Origin: Acidobacteriota bacterium
GTDB lineage: Bacteria > Acidobacteriota > Vicinamibacteria > Vicinamibacterales > UBA2999
Direction of reading: 5' to 3'
Length of the DNA stretch: 64,000 nucleotides
Assembly: GCA_947482665.1 (NCBI GenBank)
Contig: CANKJK010000014.1
Coordinates: 1 to 64,000, forward strand
Shown: positions 1 through 64,000 of the stretch, one piece after another
Layout: every line of letters begins with the position of its first letter
Position numbering within the stretch: the stretch's first letter is position 1
Program-made: the position numbers and the translations under genes
The notes under the pieces: generated by a model
What the model was told of the DNA's origin: nothing
The model's input: only the letters and a program-made list of their open reading frames with translations
The model's database searches: none

Positions 1-236
1 ACCGGCGCCTCCGCGGGCGCCGGCACATCGGTCCGGGGCTTCTTCGCCGACCCTGACGCCGCCGGGGCCGGTGCGGCAGGCGTGGGCTTTGTCGCGGGCA
101 CGGCATGGGGCGCTGCCGGTGCGGTCGAGACGGACGTCTCCGCCGGGGCAGGCTCTGATGCCGTCCGATTCAGGAAGAGATAGACGCCACCCAACACCAC
201 GATGGCCGCCACTAGCGCGATGAGCGTTCGATTCAC
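1..236 (-). CDS. Partial membrane-anchored Ala/Pro-rich protein (N-terminus only)
   Basis: Only the first 78 codons lie in the window; the frame stays open to the left edge. A GTG at 236-234 starts a protein whose residues 4-22 form a single hydrophobic segment (RTLIALVAAIVVLGG and on), followed by a low-complexity Ala/Pro/Thr stretch. This suggests an inner-membrane anchor with a flexible periplasmic linker. It diverges from the DUF4159 gene with about 48 bases between starts. The start is inferred from the hydrophobic segment lying right behind it. The linker recalls TonB, TolA or SPOR-type proteins, but no family can be named from this piece. Confidence 0.5.
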   Translation of the reverse strand, partial: MNRTLIALVAAIVVLGGVYLFLNRTASEPAPAETSVSTAPAAPHAVPATKPTPAAPAPAASGSAKKPRTDVPAPAEAP

Positions 237-284
237 GGCGCCAATCGTACCGCAACCGCGGTGGCCGGCAGTAGACTGGCCCCC

Positions 285-1100
285 ATGGCACGCCACGCCG
301 GCCGCGTTGCCGCGGCCGTGGCCCTCGCGCTCGCCCTGGCCACCGTGATGACCGTCTCGGCGCAACGGCGGCGCTCGGGTGCCATCGCCATCGCGTCGGA
401 CCGCGACTTCGATGGCGGCTTCCAGTTTTGCCGCATTGCGTTCCGGCAGAGCCCGGATGGCGACGGTGGCGGCTGGTCCGTGGACTACCCGCAGGCGGAC
501 AGGAACGTCAGCGTCCGTCTCTCGGAGCTGACACGCGCGGCGGTGCGCCTACCGGGGGGCGAACCCCAGCACCTGGTGCTGCGCCTCACGGATGACACAC
601 TGTTCCGCTGCCCGTTCATCATGATGACGGAAGTCGGCGCGGCGTATTTCGACGCGGCGGAAGCGGCGCGGCTCCGCGCCTATCTCCTCAAGGGGGGCTT
701 CCTCTGGGTCGACGACTTCTGGGGTCCCTACGCCTGGAGCATCTGGGAGCGCGAGATTCGCAAGGCGCTGCCGGCGGGCGACTTCCCGATCACCGACCTG
801 CCGTTCGACCATCCGATCTACCGGACGCAGTTCATCCTCAACAGGGGCGTCCCGCAGATTTCCTCAATCAACTTCTGGCTCGGCTCCGGCCACACGTCTG
901 AACGCGGCGCCGACAGCGTGGAGCCGCACGGCCGGGCCATCCGCGATGCAGAGGGCCGCGTGCTCGTGTTCATGACCCACAACACGGATATCGGTGATTC
1001 GTGGGAGCGAGAAGGCGAAGACCCGAACTACTTCCGGCTCTTCTCACTGCCTGGGTACAGTCTGGGAATCGATGTCCTGCTCTACGCGATGACGCACTGA
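285..1100 (+). CDS. DUF4159 domain secreted protein
   Basis: A 271-residue protein with a signal peptide: basic MARHAGR, hydrophobic core to about residue 25, and a likely cleavage after SAQ. The mature part matches DUF4159 by recognition, including YLLKGGFLWVDDFWG and a final segment (GYSLGIDVLLYAMTH) usual for the family's end. DUF4159 proteins are periplasmic or membrane-associated; their function is not established, and they often accompany MoxR/DUF58 clusters, which are not seen here. A GTG at 261 is in frame, but the ATG at 285 puts the signal peptide in the normal place. Its last 57 bases overlap the convergent PH-domain gene. Confidence 0.85.
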   Translation: MARHAGRVAAAVALALALATVMTVSAQRRRSGAIAIASDRDFDGGFQFCRIAFRQSPDGDGGGWSVDYPQADRNVSVRLSELTRAAVRLPGGEPQHLVLRLTDDTLFRCPFIMMTEVGAAYFDAAEAARLRAYLLKGGFLWVDDFWGPYAWSIWEREIRKALPAGDFPITDLPFDHPIYRTQFILNRGVPQISSINFWLGSGHTSERGADSVEPHGRAIRDAEGRVLVFMTHNTDIGDSWEREGEDPNYFRLFSLPGYSLGIDVLLYAMTH

Positions 1101-1592
1101 CGAGGCAGGCCCGGCGTCATGCAGGCCGGCTCCCTCTCCGGACACACTCTGCGCCTGAATGGCACGCCGAAATTCAAGAGGTCTGGCGATGGCGTGAAAC
1201 GTCTCCTTCACGCCGCCGGTCCCCGACAGCGACACCGTGCCGTAGTTGAAGAGGCGTCCCGGCACGCTCTGCTCCACGGAGATCGCTTCAATCTGACGGA
1301 GCAGCAACTCCAGGGTCCTGCGCCGCACCAGGCCGACCTTGATGACCACCCGTTTGTCGGTGACGCCGAACTCCGAGGTCCGGGCATCGATCCAGGGCGG
1401 TACGGCTAGCAGGGCTCCAACGAACAGCACCGCGGCGCCTGCGGCAGCGGGCACATCTGTTGACGCGGACGCCACGAGCAGCGCCAGCCCCACGACGGCC
1501 ACGGCCGCGGCACGCAGGTACACGATCGGGTGCAGGCGTGCGCGCGCCACCACACGTTCGCCGGGCAGCAGACTTGAATCGAGATATTTCAT
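1044..1592 (-). CDS. Bacterial PH (bPH2/DUF304) domain membrane protein
   Basis: A 182-residue protein. Residues about 20-40 and 45-63 are two membrane segments, followed by a bacterial PH-like domain: EFGVTDKRVVIKVGLVRRR, then ISVEQSVPGRLFNYGTVSL and an FHAIARPLEFRRAI end. bPH2 proteins resemble YdbS/YdbT-type inner-membrane proteins; a specific ligand is not known. The ATG at 1592 has a strong Shine-Dalgarno (AGGAGG, 5 bases upstream), which decides the start over longer frames. It is last in a minus-strand run after the two-TM protein (25-base gap). The tail beyond the PH domain overlaps the convergent DUF4159 gene by 57 bases and is not typical of the family. Confidence 0.85.
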   Translation of the reverse strand: MKYLDSSLLPGERVVARARLHPIVYLRAAAVAVVGLALLVASASTDVPAAAGAAVLFVGALLAVPPWIDARTSEFGVTDKRVVIKVGLVRRRTLELLLRQIEAISVEQSVPGRLFNYGTVSLSGTGGVKETFHAIARPLEFRRAIQAQSVSGEGAGLHDAGPASSVRHRVEQDIDSQTVPRQ

Positions 1593-1617
1593 CACGTCCT
1601 CCTTGGACGCGCCCCGC

Positions 1618-1965
1618 TCAGGCGTCGTCGCGATCCCAATGGAACCGATGCAGCCCGCGGTGCACGACCGGCGCGAGCACAATCCCGGTCACCGCCAGGA
1701 ACAGCACGCCCGCGTACAGGGCATAGAACCCCGCAAACAGCTTCCCCGCATCTGACTGCGGTGCATGGACAGGACCCATGCCGCCGAGCAGCATGGCCGC
1801 TTCCAGAAACGCATCGGGCATCGAGAGATGCTCAATGTCCATATACCCGGTCATGCCAGCGGCCAGTGATACGGCCATCAGCAGCGCCGCGGCCAGGGCA
1901 TGCCGCGCAATCCGCCACAGAAACTGGCTGCGCGGAAGAACTGGGGTATGACGACGCTCGTACAT
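1618..1965 (-). CDS. Small conserved two- or three-TM membrane protein
   Basis: 115 residues. Hydrophobic segments lie at about 19-39 (IARHALAAALLMAVSLAAG) and 80-98 (FYALYAGVLFLAVTGIVLA), with a cytoplasmic-looking His/Arg-rich tail (HRGLHRFHWDRDDA). The middle (GGMGPVHAPQSDAGKLF) could be a re-entrant loop. The arrangement resembles small proteins seen near ion-channel genes in other bacteria, but I cannot assign a function. It sits between the 7TM/PAS sensor (15-base gap) and the PH-domain protein on the same strand, so the three are probably cotranscribed membrane or signalling proteins. Confidence 0.7.
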   Translation of the reverse strand: MYERRHTPVLPRSQFLWRIARHALAAALLMAVSLAAGMTGYMDIEHLSMPDAFLEAAMLLGGMGPVHAPQSDAGKLFAGFYALYAGVLFLAVTGIVLAPVVHRGLHRFHWDRDDA

Positions 1966-1980
1966 CGAATGACCGCCGAC

Positions 1981-3180
1981 TCAGACGGCCGCGCTCAGTT
2001 CAGGATAGAGCCGCGATACGCACACCGGGCAGATGCCGTGGGTAAACTCCACTTGTCGCGCGGGGCTTCGGTAGGCCTCGGCATGCACCCACCGCCCCAA
2101 CTCCGTGCGCACCTTGTGGCAACCCGCGCAGATCGGCAGCAGGGGTGCGTTCATCGCATGCGGCGGCGGCGCGACGGCGTCCTGCTCGAGGATCCGCGCC
2201 ACGAGCAGTCGCCCAGCTCTCGCGCCCCAGCGGTCCGACACCGGCACGACCCGGACCGCCACCGCGGCGCCGGACACACGGACCACGACATCGCAGGTAT
2301 CGGGCACATGCATCCAGGACGGATAGCCCATCTGCCGCGCGAGCTCTCCGCGGTCCGCGAGCCTCGGTTCATCGGCGGCACGGTTCGCGAACACCTCTCG
2401 GCCCTGGGCATCAAGGACGATCACGGCGTCACTCATCGCCTGCATGAAGGCCGCGCGCGCCTGCGGCACGAGATCAAGCAGTCCCTGCCGCAGGACCAGC
2501 CAGGCGAGCAGGCCGCCACTGATCCCCACGGCGATGGCCACCAGGTCGAATCCTGGCCATGGCCCCAGCTTGAAGACCGACACCACGTTGGCCACCCACG
2601 GCACGCCAACCACGACGAGCACGACCGCGGTCGCCTGGCGGAAGTCATGCGCGACAGATGAGAGCGACCGGATCAGCAGCACCGCGGCGGCGACGTTCAG
2701 CGCGTAGTGCTGCCCCATCAGCACCCAGAAGAACCAGCCATAGTGGTAGAGCGCCAGAGAGGCGCCGGGACGAAGCTCAATCGACGACCAGATGCCGTGA
2801 TGCCAGGGATTGGTCCACACCATGACCAGCGCCAACAGCGGCACGCCCCAGACCGCGAACGCCAGCCGCGGGCTCACCCGCCCCTCCGCGCCTGTCAGCT
2901 CCCGTGACGCGAGGAAGAAGAAGGGCGATGCCGAGACGACGCCGAGATACTGAATCTGGGAGAACAACTGGCGCGCAGCCACGGTCTGGGCGCGGACCTC
3001 GAAGGTGTCGCAGAGCGCCCACCAGGACACGGAGAGGAGGAGATACGCGAGCGGGCGACCGCCCGGTGCATGACGACGCGGCCACACGACAACACCCGCC
3101 GCGAAGGCGACGAGTCCTGCCACGAGGTACACGAGCGAAAACAGACCAGCCTGCATAGAAGCGCGCCGAACCCGGCGCAT
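1981..3180 (-). CDS. 7TM sensor with PAS-like domain and C-terminal CxxC domain, no kinase
   Basis: 399 residues. The first ~225 form seven to eight hydrophobic segments matching the N-terminal 7TM module of some histidine kinases (WPRRHAPGGRPLAYLLLSVS, WWALCDTFEV). A short PAS-like region follows (MSDAVIVLDAQGREVFANRA). The last ~50 residues are the small motif LPICAGCHKVR...FTHGICPVCVSRLYPEL, found at the end of many PAS/GGDEF/receiver proteins and possibly metal-binding. No HisKA, HATPase, GGDEF or other output domain is present, so it must signal through a partner or through the CxxC module. A second ATG at 3156 (MQAGLFSL) may be the true start. It is followed closely by the two-TM gene. 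Confidence 0.85.
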   Translation of the reverse strand: MRRVRRASMQAGLFSLVYLVAGLVAFAAGVVVWPRRHAPGGRPLAYLLLSVSWWALCDTFEVRAQTVAARQLFSQIQYLGVVSASPFFFLASRELTGAEGRVSPRLAFAVWGVPLLALVMVWTNPWHHGIWSSIELRPGASLALYHYGWFFWVLMGQHYALNVAAAVLLIRSLSSVAHDFRQATAVVLVVVGVPWVANVVSVFKLGPWPGFDLVAIAVGISGGLLAWLVLRQGLLDLVPQARAAFMQAMSDAVIVLDAQGREVFANRAADEPRLADRGELARQMGYPSWMHVPDTCDVVVRVSGAAVAVRVVPVSDRWGARAGRLLVARILEQDAVAPPPHAMNAPLLPICAGCHKVRTELGRWVHAEAYRSPARQVEFTHGICPVCVSRLYPELSAAV

Positions 3181-3210
3181 TGCGGGAGCGTACTACAGCC
3201 GCATCACGGT

Positions 3211-4047
3211 TCAGAGCGGGCCTGACGGCCCTGTCACAACATGTGCCTGAGAGTGCCCAGAGAAATGCGTGACCTGAATCTCGCGGCCGAAGGCGCGTGA
3301 GAGCTGCGGCCCCGTCAGGACATCGGCCCGCGGGCCGTCCGCAATCACGCGTCCGTCCTTCAGCAGGAGGATCCGGCCGATCTCGGGCACGATCTCCTCG
3401 AGGTGATGCGTCACAAGCAGCAGCGTCGTACTCGTGCGACTCACGGCACGGACCGTTTCAAGGAAGTCGTGTCGCGCGGCCAGATCGAGTCCGGTCGTGG
3501 GTTCATCAAGCAGGAGTAACGCGGGTTCAGCGACGAGCGCACGGGCGATGAGTACGCGACGCCGCTCACCGGCGGAGAGCTGCGGCAGCAGCTTCGTGGC
3601 CAGGGGCAGGAGGCCCACCGCATCGAGCGCGGCGCGCGCCCGCTCCCGTTGTGCGCGCGTCACCGCGTGGTGGACGAACACGCCTTCGCTCCCGAGCAGT
3701 CCCGAGACGACCGCATCGAGCACCGGAACGCGTCCACCGGCGCTGCTGCGTGCGAATCCGCTATCCAGATCGGCGGAGACCAGGCCAACGCGGCGCATCA
3801 GTTCGGTGCGCTCGATGCGCGTCCGTCCGAACCAGCGAATGGGTTCCGGATACTCCGGTGACGCCAACGGGTGCTCCGCAAGCGTGAGCAGACGAATGAG
3901 GGAGGACTTGCCCGATCCGTTCGGGCCGAGAATGGCGGCGTGACCGCCAGAAGGAATCGTGAAGGAGAGCTGGTGGAGAACCTGCGCGTCGCCCCGAATG
4001 AGCGACGCGCCGGCCACGATCAGGACTGGTGGGTGCTGAGAACTCAC
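3211..4047 (-). CDS. ABC transporter ATP-binding protein (ModF/YlmA-like)
   Basis: 278 residues, one complete ABC ATPase: Walker A GPNGSGKSS at about 41-49, signature LSAGERRR, Walker B ALLLLDEPT, D-loop GLDLAARH and switch His in LLLVTHHLEE. No membrane permease is adjacent. Soluble ABC proteins of this kind, such as the YlmA type, may work with distant permeases or act non-transport. The frame stays open far upstream through the SWIB gene, but that extension is only Lys-tail antisense code. The GTG at 4047, just after the SWIB stop at 4074, starts the protein immediately before the first ABC strand. Probably cotranscribed with SWIB. Confidence 0.88.
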   Translation of the reverse strand: MSSQHPPVLIVAGASLIRGDAQVLHQLSFTIPSGGHAAILGPNGSGKSSLIRLLTLAEHPLASPEYPEPIRWFGRTRIERTELMRRVGLVSADLDSGFARSSAGGRVPVLDAVVSGLLGSEGVFVHHAVTRAQRERARAALDAVGLLPLATKLLPQLSAGERRRVLIARALVAEPALLLLDEPTTGLDLAARHDFLETVRAVSRTSTTLLLVTHHLEEIVPEIGRILLLKDGRVIADGPRADVLTGPQLSRAFGREIQVTHFSGHSQAHVVTGPSGPL

Positions 4048-4073
4048 CGCGTCCTGTTGACGTCGTGCGACGC

Positions 4074-4439
4074 CTACTTCTTGACGTGCTTGTTGACGAG
4101 CTTGGTCATCTCGAACATGTTCACGCTCGCCTTGCCGCCAAAGACGACCTTGAGCGCAGCGTCCGCGTTGATGACGCGCTTGTTCTTCTTGTCCTGCAGG
4201 CTGTTCTTCTTGATGTAGAGCCAGAGCTTCTTCGTGAGCTCCGTGCGCGGGAGCGGCTTGTCGCCGACGACCGCTGCGAGTGCGGCGTCCGGCGTGACCG
4301 GCGCCATGAACGCGGCGTTCGGCTTGCGGGCGGTCTTCTTCTTCGCGGGCTTCGCCGCCTTCACAGCCTTCTTCGCGGGCTTTACCGCCTTCTTCGCGCT
4401 CTTCTTCGCAGCCTTCTTCTTGGTCGCCTTCTTGGCCAT
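4074..4439 (-). CDS. SWIB/MDM2 domain protein with histone H1-like basic tail
   Basis: 121 residues. Residues 1-40 are repeats of KKAAKK/AKPAKK type, as in histone H1-like DNA-compacting tails. Residues ~43-121 are a SWIB domain (LPRTELTKKLWLYIKKNSLQ, then NADAALKVVFGGKASVNMFE). SWIB proteins in bacteria such as Chlamydia and other phyla are thought to bind DNA or protein in chromatin-like contexts; the function here is inferred. A good Shine-Dalgarno (AAGGAG) precedes the ATG at 4439. The gene lies 26 bases before the ABC ATPase on the same strand. Confidence 0.92.
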   Translation of the reverse strand: MAKKATKKKAAKKSAKKAVKPAKKAVKAAKPAKKKTARKPNAAFMAPVTPDAALAAVVGDKPLPRTELTKKLWLYIKKNSLQDKKNKRVINADAALKVVFGGKASVNMFEMTKLVNKHVKK

Positions 4440-4570
4440 TGAATCTCCTTTGGAGAGGGTGAAGCGTGTCTGGCGGATGGTAGCACGCTCCGGGGTATGA
4501 GTTCACCCGGGAAACACCATAGGTGGGGGTCCCCGTCGAGGGGGAGGCGGTGGCCTGACCAGCGGGCGGC
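4440..4570. other. Intergenic, SWIB upstream region
   Basis: 131 bases between the SWIB start and the stop of the K+ channel, with no reading frame of its own. On the minus strand it carries the SWIB ribosome binding site and must contain the SWIB promoter. I see no strong -35/-10 pair. Confidence 0.4.
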
Positions 4571-5584
4571 TCAGCCGCGCGACGCGGTATCGCGCTCGCC
4601 GCAGGCCTCATCAAAGGTGCGGATCTGCCCACGCGTCCCAAACACGATCAGCACATCGCCGGCAGCCAGCACGAAGTCCGCCGGGGGGCTCTGGAGCACT
4701 TCCCCCTTCCGCTGCACGGCCACGATGCCGAGGCCCCAGCGCCGACGCACATCAGCCTCCGCAAGCGAGACTCCCGCCAGCGGGCTCGCCGCCCGCAGCA
4801 CCGTCTGATCCAGCTGCAGGTCCGTGTCCCCTCTGAGGGAGGCATCGAAGAAGCTGACGATCGTCGGCTTGACCACCATGTGCGCCAGCCGGTTGCCGCC
4901 GATTTGATACGGATTCACGACGCGATCAGCTCCCGCCTGGAGGATCCGCCGCTCGGCCTCGGCCGCCGTCGCCCGTGCCACGATGAACAACCGCGCGTTC
5001 AGCGAGCGGGCCGTCAGGACGGTGTAGACGTTGTGGGCGTCATCGTTCAGACAGGCAACCAGGCCGCTGGCCGACGCGATGTTGGCCTGTTGCAGGGTCT
5101 CGACCGAGGTGGCGTCTCCCGAGACGAACGGCACCCCGGCCTCGCTCAGGGCCGCGATCCGATCAGCCTCCCGCTCGACCACCACCACCGACCGCTCGGA
5201 CCGCAGCAACTCTGCCACCACGGCCCGGCCCATGCGTCCGTATCCGCAGACGATCTCGTGGCCGCTCAGTCGCTCAATCATGCGTGACCTCCGCGCTCGC
5301 CCCAGGACGAGCCGCAATTCACCCTCGATGACCGTGCGGGCGATGTCGGTCGCCAGAAACAGAAACATGCCCAGGCCGGCCACCAGCAGCACGACCGTGA
5401 AGAACTGCCCGGCCCGGCTGAGCGGCACGACCTCCCGGTAGCCGACCGTGGTCAGGGTGATCACGGTCATGAACACGGCATCCCACCAGCCGGCGCCCTC
5501 GATCAGGACATAGCCTGCCGTGCCAATGAAACCGAGGGCCAGCAACAGGCCAGACGCCAGCAACAGACGCTTGTGAGACGGCAT
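4571..5584 (-). CDS. Two-TM potassium channel with RCK (TrkA-N/TrkA-C) domains
   Basis: 337 residues. TM1 is at about 7-28, the pore helix plus selectivity filter TTVGY at 45-49, and TM2 at about 58-80. An RCK/TrkA-N Rossmann domain follows (VCGYGRMGRAVVAELL near 112-127, acidic FVSGDATSVETL), then a TrkA-C domain (near 250-325). This is the MthK/Kch-type architecture: a tetrameric inner-membrane K+ channel gated by ligand binding at the RCK ring. The filter continues as RE instead of the usual GD (TVGYRE). It lies 37 bases after the DUF5916 gene on the same strand, but a functional link is not evident. Confidence 0.93.
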   Translation of the reverse strand: MPSHKRLLLASGLLLALGFIGTAGYVLIEGAGWWDAVFMTVITLTTVGYREVVPLSRAGQFFTVVLLVAGLGMFLFLATDIARTVIEGELRLVLGRARRSRMIERLSGHEIVCGYGRMGRAVVAELLRSERSVVVVEREADRIAALSEAGVPFVSGDATSVETLQQANIASASGLVACLNDDAHNVYTVLTARSLNARLFIVARATAAEAERRILQAGADRVVNPYQIGGNRLAHMVVKPTIVSFFDASLRGDTDLQLDQTVLRAASPLAGVSLAEADVRRRWGLGIVAVQRKGEVLQSPPADFVLAAGDVLIVFGTRGQIRTFDEACGERDTASRG

Positions 5585-5621
5585 GGCCGACCCGTATCAG
5601 CGCCCCGCGGAGTTCGCCGCG

Positions 5622-7910
5622 CTAGTACCGGAATACACGATTGATCTTGAACACGACGGAGCGGTTCTGCAGGTCAGGGAAACCCGGCGCGAGGGTGTCA
5701 CCCTGGGAGTTGAACACCAGGAACATCTCGCTGCCGGGCCGATACTCCCAGCGGAACCGGACGTTGGCGGCCAGTGTCTGCGAGGCCTCGTTGTACTGCA
5801 CGAGCGCGCTGACGAAAGACAGCGGACTCAGCGTGTAGGTCACGCGCGACGTCACGAGCTTCTGCGTGAACTGCCCGCGGCTCACATCGACCTTGTTCAC
5901 AGTCAGAGAAGGCTCGATCGAAATCTGCGGCCCGATGTTGAGCCGGCCGGATGAGATCGCGAATGTCGTCTTGTTGCCGTCGTAGAACGAGCCTTGCTCG
6001 AGCGAGATATTGGCCGAGAGGTTCCGCTGTTTACCGAAGTTGTAGCCGATCTTGCCGCTCTGAAAATCGTAGTCCCCAACGGGGAGGATGACGCCAGCGG
6101 CGATACGGAAGGGCGCGGGCAGGAACTCGTGCTGCTTGTTGAATTCCACGAAGAACAGATCGCTGCTCTGGAATTGCGTCTCGAAGTGCCCAGTCGTCAG
6201 CCGGCTTTCAAGGTGCCCGGTCTTGTTGTTGTCGATATTCGTAAAGGTCGCCTGGTACAGATACTTTCGAATGAGCTTGCTCTTCTTCGGTCTCGGGCTG
6301 AAGCGGAACATCCCCAGTTCCTTCCGCATGTCCAGGCGCCGTGAGAACCCCATTTGTGCGTTGAACCCGCGCTCGACGACGAGATGCTCGGCCTGTGCGG
6401 CGTACCGGTCGGCGTTGTAGTCGAGAAACGCCCGGTACGTATTTGGATTCGTCGCCGTGCCCGAACTCTTCGACTGCGCCCAGAAGCCACTCAGCGCCAG
6501 GTCTGGCCCAAACGAGAAATTGCTGTCAGCCCCGTAGGTCTGAGACGCATCACGACCTGCGGTGTCGATGGAGCGATTTGTCAGCATCATTCCGACGCTG
6601 CTGCGCCGGAGGATGTCCCTCTTCAGACGCAGCACGGAGAAATTGGTTGCCCGCGTGTTGGTGACATCCTCGGTGCCCGTCTCAACGTTCAGGGCCCCGA
6701 GCGTGAAACGCCCGACCTTGCCAGACAGACGACCGCCACCCCGGATCGGCACTTCGCGCCCGTTGGCAAGGCCGATGGACCGGCTGTAGAAGATCAGCGG
6801 CACATCGCTCGCGACGTTGGCGGTGGTCGTGGTGGAGCCGAAGGCAAAGATGCCGCCGTTCTCCAGGAAGAAGTCCCGCTTCTCCGGAAAGAAGAGGCTG
6901 AACCGCGTGAGGTTGACCTGCTGCTCGTCGGCTTCCACCTGCGCGAAGTCGGTATTGACGGTGAGGTCCGCGAGCAGACTCCGCGTCACCGCATACTTTG
7001 CGTCCACACCCACATCGCCACCCAGATCATTCTCCACGGCTGGCCGCACGAGGCGGTCCGTGGTCAGATTGCCACGGACGTAGGGCTTGATATCGAGGTT
7101 CTTTCCGCCCGGAGGCACCTCAATCCCCACCAGCGTGGCAGCCATCGCGGCGCGGAAGTGGCCCTGGCTGCCCACAGACGCCGGAATCGGCGTGAAATAC
7201 GAATACTCGTTCTTCAGCATGTTGTGCCGGCGGAACTGGACGCCCCACACCTGCTGCGTGCCGGGATTGTAGCGAAGCGATTTGAACGGCACAGCGGCCT
7301 CCACGACATAGCCGCCCTCGAATCGCCCGGTCTTGACGTCCCAGATTGGATTCCAGTCCAAGCTGATCTGTCGCTCGTTCGTGACCTGGCCGTCGATGCG
7401 GCCGCCAGCCGCCGAGATTTCGAAGAAGAGCATGTTGCGGCGATCATGAAAGGTGTCAAAACCGAACGCGAACTGGTCGTTCTGCACGATGTTCGTGTTG
7501 TCACGCCGCATCTCGTTCGCAATGATCTGGTCCGGATGCGTTTCCCAGCATCGCGCCACGACGTAGACGTTGTCCTTATCGAAGAACACCCAGACGTCGG
7601 TCTTCTCGGTGGCCGGCGCCCCTTCCTTGGGATCGTTCTGAATGAAGTCGCTCATGAACGGCGTGTCGCGATACACAGCCTCGTCGAGGTGCCCGTCGAT
7701 CTTGAGCGGTGTCGCAATCCGGACGGCGCGGACCGTCGCCTTTCCCGATGCGTCCCGGTTGACGACGGCCGGAGCCATTGGCGGAGCCGGGGTCATCGCC
7801 GAGGTCGGCGACACTGAGCCCGAGGGAGCCTGCGCTTGCGCCTGGGCGGAAACGGCAAGGGCGCCAACGAACAGAACGACACATACAGGGCGAAGGGAAC
7901 TGATAAACAT
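5622..7910 (-). CDS. DUF5916 outer-membrane protein with CBM9-like domain
   Basis: 762 residues. Signal peptide (MFISSLRPVCVVLFVGALAVS, cleavage near AQAQA), then a family-9 carbohydrate-binding-like beta sandwich (IDGHLDEAVYRDTPF, FIQNDPKEGAPATEKT, WVFFDKDNVYVVARC). The remaining ~480 residues are DUF5916, predicted to form an outer-membrane barrel, with its hallmark FFPEKRDFFLENGGIFAFGS at about 320-340 and a terminal aromatic (RVFRY). Substrate unknown; such proteins are common in Acidobacteria and Bacteroidetes. An in-frame extension upstream to 8099 has no signal peptide and overlaps the divergent LLM gene, so the ATG at 7910 is preferred. Confidence 0.93.
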   Translation of the reverse strand: MFISSLRPVCVVLFVGALAVSAQAQAQAPSGSVSPTSAMTPAPPMAPAVVNRDASGKATVRAVRIATPLKIDGHLDEAVYRDTPFMSDFIQNDPKEGAPATEKTDVWVFFDKDNVYVVARCWETHPDQIIANEMRRDNTNIVQNDQFAFGFDTFHDRRNMLFFEISAAGGRIDGQVTNERQISLDWNPIWDVKTGRFEGGYVVEAAVPFKSLRYNPGTQQVWGVQFRRHNMLKNEYSYFTPIPASVGSQGHFRAAMAATLVGIEVPPGGKNLDIKPYVRGNLTTDRLVRPAVENDLGGDVGVDAKYAVTRSLLADLTVNTDFAQVEADEQQVNLTRFSLFFPEKRDFFLENGGIFAFGSTTTTANVASDVPLIFYSRSIGLANGREVPIRGGGRLSGKVGRFTLGALNVETGTEDVTNTRATNFSVLRLKRDILRRSSVGMMLTNRSIDTAGRDASQTYGADSNFSFGPDLALSGFWAQSKSSGTATNPNTYRAFLDYNADRYAAQAEHLVVERGFNAQMGFSRRLDMRKELGMFRFSPRPKKSKLIRKYLYQATFTNIDNNKTGHLESRLTTGHFETQFQSSDLFFVEFNKQHEFLPAPFRIAAGVILPVGDYDFQSGKIGYNFGKQRNLSANISLEQGSFYDGNKTTFAISSGRLNIGPQISIEPSLTVNKVDVSRGQFTQKLVTSRVTYTLSPLSFVSALVQYNEASQTLAANVRFRWEYRPGSEMFLVFNSQGDTLAPGFPDLQNRSVVFKINRVFRY

Positions 7911-8037
7911 AAGCGTAAAAGGATAGTCCAGTCGGGGCCGGGCCCGGCCCCTGCGTCGCGGATTCAGCGGCAGGCCGCGACAACCCGCGACGTGGCCCGC
8001 GCACCTATACTGCGGTCCAGCCTCTCGGCCAGAATCC

Positions 8038-9072
8038 ATGCGCCTTTCCTTTCTCGATCTGCTCCCTGTCGCCAGCGGTGGCAATGCCGCCGAGGTCATC
8101 CGGTCGGCCGCAACCGTCGCACAGGCCGCTGAAGCCGCCGGGTTCGTCCGCTACTGGGTCGCCGAGCATCACAACATGCCCAGCATTGCGAGCGCCGTGC
8201 CGGACATCCTGATCGCGCACGTCGCGGCGTTAACCTCGCGCATCCGCGTCGGAGCGGGCGGGGTCATGCTGCCCAATCACGCCCCGCTACGGATTGTCGA
8301 GGCCTTCAGGACGCTGGAGGCCCTGCATCCCGGGCGAATCGACCTTGGCCTGGGCCGGGCCCCTGGGACGGACGCTGTGACCTCGGCCGCGCTTCGGCGT
8401 GGTGCGGGCGACGACCCGAACGAGCGGCTCGCGGAGCTCCTCGCCTTCGAGCAGGGCACCTTCCCGGAGTCCCACCCGTTCCGGCAGATCACGCCCACGC
8501 CAGCCGGCGTCTCGCTCCCCCCGATCTGGATGCTCGGCTCCACGACAGCCGGCGCCGCGATCGGCGCGTCGCTGGGCGTCCGCTACGCTTTCGCTGGGCA
8601 CTTCGCCATGCGGAATGCCCAGGCGGCCTTCGCGGTGTACCGGAGCCGCTTCCAGCCATCAACGTCACTGGCCGAGCCTTATGCCATGGTGGCCGTTACT
8701 GTCATCTGCGGAGAGGACGACGCGCACGCGGCGCGCCTTGCCGCACCCGTCCGTCTCGCCATCGCGCGAAGCCTGACGGGTCAGCGGCAGCCCATCGCCA
8801 CCGAGGCGGAAGCGCTCGCGCATCAGTTCACCCCCGAGGAGGAAGCTGCGGCCAGCAGCTTTCTTGAGGGCGCGATTGTCGGAGGGCCGGAGAGGGTCAG
8901 GGACGGTCTTCACCGCCTGATTCAGGAAACGGGAGCGGACGAGGTCATGATTTCCATGCTGCTCCCCGACCTCAACGACCGGCTCGCATCCCTCGGACGC
9001 ATTGCCGCGGCTGTCAGGGTTTCACAGACAGCGCCCGGCACCAGCCCCAGCCGCCCGCCAGCCACACCCTAA
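8038..9072 (+). CDS. LLM class flavin-dependent oxidoreductase (luciferase-like)
   Basis: 344 residues, a luciferase-like monooxygenase barrel using FMNH2 or F420. It begins with the typical RLSFLDLLPV strand and contains YWVAEHHNMPSIASAVPDIL, RIRVGAGGVMLPNHAPL, RIDLGLGRAPGTD and a C-terminal IVGGPERVRDGLHRL. These match the MsnO8/YhbW-like subgroup. The substrate cannot be told from sequence. It diverges from DUF5916 (127-base gap) and converges on the YcxB-like gene with only two bases between stop codons. The C-terminal ~15 residues are Pro/Ser-rich and extend past the fold. Confidence 0.93.
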   Translation: MRLSFLDLLPVASGGNAAEVIRSAATVAQAAEAAGFVRYWVAEHHNMPSIASAVPDILIAHVAALTSRIRVGAGGVMLPNHAPLRIVEAFRTLEALHPGRIDLGLGRAPGTDAVTSAALRRGAGDDPNERLAELLAFEQGTFPESHPFRQITPTPAGVSLPPIWMLGSTTAGAAIGASLGVRYAFAGHFAMRNAQAAFAVYRSRFQPSTSLAEPYAMVAVTVICGEDDAHAARLAAPVRLAIARSLTGQRQPIATEAEALAHQFTPEEEAAASSFLEGAIVGGPERVRDGLHRLIQETGADEVMISMLLPDLNDRLASLGRIAAAVRVSQTAPGTSPSRPPATP

Positions 9073-9074
9073 GC

Positions 9075-9626
9075 TCACGACGAGGCTCCGCGCCTGGCTG
9101 CATCCCTACGTCCCTTTGCAACGCTGCCAAAGGTGCGCCACGCCTCGTCAGTGGCGAATGCCCGTCTTGGTATGACGTAACCGGCCAACGTATCCGTCAT
9201 CAGGAATAGATACCCGCCCGTCTGGACCACGTCCAGCACGCCCTCCCAGGCCGTGAAACCCCGGTGCAGGGGCGTCAACTGCCGTACCCCCTCCTCGGAG
9301 AGCGTGATCGTTCTCGGCCCGACAAGGGAACCCGTCTCGCCAGGCGCGGCAGCCAGACGATAGAGACGCGAGAGCGGCCACCAGATCGCCGGGACCAGCA
9401 CCGCGACGACAGCGGCGGACTTCGCCTCCACGTGGACACCCAATGCCCCGGAGAGGACCGCCCCGGCCAGAACGGCTCCGAGGACGAGGACCAGCCAGTA
9501 GATCGGCGTGCGCACAGACGCCCGGATCCGCGCCGTGACGAAGCGCTGGAAGGCCGACATGTCTGCACGAGTGGCCGTGAACTCGACGGAGATTTCGGTC
9601 ACCGGTGCTGCGGGTATTGACGGCAT
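9075..9626 (-). CDS. YcxB-like membrane protein
   Basis: 183 residues with two adjacent hydrophobic segments (about 43-60 YWLVLVLGAVLAGAVLSG and 71-87), followed by a soluble domain with RTITLSEEGVRQL, FTAWEGVLDVVQTGGYLFLM and AGYVIPRRAF. This order matches the YcxB-like family, whose role is unknown. It lies just beyond the terminator that ends the upstream ankyrin gene, so it probably has its own promoter in the ~40-base leader. It is unrelated in base composition or function to its convergent LLM neighbour. Confidence 0.8.
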   Translation of the reverse strand: MPSIPAAPVTEISVEFTATRADMSAFQRFVTARIRASVRTPIYWLVLVLGAVLAGAVLSGALGVHVEAKSAAVVAVLVPAIWWPLSRLYRLAAAPGETGSLVGPRTITLSEEGVRQLTPLHRGFTAWEGVLDVVQTGGYLFLMTDTLAGYVIPRRAFATDEAWRTFGSVAKGRRDAARRGASS

Positions 9627-9658
9627 GGGGATCCCATTCAGGGCCAGATAGACCCGTG

Positions 9659-9695
9659 AAAGAAAAAGGGCCGAGGCGCGTCAGCGCCTCGGCCC
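9659..9695 (-). terminator. Intrinsic terminator after the DUF1592-DUF1552-ankyrin operon
   Basis: A perfect 12-bp stem (9668-9679 with 9684-9695) with a 4-base loop is followed, in minus-strand reading, by a T-rich tract (complement of 9659-9667). It begins 23 bases after the ankyrin stop codon. This is the clearest rho-independent terminator in the window. Confidence 0.9.
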
Positions 9696-9717
9696 TCGAA
9701 TGCCACCGCGGTGTGAA

Positions 9718-11454
9718 CTACTTGCCCGCGACGTAGGGCTCCGTGTCCGTGATCTGGCTCTGGGCGTCAACCGACACGACCTTCACCAATCCCGCCACGT
9801 TCGCTTTGATCTCGGCATCAATCGCCGGCACGTACCCGGCGCCTTCAGACCGGACAATCTGTCCGACCTTGTACTTCGCACCAACGGTCAGCAGGCTCGT
9901 GTCGTTGACCTTTGGCTTGTCTGGCGCCTGACGGCCGATCTTCGTGTAGTACTCGCGAAGATACACGGCCGTCTGCGGCTGCGCCTTGAAGAATCCGGCG
10001 AAGAACTGGCCGTCGCACACCTGAATCGGCTTCCAGCCCAGAAGATTCGCCTGATCGAGGCTGGCCGTCGCACCGTGATCGAGCAGATACCCCGCCACGG
10101 AATTCGTGCCGCTATAGCAGGCGCCATGGAGCGCGGTCTCACCATTCTTATTGACCGCCGCGACTGGAATCTTCAACTCTTCGACCAGATACTTCACGGC
10201 CTCATAGCGCTCCTGCTCCGTCCCCGCGTCTTCGAGCGGGTTCAGGATGCTGGTGCCAGCGGCCACCATGAGCGGCGTGTCCTCGTCCGCGTTCTTGATG
10301 TTCGGATCCGCGCCGTTGGCGATCAGGAGCTTCATCATCGGAACGTCCGCCACCTTCGCCGCCTGCAGGAACGCCGTGGCGCCTACGCGGTTGAAGCGGT
10401 TGCGGTAACCGTCGCCGAAGCTCTTCGTCGCCTGTGCGTTGACCTTCGCGCCCTTGTCGATCATCTTCTTCGCGAGCGACAGGCTGTCCACCGTGCCGGT
10501 CGGCTCGGGATTCAGGGGGCCGAACTTCGCATTCAGACGGCGGGTCCACACCAGCTGCTGGAGCGCCGTGTAGCCGGGTCCCTTGTTCGGGTCTGCGCCC
10601 CGGTCCAGCAGCACGCTGGCCAGCTCATAGTGACGGTTCAGGACCGCCAGGAGGAGCACCGTGGTGCCATCGCCCGGCTTCTCATCGTTGACGTTCGCGC
10701 CTGCGTCGAGCAGCGTCTTGACGACATCGATGTGCCCCTCGCGCGCGGCCCACATCACCGGGGTGAACTCGAGACCGTTCGTGTTCGGAGCCCAAGCCGG
10801 ATCGCGGTGCGCGCGCAGACCGATGGGGTCGTTCACTCGCGGAATGCGTCCGCCCATGGCGCCCGGCTTCGGAGCCTTCGAGCGGGCATTGACGTTCGCT
10901 CCCGCCTCGAGCAGCACCTTCACCACGGAGTTGGCACCTTCCGAGGCTGCCCACATGATCGCAGTCTGCTTGCGCTCACCTTCGGCGACATTGGCGTTGG
11001 CGCCCTTGGCCAGCAGGACCTTGACCGCATCCGCGTTGCCAGAACGTGCCGCCATCATGACAGCCGGCTCACCAGTCAGGACGGCGTTCGCGTCCTCACC
11101 CTTGGCGAGCAGGAGCTCGATGACACCGGCGTTGCCCTTGTTGCAGGCCAGAGCGAACGGCGTGGCACCTGCCCGCGTCGCGGCCTTGACGTTCGCGCCG
11201 GCTTTGATCAGGAGGTCAGCCAGCTGCGTGTTGCCAATGTGAGCGGCCCAGTGCAGCGCCGTCGTGCCATCGGCCTCCGCGGCGTTCACGTCGACCTTCT
11301 GCGCGAGCAGGGTCTTCACAGTGGCCACGTTGCCGTTCTTCACCGCGTCGATCAGCGCAACGCGGCGGGCGGCCGCCTCCGAAGAGGCGGCCACCACGAG
11401 GGTCAGGAGAAGCGCGGAGGCCCCGAGGGCCAGGCGCCGGAAGTTGCGGGTCAT
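9718..11454 (-). CDS. Secreted ankyrin-repeat protein
   Basis: 578 residues. Signal peptide (MTRNFRRLALGASALLLTLV, cut near SSEAAA), then about ten to eleven ankyrin repeats of the TALHWAAHIGN / TPFALACNKGN / TPVMWAAREGH type, with spacer loops around 200-220 and 330-360. A non-ankyrin C-terminal segment ends ITDTEPYVAGK. A periplasmic scaffold role is likely. An AGGAG 8 bases before the ATG at 11454 fixes the start over upstream GTG/ATG codons. Third gene of the operon with DUF1592 and DUF1552; this trio recurs in Acidobacteria and Planctomycetes, from general knowledge. Confidence 0.93.
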   Translation of the reverse strand: MTRNFRRLALGASALLLTLVVAASSEAAARRVALIDAVKNGNVATVKTLLAQKVDVNAAEADGTTALHWAAHIGNTQLADLLIKAGANVKAATRAGATPFALACNKGNAGVIELLLAKGEDANAVLTGEPAVMMAARSGNADAVKVLLAKGANANVAEGERKQTAIMWAASEGANSVVKVLLEAGANVNARSKAPKPGAMGGRIPRVNDPIGLRAHRDPAWAPNTNGLEFTPVMWAAREGHIDVVKTLLDAGANVNDEKPGDGTTVLLLAVLNRHYELASVLLDRGADPNKGPGYTALQQLVWTRRLNAKFGPLNPEPTGTVDSLSLAKKMIDKGAKVNAQATKSFGDGYRNRFNRVGATAFLQAAKVADVPMMKLLIANGADPNIKNADEDTPLMVAAGTSILNPLEDAGTEQERYEAVKYLVEELKIPVAAVNKNGETALHGACYSGTNSVAGYLLDHGATASLDQANLLGWKPIQVCDGQFFAGFFKAQPQTAVYLREYYTKIGRQAPDKPKVNDTSLLTVGAKYKVGQIVRSEGAGYVPAIDAEIKANVAGLVKVVSVDAQSQITDTEPYVAGK

Positions 11455-11476
11455 CTGCATCACTCCTGCGTTCCGA

Positions 11477-12823
11477 CTAGATGTCGGTCAACATGCCGGT
11501 CGAGTCGCCGATGTGATCCATGGGCACGCCAGCCTTGTCGAGCAGGGCCATGTGCAGGTTCATCATCGGCTGCTTGATCTTCGGGTCGTAGTCAATGTAG
11601 CGGTCGCCCTTGACCTTGCCGTTCAGCTTGCCCACCAGCAGCACCGGCAGGTCGAGCGGACTGTGGAGGTCGCCATCGCTCTGACCGGCTCCGTAGACGA
11701 GAGCCGCGTGATCGAGCAGCGTGCCGTCGCCATCCTGCGTCTTCGCCATCTTCTCGTAGAAGTGGTGCATCAGCGAGATGTGGTACGTGTTGATCTTGGT
11801 CAGCTGCGACTGCTTGTACGGGTCGTTCTGGTGGTGCGAGCACTCGTGGTGGCCTTCGGGCACCCCGATGTTGTTGTAGTTCTTGTTGCCCTGCTCGCGC
11901 GCGATGGAGAACGTCGCGACGCGGGTCAGGTCGGCCTGATACGCGAGGAAGATCAAGTCCAGCATCAGAAGCGTGTGCTCCTCGAACGTCTCGGGGATAC
12001 CCACCGGACGCTCAATGAGGGCCACGTCCGAATTCTGGCTCTGCTTCTCGGCCTTCTGGATGCGGAGCTCCGCGTCACGAATGGCCTGGAGGTACTCGTC
12101 CACGCGCGACTTGTCACCGGCGCCAATCTTTACGCCGAGGAGCGACAGGTCCGACTGGACGGTGTCGAGAATGCTCTTGTCCGAGCGCATCCGCTTGAGA
12201 CGGGCCTGCTTGTCGCTCTCCTCGCCGAAGAGGCGCTCAAACACCACGCGCGGATTCCGCTCCATCGGGTTCGGCACCGTGGGCGACTTCCACGAGATCG
12301 TGTTGACGTAGAGGCAGCTGTAGCCGTTGTCGCACGAACCCACCTGATCGGACGGGTCGGTGCAGATTTCCAGCGACTCAAGCACCGTCTCCTTGCCCAG
12401 ACCACGCGCGGCATACTGGTCGGCCGTCGTGGCCAGGCGCACATCCGCCTCGCCCGACTTCGCCAGCACGCCGGAGAGCCACGCCGACTGGTTCCGCGTG
12501 TGCGGACCACCGCCGTCGCCCAGACCGGCGGAGTAGTTGTTGAGGTTGCCGAGGACGGTCACGTACTGCTTGAGGTCCTGCAGGCCGCCGAGCGTCTGCG
12601 ACAGGACGAAGTCCTTGCCAGCCCCTGGCGTCTTCGGCTTCCACAGCGGCATGTGCATGCCGTTGGGCACGTAGAAGAAGCCCAGGCGCGGCGGTGCCGC
12701 AGCCGCGGTCTTGGACGAGGCCGTCAGCGCCGGAACCATGGCGTCGAGCAGCGGCAGAGCAAGGGTGACACCTGCGCCGCGAAGGAAGGTGCGCCGGGGA
12801 AGGGCCATCTTGGTAACGATCAT
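11477..12823 (-). CDS. DUF1552 protein with Tat signal
   Basis: 448 residues. A twin-arginine leader (PRRTFLRGAGVTLALPLLDA) predicts folded export by Tat. The body matches DUF1552: LGFFYVPNGMHMPLWKP, HTRNQSAWLSGV, LFGEESDKQARLKRM and a C-terminal LLVGKLNGKVKGDRYIDY. DUF1552 is related to the DUF1501/alkaline-phosphatase-like export group; its reaction is unknown. It is almost always next to a DUF1592 cytochrome, as here (42-base gap). Shine-Dalgarno AAGGAG precedes the ATG at 12823. Probable function: a periplasmic partner of the cytochrome in oxidising or hydrolysing a polymer (inference). Confidence 0.94.
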   Translation of the reverse strand: MIVTKMALPRRTFLRGAGVTLALPLLDAMVPALTASSKTAAAAPPRLGFFYVPNGMHMPLWKPKTPGAGKDFVLSQTLGGLQDLKQYVTVLGNLNNYSAGLGDGGGPHTRNQSAWLSGVLAKSGEADVRLATTADQYAARGLGKETVLESLEICTDPSDQVGSCDNGYSCLYVNTISWKSPTVPNPMERNPRVVFERLFGEESDKQARLKRMRSDKSILDTVQSDLSLLGVKIGAGDKSRVDEYLQAIRDAELRIQKAEKQSQNSDVALIERPVGIPETFEEHTLLMLDLIFLAYQADLTRVATFSIAREQGNKNYNNIGVPEGHHECSHHQNDPYKQSQLTKINTYHISLMHHFYEKMAKTQDGDGTLLDHAALVYGAGQSDGDLHSPLDLPVLLVGKLNGKVKGDRYIDYDPKIKQPMMNLHMALLDKAGVPMDHIGDSTGMLTDI

Positions 12824-12865
12824 CGCTCTCTCCTTATAAACGGGCGTTGCTATTGTCTGCGACGG

Positions 12866-15295
12866 CTAGCGCGCAATCGAGGCCGACTGCGTCGCCGGTG
12901 CCACAGCCGCCGCTTTCCTCATTTGGAACGGAACACTCTTCACGATACCCAGGACGATCGACGAGAACTTGTAGTTGCTCGCCGCCGCGTCCGCCACGAC
13001 CTTGCGGACAGCCGGAGCGTCGTAGAACTCGGTGCCGCGACCAAGGGCATACATCATGAGCTTGTTCGTCATGGTGTTCACGAACTGCTCCTTCTTCGAA
13101 ATCATCAGCGCGCGGAAATCGTTGATGCCCGCGAACTTGGTGCCGTCCGGCAGCGTCCCGGATGCGTCGATCGGCTGGAAGCCGGCGTCGACAACCCGCC
13201 ACTTGCCAATGCCGTCGAACTGCTCGAGCGCGAATCCGGCCGGGTCGATATTGCTGTGGCAGGAGGCGCACACGGGGTTCGCGCGGTGCTTCGCCATCAG
13301 CTCACGCACGGTCAACACACGGCCGTCCGCCTGCTTCTGCTCTGGCAGCGGTGGCACGTTGGCGGGCGGTGACGGAGGCGGCGTGCCCAGCATGTTTTCG
13401 AGAATCCAGCGACCGCGCACAACCGGCGAGGTCCGCGTGGACCGCGAGGTCACGAGGAGCAGCAGCCCCTTGCCGAGGAGGCCGCGACGCGGGCTGTCGG
13501 CCGCGAGCTGCACCCGACGGAAGTCCGTCCCGTACACCCCGGGGATGCCGTAGTGCTTGGCAAGCCGGTCATTCAGGAAGGTGAAGTCGCCGTCGAGCAG
13601 GTCGAGAGCGCTCCGGTCCTCACGAACCACCGTCGAGAAGAACATCTCGATTTCCTTCTTGAACGCCTGCCGCAGCGTCTCATCGAAGTTCGGGAAGATC
13701 GGCTCCGACGGGAGTGAGGCCTTGAGATTGCGGACCCAGAGCCACTGCGAGGCGAAGCTCGTGGTCAGGGACTCGGCGCGCGGATCCGCCAGCATGCGCT
13801 TGACCTGCTTCTCGAGCACGCCAGGCGCGCGGAGCTGGCCGGTGGCTGCCAGGCTCAGGAGCTGTTCGTCCGGCACGCTGCTCCAGATGAAGAACGAGAG
13901 GCGCGACGCCAGATCGATATCGCTGATCTTGTAGACGCCGTCTGGGCCGGGCTTGACCGGGTCGGCCGTCACGCGGAACAGGAAGTTCGGGTTGACCAGC
14001 ATGGCGCGAAGACTGCGCTCGATGCCGGATTCGAAGTCGCCCTCGGCGCGCCCTTCCTTGTACTGCGCCATCAGCACGTCGGTGTCGTGGGCAGTCAACG
14101 GGCGGCGATAGAGGCGCCGACCGAGCTTGGTCACAACGGTGCGAGCGCAGGCCTCTTCGGTCGCCGCGCCGGCCGGCTTACACGCAAAGACCTTCTGGCG
14201 GCTGGGCGTATCGCCCCGGCCGAGGACCTTCGCGGGCCCGCGCAGGGTCACTGACGTCACGCCACGCGCACCGCCGAACCCGGCATCGCCGCCGTTGCCA
14301 CCACCGCCGTAGTAGGGCGTCCGGTCACCTTCGACCTTCAGCGTCGGCGACACCTTCAGATAGGCCGCCGTCACTTCGTGCGGGCCTGCCTTCACGACCA
14401 TCTTGTGCGTGATCGTATTTTCGGCCGGGCCAGCCAGGTCGTACTCCGGGCCCCGGGGCTTGGGGGCAAAGTCGAACAGCTTGATCCGTTCGCCGTCGAT
14501 GGCGAAATCGATCTGGCCCTTGTTGCCGACCGCGATCTCGAACTCATATTCCCCATCCACCGGGAAGATGTGCGTGAATCGCGTGCCGCCGCGGGTACCG
14601 AACGGCATGCCGTCGATGTAGACGTCCTGACGCTGAGCGGGCGGCGACTTGAACTGCAGTTCGACCGGGGGCGGCGTGCCGCCGACCGCGGTCCGCGCCA
14701 CCTTCAGGGCCACGGAGAGGTACTGCTCGGTCAACGTCTGCGTCAGACGCAGCGACGTCGCGATGTTGTCGAACGCCGCCTGACCGCCGCCGGAGTCGTC
14801 AATCGGGAGCAGGTCGCTGAAATCCATCTCCATGCCGAGCACGTCCCGCACGATGTTGCCGTATTCGGTGCGGTTCAGCCGGTGAAGCGATTCGGTGCGG
14901 CCGGGATTCGGATGCCTGGCCGACGCGCCGTCCAGTTCCGTTTCCAGCCAGGACGCGAAACCGTCATAGGCGGCCTTCTCGGGGCGCGGAGCTCCGGGGG
15001 GCGGCATCACGCCACCACGCACCTTGCGCACCACGCGTTCCCAGGTCGCGCCGTTCTCTCCAACCTTCGTCACATCCGCGTTATCCAGACGCATCTTGCC
15101 GTTCTGAACGCGGGCGTTGTGGCAACCGACGCAGTACTTATCCAGCAAGGCGCGCTTGTCTGCCGTGGAAGCGGCAGTTGTGGCGCTTGCGGACTTCGGC
15201 GCGGCCTGCTGCGCAGCCGCACTGACAACGCCCTGCGGCGCCAATGTCAGTGCCATGAGACTGGCAACTCCCACCAATACGTGCTTAACCTTCAT
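12866..15295 (-). CDS. DUF1587/1592/1588/1585 multidomain cytochrome c
   Basis: 809 residues. Signal peptide (MKVKHVLVGVASLMALTLAP), then a class-I heme motif CVGCH near residue 55 with MPPPGAP as the distal Met region. Next come DUF1587 (SLHRLNRTEYGNIVRDVLGM), a family-36-like beta sandwich, DUF1595, DUF1592 (FLFRVTADPVKPG to FFIWSSVPDEQLL), DUF1588 (FTFLNDRLAKHYGIPGVYG) and DUF1585 with a second heme motif, CASCH, near 715. Planctomycete-type cytochromes of this build are periplasmic and of unproven substrate. AGGAGG lies 9 bases before the ATG at 15295. First gene of the three-gene operon. Confidence 0.95.
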   Translation of the reverse strand: MKVKHVLVGVASLMALTLAPQGVVSAAAQQAAPKSASATTAASTADKRALLDKYCVGCHNARVQNGKMRLDNADVTKVGENGATWERVVRKVRGGVMPPPGAPRPEKAAYDGFASWLETELDGASARHPNPGRTESLHRLNRTEYGNIVRDVLGMEMDFSDLLPIDDSGGGQAAFDNIATSLRLTQTLTEQYLSVALKVARTAVGGTPPPVELQFKSPPAQRQDVYIDGMPFGTRGGTRFTHIFPVDGEYEFEIAVGNKGQIDFAIDGERIKLFDFAPKPRGPEYDLAGPAENTITHKMVVKAGPHEVTAAYLKVSPTLKVEGDRTPYYGGGGNGGDAGFGGARGVTSVTLRGPAKVLGRGDTPSRQKVFACKPAGAATEEACARTVVTKLGRRLYRRPLTAHDTDVLMAQYKEGRAEGDFESGIERSLRAMLVNPNFLFRVTADPVKPGPDGVYKISDIDLASRLSFFIWSSVPDEQLLSLAATGQLRAPGVLEKQVKRMLADPRAESLTTSFASQWLWVRNLKASLPSEPIFPNFDETLRQAFKKEIEMFFSTVVREDRSALDLLDGDFTFLNDRLAKHYGIPGVYGTDFRRVQLAADSPRRGLLGKGLLLLVTSRSTRTSPVVRGRWILENMLGTPPPSPPANVPPLPEQKQADGRVLTVRELMAKHRANPVCASCHSNIDPAGFALEQFDGIGKWRVVDAGFQPIDASGTLPDGTKFAGINDFRALMISKKEQFVNTMTNKLMMYALGRGTEFYDAPAVRKVVADAAASNYKFSSIVLGIVKSVPFQMRKAAAVAPATQSASIAR

Positions 15296-15439
15296 GAGCG
15301 ACACTCCTCCTAGCCCACTACCGACTACTAAGTAGCTGGATGTTATACCCCAAAACCCGTAGATCCTGTCGCTAATTGTCTCCACAGGACTAGACCCGAC
15401 AGAACAGGCCTAAACATCTGTAAAGAAAGCCATTTAGGC
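15296..15439. promoter_or_regulatory. Promoter region of the DUF1592 operon
   Basis: 144 non-coding bases. On the minus strand a TATAAC hexamer (about 15339-15344) with a GACAGG hexamer 17 bases upstream is a possible promoter, followed by the AGGAGG ribosome binding site. The match is modest, and a TGGAGAC...ACAGG region upstream forms only a weak inverted repeat. Confidence 0.35.
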
Positions 15440-15441
15440 CT
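15406..15441 (-). terminator. Inverted repeat spanning the SDR stop codon
   Basis: AGGCCTAAA at 15406-15414 is perfectly complementary to TTTAGGCCT at 15433-15441, with an 18-base spacer. The inner arm includes the TAG stop of the SDR gene. Without a T-run it is a poor intrinsic terminator, and it could also be an operator for the DUF1592 promoter. Confidence 0.35.
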
Positions 15442-16963
15442 ACCAGTCTGTTGCCTTGTAATCCTTGAGGAACTTACCCCACATGTGGGTGCCGGTGTTC
15501 TCGCCCGCGATGATGGGGTCGACGATTCTGGCCGCTCCGTCGAGGATATCGAGCGGGGGGTGAAAGCGCTGTTCGCGGGTCTTGCGGGCCGCGATGACTT
15601 CCGGGTCCTCGTCTGTCACCCACCCGGTGTCCACGCTGTTCATGTGGATCGCATCGACCTGATAGTCGGCCGCCGCAGTCCGGGTCATCATGTTGAGCGC
15701 GGCCTTCGCCATGTTCGTATGGGGGTGCTTGGTCGTCTTGAAGCGACGATAGAACTGCCCTTCGACCGCCGAGACATTGACGATGTGCTTGGCCCCGGGC
15801 GTGCGGCGCATGAGGTCCCGCAAGCGGCCGTTGATGATGAACGGGGCAATGGCATTGACCAGGTGCACCTCGAGCAACTCCACCGCGGAGACCTCGTCGA
15901 GCATGAGCCGCCACGAGTTCCGGTCGCGCAGATCGACCTGCTGGAGGTCCTGATCCAGTTGCCCCTCAGGGAAGAGCGTGGCGCTCCGCTGCAGGTCGGT
16001 CGGCAACAGCGAGACCTGGGAGAGCGCGGCGCTCGACGCCAGGACCGGGCGAGCCGTCTCCAGCGCAGCCCCCTGCCCGGTCGGCGAAGGAGGCAACTGC
16101 CGTAGCTGTTCATAGTGCCCCAGAAGGCGCCGGGCATCTGGGGAGAGTGTGGCCCCGCCCGCGTCTTCGCCCGCCATCATGTGCGCGTAGAACCCGGGCG
16201 GCCGCCTGACGGTCTGGCACGCGTTATTCACGATGTAGTCAAGCCGGTCAAGCGAGGCATTCAGATGGGCGCAGAAGGCCTCGACGCTTGGCGTGTGGCG
16301 CAGGTCCAGTCCATAGACATCGACCCGGTCGCCCCACACTGCAAAGTCCGGTTCGGCGGCAAAGCGGGCGGCGGCATCGCGGGGAAACCGGGTGGACACG
16401 ATGAGCCGCGCGCCGCACCGCAGGAGCTTCAGTCCGGCCTGATAGCCGATCTTCACCCGCCCGCCTGTCAGCAGAGCGACGCGGCCACGCAGGTCGGTGA
16501 ACTCGCCGCGCTTGTCGAAATTGAACGCGGCGCACGGCGGACAGAGCTGGTCGTAGAACGCGTGGAGCTGCTCATAGGGCTGCTTGCAGACATAGCAGTG
16601 CCGCACGTCCTCAACCCGCGGGGCGGCATCTGCCTCGTGACGGTCCTCGGGTTCAAACGCCTTCGGGGGAAAGACGTTCGGCGTGGTAAACACCGGCTTG
16701 CGGCGCAGCGTCCGGATTCCGGTGTCGTGCAGCCGCGCGTCGTCGGCGTGCGCGCGGGCCGCCCGACGCTCCCGCGCCGCAGCCTTCGACAGCTTCCGGC
16801 GCTCCAGACGGTCCGGGCTATAGACCCGCGCCAGTGCCTGCAGGAAGCGCTCACGCTCGTCGGCGGACACCTCGTCCAGGAGACGCCGGTCGACCGTGAG
16901 CTCCTCGAGCAGTGCCAGCGCCAGCCGGACCCGTTCGGCCGGCGTGGTGGTGATAGATCCCAT
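15440..16963 (-). CDS. SDR-family oxidoreductase with N-terminal zinc-knuckle region
   Basis: 507 residues. The N-terminal ~120 are helical and charged. Then CYVCKQPY...LCPPCAAFN gives two CxxC pairs (about 128-152), a likely zinc site. A Rossmann SDR domain follows from about 160 ([44 protein letters not shown]). The usual catalytic YxxxK is replaced: the Lys sits in [14 protein letters not shown] with Thr where Tyr is expected. Function unknown; soluble. Length is about twice a classical SDR. The ATG at 16963 is the first Met that starts the conserved helical region. Divergent from the TMEM175-type channel. Confidence 0.9.
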
Positions 16964-17030
16964 CCCGCTATTGTGGCATCCCCGCGGGTGGGTCTTGCGC
17001 CGCGCCCGCGCCCGGTGCCATCGTGTGCGG

Positions 17031-17600
17031 GTGACCAAGAACAGGCTCGAAGCGTTCAGCGACGGCGTCATCGCCATCCTCATCACGATCATGGTGCTGG
17101 AGCTCAAGGTGCCGGATGACCCGTCCCTGCAGGGCCTGCGCGCCGTCGCACCAACTCTGGTCACCTACGCACTCAGCTACCTCTACCTGGGCATCTACTG
17201 GAACAACCACCACCACCTGATTCACGCGGCGGAGCACATTAATGGCGCCGTGCTCTGGGCAAACCTGTTTCTGCTCTTCTGGCTGTCATTGATCCCCTTC
17301 GCCACGCACTGGATGGGCCACTCCAGCTTCGCGCCAGGCCCGACGGCCCTCTACGGCGTGATCCTGCTCCTGGCCGCCGGCAGCTTCAAGCTGCTCGTGA
17401 TCAGTCTGCTCCGGATCCGGAGCAACACGCGGCTGGCGCAAGCACTCGGCACCGACCGCAAGGGCAACGTTTCGGTGGTCGTCTATGTCCTCGCCACCGT
17501 GATTGCGCGTAGCCACCAGACAACGGCCCTCTTCCTGTATGCGGCGGTTGCGGCGATGTGGCTCGTGCCAGACCGCCGCATCGAACGGCGCGCGGCCTAG
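17031..17600 (+). CDS. TMEM175-like (DUF1211) potassium channel family protein
   Basis: 189 residues, six predicted TM helices. It starts with the family hallmark [20 protein letters not shown] (R-x3-FSDG), then [32 protein letters not shown] and [14 protein letters not shown]. Bacterial TMEM175 proteins are tetrameric leak K+ channels with hydrophobic filters. The GTG at 17031 gives the usual short N-terminus; a GTG at 17025 is also possible, and the Shine-Dalgarno is weak. The TAG stop is formed at the junction with the palindromic element that follows. Confidence 0.9.
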
Positions 17601-17761
17601 CAGCCCGTGGTGCAAGTCCCACTGCATTCGACGAACGATGCATCCCCGCTGGCTGCGTGGCTCTTCCGTCAAATACTCCCGGTATTCTCGGTCATCGCGC
17701 CTTGCCATCGGGGCGCCTCGTCCGTCTCGGTGCAACGCGGGACTTGCACCACGGGCTGCTA
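17598..17761. repeat. 164-bp palindromic MITE-like element
   Basis: Terminal arms 17598-17620 and 17739-17761 are a perfect 23-bp inverted repeat beginning TAGCAGCCCGTGG. The interior is an imperfect continuation of the palindrome, with an apical near-repeat (CAAATAC...GTATTC). Omitting the outer TA on each side leaves 21-bp arms flanked by TA, as for IS630/mariner-type MITEs. No ORF is inside. It fills the gap between two convergent genes, and its ends supply both TAG stop codons. Alternatively it is a bidirectional terminator. Only one copy is seen here. Confidence 0.6.
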
Positions 17762-20677
17762 GAAGCGGACGCCCAGCGCCAACCGGACAGCGCGAGCGCC
17801 GTTCTGTCCGGGATACGGCTGCGGGAACTGGTTGTCGGCGGTCGCCTGGCCAAACCGGGCGCCGCGGATGAAACCCGTCGGAATGCCATTGGCATCCAGA
17901 GTGCTGGCGCGATCCACGGTCACCGTCCGGTCCCATGCGATCTGCTTCTGGTTGTTGAAGAGGTTGTACACCTCCAGCTTGACCCACGGCCGCAGGCGGG
18001 CAGCGACGGGAAACGTGTACGTCGTTGCCAGGTCCATCACGCCGTAGCCCTTGAAGGTCTCGACGCCGCGCGTGCCGAAGTACACGGTCTGACGGACGCC
18101 AGGACTGATGTCGTTGGCGGGATAGCCGGGGTTGCGCGCCAGCATCGCAGCCGGCGTGGCGAGTGTCGCCATCAGGCTGTAGGCCGTGCCAGAATTGACG
18201 CGCCAGATCGGCGCGACATCAATCACGCCGAGGCGGTGTGACGTCGCGCTCCAGGTACCCCAGACCCGGAGCTTGTGGCGCTGAAACTGGTCCAGGCGAC
18301 CGAATGGCGCAAGCCGGTCCAGGGCCGGACCCAGGATTTCAGGGAAGTCTCCAAAGGGCGAGGCCGTGCCAGGCTGCCCCGCGGCCTCACCGACAAACGA
18401 CGCGTGATTGCGAATCTGGAGCGTGTACGTGCCGGCGACCGTCGCATGATGGCCGGCGCGCGCCTGACCTTCGAAGATCGCCGCGCGGTAGATCCGGGAG
18501 GGCGCATCGGTGTTCGTGATCAGGCGATTGGTCACCGTGCCCACAAAGGGGATAGTGGTCGTGCCGTTGGCGAGACTGATCACGTCGTCGACGAAGTGCG
18601 TGGTGGACCGGTCCACGTAGGTACCGCGCACGCGCAGTGAGCCGCCGATGCGGTGTGCACCGCCGATCGTGAACTCCCGCACCACGGGCGAGCGCAGACC
18701 GTCTGCCACACGTACGTTGGCCGTGGGTACGTTCGCGAAGACGACCTGGGTGTAGTTCGCTGGATCCAGACCCGGCGCGAAATCGAGGCCCTGCCCGGCA
18801 GGTCCGGCATAGACGTAGTCGATTTCACTGGGGCGACCGACACTCGTGTTCTGGGAGAACTGGTTCTGCGTGTACTTGCCGGCATAGGTTCCGGCCGTGA
18901 CAGACAGGACGGTCTCGCCGTCACCGGAGAGATCCAGCGCAGCAGCCAGTCTCGGCGACGCCGTCGTCGAATCCACGGTCAGGATTCCGCCAGTGGCCGT
19001 GCCCCGAACAAACTCCAGACGCACGCCGGCATCCACGGTGAGGCGCGGCGCCGCGATCCAGCGGTCCTGTGCGTAGAGTGACGCCGTTCGGATATCAACC
19101 TGGGCGCCACGCGTGGCCGTGAACTGCCAGGCTTCGGACACGCCCGGCGTAAAGACCGGAATCACGCGGCGTGCGGAATCCAGCGCCGGCACGCCGGCGC
19201 GCGCCAGGTAGTCCGTGACGAACACCCGTCCGGTGGGCGACTGCGAATTGCCACCGATCCCGGTCGTCACGAAATGCTCTCCGCCGACGCGCAGGTCGTG
19301 AGTCCCCCAGCGGCCGGCCGAGGCGAGCGCGGAGAGCGCACCTGTCAGCTGGTGGTTGTTCCGCGACTCCGGGTCGAGGGCGTCCAGGTAGGGAGCGCTA
19401 TAGAAGAACCCGCCAGGGACGCCGGCAAGGGCGCCCTGCGTCTGGAACGGCGAGTTGGCGAGCGCCGTGCCGGCGCCGCCGTTGCCGACGAACCGCTGCC
19501 GCTTCGTGGACCACTGCACGGTCGCGAAGAGGCGCGACGAGAGCGGCGCGCTGTAGCCCGCCACGAACAGCCGGTTCGGCAGCCGCCGCGTGATCAGCGC
19601 GCCCGCATCCAGGAGACGCGTGGCACCGACCGCCGCCGTGTTCGCCTGCTCGGTCCCGTCCCCGATGAACGACACCCGCGCCGTATCGGCCGCGCGGAGC
19701 CGCCCCGTCAGCGTGAGCTCTCCCCGCTGGTTGCGGTCTGTCCGCGTGAAGGCGCCGCCTGTTTGGGCGAAGGTCTGTGGGGTCTCGCTGTGTTCCAGCC
19801 GGCCAGCGGTAAAGAACCACAGGCGGTCTGTCCGCAGCGGCCCGCCGAAGGTGCCCTCGTGTACGTAGCCGAGGACGTCGCGATGCGCGATGCCCGCCGT
19901 GCGTTCCCGTGGGGTCTCCCCGATCCACGACGGGTTGGAGAGGTTCTCGCGGACGCTTCCGCTGAAGCGGTTGCCCCCACTCTTGGTGACGACGTTGATC
20001 ACGCCCCCGGTAAAGCGGCCCAGGCTGGCCGGCGCGCCATGCACCACCACACTGGTCTCCTCGACCGCGTCCTCGATGAAGAGCGTCGTCGAAGTCCCGA
20101 ACAGGTTGTCGTTCACATCCACGCCGTTGACGAGGAAGACGTTGTCGTAGCCAAACGCGCCCCCGATCGCGAGCTGACCCGCATTGACCGTATTCGTCGT
20201 CAGCCCTGGGACCAGCTCCGCGATGTCCACCGGCCGGCGGCTCACGGGCAACAGGTCGACGAGCTTCTTGCCCACGGTCTGCCCGACCGCGCCGGTCCCC
20301 GCGGCCGGCCCGGCGGAGGACGTCACCTCAATGTGCGCCTCGGCCGTCACGGCCAGTTCAACGTCGAGGCGCACCGTCGTCGAGGCGTGCACGACCGCGT
20401 GCCGCTCGACCGGCGGCCGTCCCGAGGTCGCAATGGTGACGGCGTAGTCACCAGGCGGCAGCGACCGGAGCACGAACACGCCGTGCTCGTCGGTCGCGGT
20501 CTCACGCATGCCCTGGAGCGAGGGCGAGTGCACCGTGAGCGTCGCTCCGGATACCGCTGCGCCGGAGGCCACACGGATGCGGCCGGTCAGGGTCCCGGTC
20601 GCGGCAGTCTGGGCGCCCACGGGCAGCGCACGCACCCACAGGGCACACACGAGTATCAGCACGGGCAGTCTGGCCAT
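17759..20677 (-). CDS. TonB-dependent receptor-like protein with carboxypeptidase-regulatory domain
   Basis: 972 residues. Signal peptide (MARLPVLILVCALWVRALPV, cut near GAQ), a carboxypeptidase D regulatory-like domain (about 25-105: GTLTGRIRVASGAAVSGATL), a plug (about 130-240: VFLVNGVDVNDNLFG, GGVINVVTKSGGNRFSGSV) and a barrel to a terminal Phe (LALGVRF), as in outer-membrane proteins. This is the Oar-like TonB family common in Acidobacteria; the ligand is unknown. AGGAG lies 6 bases before the ATG at 20677 and fixes the start over an ATG at 20683. The divergent amidohydrolase suggests a peptide- or amide-related substrate, which is inference. Confidence 0.93.
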   Translation of the reverse strand: MARLPVLILVCALWVRALPVGAQTAATGTLTGRIRVASGAAVSGATLTVHSPSLQGMRETATDEHGVFVLRSLPPGDYAVTIATSGRPPVERHAVVHASTTVRLDVELAVTAEAHIEVTSSAGPAAGTGAVGQTVGKKLVDLLPVSRRPVDIAELVPGLTTNTVNAGQLAIGGAFGYDNVFLVNGVDVNDNLFGTSTTLFIEDAVEETSVVVHGAPASLGRFTGGVINVVTKSGGNRFSGSVRENLSNPSWIGETPRERTAGIAHRDVLGYVHEGTFGGPLRTDRLWFFTAGRLEHSETPQTFAQTGGAFTRTDRNQRGELTLTGRLRAADTARVSFIGDGTEQANTAAVGATRLLDAGALITRRLPNRLFVAGYSAPLSSRLFATVQWSTKRQRFVGNGGAGTALANSPFQTQGALAGVPGGFFYSAPYLDALDPESRNNHQLTGALSALASAGRWGTHDLRVGGEHFVTTGIGGNSQSPTGRVFVTDYLARAGVPALDSARRVIPVFTPGVSEAWQFTATRGAQVDIRTASLYAQDRWIAAPRLTVDAGVRLEFVRGTATGGILTVDSTTASPRLAAALDLSGDGETVLSVTAGTYAGKYTQNQFSQNTSVGRPSEIDYVYAGPAGQGLDFAPGLDPANYTQVVFANVPTANVRVADGLRSPVVREFTIGGAHRIGGSLRVRGTYVDRSTTHFVDDVISLANGTTTIPFVGTVTNRLITNTDAPSRIYRAAIFEGQARAGHHATVAGTYTLQIRNHASFVGEAAGQPGTASPFGDFPEILGPALDRLAPFGRLDQFQRHKLRVWGTWSATSHRLGVIDVAPIWRVNSGTAYSLMATLATPAAMLARNPGYPANDISPGVRQTVYFGTRGVETFKGYGVMDLATTYTFPVAARLRPWVKLEVYNLFNNQKQIAWDRTVTVDRASTLDANGIPTGFIRGARFGQATADNQFPQPYPGQNGARAVRLALGVRF

Positions 20678-20710
20678 CAGCATCTCCTGCGCGCCGGTCA
20701 GGGGCGCGAA

Positions 20711-20750
20711 TCTAGACAGCGTCTAGATATATCTGGACATCGTCTAGATA
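20711..20750. promoter_or_regulatory. Operator-like array of alternating TCTAGA boxes
   Basis: Four heptamers alternate in orientation at about 10-base steps: TCTAGAC (20711), GTCTAGA (20721), TCTGGAC (20732) and GTCTAGA (20742). They pair as two back-to-back inverted repeats in the gap between the receptor and amidohydrolase starts. This fits a dimeric regulator bound on one helix face. The regulator is not identifiable in the window. Confidence 0.55.
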
Positions 20751-20808
20751 GCAACTGGACCCGCCAGTGCCACAATGCGGCCTGTCCGGACCGGAGGGAG
20801 ACCGCCTG

Positions 20809-22068
20809 ATGACGCTGCGCACCCGATTCCTGCTCACAACCCTGCTGGCGATGCTGGCCGTCGCGCTGCCGCGGTTGCGCGCACAGACCAGCGGGCCGGT
20901 GCTCTACACCGGCGCCCGCATCATCACCGGCCAGGATCGGCCCCCCATCGAGCAGGGTGCACTGCTCGTCGACGGAGGGCGACTCGTGCGGGTCGGGCGC
21001 GCCGGCGATATCAAGGCCCCCACGGGCGCCCAGGTCGTCACGCTCACGGGGAAGACCATCATCCCCGCCCTCATCGACACGCACGCGCATCCGAGCACCG
21101 ACCGCGAAGGCCTCGTGCGTGATCTCCAGCGGCGGGCCTACTTCGGCGTTGGGGCCCTGATGAGCCTTGGCACGGACAAGGGCGACCTCGCCTTCCAGAT
21201 GCGGGCCACCGTCGTACCAGATGGCGCCCGGTTCCGCACCGCGGGGCGCGGCATCACCACGCCTGAGCCCGGCCGGTCGGACGTGCCCTACTGGGTCACG
21301 ACACCGGAACAAGCCCGGCAGGCCGTCCGCGAGCAGGCAGCCCTGAAGGTGGACCTCATCAAGATCTGGGTGGACGACCGCGACGGCAAGTACGTCAAGC
21401 TGAGTCCGCCACTCTACAGCGCCGTCATCGACGAATCCCACGCGCACGGCCTCAAGGTCACCGCGCACATCTTCAACCTCTCCGATGCCAAGGGTCTGCT
21501 CGCGGCCGGCATCGACGCCTTCGCCCACGGCATCCGTGACGTTGACGTCGACGCGGAGGTGCTGGCGCTCTTCAAGAGTCACCCGCGTGTGGTGCTCGTG
21601 CCCAACCTGCCCGACCGAGGAGTGGCGACGGACCTCAGCTGGGTCGACGGTGCCCTCCCACCCGCCGAACTCGCGAAGCTGCAGGCCGGAGCGGTAGACC
21701 ATCCCGAGGCCCGCGCCGCGTTTGCACTCCAGGCCAGAAACCTCGCAGCACTCGCTCGAGCCGGCGTCACGATCGCGCTGGGCACAGACGGCAACACCTT
21801 CTACGGTGCCCATCAGGAACTTGAGGACATGGTGATCGCGGGGCTGACACCCGCGCAGGCACTGGTGGCCGCCACGCGCAACGGCGCGGCGCTGCTGAAT
21901 CTCACCGACACGGGCACGCTTGAGGCGGGCAAGCGGGCGGACTTTGTCGTGCTCGACGCGAATCCGCTTGACGCCATCGCGAACACGCGACGGATCCACG
22001 CGGTCTATTTGCATGGGCAGCCGATCGACAGGGCCGGGCTCTCAGCGCAGTGGCGCGGCGGACGGTAG
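20809..22068 (+). CDS. Secreted amidohydrolase (imidazolonepropionase/prolidase-like)
   Basis: 419 residues. Signal peptide (MTLRTRFLLTTLLAMLAVAL, cut near RAQ). Amidohydrolase superfamily barrel: entry strand IIPALIDTHAHPS (metal HxH), KIWVDDRDGKY, VTAHIFNLSDAKGLL (metal His), AGVTIALGTDGNTF (metal Asp) and LEAGKRADFVVLDANPLD. It hydrolyses an amide or cyclic amide in the periplasm; exact substrate unknown. GGAGGGAG precedes the ATG at 20809, favoured over an in-frame start at 20767. Divergent to the TonB receptor across the TCTAGA operator array, so the two are probably co-regulated. Confidence 0.92.
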   Translation: MTLRTRFLLTTLLAMLAVALPRLRAQTSGPVLYTGARIITGQDRPPIEQGALLVDGGRLVRVGRAGDIKAPTGAQVVTLTGKTIIPALIDTHAHPSTDREGLVRDLQRRAYFGVGALMSLGTDKGDLAFQMRATVVPDGARFRTAGRGITTPEPGRSDVPYWVTTPEQARQAVREQAALKVDLIKIWVDDRDGKYVKLSPPLYSAVIDESHAHGLKVTAHIFNLSDAKGLLAAGIDAFAHGIRDVDVDAEVLALFKSHPRVVLVPNLPDRGVATDLSWVDGALPPAELAKLQAGAVDHPEARAAFALQARNLAALARAGVTIALGTDGNTFYGAHQELEDMVIAGLTPAQALVAATRNGAALLNLTDTGTLEAGKRADFVVLDANPLDAIANTRRIHAVYLHGQPIDRAGLSAQWRGGR

Positions 22069-22118
22069 CCGACGAGCAGGCCGACGTGTCAGGCCGTACC
22101 TCGCGATCCGGAGATCAC

Positions 22119-23549
22119 ATGACGATGAGCGGGCGCTCCGCGCGCGGCCTGTCGCGAGAGGCACGTGTCATCGCTGCGCTGTGGCTGCCCTGGATAGCGG
22201 CGCTGGCGCTGTCCCTCTGGCGAACGCCATTCCCGGTCAATGAAACGATCGCGCTGCTCGAGGACGTCCGGAACGCCACGCGAACCTTCTTCGATCCCAC
22301 GATTCGAGCGTGGTACCGGCCGCTCTTCTTCTATACGTTCGACTGGCTCTGGCGCGGGACCGGCTCCCTGGACTCGGCCATGCAACTCTTCAGGGTCATC
22401 GAGATCGTCGCGCCTGTGTCTCTCGTGCTGCTGTTCATCCGTCATCTGAATCCCCGGGGCTGGCTGGAAGCCGGCGCTGCCACCGTGGCGGTGGCGATTC
22501 TCGTGGGGACACCCGGCTTCCGGCAGAACCTGGAAATCCCCCTGCTGATGACACTCGTGGGCATGCCCCTGCTGCTGCTCGTGTGGATGATCCTGACCAG
22601 TCCCCTGCGCGCCTGGCACGCCGTTGCCGTGGTCTCGCTCACACTGATTGCCATCGGATACAAGGAGCAGGGACTCGCGATCGCGCCGGCCGTCGTGATT
22701 GCCTGGTGGACACGCGCGCCGGGCGCGGATAGCCGGACGGCGGTGGGGTTGGTCGCCGCCACGTTCGGCTACCTGGCCTTCCGGTTCGCCTGGAATGCGA
22801 ACTGGCCCATCTTCGAGCAGTCGATGGGCCTGGGCTTCCAGACGGTGGAGCCACGCGACGCCATCGCGCAATTCGGCGCATTCCCCTACTGGATGTACGC
22901 CTATAACGCGCTGAGTACGATGCTGAATGTGCTGGTGTCCGAACCAACCAGCGGTCTGTTCTTCATCGCACGCGACGTCGCGTACTCGCAGGTCGAGCCG
23001 TGGGAGTTCGTACACGTCACGTCATCCGTGGCCCTCACAGGGCTGATCGCGTGGTGGTCGTGGCGGGTGATTCCCGGATGGCGCCGGGACGGATGGACGC
23101 CGGAAGGTCGAGTGGCGCTGGCGTTCTGGGTGGTCCTGTTGGGGAGCGGAGCTCTGAGCGTCAAATACTCGCGCGACCGCCTGGGCGGAATGGCTGCCGT
23201 GATGTACGCCCTGGCCGCCTACGAGGCCCTCCGCTCTCTCGCCAGCGAGGCGCGTACGACGCCAGCGACTGGACGACGCTGGGCGGTCATGCTCGGCATG
23301 GTCCTGACGATCTCAATCGGATGGCACCTCCGCGCCGTCGGCACGCTCGAGTGGACCAGGCGAATGGCGGAGTCCAACTATGCAGGCTGGATTACCCAGG
23401 TGCCGACACGCCGGGTTCGCTTCGCTGACAGGCCCGTCTACCTGGGAATCATGAGCCGGATGACGCCGCAGGGTACGGCTGCCGACTCCCCCCGTCCAAC
23501 CAACTACCCCGACGTCATCACGCGGCTGCTTGGGCCGCCTGTCCCATGA
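22119..23549 (+). CDS. Polytopic membrane protein, GT-C glycosyltransferase-like
   Basis: 476 residues with roughly nine to eleven hydrophobic segments (first VIAALWLPWIAALALSLW; others near 105, 145, 175, 210, 300, 345, 395). The N-terminal loop after TM1 (FPVNETIALLEDVRNATR, RAWYRPLFFYTFDWLW) resembles the periplasmic first loop of GT-C transferases or O-antigen/mannosyl transferase-like proteins, but no clear catalytic DxD is visible. Function not known. GGAG precedes the ATG at 22119. It ends in a 4-base overlap with the next gene, so the two are translationally coupled. Confidence 0.75.
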   Translation: MTMSGRSARGLSREARVIAALWLPWIAALALSLWRTPFPVNETIALLEDVRNATRTFFDPTIRAWYRPLFFYTFDWLWRGTGSLDSAMQLFRVIEIVAPVSLVLLFIRHLNPRGWLEAGAATVAVAILVGTPGFRQNLEIPLLMTLVGMPLLLLVWMILTSPLRAWHAVAVVSLTLIAIGYKEQGLAIAPAVVIAWWTRAPGADSRTAVGLVAATFGYLAFRFAWNANWPIFEQSMGLGFQTVEPRDAIAQFGAFPYWMYAYNALSTMLNVLVSEPTSGLFFIARDVAYSQVEPWEFVHVTSSVALTGLIAWWSWRVIPGWRRDGWTPEGRVALAFWVVLLGSGALSVKYSRDRLGGMAAVMYALAAYEALRSLASEARTTPATGRRWAVMLGMVLTISIGWHLRAVGTLEWTRRMAESNYAGWITQVPTRRVRFADRPVYLGIMSRMTPQGTAADSPRPTNYPDVITRLLGPPVP

Positions 23550-24079
23550 TCGCCCACACACCGACCCAGGGCAGTCGCCGGCGCCTGGCCCTCGTGCTCG
23601 TGGTCCCGTCGGTACTCACCATGTTCGCGGTGCTCGGTGTCGAAGTCTGGCGCCTGGTGTCCCCGGCAGGCGCGGAAACGGGCCATCGCATCTATGGCAC
23701 GCTGGGCGAGGCCATCGTCGCGGACGACCTGCGTGGCGTCATGGACTTTCTCCAGCGAGGCCAGAGTCCGGATGCCCTCATCCCCGTGCACGACCCGGCG
23801 CTCACCGGCGGGCGCGAAATACTCGTTCCCCCGATTCTCTGGGCCGCCGCAGCCGGGCGCCAGCGGATGGTGCTGGCCCTGCTCGGCGCCGGCGTGACCT
23901 TCGAGCGTGCCGCAGACAAGGCGGCGGCCTGTCTCGCTGATCAGTTGGCCTTCCCTGAGATCGCCACGTCTCTGCGTCAGATCGCGCGACTGCCAGCGCC
24001 CTCGGCCTGTCCACCCGCTCCGTCGGGACCTCCGCTCCTTCCACTCGGCCTTCCCACGCACACTCAGCCGGACCGCTGA
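23546..24079 (+). CDS. Hypothetical one-TM protein with ankyrin-like segment
   Basis: 177 residues: cytoplasmic start, one TM at about 14-34 (ALVLVVPSVLTMFAVLGVEV), and a periplasmic part with two helix-pair motifs like a degenerate ankyrin repeat (GEAIVADDLRGVMDFLQRG, PPILWAAAAGRQRMVLALLG). The last ~30 residues are Pro-rich. Its ATGA start overlaps the upstream membrane-protein stop by 4 bases, indicating a shared mRNA. No catalytic motif; likely a protein-interaction partner of the upstream protein (inference). Confidence 0.7.
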   Translation: MIAHTPTQGSRRRLALVLVVPSVLTMFAVLGVEVWRLVSPAGAETGHRIYGTLGEAIVADDLRGVMDFLQRGQSPDALIPVHDPALTGGREILVPPILWAAAAGRQRMVLALLGAGVTFERAADKAAACLADQLAFPEIATSLRQIARLPAPSACPPAPSGPPLLPLGLPTHTQPDR

Positions 24080-24103
24080 GATCTCGCCAGGCGGTGCGAC
24101 TCA

Positions 24104-25243
24104 TCAGCGCCGACGGAGGCCAAGGAAACTGAACAAGAAGCTCGTCAGCACGACCTGGCCCCCAAGGCAGATGGCCGTCACGGCGGGAATCGCCACCTGC
24201 AACGCGTCACGGCCTGGAAGCAGGCTCGAACTCCACGGCAGCCAGGCCGCAGCCACGGCCGCACCGACTCCTGAGACAAGAAGGCCGGCACCAACAAGCA
24301 GCCCCGTCTCGAGTGTGAATCGTCCGAAGAGCGCTTCCAGCGGCGCGTCCTCAGGAAGCAGGCCTTCGTTGAAGGCATAGATCCGTGCGCAGAACGCGAA
24401 CGCGACAGCCTGGAATCCGAGCAGGATGGCGGCGGACGATGCCAACAGCAGCCCCTGTCGGAGGGCCGAAGGCGCCCCGGCCAGAAGCACCAGACTCCCA
24501 ATCGCGCCGCTGGCCATCAGGGCAACACCTGGATACAGAAACAACCACCGCGGGCAATAGAGCAGCATGAAGCGCAGGTGACGCCAGCCATCGCGCCACG
24601 GACGCAGGTGCGGCGGCCGGTTGCGGCCGTCCTTGTCGAGCGTGGTCGGCACCTCGACAATCCGCAGTCCGAGCAGCGTGGCCTTGATCACCATCTCGGA
24701 GGCGAATTCCATACCGGTCGTCTGCAGATTGAGCCGCTCGAAGGCCGCACGGGTGAATCCGCGCATGCCGCAGTGAAAATCCCTGGCCGGCGAACGGAAG
24801 AAGAGCCGCCCGATCGCGGAGAGCAGGGGATTGCCGATGTAGCGGTTCTTCCAGGGCATGGCGCCGGGCCGGATGCCCCCGAGGAAGCGGTTGCCCATCA
24901 CCAGATCCGCGCCCGCCTGCAGCGCCTCCACGAACGGATCGAGGCGCGAGAAGTCGTAGCTGTCGTCCGCGTCGCCCATGATGATGAACCGGCCGCGGGC
25001 CGCACGCGCTCCGTGGTAAAGCGCCGAGCCGTAGCCGCGAACCGGCACATCGATGACACGGGCGCCTTCCCCACGCGCCAAGGCCTGGGATCCATCCGTG
25101 GAGCCGTTGTCCGCAACGACGACCTCCGCGCGCAGGCCCAGCCGGTCCAGACACGCGCGCGCCTTGCGGACGCACACCGCCAGCGTCTCCGCCTCATTGA
25201 GGCAGGGCATCAGGACCGTCAGTTCCAGATCAGGTTCGGACAT
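24104..25243 (-). CDS. GT2 family glycosyltransferase with C-terminal TM segments
   Basis: 379 residues. N-terminal GT-A domain: LTVLMPCLNEAETLAVCVRK, VVVADNGSTDGSQ, YGSALYHGARAARGRFIIMG then DADDSYDF (the DxD metal/nucleotide site), and acceptor-side RDFHCGMRGF. This is the DPM1/polyprenyl-phosphate sugar transferase subtype. Four TM segments follow from about 235, ending in basic GLRRR. It probably transfers a sugar from a nucleotide donor to a polyprenyl phosphate at the inner membrane. Third in an operon with the aldo/keto reductase and TrmO genes (28-base gap). The upstream in-frame extension lacks a family match, so the ATG at 25243 is chosen. Confidence 0.92.
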   Translation of the reverse strand: MSEPDLELTVLMPCLNEAETLAVCVRKARACLDRLGLRAEVVVADNGSTDGSQALARGEGARVIDVPVRGYGSALYHGARAARGRFIIMGDADDSYDFSRLDPFVEALQAGADLVMGNRFLGGIRPGAMPWKNRYIGNPLLSAIGRLFFRSPARDFHCGMRGFTRAAFERLNLQTTGMEFASEMVIKATLLGLRIVEVPTTLDKDGRNRPPHLRPWRDGWRHLRFMLLYCPRWLFLYPGVALMASGAIGSLVLLAGAPSALRQGLLLASSAAILLGFQAVAFAFCARIYAFNEGLLPEDAPLEALFGRFTLETGLLVGAGLLVSGVGAAVAAAWLPWSSSLLPGRDALQVAIPAVTAICLGGQVVLTSFLFSFLGLRRR

Positions 25244-25271
25244 CGGCGGTGCGATGTTACCGAAATCCGAC

Positions 25272-25712
25272 TCAGCCGCGGCCGGCGTGCTCCATCCACC
25301 CGCGGCGTAGTTCGGCGGCGGGCACGCTTGAGAGATACGGCTTGATATCGAGCACGGGGCTGCCGTCGAGCATGTCCACGCCCGACACGCGAAGGCGGGT
25401 TCCCTCACGGCTGAGGAGCCGCACGACGGTGAGCCCGATCGGATTGGGCCGCCGGGGCGACCGTGTGGCGAACACGCCGTGCGGGCGCGTGTCCGTGGGA
25501 GGCACCCCGACCAGTTCGGCCGTGGCTGCCCGATCGAAGACCCAGATCACGAACAGATGCGAGAAGCCCTCGATGTCGAGCAGGCCGGCCTCGAACGCCG
25601 GGTCGATCTCGATCACACCTTCCGCCACGTGCTCGGCGCCGGGCCCCTTCGGGATCTCCGCCGTCCCGGTGAAGGGCGTGCGCACAACGCCGATGGGACG
25701 CATATCGCTCAT
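25272..25712 (-). CDS. trmO: tRNA (adenine37-N6)-methyltransferase TrmO (TsaA family)
   Basis: 146 residues, close to the catalytic part of TrmO. It shows MRPIGVVRTPFTGTAEIPKG, GFSHLFVIWVFDRA, RPHGVFATRSPRRPNPIGLT and VDMLDGSPVLDIKPYL, the family's hallmark segments. TrmO methylates t6A37 to m6t6A37 in tRNA-Thr(GGU) using SAM. The protein is shorter than E. coli TrmO, with the C-terminal extension missing, as in many bacteria. It sits in an operon, 6 bases after the aldo/keto reductase and before the GT2 gene. Confidence 0.9.
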   Translation of the reverse strand: MSDMRPIGVVRTPFTGTAEIPKGPGAEHVAEGVIEIDPAFEAGLLDIEGFSHLFVIWVFDRAATAELVGVPPTDTRPHGVFATRSPRRPNPIGLTVVRLLSREGTRLRVSGVDMLDGSPVLDIKPYLSSVPAAELRRGWMEHAGRG

Positions 25713-25718
25713 GGCCGC

Positions 25719-26687
25719 CTACGCCCGCGCGATCCGGTTGACCGTGGCCACGTCCTCTGACGTCAGCTGCCACCGGACCGCCGCCGCATTCCCAGCCACC
25801 TGTGCCACCGTGCGCGCGCCAGCGATCACGGACGCGACCGCCGGCGACGCCAGCAGCCAGCCGAACGCGAGTTCCAGCAGCGTCCAGCCGCGTGACTCGG
25901 CAAATACCGCCAGCGCTTCGACGCGGTCCAGTTCCGCCTCCGTCATCCGGCCCGTGAGTGGCCCCGAGGTCAGGCGTGTGTCCAGTCCCTCCATCCGGCC
26001 TCGGCGGTACTTGCCCGTCAACAACCCGGCCGCGAGGGGAAAGTACGGCAGGAAGGCCGTCCCGGTCTGTTCGCACCAGGCCACCACATCGGCGGCAGAC
26101 TGATTGAGGATGCTCAGTTCGTTCTGCACACTCACGAACGCCGGCGGTGCCACGGGAAGGTCCGGGCTGAGAGCCGGTTCCGGGCGCACGACCGGGGTCA
26201 GCACCGCGGATGCCGCGGCTGCGTCAGTCAGCTGGGCGACGGTGAAGTTCGAACACCCACCCTCGCGCACCTTCCCGGCACAGATGGCGTCTCCGATCAC
26301 ACCGAGTGTGTCGGCAACGGGCACCGAGGGATCCGGCTTGTGGAGCTGCCAGAGGTCGATGTAGTCCGTGCCCAACCGGCGTAGACTGGCATCGAGTGAC
26401 GCGCGCATCGCGTCCGGGTGGGCTTTGCTGAACTTGGTGGCGATCACCGCCTCCTGGCGACACCCCGCGAGCGCCTGTCCGAGCAGCGCTTCGCTCTCGC
26501 CGTAGGACTCTGCGGTGTCGAAGAAGTTGATGCCGGCATCCAGTGCGGCGCGCACCACCGAGGCCGCCCCCGCGGCGTCCAGCGTGTTCGGCAGGACCGG
26601 CCAGCCGAACGTGTTGCAGCCGACGCCGACCACCGACACCGCGAGCGTGCCGATCCGACGGCGCTCCATCTCATGCCCTGACTTCAT
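25719..26687 (-). CDS. Aldo/keto reductase
   Basis: 322 residues, a TIM-barrel aldo/keto reductase (NADPH-dependent). Start MERRRIGTLAVSVVGVG, then GINFFDTAESYGESEALLG with catalytic Asp and Tyr, VIATKFSK with the catalytic Lys, YIDLWQLHKPD with the His, and FLPYFPLAAGLLTGKYRRG. It lacks a signal peptide, so it is cytoplasmic. GAGGGAG lies 6 bases before the ATG at 26687, favouring it over ATG 26669 and over an upstream frame to 26720. First gene of the minus-strand operon with trmO and the GT2 gene; the substrate is unknown. Confidence 0.93.
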   Translation of the reverse strand: MKSGHEMERRRIGTLAVSVVGVGCNTFGWPVLPNTLDAAGAASVVRAALDAGINFFDTAESYGESEALLGQALAGCRQEAVIATKFSKAHPDAMRASLDASLRRLGTDYIDLWQLHKPDPSVPVADTLGVIGDAICAGKVREGGCSNFTVAQLTDAAAASAVLTPVVRPEPALSPDLPVAPPAFVSVQNELSILNQSAADVVAWCEQTGTAFLPYFPLAAGLLTGKYRRGRMEGLDTRLTSGPLTGRMTEAELDRVEALAVFAESRGWTLLELAFGWLLASPAVASVIAGARTVAQVAGNAAAVRWQLTSEDVATVNRIARA

Positions 26688-26748
26688 ACGTATCTCCCTC
26701 ACACCGGCTGCCCCGGCCACGCCAGTGAGCAGGCCTCCGTACAGGCAA

Positions 26749-27016
26749 AGGGGTCAGCGGTTGCTGACCCCTCCACGTTGATCCTCTGACGATCGAGAGC
26801 GCTCAGCCGCTCCAGCGGAATCAGTCTTGCGAGCCGAACTCCGAGGCGCGTCCGTTCCGGTTCTTCAGTGCCGCGGGCACCGCGTCAGGCGCAGCCCCTA
26901 AGGAGCGGCGTCAAGCCGCTCCGGTGGACGCTGTCGTCTACGACAGTGGTTGCGCTACGCGCAACCACCCAGAAGGAACGGCTCCAGCCGTTCCGGGTCT
27001 GCAGTGCCGCAGGCAC
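26749..27016. repeat. Array of eight stem-loops (REP-like)
   Basis: Perfect stems: 26749-26772 (10 bp), 26807-26818 (5 bp), 26868-26880 (5 bp), 26902-26922 (8 bp), 26931-26946 (6 bp), 26946-26968 (10 bp, 3-base loop), 26975-26994 (8-9 bp) and 27004-27016 (5 bp). Three share an AGCCGYTCC-type arm, as in REP elements. The first one, read on the minus strand, is followed by TTT and could terminate nrdJ. No transposase is nearby. Confidence 0.6.
26852..26896. repeat. 45-bp direct repeat, copy A
   Basis: Matches 26988-27032 at 42 of 45 positions (CCGTTCCGG, CAGTGCCGC, GGCACCGCGTCAGGCGCAGC are shared blocks). Copy A lies entirely in the gap and includes a duplicate of the last codons and stop of nrdJ. 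Confidence 0.85.
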
Positions 27017-27032
27017 CGCGTCAGGCGCAGCC
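26988..27032. repeat. 45-bp direct repeat, copy B (overlaps nrdJ 3' end)
   Basis: Second copy, offset 136 bp from copy A. Bases 27021-27032 are the last three codons and the stop of nrdJ; the rest is 3' untranslated sequence with a GTGCC/GGCAC hairpin. Confidence 0.85.
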
Positions 27033-29876
27033 TGACGTGGTGCCGCAGTTGGCGCACTTGTAGCACGCGCCGCTGCGGATCATGATGCTGCCGCAGGTGC
27101 TGCACGGCGGGGCATCTTCCTGATTCTGAATCGCTGCAAACTCCGACCCGCGCGCCGAGGGTGCGTCAGCCTTCACCGCGGGTGCCGCGGCTGCCACCGG
27201 AGCGGCAGCCTCCGCAACCGGCGTCGCGACCGCCTCTTCCCTGAGGTTCACGCCCGCGCGGAACTGTGCGTCCGCGGAGAGGAACTTGGTGGCCATCCAC
27301 CGGAAGATGTAGTCGACGATCGACTTGGCAAACCGGACCTCGGGGTTCTTCGTCATGCCCGAGGGCTCGAAGCGCGCGTGGCTGAACTTGTCCACCAGCA
27401 CCTGGAGCGGCACGCCGTACTGCAGCGCATAGGAAATCGCCTGCGCAAACGCATCGGCAAAGCCCGAGATCGTCGAGCCCTCCTTCGCCATCGTCAGGAA
27501 GATCTCGCCGGGCGTGCCATCGGCAAAGAGGCCCACGGTGATGTAGCCCTCGTGGCCAGCGATGTCGAACTTGTGCGTGATGGACTGCCGCTCATCCGGG
27601 AGCTTCTTCCGCGACGGCCGCTCGACCACCTTCACGACTTCCTTCACGACCTCGCGGATACCCTCGGCCGCGCCGACGGCATTGCGGGTATCGGCCACCC
27701 CGGCCCTCGACGTATTGAGCGGCTGTGTCCGCTTGCTGCCGTCGCGGTAGATGGAGATCGCCTTGGCACCGAGCCGCCAGGACTCGATGTAGGCGCGCTC
27801 GATGTCCTCCACCGTCGCCTCACGAGGCACATTGACGGTCTTGCTGATGGCACCGGAGATGAACGGCTGCGTGGCGCCCATCATCCGGATATGACCCAGG
27901 TAATGGATGGAGCGCTCGCCCTGCGCCGGCTTGAACGCGCAGTCGAATACCGGCAGGTGCTCGTCCTTGAGGAACGGCGCACCCTCGATGGTCTCGTGCT
28001 CGTCGATGTAGTGGATGATGGCGTCCACCTCGGGCTGGGTGTAGCCGAGCTTGCCCAGCGCCATCGGCACGGTCTGGTTGACGATCTTCATCAACCCGCC
28101 GCCGACCAGCTTCTTGTACTTCACCAGCGCGATATCCGGCTCCACGCCCGTCGTATCGCAGTCCATCATGAAACCGATGGTGCCGGTCGGCGCGAGCACC
28201 GTGGCCTGCGCGTTCCGATAGCCAAAGTCCTCGCCCAGTTCGACCGCCTCGTCCCACGCCTGCTTGGCACCGGCCATCAGGTCCGCGGGCACGAACTTCG
28301 TGTTGATCTCGGCCACGGCATCGCGATGCTTGCGCATCACACGGAGGAACGGCTCGGAGTTCTTCTCGTAGCCGGCAAAGGGGCCGCCGTGGTCGCGCGC
28401 GACCCGCGCGGACTGCGCGTACGCCTCACCCGTCATGACCGCGGTGATGGCGCCCGCGTAGGCCCGGCCCTCATCGCTGTCGTAGGGCAGACCACGCGAC
28501 ATCAGCAGCGCGCCGAGATTGGCATAGCCGAGGCCGAGGGGCCGGTAGTCGTTGGAATTCTTCTCGATCGCCTTGGTCGGGTAGCTGGCGTTCGGAACGA
28601 TGATCTCCTGCGCGGTGATGAGCGTGCGGCACGCGGACTTGAAGGCCGCCACGTCGAGTTCGCCGTTCTCCTTCGTGAACCGCATCAGGTTGATCGACGA
28701 GAGGTTGCAGGCCGAGTCATCGAGGAACATGTACTCGGAGCAGGGGTTGCTCGCGTTGATCCGATCCGTGTTCGAGCAGGTGTGCCAGTCGTTGACCGTG
28801 GTATCGAACTGCATGCCCGGATCGCCGCACACCCAGGTGCCTTCGGCGATCTGGCGCATCAGATCGCGGGCCTTGTAGGTATCCATCACGGCGCCGTCGC
28901 GCACGGCCTTGGTCTGCCACTGGCCGTCGTCGAGCACCGCGCGCATGAAGTCGTCGGTGACGCGCACCGAGTTATTGGAGTTCTGGAAGAACACCGAGCC
29001 GTACGCGACGCCCGTGAAGGAGCCGTCGTAGCCGGCGTCGATGAGCGCCCACGCCTTCTTCTCTTCCTCAACCTTGCAGTTGATGAACTCGACGATGTCC
29101 GGGTGCTCGGCGTTGAGGATCACCATCTTCGCGGCGCGGCGCGTCTTGCCACCGGACTTGATCACGCCCGCGAAGGCGTCATACCCCTTCATGAACGACA
29201 CGGGACCGCTGGCGGTGCCGCCGCCGGCGAGCACCTCCTTCGATGAACGGATCGCCGAGAGATTGCTGCCCGTGCCGGAGCCGAACTTGAAGAGCATCCC
29301 CTCCGTCCTCGCGAGGGTAAGGATGGATTCCATCGTGTCCTGGACGGAGTTGATGAAGCAGGCCGAGCACTGGGGCGCCTTCTCGAAGCCGCAGTTGAAC
29401 CACACCGGGCTGTTGAAGGCGGCCTTCTGGTACACGAGCAGGTGCTTCAGCTCGGCGCTGAAGGCATCGAGGGCGTCGTCATTCGAGAAGTACTTCTGCT
29501 CACGGGCCCAGCGGGTGATGGTGTCCACCACGCGGCCGATGAGCTGCCGCACGCTGTGCTCGCGCTCGGGCGTGCCCAGCTGTCCGCGGAAGTACTTCGA
29601 CACCACGATGTTCGTGGCCTGCTGCGACCAGAACTTCGGAATCTCGACGTCGTTCTGCTCGAAAACGACCTTGCCCTTTTCGTTGCCGATGAGGGCTTTG
29701 CGGACCTCCCATTCGACCTCGTCGAACGGATCCACCCCTGGCAGGGTGAAATAGCGCGGGAATTCGAGACCCTGCGTCGAAGACGCGACCTTCTTGGCCC
29801 GCGAGGCCTCGAGGCTGGTGGACCCTGATTGCGGCTGCTGACCGGCAGCAGCTTCGCGAGCGGCGCCTCGCTCCAT
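27021..29876 (-). CDS. nrdJ: Vitamin B12-dependent (class II) ribonucleotide reductase
   Basis: 951 residues. It reduces ribonucleotides to deoxyribonucleotides with adenosylcobalamin, oxygen-independently. Visible: AAFNSPVWFNCGFEKAPQ, the redox Cys in CSACFINSV and DDSACNLSSINL, catalytic N/C/E in NPCSEYMF, FKFGSGTGSNLSAIRSSKE, and LAPTGTIGFMMDCDTTGVEP. The C-terminal tail after an Ala-rich linker has a zinc finger (CSTCGSIM...CYKCANCG) typical of the long NrdJ form. GGAGGG precedes the ATG at 29876; a longer frame to 29918 is unlikely. Two NrdR-like boxes lie upstream, and the 3' end is part of a duplicated repeat. It is the only RNR seen in the window. Confidence 0.96.
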   Translation of the reverse strand: MERGAAREAAAGQQPQSGSTSLEASRAKKVASSTQGLEFPRYFTLPGVDPFDEVEWEVRKALIGNEKGKVVFEQNDVEIPKFWSQQATNIVVSKYFRGQLGTPEREHSVRQLIGRVVDTITRWAREQKYFSNDDALDAFSAELKHLLVYQKAAFNSPVWFNCGFEKAPQCSACFINSVQDTMESILTLARTEGMLFKFGSGTGSNLSAIRSSKEVLAGGGTASGPVSFMKGYDAFAGVIKSGGKTRRAAKMVILNAEHPDIVEFINCKVEEEKKAWALIDAGYDGSFTGVAYGSVFFQNSNNSVRVTDDFMRAVLDDGQWQTKAVRDGAVMDTYKARDLMRQIAEGTWVCGDPGMQFDTTVNDWHTCSNTDRINASNPCSEYMFLDDSACNLSSINLMRFTKENGELDVAAFKSACRTLITAQEIIVPNASYPTKAIEKNSNDYRPLGLGYANLGALLMSRGLPYDSDEGRAYAGAITAVMTGEAYAQSARVARDHGGPFAGYEKNSEPFLRVMRKHRDAVAEINTKFVPADLMAGAKQAWDEAVELGEDFGYRNAQATVLAPTGTIGFMMDCDTTGVEPDIALVKYKKLVGGGLMKIVNQTVPMALGKLGYTQPEVDAIIHYIDEHETIEGAPFLKDEHLPVFDCAFKPAQGERSIHYLGHIRMMGATQPFISGAISKTVNVPREATVEDIERAYIESWRLGAKAISIYRDGSKRTQPLNTSRAGVADTRNAVGAAEGIREVVKEVVKVVERPSRKKLPDERQSITHKFDIAGHEGYITVGLFADGTPGEIFLTMAKEGSTISGFADAFAQAISYALQYGVPLQVLVDKFSHARFEPSGMTKNPEVRFAKSIVDYIFRWMATKFLSADAQFRAGVNLREEAVATPVAEAAAPVAAAAPAVKADAPSARGSEFAAIQNQEDAPPCSTCGSIMIRSGACYKCANCGTTSGCA

Positions 29877-30052
29877 GTAACCCTCCGACACAAACATGCG
29901 CACCCACCCCGTGGGCACGCGATGGAAGAACTTAAAAATAATCCGCTCGGAACCCCCGACATGGGAGCCCGCTGGCCATCTTGTAGCGCTAGCTGGGGTT
30001 CGCCTCGGAGCTGGGAGGATCCGGGGTCGAACGATCCGAAAGCGTGGACCGG

Positions 30053-30081
30053 ATGATGCGCCCTCGCATCTGCCTTGTCAA
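30053..30081 (-). promoter_or_regulatory. Candidate sigma-70-type promoter of nrdJ
   Basis: On the minus strand a perfect TTGACA (30081-30076) is followed after 17 bases by CATCAT (30058-30053), a partial match to TATAAT. It lies just downstream of the two NrdR-like boxes and points to nrdJ. Confidence 0.45.
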
Positions 30082-30089
30082 GGCGAGAA

Positions 30090-30105
30090 CCACAAGATAT
30101 GGGGA
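30090..30105. promoter_or_regulatory. NrdR-like box 1
   Basis: CCACAAGATATGGGGA resembles the NrdR consensus acaCwAtATaTwGtgt over the CAA-ATAT-G core. It is one of a pair upstream of nrdJ with a 16-base spacer. Confidence 0.55.
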
Positions 30106-30121
30106 TTAATTTCTAGGTCAG

Positions 30122-30137
30122 TCGCAATATATGGACT
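30122..30137. promoter_or_regulatory. NrdR-like box 2
   Basis: TCGCAATATATGGACT matches the CaAtATaT core of NrdR sites. The start-to-start distance to box 1 is 32 bases, the three-turn spacing usual for paired NrdR boxes. nrdR itself is not in the window. Confidence 0.6.
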
Positions 30138-30180
30138 TTTCGGCGTATTTCATCGCGATCGGCCGGGCGGCCAATCGGGG

Positions 30181-30207
30181 GCGGGCGGACCTGGATGGCC
30201 CGCCCGC
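30181..30207 (-). terminator. GC-rich hairpin after the NTF2-like gene
   Basis: GCGGGCGG (30181-30188) pairs with CCGCCCGC (30200-30207) over an 11-base loop, right behind the stop codon at 30220. There is no T-run, so it is a weak or factor-assisted terminator at best. Confidence 0.4.
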
Positions 30208-30219
30208 ATCGGGAGCCAG

Positions 30220-30711
30220 CTAGGGCGCCGGCGTGGCCGCAATCGGCAGCGGGAAGGGCTGGTAGTCGCGCTTCTTGAAGCGCCAGCCATCCGCCGTCTT
30301 CACGATGGTGTCGTGGTACCAGCCGCCGCCTGTCACGGCAGGCGCTTTGCCTTCTTCGAAGGTCACCAGCGCCACATAGGCCATCCCCTTCGCACCGTCT
30401 TCGGAACCCTCGATGAAGACGTTGGTCGGCATGTGCTTCATCTGGCCCTTGCCCGGGGCGAGGGGCCGCACCATCCCGGTAATGGCCTCCCGGGTACCGC
30501 CGGCCACCTTGCCCCCGACGATGAACTGGGCGTCGGGTGTGTAGACGCTCGCCACGAGCTTCGCGTCGCCGGTGTCAAAGCCGTAGGAGTACTTCGCGTA
30601 AATACCCCGGATCTCTTCATAGTCCGCGGGCGTGAGGGTGGTCTTCTTCTGCGCGAGAGCCGAGGCGGGCAGCGCCAGGCTCAGGGCCACGAGGGCAATC
30701 CATCTGTTCAT
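30220..30711 (-). CDS. Secreted NTF2/SnoaL-like protein
   Basis: 163 residues. Signal peptide (MNRWIALVALSLALPASALA), then an NTF2-like cone fold of about 135 residues: DYEEIRGIYAKYSYGFDTGD, VASVYTPDAQFIVGG, GGGWYHDTIVKTADGWRFKK. Such SnoaL-like domains bind or isomerise small hydrophobic ligands or act as dimeric scaffolds; no catalytic residues can be assigned. It diverges from the VOC protein with an 80-base gap, and both are exported, so a shared small-molecule role is plausible but unproven. Confidence 0.88.
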   Translation of the reverse strand: MNRWIALVALSLALPASALAQKKTTLTPADYEEIRGIYAKYSYGFDTGDAKLVASVYTPDAQFIVGGKVAGGTREAITGMVRPLAPGKGQMKHMPTNVFIEGSEDGAKGMAYVALVTFEEGKAPAVTGGGWYHDTIVKTADGWRFKKRDYQPFPLPIAATPAP

Positions 30712-30790
30712 CGAAGCTCCTTCCAGTGCCGTGATTCCGGGAGTATAGCCCCGGTCAAAGGGGCATAATACGGCCCCTTAGGAGACTTCA

Positions 30791-31786
30791 ATGCACATGA
30801 CTCGTTTCTACGCCGTGACACTCACCGCGCTCGCCCTCACGGTGAGCCTCGGAACCCCCGCATCGGCCCAGCCGGCCGCCACCATCGGATCGGCGCCGCT
30901 GGCGCGCATCGGCGTCGTTGTCCGCGACGTCGACAAGGCAGTCAAGACCTACGTGGACGTGTTTCAACTCCCCTCGGCCCCGGCCATCTCAACCGTGAAG
31001 ATCGATCTCGCGAAGGGCAGCATGAAGGTCAAGCGCGCGACCGTGCAGCTGCCCAACGTGCGGATCGAAATCGATCAGCCACAGGGCAGCGACGGCCCGG
31101 CTGCGGCGTATCTGAAGCAGTTTGGCCAGGGCATCTATCGCGTCGGCTACTCCACGCCAGACGCGCTGGCCACGCGCGTCGCAGCGCTGGAGCAGAAGGG
31201 CGGCAAGCTCGTCGCGGGCAAGGCCACCGGGACGTACGCCTGGGTGGACATGACGCCCAGCCTCGGCACGATCATCGACCTGGTGCAGGACGCCACGCCG
31301 ATTGCGGCCGGCTCGCCGAACGCGTCCATCACCGGCGACAAGGTGATTCTTGCCACGACGGCCATGTCCCACCTCGGGTGGGCGGTGACCAACGCCGACC
31401 AGGTCGCCAAGGCCTTCAGCGAAGCCCTCGGCATCGCCGCGCCGGCCGTCCATGACTACAAGCCTGTGGAGATTCCACCGAACTACACCGCGGACCCCGC
31501 GGCCACGCTGCGCCTGACGAGCTGGAAGCAGGCCAACACGGGCCAGGAGCTGATCCAGTCCATCGGCCAGACCAACTGGACGGACTTCGTCAACCGGCAC
31601 GGACGGAACAGTGCGCCGCAGCATCTGGCCTTCCCGGTCGGCGACAAGCTCGCGCAGACCGTGAAGCTCTTTCAGTCGAAGGGGGCGGCCTGGACCAACG
31701 GCAAGGTCGGCGGCACCTACATGTATCTGGACTTCACCGAGACGCTCGGCATCATCTTCGAGCTGAACGGGAGCTGGAAGGAATAG
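30791..31786 (+). CDS. Secreted two-module VOC (glyoxalase/epimerase-like) protein
   Basis: 331 residues. Signal peptide (MTRFYAVTLTALALTVSLGT, cut near SAQ). Two VOC modules: residues ~35-175 (LARIGVVVRDVDKAVKTYVD, TPSLGTIIDLVQD) and ~180-331 (MSHLGWAVTNADQVAKAF, QHLAFPVGDK, LGIIFELNG). The second module keeps metal-type residues His, His and Glu. The first has Arg where the entry His is usual. Methylmalonyl-CoA epimerase and glyoxalase use this fold, but the exported form and missing ligands make the reaction unknown. TAGGAG precedes the start; an ATG at 30797 (MTRF) is the alternative. Confidence 0.88.
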   Translation: MHMTRFYAVTLTALALTVSLGTPASAQPAATIGSAPLARIGVVVRDVDKAVKTYVDVFQLPSAPAISTVKIDLAKGSMKVKRATVQLPNVRIEIDQPQGSDGPAAAYLKQFGQGIYRVGYSTPDALATRVAALEQKGGKLVAGKATGTYAWVDMTPSLGTIIDLVQDATPIAAGSPNASITGDKVILATTAMSHLGWAVTNADQVAKAFSEALGIAAPAVHDYKPVEIPPNYTADPAATLRLTSWKQANTGQELIQSIGQTNWTDFVNRHGRNSAPQHLAFPVGDKLAQTVKLFQSKGAAWTNGKVGGTYMYLDFTETLGIIFELNGSWKE

Positions 31787-31792
31787 CGAGAC

Positions 31793-32356
31793 CTAACGGC
31801 CGGCAAGGTCCGCCGCCAGGGTGGCGGCCTTGTCGGCCAGCGTTGAGGCGAAGGCCAGGTTCTGGTCCTTGATCGCCTGCTCCGCCTGCTGCACAAAGCG
31901 TCGGGCCTGATCGTACTGCCCGCGCGCACCCGCCTCCAGCTTCGAAGCATCCACGCGTGCCAGGTCCGTTGTAGCGACGGCCAGCCTGTCGCGAATGGCT
32001 CGCTCACGGGCGACATCCCCCGGTGCGCGCAGCGTCCGAGGCGCGACGCGCGCGGCGGCGGGTGGGTCCGGTGGTTCAGGACGCGCCACGCGCGCCGAGG
32101 GCGCGGGAACGGGCCGCGGCGTCACGACAGGTGGCGCCACCGGAGGCACGGGCTGGGCAATGGGTTCCTCGACGGGCAGTGGGGGCGGTTCCGACGCCGC
32201 AACAATCACACGCGCAGGTGGCTGCGGCACCAGCAGCGCCGGCCCTTCAGGGACCGTCCGCGCATGTGCCTTCGCGCAACCCGACAGCAGCGCCAGCGAC
32301 GCCGCCACGACGGTGAGCGTGACCAATTGCGCGTGTTGACGCTGCGGGAGCGTCAT
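31793..32356 (-). CDS. Lipoprotein with Pro-rich linker and helical C-terminal domain
   Basis: 187 residues. Lipobox LLSGC near residue 27 predicts a lipid-anchored periplasmic protein. Residues ~35-110 are Pro/Val/Ala-rich and flexible. The last ~75 are helical (RERAIRDRLAVATTDLARVD, FVQQAEQAIKDQNLAFASTL), similar to DUF4398-type domains. The ATG at 32356 overlaps the kinase stop by one base (TGATG), so its translation depends on the histidine kinase gene upstream. It is possibly a periplasmic sensor or accessory of that two-component system. Confidence 0.85.
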   Translation of the reverse strand: MTLPQRQHAQLVTLTVVAASLALLSGCAKAHARTVPEGPALLVPQPPARVIVAASEPPPLPVEEPIAQPVPPVAPPVVTPRPVPAPSARVARPEPPDPPAAARVAPRTLRAPGDVARERAIRDRLAVATTDLARVDASKLEAGARGQYDQARRFVQQAEQAIKDQNLAFASTLADKAATLAADLAGR

Positions 32357-34194
32357 CACGCCGCCTCCGTCGCTCGAGGCAACAGCACGCGGAACGTGGT
32401 GCCGCGCCCGGGCGTGCTCTCCACGTCGATCTCACCGTCATGCATCTGCACGATACGGTACACCATGGACAAACCCAGCCCGGTGCCCTGGGCCTTCGTC
32501 GTGAAGTAGAGGTCGAAGATCCGGCCGAGATGTTCCTGCGAGATGCCGACGCCTGTGTCGGCAATCCGGATCTCCACACGGCCACGAGGGGCATCCGCGC
32601 AACTGATCCGCAGGACCCCGCCATCTGGCATCGCCTGACAGGCATTGATGGCCAGATTCAACAGGGCCTGCCGGAGCATCGATTCATCCGCGTTGACGGG
32701 CTGCGTGGACGTGGGACACGACACCTCCACGGTCACCTTGTGCCGGTCGGCCTCGGACTGTACGACGGGCAGAATCTCCTGCACGAGCGCCCCGACGCGC
32801 ACCGGCTGCAGACGCAGATCGTCGGGCCTGGTGAACTTCAGAAAACCCTGTACCACCTCGTCGAGGCGGCGCACCTCGCCTTCGATCACGGCCACATGGT
32901 CGAGCGCGCCACCGACGGTACTCAGGGCAGGATCCGCCGCGCGGATCTTCGTCCGCAGCAGTTCCAGGTGAATCATCATCGCGTTCAACGGGTTCTTGAC
33001 CTCGTGCGCGATGCCGGCGGTAAGACGCCCGAGTGACACGAGCTTGCGTGAGTAGGCGAGCGTGGACTGCATGCGCGCAAACGACGACAGGTTGCGCGAC
33101 ACGAGCAGGACGCCGACCAGCCCTCCGTCCGCGCCAGCGATGGCGTGCGTGATGAGCAGCCGGTCCTCGCCGGTGGCATCAGACGTGGCCCCCGCGGCCG
33201 GCACGTGGGTCTGCTCGGGTCCTTGCGACCGTCGGCTCTCGAGCGTCGCCTCCACGAGGCGCCGGTAGGGGTGGTCGGCCCCGAAGGTCACCGAGAGAGG
33301 CTGCCCGACGGCGCGCGGGCCGGTCTCACGCTGCATGGCCGGGTTGGCGAAGAGCATCACCCCCGCCGGATTCACCAGCGCGACGGCATCCTCCAGGTTC
33401 TCCACCGCCGACTGCAGGGGCGTCTGTGATCCGGCTGCCTGCTGCGACCGATCCTCTGAGAGCTGCTGCGACACGGCATTGAAGAACGAACCCAGCTCTC
33501 CGAACTCGTCTCCAGGCGGCAGGTCCAGCGTGACGCCAAACTCACCCCGCCCGAGCCGTGTCAGGCCGCTTCGCAGGACGTGAATGGGCCGAAGGAAAAG
33601 CTGCGCCAGGAGCGCCGCCACGAGAATCGCGACCGCGAGGGCCACGCCGGCCGTAATCAGCGCGGGCCGGAGCGCCGCGTTCAGCTCCTGCCGCAGCAGC
33701 AGCGTCGAAATACCGATGCGTATGGATCCAAAGGCCTGATCGTCCAGCATCATCGGCTGCCGCACTTCATGGGTGCCGGCATCACGCGCGTAGATCACGC
33801 GAAGCTGATCGAGCGCCGAGGCGTTCACCAGTTCCGCCAGATCCGGCCGCGGCGCGGCGTGCTGGCCCATGCGCGCCGAATCGCTGTCGGCGATCACCAC
33901 GCCCTGCGGATCGGTCACCGAGGCGTCGGTCACGCTTTCGCCGTAGATACTCGACTGCAGCAGCGCCAGCAGGCCAGGGTCCGTCCGGATGGCGGAGTAC
34001 GGGTCCGGACTCGCGGTCACCACCTGCCGGACGCGGTGGAAGATTGCATTGGAGAGCAGCTCGCCACGGGCCTGGCTCTCGTGCAGGCCCACCCGCGCCA
34101 GCCGCGTGATATGGAGGGCGCTGAGCGTCACGACCGCCAGGCCGACGATCGCCGTGACGGCCACGATCTGCTTGACGCGGATGGTGAACTGCAT
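32356..34194 (-). CDS. Membrane sensor histidine kinase (HAMP-PAS-HisKA-HATPase)
   Basis: 612 residues. TM1 at about 9-29, a periplasmic sensor of ~140 residues, TM2 at about 180-200 (LITAGVALAVAILVAALLAQ), a HAMP linker (RPIHVLRSGLTRLGRGEFGV), a PAS-like domain (~265-385), HisKA with the phosphorylated His in LTAGIAHEVKNPLNAMMIHL, and HATPase (ALLNLAINACQAMPDG, IADTGVGISQE, TTKAQGTGLGLSMV). It is an NtrB/AtoS-type kinase and autophosphorylates to signal the NtrC-type regulator encoded 24 bases upstream. The downstream lipoprotein is translationally coupled. Confidence 0.95.
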   Translation of the reverse strand: MQFTIRVKQIVAVTAIVGLAVVTLSALHITRLARVGLHESQARGELLSNAIFHRVRQVVTASPDPYSAIRTDPGLLALLQSSIYGESVTDASVTDPQGVVIADSDSARMGQHAAPRPDLAELVNASALDQLRVIYARDAGTHEVRQPMMLDDQAFGSIRIGISTLLLRQELNAALRPALITAGVALAVAILVAALLAQLFLRPIHVLRSGLTRLGRGEFGVTLDLPPGDEFGELGSFFNAVSQQLSEDRSQQAAGSQTPLQSAVENLEDAVALVNPAGVMLFANPAMQRETGPRAVGQPLSVTFGADHPYRRLVEATLESRRSQGPEQTHVPAAGATSDATGEDRLLITHAIAGADGGLVGVLLVSRNLSSFARMQSTLAYSRKLVSLGRLTAGIAHEVKNPLNAMMIHLELLRTKIRAADPALSTVGGALDHVAVIEGEVRRLDEVVQGFLKFTRPDDLRLQPVRVGALVQEILPVVQSEADRHKVTVEVSCPTSTQPVNADESMLRQALLNLAINACQAMPDGGVLRISCADAPRGRVEIRIADTGVGISQEHLGRIFDLYFTTKAQGTGLGLSMVYRIVQMHDGEIDVESTPGRGTTFRVLLPRATEAA

Positions 34195-34218
34195 GCTCGG
34201 AGGCCCGCGCGTCCGGAC

Positions 34219-35679
34219 CTACTCCTCGTCCGTGACCGTCTGGTCGGACCGGCTGCGGTCGCGCAACCGGTTCAGCTTGTTGTGCAGGGTCTTCAGGCTG
34301 ATGCCGAGAATCTCGGCCGCCTTCGTCTTGTTGTCGTGCGTGTGCTGCAGCGTCATCAGAATGAGCTGCGTTTCCGCCTCGTCGACCGTCATGCCTGGCG
34401 CCAGCGTCATGCCTGGACCGCTCGCGGTCCGAGGTTCATTGGTCAGCACCGCCGGGCGCGTCGAGAACACCGGCAGGTGTGACGGCTCGATGAGCGGCCC
34501 TGGCGACAGGATGACGGCCCGCTCGATGGCATTGCGCAGTTCACGGACATTCCCCGGCCAGTGGTGCTGCTCCACGAGGCGCGCGGCGGCCGGGTCAAGC
34601 CCGGTCATGATCTTGTGATTCCGCTCGGCGAACTCGGTGATGAAGGCCTGCACGAGTAGCGGCAGATCCTCGCGACGATCGCGCAACGGCGGCACCTCGA
34701 TCGCAAACACATTGAGCCGGTAATACAGATCCTCCCGGAGCTTGCCGGCCTTCACCGCATCGAGCGGGTTGACGTTGGTGGCCGCGATCACGCGCACGTC
34801 GACGGTAATCTCCTGCCGCCCGCCCAGCCGGCGGAAGCTGCGTTCCTGCAGCACCCGGAGCAGTTTGACCTGTGTGGCGGGAGCCATTTCCGCCACTTCA
34901 TCCAGAAACAGCGTGCCGCGATCGGCGAGCTCAAAGCAGCCAAGCCGGCGATCCATCGCGCCGGTAAAGGCGCCCTTTTCGTGGCCGAAGATCTCGCTTT
35001 CCAGGAGCGTCTCGGGGATGGCGGCGCAGTTCAGTGCCACGAACGCCTGCTGTGCCCGAGGGCTCAGCTCGTGAATGCGCTGCGCGACCAGTTCCTTGCC
35101 GGTACCGGACTCGCCGAGCACGAGCACCGAGGCGGTGGTCGGCGCGGCGGCCTCGATAACGCGGAAGATGGCCTCCATCGGCTTGGAGCGGCCGATGATG
35201 CGGCCGAACCGCCCATGCTCACGATGCCGGCGGCGCAGCACCTCACTCTCCCGCTGCGCGGCCTGCTCCTTCCGCCGGGCCTCCGCGACTTCGCGATGGT
35301 GCTCGGCCAGCTTCTCCAGGACGAGCCTGAGTCGTTGATAGTCGATCGGCTTGGTGAAGTAGTCGTGCGCCCCGGCCTTCGACGCCTCAAACGCCTTGCC
35401 GACAGATTCACGCGGGTCCATGCCGGTGATGAGAATCACGTCTGGCGCATCCGCCGTCGCGCGAACCGCCTGGAGCAGCGCGAGGCCGTCCATGCGCGGC
35501 ATCATCAGGTCACTGACGACGATGGAGGGGCGGAACGCGGCGCACTGCTCCAGCGCATCGACACCATCCACCGCGGCCTCGGTGGTGAATCCCCACGTCC
35601 GCACGAGTTCGGTGAGACCGGCGCGAGCGGCCGGCTCATCCTCGACGACCAGGACGCGTTCGGCAGCGAGATCAGCCAT
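34219..35679 (-). CDS. NtrC-family sigma-54 response regulator
   Basis: 486 residues. Receiver domain at 1-120 (VLVVEDEPAARAG, phospho-Asp in IVVSDLMMPRMDG, Lys in YFTKPI), a short linker, and an AAA+ sigma-54 activator at about 165-390 with Walker A GESGTGKE, the GAFTGA loop (EKGAFTGAMDRR), Walker B GTLFLDEVAEM and R-finger LREDLYYRLNVF. A Fis-type HTH ends the protein (NKTKAAEILGISLKTLHNKL). It activates sigma-54 promoters after phosphorylation by the kinase in the same operon. Its start codon overlaps the ATG of the divergent CPBP gene. Confidence 0.95.
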   Translation of the reverse strand: MADLAAERVLVVEDEPAARAGLTELVRTWGFTTEAAVDGVDALEQCAAFRPSIVVSDLMMPRMDGLALLQAVRATADAPDVILITGMDPRESVGKAFEASKAGAHDYFTKPIDYQRLRLVLEKLAEHHREVAEARRKEQAAQRESEVLRRRHREHGRFGRIIGRSKPMEAIFRVIEAAAPTTASVLVLGESGTGKELVAQRIHELSPRAQQAFVALNCAAIPETLLESEIFGHEKGAFTGAMDRRLGCFELADRGTLFLDEVAEMAPATQVKLLRVLQERSFRRLGGRQEITVDVRVIAATNVNPLDAVKAGKLREDLYYRLNVFAIEVPPLRDRREDLPLLVQAFITEFAERNHKIMTGLDPAAARLVEQHHWPGNVRELRNAIERAVILSPGPLIEPSHLPVFSTRPAVLTNEPRTASGPGMTLAPGMTVDEAETQLILMTLQHTHDNKTKAAEILGISLKTLHNKLNRLRDRSRSDQTVTDEE

Positions 35680-36508
35680 GCAGCGAGTCTATGGTAGAAG
35701 TGTCACGGCCGTCCGGTCCACCGGCGCGGCGCACCCTGTGCCAGACGCCGCTCCAGCCCCCCCCGTGTCTTCGGTCGACGCCGCGCCTGCGCGGCGCGAC
35801 GGTCCGTGGCGTGCCCGGCTCCTGGCGGCGTGCGAAGTGCTGCTCTGCTCCAGCCTGCCCACCCAGGTCGTGGCCCAGTACGCCATCGTCGCGGCGGGCG
35901 TCCAGCCCTGGATGTCGCCTGGCGTGCCGACGCTCCGCTTCCTGGCCCTGGCGCAACTCGCGGACGCGGGACTGCTCATCGGCCTGATGGTCTGGATCAC
36001 CCGGTTGCATCGCGATGATCCGCGCACGCTCTGGCTGGGCACCCGGCCATGGCTGCGCGAGTGCCGGCTCGGCATCCTCCTGGTGCCGGTGGTCTTCGCA
36101 CTGGTCGCGGGCGCGCTTGTCGTGCTCGCGTTCATCGCGCCGGGGCTCCACAACATTGAGCAAAACCCGTTTGAACCCCTGCTCAGCACGCCGGTCAGAA
36201 GCGGCATCATGGTCGTGGTCGTGATCATCGCGGGAGGTGTGCGCGAGGAACTGCAGCGGGCCTTCCTGCTGCAGCGGTTCGAGCGGCATCTGGGCGGCGC
36301 CGGTGTCGGAGTCGTCGTCCTGAGCCTGGCCTTCGGGGCCGGCCACTACCTGCAGGGCTGGGATGCGGCCGTCGCCACGGGGCTGGTGGGTGGGTTCTGG
36401 GCCCTGATCTATCTCCGGCGGCGGAGCGTCGTGGCACCGATGGTCAGCCATGCGGTCTTTGACGTGCTCGAGGTCCTGCGCGCCACGCTGGGACCGATCG
36501 CGCCCTGA
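35678..36508 (+). CDS. CPBP-family intramembrane protease-like protein
   Basis: Up to 276 residues, about seven TM segments. The Abi/CPBP region is at about 175-265: motif 1 GVREELQRAFLLQR, motif 2 FGAGHYLQGWDA and motif 3 HAVFDV. CPBP proteins are Rce1-like membrane proteases. In motif 1 the Arg is one residue nearer to EE than usual. The first in-frame ATG, at 35678, shares two bases with the start of the divergent regulator, leaving no room for a promoter; GTG codons at 35738 or 35765 are likely alternatives, placing the start after a Pro-rich, non-conserved stretch. Confidence 0.8.
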   Translation: MQRVYGRSVTAVRSTGAAHPVPDAAPAPPVSSVDAAPARRDGPWRARLLAACEVLLCSSLPTQVVAQYAIVAAGVQPWMSPGVPTLRFLALAQLADAGLLIGLMVWITRLHRDDPRTLWLGTRPWLRECRLGILLVPVVFALVAGALVVLAFIAPGLHNIEQNPFEPLLSTPVRSGIMVVVVIIAGGVREELQRAFLLQRFERHLGGAGVGVVVLSLAFGAGHYLQGWDAAVATGLVGGFWALIYLRRRSVVAPMVSHAVFDVLEVLRATLGPIAP

Positions 36509-36532
36509 GCCGCGGCGGGGCGCCTCGCCCAC

Positions 36533-37033
36533 TCAGCAGCCCGGGAGTCGACAGGCCACCGTGCCGCGTCTCCGGAGGTCGCGGACCCAACTGGCTCTGG
36601 CCCCCCCGGAGGCGTCTTCACCAAACCGCTGGCGGGCATACACCTCGGTCCACACCTGCTCACGGGCCAGCCGCTGCACGTACCCGGACGGCAGACCCGC
36701 GGCCGTGAGGATGCCGGCCAGGCGGGCCGCGCCGCCCGCCAGGAGCGTGAGTCCCTGCGCCACTCGGGCCACAGCCGCGGCATCCGGCTCAACGGGCTGG
36801 ATGCGAAGCACCTCGATGAGCACCAGTTGGCGATCGACGAGGCGCCGGAGCGCCACGATCTCCTCGTCATCCGTCCGCACGCCGCCCAGGCCCAGCGCGC
36901 GAGCCACGCGCAGGTCACTGAGCAGGATGGCCTGGCCGTCCACGCGCGCGAGAATCCGTTCGATCGGATCAGCGGCCCATGCGGCTCCAGCCAGCAGCAA
37001 CACCGTCACGGCGTAACCAAACGCTCTCGCCAT
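36533..37033 (-). CDS. SurA N-terminal-like periplasmic protein without PPIase domain
   Basis: 166 residues. Signal peptide (MARAFGYAVTVLLLAGAAWA), then the SurA N-domain opening DPIERILARVDGQAILLSDL followed by helices. It stops before any parvulin domain. SurA-like chaperones escort outer-membrane proteins to BAM. Its ATG overlaps the tamA stop by one base (TGATG), which places it in the outer-membrane assembly operon. The role as a client chaperone for the TamA/TamB machine is inference; the C-terminal 20 residues are Arg-rich and unconserved. Confidence 0.8.
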   Translation of the reverse strand: MARAFGYAVTVLLLAGAAWAADPIERILARVDGQAILLSDLRVARALGLGGVRTDDEEIVALRRLVDRQLVLIEVLRIQPVEPDAAAVARVAQGLTLLAGGAARLAGILTAAGLPSGYVQRLAREQVWTEVYARQRFGEDASGGARASWVRDLRRRGTVACRLPGC

Positions 37034-39942
37034 CAGAAGGCCTGCCCCAGTGAGACATGGATGACATTGCCCTGCTCGCGGGTGCCGGGCAACAACTCGC
37101 GCCGATCCAGGTTGAAGCCCCAGTCCACCCGGACCGGGCCAACCGGCGAGCGGTAGCGGACGCCAAACCCTGCCGTCGGACGCACGCGGCTCAACCGCAT
37201 CTGGCTGGCCAGCGGAAAGATATCGCCCGCATCCAGGAACACGACGCCCTGCAGCGTCGAGGTCATCGCGGTGCGCAGTTCCGCATTCAGCACAATCATC
37301 CCGTTCCCGCCGGTGGGGAATCCGCTCGCGGTGATCGTGTCGGCATCGCCGAGCCGGTCGAGCGAAAATCCCCGGACCGTGGTGTCGCCGCCGGCGAAGA
37401 ACCGCTCGCTGGCCGGCAACTGGTCGCGCACGACCTCCCCATCGATCGATCGCTCGAGCCCGTGGGCCGCGCCGAGCCGGCCAGCCAGCGCAAGGATGAT
37501 GCGCCGCCTCGCGGGCAACCGATAGAAGACTTTGCCCTCCAGCGTCGTCTTGAAAAACCCGACTTCGGACCCGTAGGCCCGCGCCGCGACGGTCTGATCG
37601 GCCGCCAGGAACAGCCCCTTCTCCGGATCCAGCGGGTCGGACCGCGTGTCGCGCAGCATGGCGACGCCGAACATGGAGAGCGCCACCTGGGGAAAGACCC
37701 GGTCGATGAGCGGACGCTCGCTCTCCGAGAATGTCTCTCCGAACAGATGGACCTTGCGATAGGTATAGGTGCCCGTCAGGCCATAGTGGGTGGCGGGCCG
37801 CATCGAGGCCCGGCCGAGCAATTCGCGCGTGTTGAAGTTGAAGCTGGTCCGGACGGACTGATCCAGCGTCGCGGCCGCCAGCAGGTCGGCGGCCGTGCCG
37901 AAGGCCCGTGGCTCACGGAAGGTCCCCACGACCCGGTACTGGTGCAGACCATAGCTGCTCGTCACGGACTGACCGGACGCGTCGACCGTATCCTTCGCCA
38001 GCGAACTGATGCGGGAAAAGATCGTCGCGGACCGATTCTTGCCCCAGAGATTCCGGCGAGTCACCTGAACGAAGCCACGCGGCGCCACATCCAGACGCTC
38101 TTCGGCCTGTCCACCGCCAGCCGTCGGCCGCAACCGCCGCTCCGCGCCGACACCGCCGCCGTAATCAATGCTGATCGCCGGAGCCTCGTCGAGTTGCACG
38201 ATCACGTCGCGCTTCGGCTCACCGGCATGGGCACGGGTCGTCAGGGAGATGCGGCGGAACAGGCCCAGCGCCGCAAGGTGCCGCTGACTGTCGGTCAGCG
38301 CGGCGGCCCCCAGCGGTTCACCGGTCCGCACCTGCAGCTCGCGCTCGACGGTGGAGCGTGAAATCCGCCTGAGTCCCAGGATGATGACCTGGTCCACGAA
38401 GACCTGCGCCCCCTCGGTCACGACAAAATGGACCTCGGCCTCGGTATCTCCAGCCCCCAGCTTGACGCTGGACCGCACCGCGACCAGTTCGTACCCCCGA
38501 TCCTGATACTCGGTGCTGATACGTTCACGGTCGGCGGCGGCATCGGCTTCCGTGTAGGGCTTGCCCGGCTGCGTCGTCAACAGGGCGCGGACCGCCGTCT
38601 CGGCCAGAACCGCCGTGCCTTCCACCACCACCCGCGTTACGCGGGTTCCGGGTCCCTCGTCGATCTGGATGTGCACCGGCACGACAAGGTCACCCTCCGG
38701 CTGGCCCGGCTCGGGGTCGGCCCGGGCCGTCACGACTGCCGACGCAAACCCTCGCGCCGCATACAGCCCCCGCACCGCCCTGAGCGTGGCCTCCACTGGC
38801 CCCGCCTGGAACGGCTCGCCTGACTTGAGTCGCACGAGGCTGCGAACATCCGACTCCGGAACCGCCGCCGCCCCGGCCACCGACACGGGCCCCACCACGG
38901 CACGACGGCCGCGGGCCGTCGTGAACACGATGACGAGCTGGCCGGCGCGATCGAGACGGCGATGCGTCACCACCGCATCGCGGTACCCCCGCGTCTTCCA
39001 GTACAGCTCGATCGCCCCAGCGCTGCTATCCAGGAGGTCCTCGTCCACCGACGCCTCGCGTTCCACCGGCACGAGCTGCTGGCGCTGCGACTGCGGTGGA
39101 GGATCGCCGTCGAACTCCACGCTGATCCGCGACCCGGTCTCGACGGCAATCGTGACCTCCACATCGCCTGACGGCGTGTACTCGAAGGAGATGTCGGCCC
39201 GGGCTTCGTAGTAGCCACGCGACCGCAGCTCCTTCTCGTACCGCTCCAGCGCGGCGCGCGCGCCGCGACCGTCATGTTCACGTCCCTCACGCAGCGCGAG
39301 CCGGTCCAGGAGCGCCGTGCGTCCGTCCGCGTCAAGCCCTTCGACGCGGATCGTCCGCACGCGGGCCACGGAGCCGGCGTTCACGGACAGCACCAGCGTG
39401 GCGCGATCCGGTTCGTGGCGCAGGTCCAGTTGCGAGGTGACCGTAGCTCGCGGATAGCCCGAATCCCTGTAGAAGGTCCGGACGAAGTCGACGATCTCAG
39501 GCACCCGCGGCGCCTCTGGCGTGGCACCGAACCGCTCGAGCACCGCCTGACGGACCAGCGACTCAGGCAGCTCGAGCGCGCCGCGCAGGAGAAAGCCCGC
39601 AACCGGGTGCTTGGGCACGAGACGGAAACGGAGCCGCACGCCGTCACGATCCGGCTCGGCCACGACCTCGATGTCATCGAACCGGCCCAGGCTGTCCAGA
39701 TGGCCGACGGCCTCTCGGACCTCCGCCATGGACAGCGGCGCGCCCGGGCGGGCTCTGATCAAGGCGCGCATGGAGGCGTCCTCCACCACCCGGCCCTCGA
39801 TCTCCAGCACGACGGCCGTGACGCGCTTGCCGGTCGCGTCAGCCGGAATCTGGGCGCGGGCCGGGACGGCGTGGAGCAGAAGCCAGCCCCCGAGACACAG
39901 CGCCAGCCAACGACACGCGCAGCGATGCAGGACAGTGGGCAT
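37033..39942 (-). CDS. BamA/TamA family outer-membrane assembly protein
   Basis: 969 residues. Signal peptide (WLALCLGGWLLLHAVPARA, cut near AQ), roughly six to seven POTRA-like repeats (about 30-610; for example VTAVVLEIEGRVVEDASMRA, VRTIRVEGLDADGRTALLDR, VDQVIILGLRRISRSTVERE), and an Omp85 barrel of ~330 residues with the lid-lock motif FFAGGDTTVRGF and aromatic end SLGQAF. More POTRAs than classic TamA (three) or BamA (five). The ATG at 39942 overlaps the tamB stop by one base. It probably inserts beta-barrel proteins together with TamB. Confidence 0.93.
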   Translation of the reverse strand: MPTVLHRCACRWLALCLGGWLLLHAVPARAQIPADATGKRVTAVVLEIEGRVVEDASMRALIRARPGAPLSMAEVREAVGHLDSLGRFDDIEVVAEPDRDGVRLRFRLVPKHPVAGFLLRGALELPESLVRQAVLERFGATPEAPRVPEIVDFVRTFYRDSGYPRATVTSQLDLRHEPDRATLVLSVNAGSVARVRTIRVEGLDADGRTALLDRLALREGREHDGRGARAALERYEKELRSRGYYEARADISFEYTPSGDVEVTIAVETGSRISVEFDGDPPPQSQRQQLVPVEREASVDEDLLDSSAGAIELYWKTRGYRDAVVTHRRLDRAGQLVIVFTTARGRRAVVGPVSVAGAAAVPESDVRSLVRLKSGEPFQAGPVEATLRAVRGLYAARGFASAVVTARADPEPGQPEGDLVVPVHIQIDEGPGTRVTRVVVEGTAVLAETAVRALLTTQPGKPYTEADAAADRERISTEYQDRGYELVAVRSSVKLGAGDTEAEVHFVVTEGAQVFVDQVIILGLRRISRSTVERELQVRTGEPLGAAALTDSQRHLAALGLFRRISLTTRAHAGEPKRDVIVQLDEAPAISIDYGGGVGAERRLRPTAGGGQAEERLDVAPRGFVQVTRRNLWGKNRSATIFSRISSLAKDTVDASGQSVTSSYGLHQYRVVGTFREPRAFGTAADLLAAATLDQSVRTSFNFNTRELLGRASMRPATHYGLTGTYTYRKVHLFGETFSESERPLIDRVFPQVALSMFGVAMLRDTRSDPLDPEKGLFLAADQTVAARAYGSEVGFFKTTLEGKVFYRLPARRRIILALAGRLGAAHGLERSIDGEVVRDQLPASERFFAGGDTTVRGFSLDRLGDADTITASGFPTGGNGMIVLNAELRTAMTSTLQGVVFLDAGDIFPLASQMRLSRVRPTAGFGVRYRSPVGPVRVDWGFNLDRRELLPGTREQGNVIHVSLGQAF

Positions 39943-42900
39943 CAGAACTGGTGCCGGCGGCGCATTTCGAGGGCATAGGTGTTGTCCTCGTTCTGGGAGA
40001 GCACCCACGAGAAGCGGTCGCTCTGGTCGTACTCAAGCAGGATCAGCTGGTCGCGGGCGGCCGTCACGAGGCTCCGGGAGAATGTCAGGAACATGCGTTC
40101 TGACAGCCGCTTGCCGATGGTCAGCCGCGCGCCAGGCGTGATGCGGGCCGACTGCTGGGTCAGGTCGTTGACGGAGAGGTCCAGCTGGAAGGTATCCACG
40201 CCAAGTGTCTGCTCCGCCACGCGGCCGACTTCGGCCGAGAGGCTCCCCGTCAGGGCCCGAGCCGCGCGGTCCCGCAGCAGCTGCTCTTGCGGCGTGATGC
40301 GGTTGTACTGCCGGAACTCGACATCGCGCCCCATGGGCGAGACATTCCCGAGGATGAGCGCGAGCGTCTCAATCTCGGGCAATGGCGGGTCCGAGGTAAA
40401 GCTCGGGGTCAGGCGGTCAAAGGTGCCCGCCGCGCTCACCGTCACGCGATAGGTCTGACCGGGCACGCGCACCCGCGTTTCCGCCTCGACGTCGAGGAAC
40501 GGACGGATGCGCGCCGGATCGTTGAAGCCAATCGTTCCGCGAGTGACGAGGTACCGCTTGCCCTCGAAGGTGACCTGGCCCCGATCAATCTGCAGGCGGC
40601 CCAGCACGACGGGCTTGTCAAACGTTCCGGTGAGCTGCAGATCGGCCGTCGCCACGACCCGCGCGACGTTGTTCTCCACACGCAGCGTGGACGGCGCGGA
40701 GATGCGGATGTCGTAGCGGAGCGGGACTGCGGCAGACGACGCGCTCCCGGATCCGGTGCCCCCTCCTGCTCCGCCCCCGGTGAGGTCCAGCACCCCGGCG
40801 CCACCGTCAAAGCGCGCGGTGTAGAGCGCGCTCCGGACCAGCACGTCGCCGCCGAGCACGGCGGCCTCGGGCGTCCCCGTCAGGCTGAGCGTCGCATCCA
40901 CGAGCGAACGCATGCCCTCGGGAAACCGGAGACGCATGTTGCGGCCCGTGAGCGTCAGGTCGAGCCCTCGTGGCCTGTAGCCCTCGACGTCCACGCGCCC
41001 GCCAAACACGACGTCGCCACCGCCAAGGCGGGCGCGCAGCCCGTCCAGGCTCGCGCCCTGTGAGTCGAACGTCACCGCGCCGGAGAGCCCCTCGAGGGCA
41101 TGCGGAATGGCTGTATGGCGGATCCGCCCTCCATCCATGGTCATTCGGCCGGAGACGATGGGGTTGCTGACGGTCCCGGAGATCTCCGCGGTCAGCACGG
41201 CCTGCCCAGAGGCCCGGATGTCTGGCACGAACCCACTGATGATGCCGAGGTTGGCGGTGCCGGTCGCCTGGGCGCTGACTTGTTTCGAGTCCAAATCCAC
41301 CCGGCCCGTGACATCGAGCTCGGTGCCATCACCCGAGAGCCGCATGCCCGCAATCGTCACGCGCTGACCATCCAAGACAATGCGGATCGGTGCGGCGTTT
41401 CTGAGCCGGTAGTCGAACAGGCTCACGTCGAGCCGATCAACGTCCCCCTCCATCCGCACCCGCGACCGGTCGGCCAGCGGGCCACGGACGCGCAGCGTGC
41501 CAGTGGCGATCGCCGTGGTCATCGTCGGGAGCGACGAATTGATCGTGCGGGCGTACGGGTCGAGCGAGGTGTCGGTGATCTGAAACGCCAGGTCGGCGTC
41601 CATGTCTTCGGTGAGCGCCACGCGGCCAGACCCGGACACGGCCAGGCGCGCCGAGGCCGCCTCAAGCCTGACGTTCAGGACGTCCCCGCGCAGACCCAGT
41701 TCGCCGGTAATCCGGCCGATCCCTTCGTCTCCGAGGAAGACATCGGAGACCGACCCATGGACGTCATACGTCGGCACATCGAACACGCCCTTGCCCTCGG
41801 CGGTGAACTCCAGCGTGCCGGTCAGCGGCGGGAGACCCTCGGCCTGGAGCACCGTGACATCGGACACGGGCAGATGCTGCCCGTTCAGGTTGAACGAGTA
41901 GGTGCCGTCAAAGCCGACAAACGCCGCCCCGACTCCGCGGCCGACCGACTTCCGGATCTCGAGTCCATCAAGACGGACGCCCGTGCCCTCGAACCGGAGC
42001 GCCGCTGTCGCCCGGTCGAAGGGTTCCTTGTACGCCGTGCCTTTCTCGATCGCCATCGAGCCGAACCCGAAAGGATGCTCGTACTGGCCATAGAGATGGA
42101 ATTCACCCGACAACGACCCGTCGACGGGATAGCCATACAGCGTGAAGGCGTTCCGCAGCCGAACGATAGGCGCGTTGAGGACCTTGATCCGGGCATTAAT
42201 CTGCTCGCCGCGGTCCTTCCGGGGATAGCCAAGCGAGAAGCGGCCCTCGGCCTCGACCCGCGAGTCCCCGGACTCGACGGCGACGCCGCTGACATCGGCA
42301 TAGCTGTTCTCGATGACCGCATGCCCCCGCGCCCGGCCCCAGTCCACGCGCCAGGCCCGCATCGCATCGCCGGTAAAGTCCCCTTCGATCCGTGGCGCCT
42401 TGAAGCTGCCGCTCATCAGGCCATCGAAGGTGCCATAGCCCCCGACGTCGATGGGCAACGAGGGTGAGCCGAACAGCGTCAGCAGTCCCGCGAGCAACCG
42501 GTCACTCTCCAGCCAGTCGTGACTGGTCACGTGAAACGGCAGCGTGGAGCGATCCCCCCACGCGGTCCGGCCCTCAAAGGAGATGAAACTCGTGGCCGTG
42601 GCGACCTGGCTCGGTTCCACGGTGATCCACTCGGAGTCGAACGCGTAGGTGACCTGGCCACCGATCGGCACCGGTCCCTGGGGCAGGTGGTTGCTGAACG
42701 GACCCTCAAGAGAGGCGCGGTGGACCGCGTCGTCGGCGTCCTCGGGCGGCAGATGACGCGAGGCCAGACGCACGCTGGCAGTGGGCTCAGCAGTCACGTG
42801 CCCCCGCCCCTGGCGATCATGGAAGCGGCCGAGCGGCCAACTCAGGATGTTCTGCCCCGAGGCACGACCGGCCAGACGGAGCCCCTTGGTCCGGTAGAAG

Positions 42901-44024
42901 TCCGTCACCGCACCGAGGTCGACCGCCTCGTATTCCGCGTCGAAGGTGGCGACGGCGGGCTGGGCCGGATTCCCGAATGGCGCCATCGCATAGGTGAAGC
43001 GCCCGTCACCGCCGTACACCCCGGCACGCCCGCCGGTCACGTCGAAGCGATCAGGCGTCCAGAGGAGTTCACCATGCACGCCCGTGAAGCGGTAGTCATC
43101 CACACCGAGAGTTGGCGCCGAGAACACGCCGGCCAGGTCGCGGCCGCCCTTGTAGAGGTGCCAGTTACCGATGAAGGTGCCCTCACCGGACAACTCGAAC
43201 CGCTCCTTCGCAAAGAAGATTCGGCGCATCGGGGCGAAATCGACCTTGGAATTGATCTGAAAGGTCATTTCCGGGAAGTGCGCGAGGTCGGCGCTCCCCG
43301 TCAACTGGGACACTGACCCGTCTGTCGTCAGGCCAATGCGATCGAACACCGCGAGCCCACCGTCGATCTTGAAGACAGCATTCATGTCCGCCGTCATCGG
43401 TTCGTACTGCTGGATCGCGACGGTCCCTCCGGTAAAGCGGGCCTGGCCTCGATACTCCAGGTTCGGCCTGGAGACGATGACGTCCAGATGCCGCGCCGTG
43501 GTGCTCCAGGGCACGCCGTGATCCTCATAGAGGAACTCGCCGTCGTGCGCACGGATCCACTTCGTCGTGACACGCCACTTCCGGTTCGGGTTGGCCGGCC
43601 CGTCAGGGACGAATTTGGGGAAATTGTGAGCGCCGCCCGCGAAGCTCTCCGCGTACATGCGCCAATCGGCCATGTCGATCTCGTCGAACACCACCTCGCG
43701 CGAGAGCATCGGAGCCCAGCGCATCGAGACCGAGATCCGGCCGGCGCGCAGGAAGGGCCGCCCCTCTGGTGTCAGGCCCTCGATCGAGAAATCCTCGAAG
43801 ATGAAGGAACCCTTCCACAGATGCACGGACAGACGGCCGATGTGCATCGGCCGCTTGATAAAACGGGACCCGTAGGTTTCCGCGAGGGGCTTGAGCACGG
43901 GGCCAAGGTCCACCGCGAACGCGGAGACCAGGGCCACGGCGAGCAGCACCGCCACGGCCATGACGGCCAGGCGCAGGTAGCGCCGGACCCGTTCAGTGAC
44001 CGGGTGCCGCAGGAGACGCTTCAC
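39942..44024 (-). CDS. TamB-like translocation and assembly module protein (DUF490)
   Basis: 1360 residues. One N-terminal TM (AVMAVAVLLAVALVSAF, about 19-40), AsmA-like start (KPLAETYGSRFIKRPMHIGR), a long beta-helical region, and the TamB/DUF490 C-terminal domain from about 1000 (LEGLSGAVTFDSQGASLDGL, VLGRLQIDRGQVTFEGKRYL, LPEIETLALILGN). TamB spans the periplasm as a groove for lipids or barrel substrates and binds TamA. A GTG start at 44024 overlaps the biotin-carrier stop (TAGTG), an unusual coupling of a metabolic gene to envelope assembly. A Gly/Ser-rich linker (near residue 1090) interrupts the last repeats. Confidence 0.93.
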   Translation of the reverse strand: MKRLLRHPVTERVRRYLRLAVMAVAVLLAVALVSAFAVDLGPVLKPLAETYGSRFIKRPMHIGRLSVHLWKGSFIFEDFSIEGLTPEGRPFLRAGRISVSMRWAPMLSREVVFDEIDMADWRMYAESFAGGAHNFPKFVPDGPANPNRKWRVTTKWIRAHDGEFLYEDHGVPWSTTARHLDVIVSRPNLEYRGQARFTGGTVAIQQYEPMTADMNAVFKIDGGLAVFDRIGLTTDGSVSQLTGSADLAHFPEMTFQINSKVDFAPMRRIFFAKERFELSGEGTFIGNWHLYKGGRDLAGVFSAPTLGVDDYRFTGVHGELLWTPDRFDVTGGRAGVYGGDGRFTYAMAPFGNPAQPAVATFDAEYEAVDLGAVTDFYRTKGLRLAGRASGQNILSWPLGRFHDRQGRGHVTAEPTASVRLASRHLPPEDADDAVHRASLEGPFSNHLPQGPVPIGGQVTYAFDSEWITVEPSQVATATSFISFEGRTAWGDRSTLPFHVTSHDWLESDRLLAGLLTLFGSPSLPIDVGGYGTFDGLMSGSFKAPRIEGDFTGDAMRAWRVDWGRARGHAVIENSYADVSGVAVESGDSRVEAEGRFSLGYPRKDRGEQINARIKVLNAPIVRLRNAFTLYGYPVDGSLSGEFHLYGQYEHPFGFGSMAIEKGTAYKEPFDRATAALRFEGTGVRLDGLEIRKSVGRGVGAAFVGFDGTYSFNLNGQHLPVSDVTVLQAEGLPPLTGTLEFTAEGKGVFDVPTYDVHGSVSDVFLGDEGIGRITGELGLRGDVLNVRLEAASARLAVSGSGRVALTEDMDADLAFQITDTSLDPYARTINSSLPTMTTAIATGTLRVRGPLADRSRVRMEGDVDRLDVSLFDYRLRNAAPIRIVLDGQRVTIAGMRLSGDGTELDVTGRVDLDSKQVSAQATGTANLGIISGFVPDIRASGQAVLTAEISGTVSNPIVSGRMTMDGGRIRHTAIPHALEGLSGAVTFDSQGASLDGLRARLGGGDVVFGGRVDVEGYRPRGLDLTLTGRNMRLRFPEGMRSLVDATLSLTGTPEAAVLGGDVLVRSALYTARFDGGAGVLDLTGGGAGGGTGSGSASSAAVPLRYDIRISAPSTLRVENNVARVVATADLQLTGTFDKPVVLGRLQIDRGQVTFEGKRYLVTRGTIGFNDPARIRPFLDVEAETRVRVPGQTYRVTVSAAGTFDRLTPSFTSDPPLPEIETLALILGNVSPMGRDVEFRQYNRITPQEQLLRDRAARALTGSLSAEVGRVAEQTLGVDTFQLDLSVNDLTQQSARITPGARLTIGKRLSERMFLTFSRSLVTAARDQLILLEYDQSDRFSWVLSQNEDNTYALEMRRRHQF

Positions 44025-44566
44025 TACTCCACGATAACAAGAACGGCACCCGCCTCGACGGTGGTCCCTTCAACCGCCTTGACTTCCTTCACGGTGCCGG
44101 CTCTGGCGGCCTTGAGCTCGTTCTCCATCTTCATGGCTTCCACCACGACGACCCCCTGCTTCGCGGCAACCTCGTCACCGACCTTCACGAGCACCTTCAC
44201 GACCTTGCCGGGCATGGGGGCGAGAATCTTCTGGGGTCCCTTGCCGGCGGCGCCGCCGTCCTGGCCGCGCCTCGCCCACGAGCCGCGAGCGCCGGACACG
44301 GTGGCGGGCACCAGGCGTCCGTTGACGTGAACCACCAGCTCACCCGACGGGCCCGCCTCATCGATCGCGATTTCGTAGCTGCGCTGCCTCACATGACCGG
44401 CCGATCCCGCGTCCGGCACGTCGGCCAGGATCAGGGACCAGATGCCGTTGACCGTGGATACCGTCGCGGCCTGCCGACGACCGTCCACGCTCACCTCGAA
44501 GGCCTGACCGTGCCGGGTCACCGCCACACGCCGGTTCCGGCCGTTGATCTCCACGTCGTAAATCAC
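44024..44566 (-). CDS. Acyl-CoA carboxylase biotin carboxyl carrier protein (alpha chain C-part)
   Basis: 180 residues. The C-terminal ~70 are a biotinyl domain with the biotinylated Lys in VVEAMKMENEL (about 147). The N-terminal ~90 form a BT/linker-like domain (MIYDVEINGRNRRVAVTRHG). Joined to the upstream biotin carboxylase (506 residues) it has the size of a one-chain propionyl-CoA carboxylase alpha subunit. Here the chain is split between two genes that overlap by 4 bases (ATGA). It carries the carboxyl group from the biotin carboxylase to the beta subunit. Confidence 0.94.
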   Translation of the reverse strand: MIYDVEINGRNRRVAVTRHGQAFEVSVDGRRQAATVSTVNGIWSLILADVPDAGSAGHVRQRSYEIAIDEAGPSGELVVHVNGRLVPATVSGARGSWARRGQDGGAAGKGPQKILAPMPGKVVKVLVKVGDEVAAKQGVVVVEAMKMENELKAARAGTVKEVKAVEGTTVEAGAVLVIVE

Positions 44567-46083
44567 GAGCGCATCCCCTCTGCACGGGCCACCGACGTCC
44601 AGCGGCTGCCGCGCGCCTGGCTCTGCACACCGGGCACGGCGGGCTTCCTCACGACCGTGCTGAGCGCCGCGGCAATGGCGGCAATTTCCTCGTCGGCATC
44701 GCCAGCGGGCATGAAGGGGGCTCCCTGCCGTTCCTTCAGCAACCGGTCCAGATAGATCGTGTCGAACTCAGCAGCCACGAACTCCGGCTGCGCAAGCATC
44801 CAGCGGTGGAACGGAATCGAGGTCTTGATGCCGACGACTTCGTATTCCGACAGCGCGCGGCGCATCCGCGCCGTGGCCTGCTCTCGGTTCTCGCCCCACG
44901 CGATCAGCTTCGAGATCATCGGGTCGTAGTAGATCGGCACGATTGCGCCGGACTCCGTCCCCCCGTCATCGCGGATGCCAGGGCCGGTCGGAATGCGCAG
45001 CGCCGAGATGTGGCCCGGCGAGGGCATGAAACCGGCATCGGGATCCTCCGCGATGATGCGGCACTCGATCGCATGGCCGTTCGGCTGGAGCAGGCGTGCC
45101 GGGTCCAGCGTCAGCTTCTCGCCGCGGGCGATCCGGATCTGCCACTGCACCAGATCCACGCCGCTCACCATCTCCGTAATCGGATGCTCGACCTGGAGCC
45201 GCGTATTCATTTCGAGGAAGTAGAAGCTCTCTCCGTCCTCGTCGAGCAGAAACTCGATCGTGCCCGCGCCGGTGTAGCCGACCGAGCGGGCGATGTTGGC
45301 GGCCGCCGTCGTCATCCGGACGCGCAGTTCCGGTGACACCTTGGCCGAGGGCGTCTCCTCGATGACCTTCTGGTGGCGCCGCTGGAGCGAGCACTCCCGT
45401 TCCACGAACGGCAGGACCGTGCCGTGCTGATCCCCGAGCAGCTGCACCTCGATGTGCCGGGCCTTGCCGATACGCCGCTCCAGGAAGATCGCGGAATCCC
45501 CGAACGAGGCGCCGGCTTCAGACCTGGCGGCCCGGATCGCGCCGGAGAGTTCCGCCGGCGACATCACCACGCGCATGCCCTTGCCGCCGCCGCCCGCGAC
45601 GGCCTTCACCATCAGCGGATAGCCGATGGACTCGGCGAGTTTCGCAATCGCCTCGTCCGAGACCTCCGCACCAAGGGCACCCTCGGTACCAGGGACCACC
45701 GGCGCGCCCACTTTCATGGCGACCTCGCGCGCGGCCGTCTTACTGCCCATGCGCTCAATCACTTCGGGAGACGGCCCCAGAAACTTGATGCCGGCGTCGC
45801 GGCAGGCCGCGGAAAAGTCTTCGTTCTCCGAAAGGAATCCGTACCCCGGATGGATGCCCTCCGCGCCGCACGCGCGCGCGACGTCCATGATCTTGTCGAT
45901 ACGGAGATAGCTCTCGCCGGGCGGATTGCCGCCGATGGGATACGCCTCGTCCGCCATGCGGACGTGCCGGGCCGCCCGGTCACACTCGGAGTACACCGCC
46001 ACCGACGCGATGCCCATGTCGCGACAGGCCCGGATGACCCGGACGGCAATCTCTCCACGATTCGCGATGAGAATTTTCTTCAC
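44563..46083 (-). CDS. Acetyl/propionyl-CoA carboxylase, biotin carboxylase subunit
   Basis: 506 residues. Biotin carboxylase fold: MKKILIANRGEIAVRVIRAC, HPGYGFLSENEDF, ATP-grasp Gly loop VAGGGGKGMRVV, catalytic MNTRLQVEHPITEMV and the C-terminal lobe (LLQPNGHAIECRIIAEDPDA). About 50 residues longer than AccC, with a tail (LKERQGAPFMPAGDADEEIA) like that linking to the carrier in PccA. It carboxylates biotin with ATP and bicarbonate. It overlaps the biotin-carrier gene by 4 bases and lies 79 bases after the beta subunit gene. Confidence 0.95.
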   Translation of the reverse strand: MKKILIANRGEIAVRVIRACRDMGIASVAVYSECDRAARHVRMADEAYPIGGNPPGESYLRIDKIMDVARACGAEGIHPGYGFLSENEDFSAACRDAGIKFLGPSPEVIERMGSKTAAREVAMKVGAPVVPGTEGALGAEVSDEAIAKLAESIGYPLMVKAVAGGGGKGMRVVMSPAELSGAIRAARSEAGASFGDSAIFLERRIGKARHIEVQLLGDQHGTVLPFVERECSLQRRHQKVIEETPSAKVSPELRVRMTTAAANIARSVGYTGAGTIEFLLDEDGESFYFLEMNTRLQVEHPITEMVSGVDLVQWQIRIARGEKLTLDPARLLQPNGHAIECRIIAEDPDAGFMPSPGHISALRIPTGPGIRDDGGTESGAIVPIYYDPMISKLIAWGENREQATARMRRALSEYEVVGIKTSIPFHRWMLAQPEFVAAEFDTIYLDRLLKERQGAPFMPAGDADEEIAAIAAALSTVVRKPAVPGVQSQARGSRWTSVARAEGMRS

Positions 46084-46162
46084 GTGCGCGCCAGTCTACC
46101 ATCGGCCCGGCGAGGTCTTCCCCAGCCGGGACGGGTGAAAAAGGTTCCCGCGGATGCCTGCC

Positions 46163-47704
46163 TCAGAGCGGAATGTTGCCGTGCTTCTTCGGCGGGTTCC
46201 GGTCGCGTTTGCTCTCGAGTGACGCCAGCGCGGCAATCAGCTTCGGGCGCGTCTGGCTCGGCGTGATCACTTCATCGAGATAGCCCCGCGACGCCGCGAC
46301 AAACGGGTTCGCGAACTTCTCGCGGTACTCGGCGATCTTCTCGGCGCGCGCCTTGGCGACGTCCTGCGCCGCGTCCAGTTCGCGCTTGTAGAGGATGTTC
46401 ACGGCGCCCTCGGCGCCCATCACCGCAATCTCCGCGGTGGGCCACGCGAGGTTCACGTCCGTCCGCAGGTGCTTGCTCGACATCACGCAGTACGCGCCCC
46501 CGTACGCCTTGCGCGTAATCACGGTGAGCTTGGGCACCGTCGCTTCCGCGAAGGCATAGAGCAACTTGGCACCGTGGCGGATGATGCCGCCCCACTCCTG
46601 CACGGTCCCGGGGAGGAAGCCAGGGACGTCCTCGAAGGTCACAAGCGGAATATTGAACGCGTCGCAGAACCGCACGAACCTCGCACCCTTGGCAGAGGCG
46701 TCAATGTCGAGCACGCCGGCCAGGTAGGCCGGCTGGTTGGCGATGATCCCCACAGGGCGACCGCCGAGACGGGCAAAGCCGACCACGATGTTCTTCGCAT
46801 AGAACCGGTGCACTTCAAGGAAGTACGCGTCGTCGACAATCAGATGAATCACATCCAGGATGTCGTAGGGCTGGTTCGGCGACTCCGGGACGACCGTATC
46901 GAGCGCAGCGTCGGCCCGATCCGAGGGATCGGCCGACTCAATACGCGGCGCATCGTCGACGTTATTGCCGGGCATGAAGCCGAGCAGTTCACGAATGAGC
47001 AGAATGCATTCCTGGTCGGTATCGACCGCGAAGTGCGCCACGCCGCTCTTCTCGTTGTGCGTCATCGCACCACCGAGATCTTCCTTGGTCACGTCCTCGT
47101 GCGTCACCGTCTTGATGACGTCCGGGCCGGTCACGAACATGTAGCTGGTGTTCTTCACCATGATGGTGAAGTCGGTGATGGCCGGCGAGTACACGGCACC
47201 GCCGGCGCAGGGGCCCATGATGGCGGAGATCTGCGGCACGACACCGGAGGCCAGCGTGTTACGCAGGAAGATGTCGGCATAGCCACCCAGCGAGACGACG
47301 CCCTCCTGGATCCGGGCGCCGCCGGAGTCGTTGAGCCCGATCATGGGTGCGCCCATCTTCATCGCCAGGTCCATGACCTTGCAGATCTTGAGCGCGTTGG
47401 TTTCGGAGAGCGACCCGCCGAACACCGTGAAGTCCTGGGCAAACGCGAAGACGACTCGGCCGTTGACGCGACCGCGGCCACAGACCACGCCGTCGCCGGG
47501 CACCACCTGCTGGTCCATCCCGAAGTCGCGGCAGCGGTGGGTCACGAACTTGTCGACCTCCTCAAACGTCCCCGGATCGAACAGCAGGTCAATCCGCTCT
47601 CGCGCGGTGAGCTTGCCCGATTCGCGCTGCTTCTTCAGGCGCTCTTCGCCGCCGCCGAGCTCGGCACGCCGCTCGTATTCCGCCAGGAGTGTCTTGGTAT
47701 CCAT
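46163..47704 (-). CDS. Acyl-CoA carboxylase (propionyl-CoA type) beta subunit
   Basis: 513 residues, a carboxyltransferase of the PccB/MmdA family: [40 protein letters not shown], the N-terminal oxyanion site [30 protein letters not shown], the C-terminal oxyanion site [14 protein letters not shown], and the end [10 protein letters not shown] shared with PccB. It transfers carboxyl to propionyl-CoA or a similar acyl-CoA. It sits between the transaldolase (2-base gap) and the biotin carboxylase. Soluble, in a complex with the alpha-type pieces. Confidence 0.96.
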
Positions 47705-47706
47705 GC

Positions 47707-48363
47707 CTACGCCTTCTTCGCTCCCTGGGCTTGTTCCCAGTCCTTGAGGAACCGCTCGAGACCACTATCGGTGAGCGGATGCTTGAACAGCTGCTCGATG
47801 ACCGACGGCGGACACGTCACGACGCCCGCGCCCATCCGTCCGGCTTCGATCACGTGAATCGGATTCCGGACGCTGGCGACGAGCACCTCGGTCTCGTAGC
47901 CGGCGTGGCCGAACAGGTCCACGATTTCCTGAATCAGATTCATCCCGGTCGCCCCGATGTCATCGAGACGGCCGACAAACGGACTCACATACGCCGCCCC
48001 GACCTTGGCGGCCAGCCACGCCTGGGCGGCCGAAAAGATGAGCGTGACATTGACGCGGGTGCCTTCAGCCGCCAGCGTCCGGCAGGCTGCCACACCGGCC
48101 TTTGTGAACGGCACCTTCACGACGACGTGCGGGTCGATCGCGGCCAGGTCACGGCCTTCCCGAATCATGCCGTCGGCATCAGTCGCCACGACTTCGGCGC
48201 TCACCGGCCCCTGCACCAGGTCGCAGATGCTCTTGATGATCGCGCGCGGATCGCCGCCTTCCTTCGCCATCAGGGACGGATTCGTGGTGGCGCCGTCCAG
48301 GATGCCCAGCGCGGCCAGCGGCGCGATCTCTTTGATGTTTCCCGTGTCCACAAACAGCTTCAT
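47707..48363 (-). CDS. fsa: Transaldolase / fructose-6-phosphate aldolase family
   Basis: 218 residues, the short transaldolase class (Fsa/TalC): [34 protein letters not shown], Schiff-base Lys in [43 protein letters not shown]. It catalyses dihydroxyacetone transfer or aldol cleavage in the pentose phosphate network. Which of the two reactions cannot be said from the sequence. It is cotranscribed between an FN3 lipoprotein (21-base gap) and the carboxylase beta subunit. Confidence 0.93.
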
Positions 48364-48384
48364 GAATGCTCCAGACTTCAGCGG

Positions 48385-49599
48385 CTACCGCGGCTCTTCC
48401 TCGACGTGATTCGATTCCTCGCTCACGTTGGGCTCGGGCGTCCGGTTGTCAATCGCGACGACGGCGTAAAAGTATTTCACACCTGGCTTTACAGCCGCAT
48501 CCCTATACCGGGTTACGGTCACCGGTTCTGCGGTCAGCCGCTGAAGCGGGGCACCGGAGCGGTCAGCGCGCAACACGTGATACCCGGCCAGGTCCTGTTC
48601 GTCGTTCGCTTCCCAGATCAGATCGATCGCATCGGCGGAGGGTAACGCCGCCAACTGCTTCGGCGCGGCCGGCGGAAACGTGTCAGCGGGTGTCACGCAG
48701 TGCTCGGGGGCGGGTCCCCCTTCGGCCACGCGCCCGTCCCCGCTGAAGACGCTCCGCACCGTGACGCAGGTCTCAACGCCGAAGACCACCGGCATGGTGA
48801 AGGTGGTCTTGGCCAGTGGTGCGGCATTGACCGGCGCTGGCCGTACCGTGCCGGCCACACGCACCACCGCGGCGGGCGCCGGTGTGGCGGGTGTCTCGCC
48901 GGATCGATAGACGTTGTAGCGCCAGGGAGAGGCATCGAGCGCGACCGGAGCCACGGCGATTGCGCGCGACGCCGCACGCTGCGCCGCCAGCCATGCATCC
49001 CCGTCGGAAGGCGGCGCCCACGTGAGCGTGAGGACGGACGCGTCGTAGGTCACGTCGAGATCGGCGGGCGGACCCGGGCGCGACGTCAGGTCTACGTCGG
49101 CCACTGTCCCGACGGGTCCGGACTTCTCTTTTGCGCCTAACGGGATGGCGACATAGAACCGCCGGAGCGGCACCGACGCCGGTCCAGTCTGCGGCTCCGA
49201 CGCCGCGGTCATCGCCGCGGAATCGAGATGGTCATGCACGGAGATCTGAAGAGGCAGGCTGGTGTCAGCCGCCCGGTCTGTCGAGACACCGACCGCGTCG
49301 GGGGCCACATCGACGCGGCCGATCCGGGTGCCCAGCTCGGCCCACTTCTGCCGCGGCGGCGGCGTGCGGCCCGTGACGGCCCAGACCTCGACCCCCACGG
49401 TCGCAACGGGCTGAGAGCCATCGATATTCCGCTCCGGCAAGGTCGCGATGACGAAGACGTCATCCCCGACGCGCTGCGCGCTGATCGTCGTGACCGCCGC
49501 GGGAATGCGAACGATGGGCGGCAGGGGCGGCCCCTTCTTTCCACAGGCCGTCGCGCCCAGGGCGAGCGCCGCCACGACGACCCATGCGCGCCGCAGCAT
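48385..49599 (-). CDS. FN3-domain lipoprotein with LptM-like start
   Basis: 404 residues. Signal and lipobox (VVVAALALGATACGKKGPPL) give a lipid-anchored Cys followed by GKKGPPLPP, a motif shared with LptM-type small lipoproteins. Two to three fibronectin type III-like beta domains follow (PPADLDVTYDASVLTLTWAP near 185; LPSADAIDLIWEANDEQDLA near 330, ending YFYAVVAIDNRTPEPNVSEE). Role unknown, perhaps envelope protein binding. Its ATG overlaps the hslU stop by one base (TGATG); an earlier GTG at 49602 is unlikely. Confidence 0.88.
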   Translation of the reverse strand: MLRRAWVVVAALALGATACGKKGPPLPPIVRIPAAVTTISAQRVGDDVFVIATLPERNIDGSQPVATVGVEVWAVTGRTPPPRQKWAELGTRIGRVDVAPDAVGVSTDRAADTSLPLQISVHDHLDSAAMTAASEPQTGPASVPLRRFYVAIPLGAKEKSGPVGTVADVDLTSRPGPPADLDVTYDASVLTLTWAPPSDGDAWLAAQRAASRAIAVAPVALDASPWRYNVYRSGETPATPAPAAVVRVAGTVRPAPVNAAPLAKTTFTMPVVFGVETCVTVRSVFSGDGRVAEGGPAPEHCVTPADTFPPAAPKQLAALPSADAIDLIWEANDEQDLAGYHVLRADRSGAPLQRLTAEPVTVTRYRDAAVKPGVKYFYAVVAIDNRTPEPNVSEESNHVEEEPR

Positions 49600-50975
49600 C
49601 ACAGGATGTAACGCGAGAGGTCCTCGTTCTTGACGACCTCTCCCAGCATGCGATCGACATACGCCTCATCGATCACCACGGTGCGCACACCGAGATCGGC
49701 ACTCTCAAACGAAACCTCGTCGAGGAGGCGTTCCATGACCGTGTGCAGCCGCCTGGCGCCGATGTTCTCCGTCCGCTCATTGACGCGCACGGCATAGTCT
49801 GCGATACGGGCCACGGCGTCGTCCGTGAACTGGAGCTGCACCCCTTCAGTCTGAAGCAGTGCGGTGTACTGCCGGATGAGCGCGTTCTTCGGCTCGGTGA
49901 GAATACGAACGAAGTCCTGCCGCGTCAGCGCCTCCAACTCCACACGGATCGGGAACCGGCCCTGCAGCTCAGGAATCAAATCTGACGGCTTCGAGACGTG
50001 AAACGCGCCGGCCGCGATGAACAGGATATGGTCCGTCTTGACCATCCCGTGCTTCGTGGTCACCGTCGTGCCCTCCACGATGGGCAGAATGTCCCGCTGA
50101 ACGCCCTCGCGGCTCACATCCGGCCCGTGTCCCGAGCCTCCGTCCCGGCTCGCGATCTTGTCGATTTCGTCCACGAAGACGATGCCGCTCTGCTCGACGC
50201 GCTCAATCGCCAGGCGCGCCACCGACTCGGCATCAATGAGCTTCTGCTGTTCTTCCTCGGCGAGCGTCCGCAGCGCATCCGGCACACGCAGCTTCCGCCG
50301 CTTGCCGCGTCCGCCGAACCACGAGCCCATCACATCCTTGAGGTTGGCGCCCATCTCTTCGGGAGAGGTGCCGGCCACGACCTCGAAGGACGGCATGGCC
50401 GCGGGCGCGCTGTCGAGTTCGACCGTCCGCTCGTCGAGGCGCCCCGCCCGCAGGTCCTCGCGCAGTCGCTCGCGCGTGCGTGCCATCGGGTCAGGCAGCC
50501 CACCCGCATCGGCCTGGGGGCGCTGCCCTGGCAGCAGCAGGTCCAGGAGGCGATCTTCTGCCGCCGCCTTCGCCCGGTCCACGACGCCGGCCGTCAACTC
50601 GCCACGCACCATCGTCACGGCGAGCTCGACGAGGTCCCGCACCATCGACTCGACGTCGCGGCCGACGTACCCGACCTCCGTGAACTTGGACGCCTCCACC
50701 TTGATGAACGGCGACTGCGCCAGCCGCGCGAGCCGGCGCGCGATCTCGGTCTTGCCGACTCCCGTCGGGCCGATCATCAGGATGTTCTTGGGCGTGATCT
50801 CCTGGGCCAGTTCCGGCGGCAGCTTCTGCCGGCGCGTCCGGTCCCGGAGCGCGATCGCGACGGCACGCTTCGCGCCCGCCTGTCCGACGACGTGCTTGTC
50901 GAGCTCGGCCACGACCTCGCGAGGCGAGAGACTTCCGAGCGCGCTGGTGGTCCGTTCAGGCAGGGGAATCGACAT
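49599..50975 (-). CDS. hslU: ATP-dependent protease ATPase subunit HslU
   Basis: 458 residues, close to other HslU proteins. AAA+ unfoldase: [20 protein letters not shown], Walker [10 protein letters not shown], pore loop near [14 protein letters not shown], an inserted I-domain (~110-240), Walker [13 protein letters not shown], sensor region [15 protein letters not shown], arginine sensor [16 protein letters not shown], and the C-terminal tail SRYIL that docks into HslV. It forms hexamers that unfold substrates for HslV. A TTG at 50984 precedes the chosen ATG at 50975. It is 24 bases behind hslV. Confidence 0.97.
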
Positions 50976-50999
50976 GCCGTCCAATCGCCGCGGAGCGGC

Positions 51000-51527
51000 T
51001 TAGAGTTCCTCGAGCGTCAGGTGGGTATTGGTGTAGATGCAGATGTCGGCCGCGATGGCCATCGCTTCCTGAGCAATCCCGCGGGCATCCAGTGTGCTGT
51101 GCCGCACCAGCGCGCGGGCCGCCGCCGTGGCATAGGGTCCGCCGGAGCCAACCGCGACGATACCGTCGTCGGGCTCGATGAGGTCGCCCGTGCCCGACAG
51201 CAGGAACGTCGTCGCGTGGTCGGCCACGATGAGCATGGCTTCGAGCCGCCTGAGGGCGCGGTCACTGCGCCAGTCGCGCGCCAACTCGACCGCAGCCCGC
51301 TCAAGGTTGCCCCGGTACTGGTCAAGCTTGGCCTCGAACCGGGAAAACAGCGAGAAGGAGTCCGCGGCAGACCCGGCGAAGCCCGCAAGAATCGTATCGT
51401 TGTGGAGTCGGCGAATCTTCCGGGCGCCGTGCTTGACCACGGTGGTGCCAAGCGTCACCTGCCCATCACCGGCGAGCACCGTCCGCCCCTGATGGCGGAC
51501 AGCCAAGATCGTGGTGGCGTGAAACAC
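51000..51527 (-). CDS. hslV: ATP-dependent protease proteolytic subunit HslV
   Basis: 175 residues. The catalytic Thr begins the mature chain [20 protein letters not shown] after a 4-residue MFHA propeptide. Lys appears in [10 protein letters not shown] and the Ser/Gly site in [14 protein letters not shown]. Peptidase family T1B, dodecameric. The GTG at 51527 gives the short propeptide seen in other HslV proteins; an upstream GTG at 51554 would add nine residues. First gene of the long minus-strand run towards tamA. trmFO and xerC, its usual neighbours, lie about 11 kb away. Confidence 0.96.
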
Positions 51528-51657
51528 CTTCGCAGTATAGAGCCGGGCTGTCACCCTGGGTGAGCAGGCGTCCTCAGATCACGGCACTCCGGACAGGCGT
51601 CCATCTCTGGACTGCGAGAATATGGGCCAGAAACGCCTCGGCCCTCGCGGGAAGAAG

Positions 51658-51673
51658 TGGCAAGCAGGTTGCT
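51658..51673 (+). promoter_or_regulatory. Sigma-54 promoter of the PEGA lipoprotein
   Basis: TGGCAAG-CAGG-TTGCT matches the -24/-12 consensus TGGCAC-N5-TTGC at all key positions, with GG at 51659-51660 and GC at 51671-51672, exactly 10 bases apart. It is 27 bases before the ATG at 51700. Two sigma-54 activators are encoded in the window. Confidence 0.8.
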
Positions 51674-51699
51674 CTAGGAAATCGTGAAGGAGAATTTCC

Positions 51700-52494
51700 A
51701 TGACTCAACGCCTGACGGCACTCGTCATCGCCGGCCTGCTCGCCGGCTGCGGACAGGCCCTCGCGGGCCAGGAATCGGAAGCCGCGGCCCACGACCGGCA
51801 CGCCGCCGGTGAAGGAGCGCGGGTGAATCCGCGTTTTGAGCGGGCAGAGCGGGCTCGGCCCCAGGCTCCCGTGACCAACGCCTCTCCTGAGCAGGTAGCC
51901 AGACCAGTTCGCCCGGAGGCGACCGAGCATCGCGACCAACCAACCCAGCCACGTCCCCGGGTGTTTGAACAGCGGCGCCACGGCGGCGGCAGCACCGTGA
52001 TCATCGAGGGCCGCGGTGGCCGCGGTCGGGCAGCGGGCCCGCCACCGCGAGTCTATGAGCTGCGGCCGCGCGTCGAGGCACGGGCGCGGGTGACCGTCGC
52101 ACCACGCCGGTTCTACCCCTATGCCTATGGTGGGTTCGGCCTCGGCTATTACTACTACGACCCGTACTGGTCGCCCTGGGAAACACGGGGCGGGCGGGGG
52201 TATCCGCGCGGTGTCTACGGCACCTACGATAGTCGCCGCGACAACCTCGGCAGAGTCCGCCTCGATGTGCGAGGCCCTCGTGATGCGACGGTGCTCGTGG
52301 ACGGCTACTACGCCGGAACGCTGGATGACTTTGACGGCGCCTTACAGGGTCTGGACCTGGAGTCCGGCGCCTATCGCATCGAAGTGGAAGCCGATGGGTT
52401 CGAACCGCTGGTCTTTGACACACGCATCTCTGACGGCCGGAGCATCACGCTGCGCGGCGCGATGCGGCGAGCCGACGATCGGGACGACCAGTAA
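51700..52494 (+). CDS. PEGA-domain lipoprotein
   Basis: 264 residues. Signal peptide with lipobox (LVIAGLLAGC), then Arg/Pro/Gly-rich low-complexity (~25-130) and a Tyr/Gly stretch (YAYGGFGLGYYYYDPYWSPW). A PEGA domain occupies about 180-255 (VRLDVRGPRDATVLVDGYYA, LQGLDLESGAYRIEVEADGF). PEGA domains are periplasmic beta domains thought to bind peptidoglycan-associated or S-layer-like partners. AAGGAG precedes the ATG at 51700. The upstream sigma-54 promoter suggests stress- or nutrient-dependent induction. Convergent to the permease gene. Confidence 0.9.
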   Translation: MTQRLTALVIAGLLAGCGQALAGQESEAAAHDRHAAGEGARVNPRFERAERARPQAPVTNASPEQVARPVRPEATEHRDQPTQPRPRVFEQRRHGGGSTVIIEGRGGRGRAAGPPPRVYELRPRVEARARVTVAPRRFYPYAYGGFGLGYYYYDPYWSPWETRGGRGYPRGVYGTYDSRRDNLGRVRLDVRGPRDATVLVDGYYAGTLDDFDGALQGLDLESGAYRIEVEADGFEPLVFDTRISDGRSITLRGAMRRADDRDDQ

Positions 52495-52506
52495 GTTCGG
52501 CTCGAG

Positions 52507-53907
52507 CTAGGCCGCCGGTCCCCGGCGTCTGAACCAGGCGTAGAGCGGAAGACCCGCCGCGATCACGACCAGCCCGGCCCCGGTGGGGCCGGGCTGCCTG
52601 ATCAGCCCGTTCACGAGAATGCCGGCACTGACCAGCACATAGAGAGCCGGCAGCCAGGGATATCCCCACGTGCGAAACGGCCGTGGCGCCGCAGGCTCCC
52701 GCACCCGCAAGACAAACAGCGCCGCCACCGCGATCCCGGAAAACAGCACGAGCGCGAAGCCCGTGTAGCTGACCAGTGCGTCCGTCGCATCGCCAGCCAG
52801 CACCAGCAGCACGCTCCAGACCGCCTGCGCCACGATGGCTGCCGCGGGCGTCTGATATCGCGGATGGATACGGCCCGCCGCGGGCAGAAAAGCGCCATCA
52901 CGGGCCATGGCGAAGTACACCCGGGGCCCGGCAAACGTCATCGCACTGATGCTGGCGGACAGGCTGATCAGGGCCACGATGCCCATGACGTTCCCAGCCA
53001 CGGCCCCCAGCAACCGCTCGGCCACGACATCGAGGACACTGCCCTTGATGGCCGCCAGCTCCCCGACCGGCCAGACGTAGAGATAGATCGCGTTCAACGC
53101 GAGGTAGAGCACGGCCACGCCGGCAGTCCCCATGGCCAGCGCGCGGGGGACATTGCGCCCAGGGTTCCGGATCTCTTCGGCGACATACGACGCCGCATTC
53201 CAACCGGAGTAGGTGAACATCACGGGAATCAACGCCAGCAGCCACCCGGTGGCGGGCACGTGCCCCGTCACGACCAGATGCCCGGCATCGCCAGCACCGA
53301 AGCCCACGGCCATCACCACAAACGCCACCAGCGCCGTGACCTTGAGCGACGCGAGCAGATTTCCCACCGCACGGCCAGGCCCGACGCCACGCCGGTGCAC
53401 CGCGGCCATGAGCGCAATGAGCGCGATCGCCGTCAGCGTTCTGGGTGAGAGGGTGAACGTCAGCACGCCAGGCACGGGCGACACCGTCAGATACGGCGTG
53501 GCATCAGCCGCCCAGGGGACGAAGCGTCCCAGGTAGAACGCGAACACCAGGGCACTGGTCGCGATGGCGCCCGAGAACCCGGCGACGAAGGACGTCCAAC
53601 CGGTGAGAAACGCGGCGACGGGGCCGAACGCCCGGCGGAGATAGACATACTCGCCACCGGCGCGTGGCGTCATGGCCGCCAGTTCGGCATAGGCCAACGC
53701 ACCGGCGAACGCCAGCGCACCGCCCGCGAGCCAAATCAGCAGGAACAGCGGAGCGCTCGGCACAGAGGCCGCAACCTGCGGGGGCGTGAAGAGAATGCCA
53801 CCGCCGATGACGTTCGACACGATGATGGCGGCCGCGTCGAACGGACCGAGCCGCCTGGCGAGTCCCTCTGGCGCAGACGGTTCGGACGAAGCGGGAGTGG
53901 CGGGCAC
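52507..53907 (-). CDS. APC-family amino acid permease
   Basis: 466 residues with about twelve TM helices. TM1 holds the substrate motif IIVSNVIGGGILFTPP. TM6-7 follow VMFTYSGWNAASYVAEEIRN, and TM8 ISAMTFAGPRVYFAMARDGA, all typical of APC/LAT-type carriers. It imports an amino acid or related amine; specificity unknown. It lies on the strand opposite the PEGA gene and 10 bases from the next lipoprotein. The C-terminus ends in basic FRRRGPAA. Confidence 0.93.
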   Translation of the reverse strand: MPATPASSEPSAPEGLARRLGPFDAAAIIVSNVIGGGILFTPPQVAASVPSAPLFLLIWLAGGALAFAGALAYAELAAMTPRAGGEYVYLRRAFGPVAAFLTGWTSFVAGFSGAIATSALVFAFYLGRFVPWAADATPYLTVSPVPGVLTFTLSPRTLTAIALIALMAAVHRRGVGPGRAVGNLLASLKVTALVAFVVMAVGFGAGDAGHLVVTGHVPATGWLLALIPVMFTYSGWNAASYVAEEIRNPGRNVPRALAMGTAGVAVLYLALNAIYLYVWPVGELAAIKGSVLDVVAERLLGAVAGNVMGIVALISLSASISAMTFAGPRVYFAMARDGAFLPAAGRIHPRYQTPAAAIVAQAVWSVLLVLAGDATDALVSYTGFALVLFSGIAVAALFVLRVREPAAPRPFRTWGYPWLPALYVLVSAGILVNGLIRQPGPTGAGLVVIAAGLPLYAWFRRRGPAA

Positions 53908-53917
53908 GAGGCCGAGC

Positions 53918-54400
53918 TTACTGGGTCAGCAGTTGGCGGGCAATCGCGTACTCGCCGATCTTCACCCAGTTACGGCGGCCGGCCTTCGCGAAGAGCTCCA
54001 CTTTGGCGTCGATGAAATCGCGATGCTTCAGCATCACGTGACGGGGCTCCGTCCCGGTGTAGCCCAGGTTCGAGCGCAGCACGATCAGCGCACTGGTCGC
54101 GCCGGGCTCCAGGGCACGCTGCCCGATCGCCTTCACGAAGTGCTCGCCCCAGCCCTCGGTCTCGTTGACCCGGCGGAAGATGGCATTCACCTGGACGCCG
54201 GACACAGGCACGTCGGCCTGGTCGCGGAACCGGAAGGAAATGCTCGGCACGAGTTTGTTCTTGCCATCTTCGATGACGCCGGCGTCGTACCAGCCGGTAT
54301 GCACATCGGTCATAACCAGGGCCTTCTCGACCTCGAACGACTGGCAGCCGGCCGTGACGACCAGGAGAAGGGCCACCAGATGGAGTGCCACGCGTCGCAT
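53918..54400 (-). CDS. Small lipoprotein, unknown family
   Basis: 160 residues. Signal peptide with lipobox (MRRVALHLVALLLVVTAGC). The mature part looks like an immunoglobulin-type beta domain: VPSISFRFRDQADVPVSGVQ, RRVNETEGWGEHFV, ALIVLRSNLGYTGTEPRHVM, then a short helix. No family recognised. The ATG at 54400 puts the lipobox in the normal place; a GTG at 54415 is an alternative. Its stop is 10 bases before the permease. It belongs to the run of envelope genes downstream of the ECF sigma factor. Confidence 0.8.
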   Translation of the reverse strand: MRRVALHLVALLLVVTAGCQSFEVEKALVMTDVHTGWYDAGVIEDGKNKLVPSISFRFRDQADVPVSGVQVNAIFRRVNETEGWGEHFVKAIGQRALEPGATSALIVLRSNLGYTGTEPRHVMLKHRDFIDAKVELFAKAGRRNWVKIGEYAIARQLLTQ

Positions 54401-54433
54401 AGTCCGATTAGACACCGGATCAGGCGGCCGGGA

Positions 54434-55261
54434 TCACTGCTCCCGGATTTCCACGCGCCTCCGGGCCTCGTCGATCGCGATCCGCCCGGCACCGAGCGCG
54501 GCGAGGTCGCTCCCCTTGATGCGCAGCGTGATCGTGGCGCTCTCGTCGCCCTGGCCCGGCCGCGTCCGTGGCTCGTTGTCACGAGCCGCGATGGTCAGCC
54601 ATTCATCGGGCGCAATGTTGAGTGCCTGGCTATGCTCCAGCATGGCGTCCATCAACGCGTTCTTCACCGCCGTCGTATAGGCCCCGTTGGGATCACTCAG
54701 CCACTCCATCGCTTCGGGCGGCTGCCGCACGCCACCGGCAGCCGCCGCCGGAATCGTCGACGGCTCCGGCGAGCCGACCTGTAGTTCCAGTCGCTGCAGG
54801 GCCTGCTCCAGCGACTGCCGGGTGCGCACGTCTGCGGCCGACTTGACATAAGCACGGAGCTGCTCGAGCGCGGCTGCCAGCGGCACACCGCCCTGATCCA
54901 TCAGCGCGCGCAACGACCACGCCACGCTCTGACGCAGGACAGGCACCTCCACGTCGAAGAACACCCCGTAGCCGTCGAGGCGGAACCCCCGCACGTCGAC
55001 ATCGCCGGACAGCAACAGCGGAGGGTCCTGGGGTGAGAGCACTCGGATCCGGCGGTTCAGGCTGTCGGCCCCAAGCACCACCGCGCGCTCCAGCACGCCC
55101 TCCATGATTGTCAGGTTCGACCGAGCCTTCAGGGGGTCGACCGGTGCCGGCCCTCGAACCGCGCGTGGAGACTGCGCCGACGCCTGACCTTGGCCGGCCG
55201 CCACCAGGCCCAGGGCCACCACCAGGCTCCACCCCAAGACGCGCCAGTTGTCGTTCGTCAT
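54434..55261 (-). CDS. Secreted protein of unknown family
   Basis: 275 residues. Signal peptide (WRVLGWSLVVALGLVAAGQG, cut near ASA). The mature sequence has mixed alpha/beta content (LERAVVLGADSLNRRIRVLS, GYGVFFDVEVPVLRQSVAWS, AYTTAVKNALMDAMLEHSQA). No catalytic motif or cysteines are visible. It is cotranscribed with the upstream anti-sigma gene (14-base gap) and the downstream small lipoprotein, so it is likely part of the ECF stress regulon (inference). Confidence 0.8.
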   Translation of the reverse strand: MTNDNWRVLGWSLVVALGLVAAGQGQASAQSPRAVRGPAPVDPLKARSNLTIMEGVLERAVVLGADSLNRRIRVLSPQDPPLLLSGDVDVRGFRLDGYGVFFDVEVPVLRQSVAWSLRALMDQGGVPLAAALEQLRAYVKSAADVRTRQSLEQALQRLELQVGSPEPSTIPAAAAGGVRQPPEAMEWLSDPNGAYTTAVKNALMDAMLEHSQALNIAPDEWLTIAARDNEPRTRPGQGDESATITLRIKGSDLAALGAGRIAIDEARRRVEIREQ

Positions 55262-55275
55262 AGGTCCCCTTCGCG

Positions 55276-56061
55276 CTACTTCGTCTGGGACACGCGCATC
55301 AGATAGTTCAGCATCTGCCGCTGTTCCTGGACTTCGGCCGCCGTCAGCCCGGCCACGGGACTGACCGTCCGCTCGATGCGGGCGATGTCCGCCCGGTGCT
55401 GGGAATCCACATCGTGCAGCACCTGCGATACCCGCAGCGCGAGCTCCCGCTGCTGACGGTTCTCACTGGCCGCCAGCATCTGCTCGACCCGGCGCAGGAG
55501 CTCTTCAGGTGAGGCTCCCGAACCTGCGGCCGAATTCGACGCGGCGACCGGCACCACGGCCGAAGCGGTCGAGCTGCCCTGGGTCTGACGCACGACCGTC
55601 CGAATCCGCTCGTCGAGCGAGGCCGGATCGACCGCCGCCGCCACCGGCGCCGCGGTGGGACGTTCCCCCCATCCCGTGCGGACGGTCAGACCCGCGGCGT
55701 CGTACCGCACCTCCACGTTCAGGAGCGCGGCCACCGTCGCACCGAGCGCGAAGAGCAGCACCGCAGCCGCCGCCTGCGTCCAGGCAGGAGTCGTGGCCCA
55801 GCCCCACCGGCTCCGGATGGGCACCACGGCGGGCACGGCCTCCGGAGTGATCTGGATGTCCAGCACCGTCTCCGGTGGCATCCACGCAGCGAGCGTATCC
55901 CTGGTGCTGCGCAGCCCCGCCAGTTCCGCGGTGCACCGCTCGCAGACCGCCAGATGCGCGGACATGGCCGCACGCTCCTCCGCGTCGCACTCCTCGTAGA
56001 GATACCCGGCCAGCGCGGCCGGGTCGCCGCAGATCGGGTCTCGCTTCGCAGTCATGGTCAT
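55276..56061 (-). CDS. Anti-sigma factor with zinc-finger domain
   Basis: 261 residues. The N-terminal ~50 carry a ZAS-type zinc-binding anti-sigma motif (HLAVCERC; His and two Cys visible, with preceding Cys in YEECDAEER). One TM lies at about 95-112 (AAAAVLLFALGATVAALL). The periplasmic part is Ala/Glu-rich and helical (PEELLRRVEQMLAASENRQQ). It sequesters the ECF factor encoded upstream until a signal arrives. The ATG at 56061 overlaps the sigma stop by 4 bases (ATGA), giving matched synthesis. Confidence 0.9.
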   Translation of the reverse strand: MTMTAKRDPICGDPAALAGYLYEECDAEERAAMSAHLAVCERCTAELAGLRSTRDTLAAWMPPETVLDIQITPEAVPAVVPIRSRWGWATTPAWTQAAAAVLLFALGATVAALLNVEVRYDAAGLTVRTGWGERPTAAPVAAAVDPASLDERIRTVVRQTQGSSTASAVVPVAASNSAAGSGASPEELLRRVEQMLAASENRQQRELALRVSQVLHDVDSQHRADIARIERTVSPVAGLTAAEVQEQRQMLNYLMRVSQTK

Positions 56062-56645
56062 GCTCTCCCTGCCACCATCGGCACCACGCGCGGCGACTCG
56101 GCCAGTTGCCGGCGTAAGACTGTCAGGCCCTGATACAGCCGGGTCTTCACCGTGCTGAGCGGGCATCCCTGCATTTCCGCGATTTCCTGGAAGGTCAAAC
56201 CGTGGAATTCCTTGAGAAGAATCGCCGTCCGCTGCTCATCCGGAAGCGTCCGCATCGCCACCGCCACCTTGTTGCTCAGCTGACGCCGGGCGACCAACGT
56301 CTCAATCGATTCCACGGGGCCGCGTTCGGCCGCCAGGTCCGCCAGGTCCATCCCTTCGGGAACCTGGACGACGGGCGACCGGCGCTGCTTCCGCATCCAG
56401 TCGCGGCACAGATTCACGGCGATTCGGTAGATCCAGGACGAGAACTTCGCCTCGCCCTTGAACCCGGGCAGGGCGCGGTAGGCTCGGAGAAAGGTCTCCT
56501 GGCAGACGTCCCGGGCGTCATCCTCGCGGCCGAGCGTGCGATAGGCCAACGCAAAGATCTGCCGCTCCCAGCGCTGCACCAGCTGGTCGAAGCTGTCCCG
56601 GTCGCCCCCGATGGAGAGCGCTACAAGTTCTTCGTCGGTTCGCAT
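56058..56645 (-). CDS. ECF RNA polymerase sigma factor
   Basis: 195 residues. Sigma-70 region 2 (RQIFALAYRTLGREDDARDV, CQETFLRAYRALP), a linker, and region 4 (LPDEQRTAILLKEFHGLTFQ, EIAEMQGCPLSTVKTRLYQG). No region 1.1 or 3, so ECF type, in the RpoE-like group paired with ZAS anti-sigma factors. It redirects RNA polymerase to stress promoters, probably including its own operon. Transcription starts in the 179-base gap shared with the divergent HTH-receiver gene. Confidence 0.95.
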   Translation of the reverse strand: MRTDEELVALSIGGDRDSFDQLVQRWERQIFALAYRTLGREDDARDVCQETFLRAYRALPGFKGEAKFSSWIYRIAVNLCRDWMRKQRRSPVVQVPEGMDLADLAAERGPVESIETLVARRQLSNKVAVAMRTLPDEQRTAILLKEFHGLTFQEIAEMQGCPLSTVKTRLYQGLTVLRRQLAESPRVVPMVAGRA

Positions 56646-56824
56646 GATGAACGGCCGATTCCCATTGGCGTCACGTTCTGCCTGGATTAGACGCGTGAAC
56701 CGGCCGGACGGCCGGTAAGGGGATCATACCGGCGCCCCAAACGCCCGCACTGGGTCGACTGAGACCAGTTGCGGCATATGAAGTCCGCTATACGACGTCA
56801 GATTTGATAGACTGTTTCGGACAC
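56646..56824. promoter_or_regulatory. Divergent control region between ECF sigma and HTH-receiver genes
   Basis: 179 bases. It contains an 18-bp palindrome (ACCGGCCG-GA-CGGCCGGT, 56699-56716) that is a candidate operator or 5' hairpin. No clear ECF -35 AAC motif is visible. It lies 53 bases upstream of the sigma ATG. Confidence 0.4.
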
Positions 56825-57397
56825 ATGGCTCCGGAACGGGAAGTCTTTCTGACCACAGAGGAGGTCCTCGAGTACCTCCAGGTCAACCAGCGCACGGTGT
56901 ACCGGCTCATCAAGGCCGGCAAGATTCCGGCTGTTCGCGTGGGGCGCCAGTGGCGGTTCCGGAAGCGTGACGTCGACGCCTGGCTTGATGGCCAGGGACC
57001 CGGTGGAGTGCAGGCGCTGGCCGCGGCGCTTGAAGGCCGCCGGCATGTGCTGGTCGTAGACGACGAAGAGGCCATCCGCGACCTGCTGGTGAAGATGCTG
57101 GAGCTGGCTGACTACGACGTCGAAGGTGCCGCCGACGGCCCGAGCGCGCTCGAACATCTGAAGCGCGAGCCCTGCGACCTGATGTTCGTGGACCTCAAGA
57201 TGCCTGGCATGGACGGTCTGGCCCTGATCCGTCAGGCGAGAGCTGCCAAACCAGGACTGCCCGTCATTGTGGTTACGGGGTATTCGAGCGAGGCCAGCGC
57301 CATTGAGGCCCTGAACATGGGTGTCTCGGCCTACATCACCAAGCCGTTCCGGGTGCCGCAGGTACTCGAAGCGGCAGCCCGCGCGCTGGCCAGCTAG
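56825..57397 (+). CDS. Excisionase-type HTH fused to a response-regulator receiver
   Basis: 190 residues. Residues ~6-62 are a MerR/excisionase HTH (EVLEYLQVNQRTVYRLIKAG, VGRQWRFRKRDVDAWLDGQ). Residues ~75-190 are a receiver with the acidic pair VVDDEEA, the phospho-Asp in MFVDLKMPGMDG, Thr in VVTGYSSE and Lys in YITKPFR. This order, DNA-binding domain first, is the reverse of ordinary regulators. The kinase is not adjacent; the PAS kinase downstream is a candidate. A TTG at 56804 is in frame, but the ATG at 56825 is the natural start. Confidence 0.9.
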   Translation: MAPEREVFLTTEEVLEYLQVNQRTVYRLIKAGKIPAVRVGRQWRFRKRDVDAWLDGQGPGGVQALAAALEGRRHVLVVDDEEAIRDLLVKMLELADYDVEGAADGPSALEHLKREPCDLMFVDLKMPGMDGLALIRQARAAKPGLPVIVVTGYSSEASAIEALNMGVSAYITKPFRVPQVLEAAARALAS

Positions 57398-57412
57398 CAG
57401 CGCCTGCTGCCG

Positions 57413-57435
57413 CCGCCGGCCACCTGCGCCGGCGG
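57413..57435 (+). other. GC-rich hairpin before the ABC-F gene
   Basis: CCGCCGGC pairs with GCCGGCGG over a 7-base loop, ending 6 bases before the ABC-F start codon. It covers the place where a ribosome binding site would be. It could be a terminator of the upstream gene or block translation of ABC-F. Confidence 0.35.
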
Positions 57436-57441
57436 ACGCCG

Positions 57442-59451
<2,010 letters not shown>

Positions 59452-59609
59452 GTCGCTACGTCTTTCCTCGCCAATACCCGTACCGCCATTACACTTACGT
59501 AAGCGCCTGAGCCGACCCACCGTGTGGGGCTCGTTCGTTTGGGCGCGAATTGAGAGAAGTCTCCCGGCCAGCTCGGGGCATGCCGTTTGCCCTCTCCACA
59601 AGTTGAGTG
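59452..59609. promoter_or_regulatory. Intergenic, PAS-kinase upstream region
   Basis: 158 bases without a gene between ABC-F and the PAS kinase. It contains the sigma-54-like site listed separately. Nothing else is distinctive. Confidence 0.4.
59576..59591 (+). promoter_or_regulatory. Weak sigma-54-like promoter before the PAS kinase
   Basis: GGGCATG-CCGT-TTGC shows the -24 GG (59577-59578) and -12 GC (59589-59590) exactly 10 bases apart, but deviates from consensus at the first T and at CAC. It ends about 20 bases before the ATG at 59610. The spacing leaves a very short leader, so it may be chance. Confidence 0.4.
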
Positions 59610-60734
59610 ATGGCGACATCTGAATCGAAAAACACCCGCCAGCCGCGGGCCGTACGGAACCGGCTGCACGCCAAGCCCGGGGATGACGCCTTCTTCCGGC
59701 GCATCGTGGCCGCGATGCGCAATGGCGTGCTGGCGATCACGCGCGATGACTGCATCGCCCTCATCAACGACGAGGCCTACCGGATTTTTGACATCGAACC
59801 CAGAGCCGACGATGTCGGGCGGCCCTTCCGGGACGTCCTACGGCACTATCCGGAAGTCGTGCAGGCGCTGGAGTCGGCCGCGAGTACGGCCCTCCTGGCC
59901 AACCGGGCCGAACTCAGACTGAAACCGTCCGGTAAGGTGATCGGCTACACGCTGGCCCATGTGCATGCCGACTCCGGCGACACCATCGGCACGTCGATGT
60001 TCTTCACCGACCTGACGCGGGTCGAACAGATCGAGGAGCGCGAGCGCCTCCGGGACCGGCTGGCAGCCGTCGGCGAAATGGCGGCCGCGATTGCGCACGA
60101 GGTCAAGAACCCGCTCGGCGGCATTGAGGTGCTCGCCGGTCTGTTGCGAAGAAAGCTTCCCGACACAGCTGAGGTACAGGCCCTCATCAAGGACATCATC
60201 AACGAAGCCAAGATGGCGAACGCCATCGTCCAGGAAGTTCTCGACTTCGTGCGCCCGATCGGCCTGCAGGTCGAGCCGGTGGACTTCCGCGAGATCCTGA
60301 GAGCCGCCGAGAGCCTGGCCGACTCGAAGATCGCCAGGCGCGCCACGACGCTCTCCGTGGCTCTACCAGAAAGACTACCGGCACTCCAGGGCGACACCTA
60401 TCAGCTCACACAGCTCTTCACGAACCTGCTGACCAATGCCTACGAGGCGCTCGAAGGCCACGGGGGGGTGACCGTCACCGCTTCGGTCGCGACCCACACC
60501 GTGGGCTACGCCACACCTGCGGTCCGAATCGATGTGACCGATACCGGTCCCGGTATGCCGCAGGACGTGGCCGACAAGGTATTCGACCCCTTCTTCACGA
60601 CCAAGGCCCAGGGCTCTGGACTCGGCTTGGCCATTGTCCGCAAGATCGTCGACGCACACGACGGACGCCTCAGCCTCCGCACGGCCATCGGCACGGGCAC
60701 TTCGATCAGCATCACCCTTCCCGCACACGACTGA
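59610..60734 (+). CDS. PAS-domain sensor histidine kinase
   Basis: 374 residues, no TM, so cytoplasmic. PAS at about 35-150 (VAAMRNGVLAITRDDCIALI, VGRPFRDVLRHYPEVVQALE), HisKA with the His in MAAAIAHEVKNPLGGIEVLA (about 165), and HATPase (QLFTNLLTNAYEALEGHGG, VTDTGPGMPQDVADK, TTKAQGSGLGLAIV). NtrB-like kinase partner of the NtrC-type regulator encoded 36 bases downstream on the same strand. The soluble PAS suggests an internal cue such as redox state or metabolite. Confidence 0.94.
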   Translation: MATSESKNTRQPRAVRNRLHAKPGDDAFFRRIVAAMRNGVLAITRDDCIALINDEAYRIFDIEPRADDVGRPFRDVLRHYPEVVQALESAASTALLANRAELRLKPSGKVIGYTLAHVHADSGDTIGTSMFFTDLTRVEQIEERERLRDRLAAVGEMAAAIAHEVKNPLGGIEVLAGLLRRKLPDTAEVQALIKDIINEAKMANAIVQEVLDFVRPIGLQVEPVDFREILRAAESLADSKIARRATTLSVALPERLPALQGDTYQLTQLFTNLLTNAYEALEGHGGVTVTASVATHTVGYATPAVRIDVTDTGPGMPQDVADKVFDPFFTTKAQGSGLGLAIVRKIVDAHDGRLSLRTAIGTGTSISITLPAHD

Positions 60735-60770
60735 TTCCGCCATCGCCACCACAGAAAGGGCACACGCAAC

Positions 60771-62174
60771 ATGGGCCGCATCCTGATCGCCGACGACCAC
60801 GACTCCCTTCGCCGCGGACTGGTCCGCGCGCTGTCTGACGCCGGACACGACGTGGACGAGGCCGCCAGCGGCAACCTCGCGATCGAGAAGCTCCATGACG
60901 CGGTCTTTGACGTAATCGTCAGTGACCTCAAGATGGGCGGCAGCACGGGGATCGACGTGCTCAAGACCGCGCGTGTGCTGCAGCCGCACGCCGCCGTGAT
61001 CCTGATGACCGCGTTCGGGTCGGTCTCCACCGCGGTGGAAGCCATGAAGAGCGGTGCCTTTGACTACGTGCAGAAGCCATTCGAGATCGAGGAGATGGAG
61101 GTCAAGATCGCGCGGGCGCTGGAACTGCGGCAGATGCAGCACCAGATCGACTACCTGAGCCACGCCTCGGGAGACATCTACGAATTCGACCGGATCATCG
61201 GGTCCAGCGGCGCCCTCGAATCCGTCCTGACCGTGGTCCGCAAGGTGGCCAAGAGCAACACCACGATCCTGGTGCGCGGCGAAACAGGCACAGGCAAGGA
61301 ACTCATCGCGGGGGCGATTCACCATAACTCGCACCGCTCCGGACGCAACTTCGTCAAGGTGAACTGCGCCGCGCTGCAGGAGAACCTCCTCGAGTCGGAA
61401 CTCTTCGGCCACGAAAAGGGCGCCTTCACGGGCGCCGACAAACAGCGGGTAGGCCGGTTCGAACAGGCCGACGGTGGCACGCTGTTCCTCGACGAAATCG
61501 GCGACATGAGTCCGAATACGCAGGCCAAGATCCTGCGCGTACTCCAGGAGCAGGAATTCGAGCGGCTCGGCGGAACGCGGACCTTGAAAGTAGACGTCAG
61601 GCTGATCGCCGCCACGAACCGGCATCTGGCCACGATGGTCGAGGCCGGCACCTTCCGCGAGGATCTCTATTACCGGTTGAATGTCGTCACGATCGAAATG
61701 CCGCCACTGCGGGATCGGAAGGAGGACATCCAGGAGCTCACTGGATTCTTTGTCCGTCGATTCTCGGGGGAGCTGAAGAAGAAGGTGGCCGGATTCGACA
61801 CGGAGGCCATCAAGCTCCTGATGCGTTACAACTGGCCCGGCAATGTCCGCGAACTTGAGAATGCGATCGAGCGGGCGATCCTCCTGTCGGATGGACCGGA
61901 CGTGACGGCCGCGGACCTCAGGCTCGGCGACAGCACGCCCAGCGGGGCGTCACGCGAGGGCACCTCGCTCGTCAAGATTCCCCCGACCGGCATCGCGCTG
62001 GAAGAACTCGAGAAGCAGGCCTTGATCGAGGCCCTCAAGATGTCGAACTGGGTGCAGAAGGATGCGGCGGACCTGCTCCACATCAGCCCGCGCGTCATCA
62101 ACTACAAGATCAAGGTGCTGAATATCGAGTTCCCGCACGGCCGCCGGGCCGCACCGGACCCGGCGCGCGTCTGA
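60771..62174 (+). CDS. NtrC-family sigma-54 response regulator (AtoC-like)
   Basis: 467 residues. Receiver at 1-120 (MGRILIADDHDSLRRGLVRA, phospho-Asp in VIVSDLKMGGST), AAA+ activator at ~145-390 with Walker A GETGTGKE, EKGAFTGADKQRVG, GTLFLDEIGDM and LREDLYYRLNVV-type R finger, and a Fis-type HTH at the end (QKDAADLLHISPRVINYKIK). It activates sigma-54 promoters after phosphorylation. It follows the PAS kinase gene closely. The PEGA promoter in this segment is a natural candidate target. GAAAGGG precedes the ATG. Confidence 0.95.
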   Translation: MGRILIADDHDSLRRGLVRALSDAGHDVDEAASGNLAIEKLHDAVFDVIVSDLKMGGSTGIDVLKTARVLQPHAAVILMTAFGSVSTAVEAMKSGAFDYVQKPFEIEEMEVKIARALELRQMQHQIDYLSHASGDIYEFDRIIGSSGALESVLTVVRKVAKSNTTILVRGETGTGKELIAGAIHHNSHRSGRNFVKVNCAALQENLLESELFGHEKGAFTGADKQRVGRFEQADGGTLFLDEIGDMSPNTQAKILRVLQEQEFERLGGTRTLKVDVRLIAATNRHLATMVEAGTFREDLYYRLNVVTIEMPPLRDRKEDIQELTGFFVRRFSGELKKKVAGFDTEAIKLLMRYNWPGNVRELENAIERAILLSDGPDVTAADLRLGDSTPSGASREGTSLVKIPPTGIALEELEKQALIEALKMSNWVQKDAADLLHISPRVINYKIKVLNIEFPHGRRAAPDPARV

Positions 62175-62186
62175 ACACGATTCAGC

Positions 62187-62292
62187 AGCCGGGGAGGGTG
62201 CAAGGCGTTTCCTGCGCTCCTCGGGCGCCAGAGGAGTGCGCTCGGCTTGTTCACTTCAGTCGCGCTGGAAACGCCTTGCACCCTCCCCGGCT
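62187..62292. repeat. Hairpin element copy 1 (26-bp stem, conserved core)
   Basis: Arms 62187-62212 and 62267-62292 are perfectly complementary for 26 bases around a 54-base loop. The core 62212-62270 matches copy 2 (62319-62377) at 49 of 59 positions with no gap, while the outer arms (GCCGGGGAGGGTGC type) share nothing with copy 2. No protein is encoded. It lies between the response regulator and xerC. Confidence 0.85.
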
Positions 62293-62306
62293 CTCGACGG
62301 TCATGG

Positions 62307-62386
62307 GCGATCCGCTTTCTGCGCCACGCGGGCGCCAGAGAAGCGCACTCGGTGCGTTCACGTCAGTCGCGCTGGAAGCGGATCGC
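62307..62386. repeat. Hairpin element copy 2 (11-bp stem, conserved core)
   Basis: GCGATCCGCTT (62307-62317) pairs with AAGCGGATCGC (62376-62386), with one more U-G and one C-G pair inside. The core 62319-62377 equals copy 1 at 49 of 59 positions. Shared blocks are GGGCGCCAGAG and GTCGCGCTGGAA. Confidence 0.85.
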
Positions 62387-62444
62387 TCGGCGGCGGGCTT
62401 CGCCACACGTTCGCGGCAGCATGGCCGCGCGGCCTGTTCACGGC

Positions 62445-62458
62445 GCGAGCCGGCTCGC
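62445..62458 (-). terminator. Palindrome after xerC
   Basis: GCGAGCCGGCTCGC is a perfect 14-base palindrome starting 7 bases beyond the xerC stop. There is no T-run, so terminator function is uncertain. Confidence 0.35.
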
Positions 62459-62465
62459 CAGGCCG

Positions 62466-63419
62466 TCAGCGGGCTCTGGGGTGGGCCTTGCGGTAGACGT
62501 CGAGCAACTGCGCGGCATTCACGTGCGTGTAGCGCTGCGTCGTCGAGAGACGCACGTGGCCGAGCAGTTCCTGAATCGCACGCAGATCCGCGCCTCGCTC
62601 AAGCAGATGTGTCGCGAACGAATGGCGCAGCGCGTGCGGGCTGATCCCGAAACGCGTGGAGCACATCGAAACATAGCGCCCCACCAGCCGCTGCACGCTG
62701 CGGCCGGTCAGCCGGCCACCGCGTGCGTTCACGAATACCGGATGGCCACCGCGGCGCGCCCCCCCAGCGGTCCGGGCAGGGGCGGAGGCCGCCGGCCGAG
62801 CGGCGACCTGCCGTGCGAGGACTTCACGATCAGGAAGCCAGGCCCGCAGTGCCGCCGCCGCGCTGTGGTTGAAGGGTACCAGGCGTTCCCGACCGCCCTT
62901 CCCAAGCACGCGCGCCATCCGTGCCGTGAGATTGACGTCTTCCAGATCGAGACCCACCAACTCGCTCAGCCGAAGACCCGAGGCATAGAACAACTCGAGA
63001 ATGGCACGGTCGCGCCGCCCGAGGGGTTCACCGGTGTCCGGCATCTCCAGCACGCGGCTCATCTCGTCCACCGAGAGATGCGCGGGCACACGCTGTTCGC
63101 GCTTCGGCGCCACCGTCAGCGCGGCCGGATCCGACTCAATCACGCCTTCCCGCCGGAGGTACCGCAGGAAGCTCCGGATCGCGGAGAGCTTCCTCCCCGC
63201 GGACGCGCGGGACTGGCCGGCTCGGTGCAGGTCACCCATGAAACCCCTGATGGCCTGCAGGTCGAGTTGATCGGGCGTCAGCGTGTCTGCTGGGACGCCC
63301 TGGGCTCCAGCCACGGACTCGAGCCATTGGCCAAGGTCGCGGCGATACGCGCTGACCGTATGCGGGGAGGCGTTGCGGTTCAGCGCGAGATAGTCGAGAA
63401 ACTCCCGCAGCGCCTGCAT
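62466..63419 (-). CDS. xerC: Site-specific tyrosine recombinase XerC
   Basis: 317 residues, typical length. N-terminal SAM-like core-binding domain ([20 protein letters not shown]) and catalytic domain with Arg in [20 protein letters not shown], Lys in [13 protein letters not shown]-x-x-R in [20 protein letters not shown], His in [11 protein letters not shown] and Tyr in RYTHVNAAQ. An Ala/Pro/Gly-rich loop ([20 protein letters not shown]) near 220-245 is an insertion. It resolves chromosome dimers at dif with XerD. The ATG at 63419 lies 4 bases after the trmFO stop; trmFO-xerC adjacency is typical and supports XerC over XerD. Confidence 0.93.
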
Positions 63420-63423
63420 GGGG

Positions 63424-64000
63424 TCAGTCCTGCGCCTGGCGCCACTGCTCGAGGTCGCTGAGCGCCCGCATCGAGACGGCCGTCTTGCGTTCCACACGCC
63501 CCCGTGGCGGGTTCGGCAAGGCCTCCATGATCCCAAACGTGATGTTCGTGGGCTGGTACGTGGACGGATCCGCGTGCGACACATAGAAGCCCAGCGCGCC
63601 GAGAGCCGTCGTACGCGGAGGCGGCACGAAGGTCTGTCCCAAGGCGGCACACGCGGCGCTCATGCCGGCCGCCAACCCTGAGGCTGCGGACTCGACGTAG
63701 CCTTCCACCCCTGACACCTGCCCGGCAAAGTACAGCCCGGGCCTACCCCGCACCTGCCAGGTGTCCTCCAGCACGGTGGGTCCGTTGATGAAGGTGTTGC
63801 GGTGCACCATGCCGAAGCGCACAAACTCTGCCTGCGCCAGCCCTGGAATCATCCGCAGCACCCGTGCCTGCTCGCCCCACTTCAACTGCGTCTGGAATCC
63901 GACCAGGCTGAAGTGATCACCCGCCAGCGTGTCCTGCCGTAACTGCACGGCGGCATACGGAAACCGCCCGGTTCGCGGGTCGGTCAGGCCAACCGGCTTC
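63424..64000 (-). CDS. trmFO: Methylenetetrahydrofolate-tRNA-(uracil-5-)-methyltransferase TrmFO, C-terminal part
   Basis: About 192 residues of the C-terminal half; the frame runs off the right edge with [20 protein letters not shown]. Family marks: [75 protein letters not shown]. TrmFO is a flavoenzyme that makes m5U54 in tRNA from methylene-THF and FADH2. It lies 4 bases before xerC on the same strand, the classical order. The N-terminal FAD-binding part is outside the window. Confidence 0.95.

Follow-up and report, generated by a model that had tools for sequence, protein, structure and literature searches.

The window, by which we mean the whole stretch of 64,000 nucleotides that was analysed, contains two convergent genes whose ends are separated by a long palindrome. 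The gene on the forward strand encodes a TMEM175-like protein (Pfam TMEM175, E 1.1e-30), and its TAG stop lies at 17598–17600. The gene on the reverse strand encodes a receptor with a CarboxypepD_reg domain and an outer-membrane beta-barrel domain; its TAG stop lies at 17759–17761, and the protein ends in ...LGVRF*, with Phe as the last residue. The ORF ends (17600 and 17759) and the Pfam domains bear out the preliminary description of this DNA, according to which the palindrome begins and ends at the stops of these two genes and the receptor still ends in Phe.

The arms of the palindrome (17597–17620 and 17739–17762) are 24 bp long and 100% complementary, with 118 nt between them. A perfect terminal repeat of 23 bp enclosing 118 bp had been described; the perfection and the enclosed length were reproduced, and the repeat is one base pair longer because the outer C/G had been omitted. 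Both outer ends carry CTAG. When folded as RNA, the 164-nt palindrome gave −100.4 kcal/mol versus a shuffle mean of −58 (sd 3.97; z −10.68), a value reached in 0 of 200 shuffles. Nothing resembling a terminator with a T run was found in 17450–17900, which argues against an ordinary terminator.

If the duplication is TA, the boundaries obtained by comparing copies place the element proper at 17600–17759, with no strand assigned, and the element with both TA copies at 17598–17761. Its 160 bp are too short to encode a transposase. The left terminal inverted repeat, of end type A (GCAGCCCGTGGTGCAAGTCCC), lies at 17600–17620 on the forward strand and the right one at 17739–17759 on the reverse strand; the hairpin core lies at 17655–17704 on the forward strand, a position counted from the 59–166 match of a copy at a contig end. 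The stop of the TMEM175-like gene would thus consist of one TA target copy (17598–17599) and the first base of the element, G (17600), a split for which the mechanism is taken from an empty site elsewhere. The receptor stop would consist of the terminal base of the element and the other TA copy (17760–17761).

Dispersed copies, empty sites and transposases

The palindrome is a mobile repeat and not a fixed terminator. A search of the same genome and its relatives, suggested in the preliminary description, returned five near-identical copies in the genome itself (contigs C14, C21, C6 and C1 and a contig-end copy on C12; 97–99% identity), four of them full-length with agreement at 161–165 of 166 bases. 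The same genome holds a further copy on C19 (83% identity), two core-only matches and two end remnants of 17–20 bases. The flanks of five of its copies had nothing in common when compared at E 1e-3. Relatives of the element were present in 32 of 59 genomes, and a single copy conserved at one orthologous position, the outcome that had been said to favour a bidirectional terminator, was not found.

To look for empty sites, we joined the flanks of six copies in genome G057 and sought them in G048, G059 and G061. Five of the six queries aligned across the junction in G048 (283/300, 270/300, 269/300, 265/301 and 246/303 identities), and thus mark empty sites in a sister genome; for the sixth, one flank only was found. 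In the diagnostic pair, an empty CTAC stands against a filled CTAG...CTAC, which indicates that TA is duplicated and that G and C are brought by the element itself. This is the one site that discriminates cleanly, and it is where the outer TA was seen to be the target duplication that had been proposed. Three other empty sites in G048 do not discriminate (CCAG, CTGG and a small gap at the junction). At the empty counterpart of the copy L068, the gene already has its ...SLRP* ending with TAG, so that codon and protein are the same with and without the element. A copy at the stop of pyrG (...SLAG*) has relatives without the element in which the native C-termini are SLAG* or SLAK*, and its site in G048 retains a 10-base remnant of the element. 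The search for empty sites therefore succeeded for the G057 insertions, with TA resolved at one; no empty orthologue of the window locus itself was found.

Full-length matches fetched from among the matches listed gave 84 tabulated copies, of which 29 have CTAG on both sides. Eight carry other matched 4-mers on both sides (TTAG three times, CTGG twice, TTGA, CTAA and ATAG; L003, L004, L006, L013, L048, L052, L091 and L092), as though the duplication were of 4 bp, a pattern that plain TA duplication does not predict.

Genome G024, of the window's order, has an IS630-family transposase gene that is intact (364 aa scanned; NF033545 E 3e-77, DDE_3 E 8.6e-25) and is flanked by the ends CTAGTCCCCTGGA; MITEs in G040 and G017 have the same type of end. 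IS630 elements in G024 and G013 share their type-B ends with MITEs, the ends of IS630-type elements in G082 (CTAGTGGCRCGAAAT) match those of the MITEs in that genome, and G074 has an IS630 fragment with the same end as its own MITEs. Among the loci listed, TAG-tipped inverted ends occur at a further 17 DDE_3 loci of the order. By their matching ends, putative cognate IS630-family transposases were thus found for three sister families. The preliminary description had called for an IS630-like transposase with the same terminal repeats; the sister families (G024/G013, G082 and G074) provide it, and for the window's own type A none was found. The type-A end (CTAGCAGCCCGTGGTG) was at none of the DDE_3 loci scanned, and G000 had no DDE_3 match. 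A scan of 162 genomes of the order with the type-A pattern gave one match in each of 11, none convincing, and a reversed control also matched a few. An IS5-type (DUF4096) partner was considered and dropped: PF13340 matched in only 2 of 10 genomes, and the trail in G074 led to the IS630 fragment beside a broken IS5-type piece. At that locus (L330, contig C43 of G074), a truncated DUF4096 gene lies directly against an IS630-type transposase gene that is also truncated.

Insertion at stop codons

Landing on stop codons is a general habit of the element family, which the preliminary description did not include. Gene calls came from a home-made dicodon model, itself trained on these loci, and cover 79 of the 84 copies (five were left out for short flanks). 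At least one gene ends exactly in the target of 35 of the 79 copies, and both genes do so in 4; the target coincides with no gene stop in 39, and a called gene spans the copy in 5. When a converging gene end reaches a copy, it stops in the target TAG in 39 of 44 cases (binomial p 3.8e-14 versus 1/3), and the inferred target was already TAG or TAA for 37 of these 39 genes. In the window's own genome, the copies with both flanks number five (window, C21, C6, C1 and C19); the target TAG is the stop of at least one gene at each of them and of both genes at three, and the two end remnants also lie at a gene's stop. The orientation of copies at stops shows no bias (16 versus 15), and a host RNA function read from such a bias was rejected. 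Outside the window's order, the converging gene ends at 32 bounded elements, called by a longest-ORF criterion, fall in the target in 8 cases, run into the element in 9 and stop before it in 5. This split suggests that the stop bias there is weaker and less well tested.

Origin of the element and competing explanations

The palindrome is very probably a non-autonomous MITE of the IS630 type that depends for its movement on an IS630-family transposase acting in trans and preferring TA within CTAG, with the stop rebuilt at each end. The preliminary description had proposed an IS630/mariner-type MITE, and this identification stands on the multiple copies, the empty sites, one TA duplication, the preference for CTAG and the IS630 transposases of sister families with the same ends. 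It had also proposed a landing between two genes without harm to either, and both genes do keep a TAG stop; the harmless landing on stops is confirmed save for two links, the empty site of the window locus and the type-A transposase.

Under this mechanism, the IS630-family transposase would target TA within CTAG, and IS630 is said to prefer CTAG, going by the title of a 1991 paper by Tenzen and Ohtsubo. CTAG is scarce in the GC-rich host genome and frequently falls at stop codons. Because the element starts with G and ends with C, insertion into TA would always rebuild a TAG that reads inwards, from either side. At the window locus, the insertion most likely hit one CTAG that served both convergent genes as an overlapping stop, so that both would have kept their stop and their last residue. 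The type-A transposase is one that we infer, and the conserved hairpin core would have been retained in each element while the ends changed.

A fixed bidirectional terminator, or an mRNA-protecting hairpin common to the two genes, would account for a very stable hairpin on both strands that is placed at gene ends. The dispersed near-identical copies and the empty sites largely refute this explanation, the palindrome has no T run, many copies have no converging gene, and the orientation at stops is unbiased; we therefore consider it extremely improbable, although a side effect of the palindrome on transcripts could still be real. Another kind of mobile hairpin, either of the REP/REPIN type moved by a Y1 (RAYT) enzyme or IS5-like with a 4-bp YTAR duplication, would also be palindromic with a TAG tip, and could explain the matched non-CTAG 4-mers in 8 of the 84 listed copies. 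Such an origin is unlikely to a high degree, because the CTAC empty site is compatible with TA only and the cognate ends sit on IS630-family transposases, and the IS5-like variant in particular is faced with the scarcity of PF13340 in the genomes searched.

A further alternative leaves the IS630-type MITE and its mover in place and concerns the stops alone: their use as targets may be a by-product of the rarity of CTAG outside stops and of purifying selection, with no extra targeting. We lean towards this explanation. CTAG is avoided in the window (18 observed versus 47 expected, about 2.6-fold depleted), which means that the stop bias may follow from target preference and selection; of the 16 window CTAG sites beyond the element, 7 are stop codons, and CTAG makes up 57 of the 315 stops called in the loci. 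On the other hand, copies with CTAG on both sides lie at stops in 20 of 27 cases versus 34 of 117 control CTAGs (27/101 in flanks, 7/16 in the window), and double stops occur in 4 of 27 versus 0 of 117. Post-insertion selection could still yield both of these differences, and against the window's own CTAGs alone (7/16) the stop bias has p 0.059.

Among known systems, YPAL/RU-2 of Yersinia resembles the window element in size and palindromic folding, and it sits just after stop codons. As defined in the available part of one source, it is a palindrome of about 168 bp with internal inverted repeats, without terminal TA and with duplications of 3–26 bp, and the window element differs in having terminal TA and a TA duplication (PMC2229807). 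RUP of Streptococcus pneumoniae (107 bp) is, like the window element, a small non-autonomous repeat with IS630-like ends, in its case those of IS630-Spn1, and a TA target; it differs in having stops in all six frames and in inserting into IS elements, and the same part of that source makes no mention of a core of this kind (PMC2229807). Correia/NEMIS and ERIC are likewise palindromic MITE-like repeats, with sequences different from that of the window element and, in this partial text, no mention of landing on stop codons (PMC2229807). The IS630 family, with ISY100, shares the TA duplication, as far as the accessible text of the source goes (PMC2170065), but is autonomous, whereas the window element has no transposase.

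A hairpin core shared across phyla

Across the order, a central part of about 85 bp is common to copies whose ends differ widely. At its heart lies a core of about 50 nt, designed as 5'-GCGTTG Y TC n TC nn TC, stem-loop, TC nn TC n TC n CGCCTTG, in which mirrored TC/TC mismatches appear as tandem G.A on the other strand. The window core reads GCGTGGCTC versus the cross-phylum consensus GCGTTGYTC, and this difference of one base causes the strict pattern to miss it. The n positions covary and form Watson-Crick pairs in 66, 62 and 52 of 70 distinct cores versus shuffle means of 28, 33 and 23 (0 of 2000 shuffles each; the shuffles ignore relatedness, so these are counts and not probabilities). 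With the partners slid to other positions, pairing occurred in 25–42 of 72 cores. The middle TC/TC mismatch, which the search pattern does not force save for one C, is conserved in 64 of 70 cores and replaced by CC/GG in two. Template switching could also maintain the likeness of the palindrome arms, but it cannot account for the conserved TC/TC mismatches. As RNA, the G.A strand gives the better fold in 66 of 73 cases; the wobble asymmetry (20 versus 13) was judged too weak to indicate a functional strand.

The spread of the core over phyla is the new part of the finding, absent from the preliminary description. A pattern derived from the shared central part matched at least 113 stretches across a set of bacterial and archaeal genomes. 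The 80 matches listed, with lineages taken from record titles and most of them metagenome-assembled, comprise 26 from Acidobacteria, 21 from Gammaproteobacteria, 12 from Verrucomicrobia, 8 from Bacteroidota, 4 from Elusimicrobia, 3 from Myxococcota, 3 from unspecified or delta proteobacteria, 2 from Sphingomonas and 1 from Omnitrophota. Sphingomonas, Stutzerimonas and Alloalcanivorax are isolates by title among the hosts listed. The strict pattern is present in 13 of 396 Acidobacteria genomes, all 13 of the window's order. Copy numbers of up to 23 were seen in one genome, and the reversed pattern gave zero matches in 10 and in 396 genomes. In Pseudomonadota, Bacteroidota, Verrucomicrobiota, Myxococcota, Elusimicrobia, Omnitrophota and Acidobacteria, the core sits between arms that are specific to the lineage and unrelated to one another, and CTAG tips are frequent in these elements (both sides in 17 of 32 with settable ends). 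Viral contigs had no match to the core pattern, plasmids none to the window element and E. coli genomes none to the gammaproteobacterial element, which gave weak partial matches in 4 plasmid records.

Some elements depart from the common form. Five are composites with an apparent second, inverted core-like hairpin beside the first (L296, L305 and L319 in Thiodiazotropha; L292 and L309 in Elusimicrobia). The tips of L293, L303 and L310 (Myxococcales, G079) are TGAGTACAG...TACTGAG or near to it, not CTAG, possibly reflecting landing on TGA stops. Elements of about 60–65 bp in G074 (L341, L342, L343 and L345) have the same ends and CTAG tips without the core, and two of them are identical in different places. 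These short elements suggest that the core may not be strictly needed for movement, and they weaken the idea of the core as a movement requirement.

With Rfam 15, the window gave nothing above the gathering score (a sub-threshold MIR918 only), and the cores in 18 loci were likewise unmatched. On an Elusimicrobia contig, a 2dG-II riboswitch match (77 bits) lies near a core element (L199, 4109–4180). In the limited scope of open-licence literature covered, we found no description of the core. Tentatively, and with a confidence that stops a little short of even, we propose that the core is a functional folded nucleic-acid module, a helix in which three tandem G.A pairs are spaced by one and two base pairs. 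It may be read as a single strand or as RNA by a widely conserved cellular factor, and may have spread through several phyla on IS630-type MITEs that swap their ends according to the IS630 transposase available.

The stop-codon habit would show that a selfish element need do almost no harm: a transposase that seeks CTAG, together with an element that begins with G, would re-create the stop that is hit, on both strands. Across phyla, a structured core that persists while the ends of its carriers change may in turn offer a way into what non-autonomous elements need besides transposase ends.

What the first reader, a model, noticed from the sequence alone, without database searches (positions are those of the whole stretch)
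62187..62386. Tandem hairpins with a conserved core and exchanged, self-complementary arms
Two units, 62187-62292 and 62307-62386, share a 59-nt core at 49 of 59 positions (62212-62270 vs 62319-62377). Their outer stems are unrelated in sequence, yet each is perfectly self-complementary (26 bp and 11 bp). Conserved loop plus swapped but paired stems means that pairing itself is kept, either as a structured RNA with variable stem or as a DNA element whose arms arise by copying flanking sequence. It does not match REP, CRISPR or attC layouts. It sits exactly at the junction where the xerC-hslV neighbourhood is interrupted.
Basis: seen in the sequence. Interest (0 to 1): 0.75.

Follow-up and report, generated by a model that had tools for sequence, protein, structure and literature searches.

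The report
Repeated hairpins with interchangeable paired arms
About forty places in this one bacterial genome, almost all just behind the ends of genes, carry the same small conserved cap on a roughly 29-base-pair stem whose letters differ at every place but always pair, so the folded shape itself is kept; this looks like a private, previously undescribed family of gene-end hairpins.

Summary
It is not a chance local duplication. A covariance model finds 40 copies in the same 3.5-Mb genome, in two subfamilies. None was found in 43 same-family, 162 same-order or about 400 same-phylum genomes. An 18-nt cap word scanned through 85,000 species gave one unrelated hit.

In dispersed copies the arms are unrelated beyond about 11 nt from the cap (34% identity, near background), yet they pair over a near-constant 29 bp, and pairing stops sharply at position 30. 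Double compensatory changes occur at 26 of 30 stem pairs (230 cells against 85 in shuffles). The cap is 93-94% identical between copies; its loop is 52%. Caps show no recent dispersed pairs. The simplest reading is an old family: cap and pairing under selection, arm letters drifting.

Of 24 intergenic gaps holding the element, 15 lie between convergent genes, 9 between tandem genes and none between divergent genes. Most copies start within 40 nt of a stop codon, 17:4 in one orientation. I read it as a gene-3'-end hairpin (terminator, antisense barrier or mRNA-end protector). The acting molecule (RNA or single-stranded DNA) is unproven, and the wobble asymmetry points to the opposite strand.

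The parts
62187..62212 (.). unit 1, left arm (26 nt), perfectly complementary to 62267-62292
62213..62266 (+). unit 1, conserved 54-nt cap (TGCGCTCC...GTTCACTTCAGTCGCGCT): T.T mismatch, GCGC/GCGC stem, conserved strand GTTCACTTCAGTC, variable terminal loop
62267..62292 (.). unit 1, right arm
62307..62319 (.). unit 2, left arm (11 bp perfect plus TC; degenerate further out)
62320..62373 (+). unit 2, conserved cap (diverged copy)
62374..62386 (.). unit 2, right arm
60771..62174 (+). upstream neighbour: sigma-54-dependent response regulator; its stop codon lies 12 nt before unit 1
62466..63419 (-). convergent neighbour: XerC-type tyrosine recombinase

Best explanation
A lineage-private family of about 40 structured gene-end elements. 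Each is a ~110-115-nt hairpin: a conserved 54-nt cap (T.T or A.A mismatch, GCGC/GCGC stem, conserved strand GACTGAAGTGAACGAGCC opposite GCGGA, variable loop) on a ~29-bp stem. Shown: copy number, covariation, fixed arm length, position behind stop codons, absence from sampled relatives. Inferred: the cap is a recognition site for a protein or RNA, and the stem only has to be double-stranded and about 29 bp long, so its letters drift with compensation. At the 3' end of a gene, often shared by two convergent genes, the hairpin ends or blocks transcription or protects the mRNA end; in convergent gaps it would also keep read-through out of the neighbour. The copies most likely dispersed long ago and are now kept by selection, with only local tandem duplication still visible.
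For: 40 copies at E <= 1.1e-5. Covariation: 86% of stem cells paired against 63% in shuffles and 34-47% when slid; 230 double-change cells against 85 +/- 7. Pairing about 0.8 at positions 1-30, dropping to about 0.35 at 31 and beyond; arm length 28.7 +/- 3.8. Identity between copies: cap 0.93/0.94, loop 0.52, arms 12-30 0.34, outside 0.30; cap differences star-like, so cap identity reflects constraint rather than recency. The divergent subfamily keeps the A.A mismatch, GCGC stem, conserved strand and paired arms. Location: 15 convergent, 9 tandem, 0 divergent gaps, against 8/53/36 element-free gaps in the same regions, p = 6e-8. 17 of 21 stop-proximal copies run in one orientation, p = 0.007. 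In gaps of 133-146 nt the hairpin fills nearly all the space between two stop codons. Neighbours are ordinary housekeeping genes. Compensatory stem evolution of real terminators is documented in Bacillus cereus (PMC5381666).
Against: No T-run follows the hairpin, so it is not a textbook intrinsic terminator. Arm mismatches are G.U-type on the strand opposite to the one the adjacent gene transcribes (45 against 17, p = 5e-4; per copy 16 against 6, p = 0.05), which does not fit selection on the gene's own mRNA. REPs and MITEs also avoid promoters and favour convergent gaps, so location alone does not prove termination. Absence from every sampled relative is odd for an old, selected element. No expression data.
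Confidence: 0.5

Rival explanations
1. DNA element: the hairpin acts as a cruciform or single-stranded DNA site (for a nucleoid protein, gyrase, or a strand-specific DNA-binding protein), in the way REP/BIME elements do, and sits behind genes only because it is tolerated there.
For: Wobble asymmetry (45 against 17) marks one strand although the elements lie in both orientations; elements occur in clusters of mixed orientation (C5 247.4-248.5 kb, C24); location matches that of REPs (PMC3733652).
Against: No relation of orientation to local GC skew (20:18) or coding direction (16:22); the gene-relative orientation rule (17:4) favours transcription.
Confidence: 0.25
2. Relic of a mobile element: a cap that inserted into existing palindromes, or built its arms by copying flanking DNA through template switching, so that arms were new at each landing site.
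For: Dispersed copies of caps differing by only 3 nt have unrelated arms, while local duplicates keep theirs; copies are scattered on at least 14 contigs; the MITE-like family B in the same order also carries different TIR arms on one conserved cap.
Against: Caps with few differences are no more frequent than expected from saturation, so those pairs need not be recent; no target duplications, no Y1 transposase in the genome, a positional arm consensus out to position 11, and a fixed outer limit at 30 nt.
Confidence: 0.2
3. Small RNA genes or hairpin guides: each arm is a ~28-nt sequence directed at a target elsewhere.
For: Fixed arm length, unrelated arms, a common processing-like cap.
Against: 34 arms have only their own partner arms and local duplicates as clear matches in the genome, and no significant match in 50,697 phage records; cap-near arm consensus and mismatches fit drift.
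Confidence: 0.03

Closest known systems
REP / BIME / REPIN elements (GTAG and CGTC families, RAYT-associated)
   Same: Multi-copy intergenic palindromes, clusters of mixed orientation, preference for convergent and tandem gaps, complementary stem changes, G.T pairing in stems (PMC3733652)
   Different: REPs are 20-40 bp with stems mostly of 6-9 bp and a GTAG or CGTC end tag; here the stem is ~29 bp, there is no end tag, the conserved part is the inner cap, and the genome has no Y1 transposase
Intrinsic transcription terminators of convergent genes
   Same: Hairpin a few nt to tens of nt after the stop codon, shared by two genes, compensatory stem evolution (PMC5381666; hairpins without a U trail are claimed to terminate, PMC8355165)
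   Different: Ordinary terminators share no 54-nt conserved cap across loci, and stems of ~29 bp without a T-run are unusual (own knowledge)
attC sites of integrons
   Same: Stem with variable sequence and conserved unpaired features, strand-specific fold (own knowledge)
   Different: attC keeps its outer R boxes and varies inside; here the outside varies and the inside is kept, and there are no cassette arrays
MITEs, including family B in the same window (17598-17762)
   Same: Long palindrome with a conserved middle, at a convergent gene junction
   Different: Family B is found in 31 of 59 genomes including relatives, with CTAG-type ends and near-identical recent copies; the element here has no fixed ends and no recent dispersed copies

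Membership tests
REP/RAYT elements | GTAG or CGTC tetranucleotide at one end of a short (6-13 bp) stem | tested here: not met
   no conserved outer motif at arm tips or flanks; arms 28.7 +/- 3.8 nt
REP/RAYT elements | Y1 (PF01797) transposase in the genome | tested here: not met
   0 matches in own genome, 5 of 14 control genomes ring
REP/RAYT elements | intergenic, avoiding divergent gaps | tested here: met
   15 convergent, 9 tandem, 0 divergent
MITE | conserved terminal inverted repeats | tested here: not met
   arms 34% identical between copies at positions 12-30, near background 30%
MITE | target-site duplication | tested here: not met
   direct repeats at arm ends no more frequent than in random pairings
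Intrinsic terminator | hairpin within ~80 nt downstream of a stop codon | tested here: met
   24 of 37 within 40 nt
Intrinsic terminator | T-run after the hairpin | tested here: not met
   none in the flanks read
Intrinsic terminator | transcript 3' ends at the hairpin | not testable with these tools
   no RNA data
Rfam RNA families | match to a curated covariance model | tested here: not met
   none at gathering score in the window; only chance matches at relaxed E-value on three loci
attC | conserved outer R'/R'' core sites and cassette array with IntI | tested here: not met
   outer ends have no motif; copies are scattered between housekeeping genes; IntI itself was not searched

The most novel reading that the evidence does not exclude
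A dedicated, lineage-specific system for ending or insulating genes: one trans-acting factor (protein or RNA) recognises the conserved cap on a stem of measured length (~29 bp) behind dozens of unrelated genes, with stem sequence irrelevant, working on the strand opposite to the adjacent gene to stop antisense read-through at convergent junctions.
Probability: 0.2. Interest if true: 0.8.

Novelty: new variant of a known kind. Interest (0 to 1): 0.5.

Why it matters
One genome supplies about 40 natural replicates of the same structure with the stem sequence randomised and the cap fixed, an unusually clean case for asking what selection sees: sequence in the cap, pairing and length in the stem. 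If the cap is a recognition site, it points to an unknown factor that handles gene ends in a little-studied lineage. It also shows that intergenic stem-loop families can be invisible to similarity searches outside one genus.

Tried and rejected
Exact cap pattern in 85,000 species and in IMG/VR: one chance hit each, without hairpin. Cap against plasmids and phages: no real match; the Novosphingobium 26-nt match has no such fold. Weak model hits in relatives (sigma-factor-like gene, argH-like gene) and the 14-nt cap word in 10 relatives: no element hairpin. Arms as guides: no significant third copies. Y1 transposase: absent. Target duplications: none. Orientation against GC skew and local coding direction: no relation. 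Gene order after xerC in relatives to look for empty sites: failed, orientation and ends not resolved; relatives' XerC is 59-74% identical, so intergenic DNA would hardly align anyway.

Full report
Observation. The two units are present exactly as described: 49 of 59 core positions shared, arms of 26 bp and 11 bp perfect. They lie between a sigma-54-type response regulator gene (+, stop at 62174) and xerC (-, stop at 62466), two convergent genes. A perfect 26-bp palindrome is far beyond chance (about 1e-8 expected); the 11-bp one alone is not.

A family in one genome. A 64-nt query finds 32 copies in the same genome. A covariance model of the cap (R1) finds 40 at E <= 1.1e-5, including a divergent subfamily (six copies clustered at C5 247.4-248.5 kb, two at C8 57.1-57.4 kb) with the same A.A mismatch, GCGC/GCGC stem, conserved strand GACTGAAGTG...CGAGCC and paired arms. 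It was not found elsewhere: none by sequence in 39 relatives, none by model among 43 same-family, 162 same-order and 297 same-phylum genomes apart from weak chance hits, none by pattern in 396 phylum genomes, one chance 18-nt hit in 85,000 species, nothing in plasmids or phages. The model searches of large groups score few candidates per genome, so very diverged relatives could be missed. No other genome of the same genus appeared in the searches; XerC of the nearest relatives is about 73% identical.

Anatomy. From the cap outward, pairing frequency is about 0.8 for positions 1-30 and falls at 31 to the background of about 0.35; arm length is 28.7 +/- 3.8 nt. Arms keep a consensus near the cap (GGAAGCRCAYC, positions 1-11) and none beyond. 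Between copies the two cap blocks are 93-94% identical, the terminal loop 52%, arms 12-30 34%, outside 30%. Swapped-arm controls and slid or shuffled alignments show that pairing is specific to each copy. Two copies with unpaired arms (C24:16628 and C5:248410) look like recombinants: each joins one unit's arm to another's.

Age and origin of the arms. Local tandem duplicates keep arm similarity (C7 97%, C4 71%), dispersed copies do not, whatever their cap similarity (Spearman 0.07). Taken alone this suggests arms acquired at landing. But near-identical caps are no more frequent than column-shuffled caps give (2 against 0.8 with <= 3 differences; 15 against 11 with <= 5). So there is no sign of recent dispersal; cap identity reflects constraint, and unconstrained letters (loop, arms) are saturated. 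This favours drift with pairing maintained, by selection or by template-switch repair of quasi-palindromes (the latter from established knowledge). It does not strictly exclude arm replacement.

Place and direction. In about 480 kb surveyed, elements occupy 15 convergent and 9 tandem gaps and no divergent one; element-free gaps of 80 nt or more in the same regions are 8 convergent, 53 tandem, 36 divergent (p = 6e-8 for convergent, 1e-4 for divergent). Gene calls come from a simple codon-usage finder I wrote, trained on the window, and the regions were chosen around elements, so the ratio is indicative. 24 of 37 elements start within 40 nt of a stop codon, in three of these cases near both. Of the other 21, 17 have the TGCGCTCC...TCGCGCT strand running with the gene (p = 0.007). 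Neighbours are unrelated housekeeping genes, e.g. isocitrate lyase, arginine decarboxylase, lipoyl synthase, FKBP.

Strand puzzle. Arm mismatches that would be G.U on the opposite strand outnumber those on the gene-sense strand 45 to 17 in 28 independent copies (p = 5e-4; per-copy sign test p = 0.05). If RNA folding is selected, the relevant RNA is then antisense to the adjacent gene, for instance read-through from the convergent neighbour; alternatively single-stranded DNA matters, or mutation is strand-biased. I leave this open.

Mechanism. Most likely, with moderate confidence, the element is a gene-end hairpin: a stem of about 29 bp in which only pairing counts, carrying a conserved cap that something recognises, acting in termination, in blocking antisense read-through, or in protecting mRNA ends. 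There is no T-run, so a plain intrinsic terminator is not claimed.

Comparison. It resembles REP/BIME elements in location and clustering but fails their end tag, stem size and transposase tests. It fails MITE tests (conserved ends, target duplication). Rfam has no match. Compensatory stem evolution of terminators is known (PMC5381666); a shared 54-nt cap over dozens of such stems is what is unusual. The literature searches found no description of this family, in open-access text only.

Taxon. I think the host is an acidobacterial metagenome-assembled genome (order Vicinamibacterales), judging from relatives' genome sizes and gene neighbourhoods; this is inference and was not tested.

Noticed in passing
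window 17598-17762: Second long palindrome: 23-bp perfect arms TAGCAGCCCGTGGTGCAAGTCCC around a ~116-nt core, seemingly with the stop codons of both flanking convergent genes inside its CTAG ends. Found in 31 of 59 genomes (own and relatives), up to 14 or more per genome, with 97-99% identical copies in this genome: an apparently active MITE-like family.
   Followed up: partly
L103, L104, L106, L111, L118, L139 (family B copies in relatives): The MITE-like family B keeps one conserved core but carries quite different paired terminal repeats in different copies (CTAGCAGCCCGTGG, CTAAGTACCGCGTT, CTAGTGTCCTGGAAC, CTAGAACCCCTCTC ...), as if one core rides on different transposon ends.
   Followed up: partly
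L087 (G000:C5:246400-249500): A 1.24-kb convergent intergenic region made of tandem-duplicated units with at least six hairpins in alternating orientation, one of them a recombinant with unmatched arms.
   Followed up: partly
L021 (C7 end) and L023 (C16 end): Both contigs end inside ~234-bp tandem units carrying the element, so assembly breaks there; C7 and C16 may be joined by a longer array.
   Followed up: no
element arms, all copies: Arm mismatches are strand-asymmetric (G.U type on the strand opposite to the adjacent gene's transcript, 45 against 17), unexplained.
   Followed up: partly
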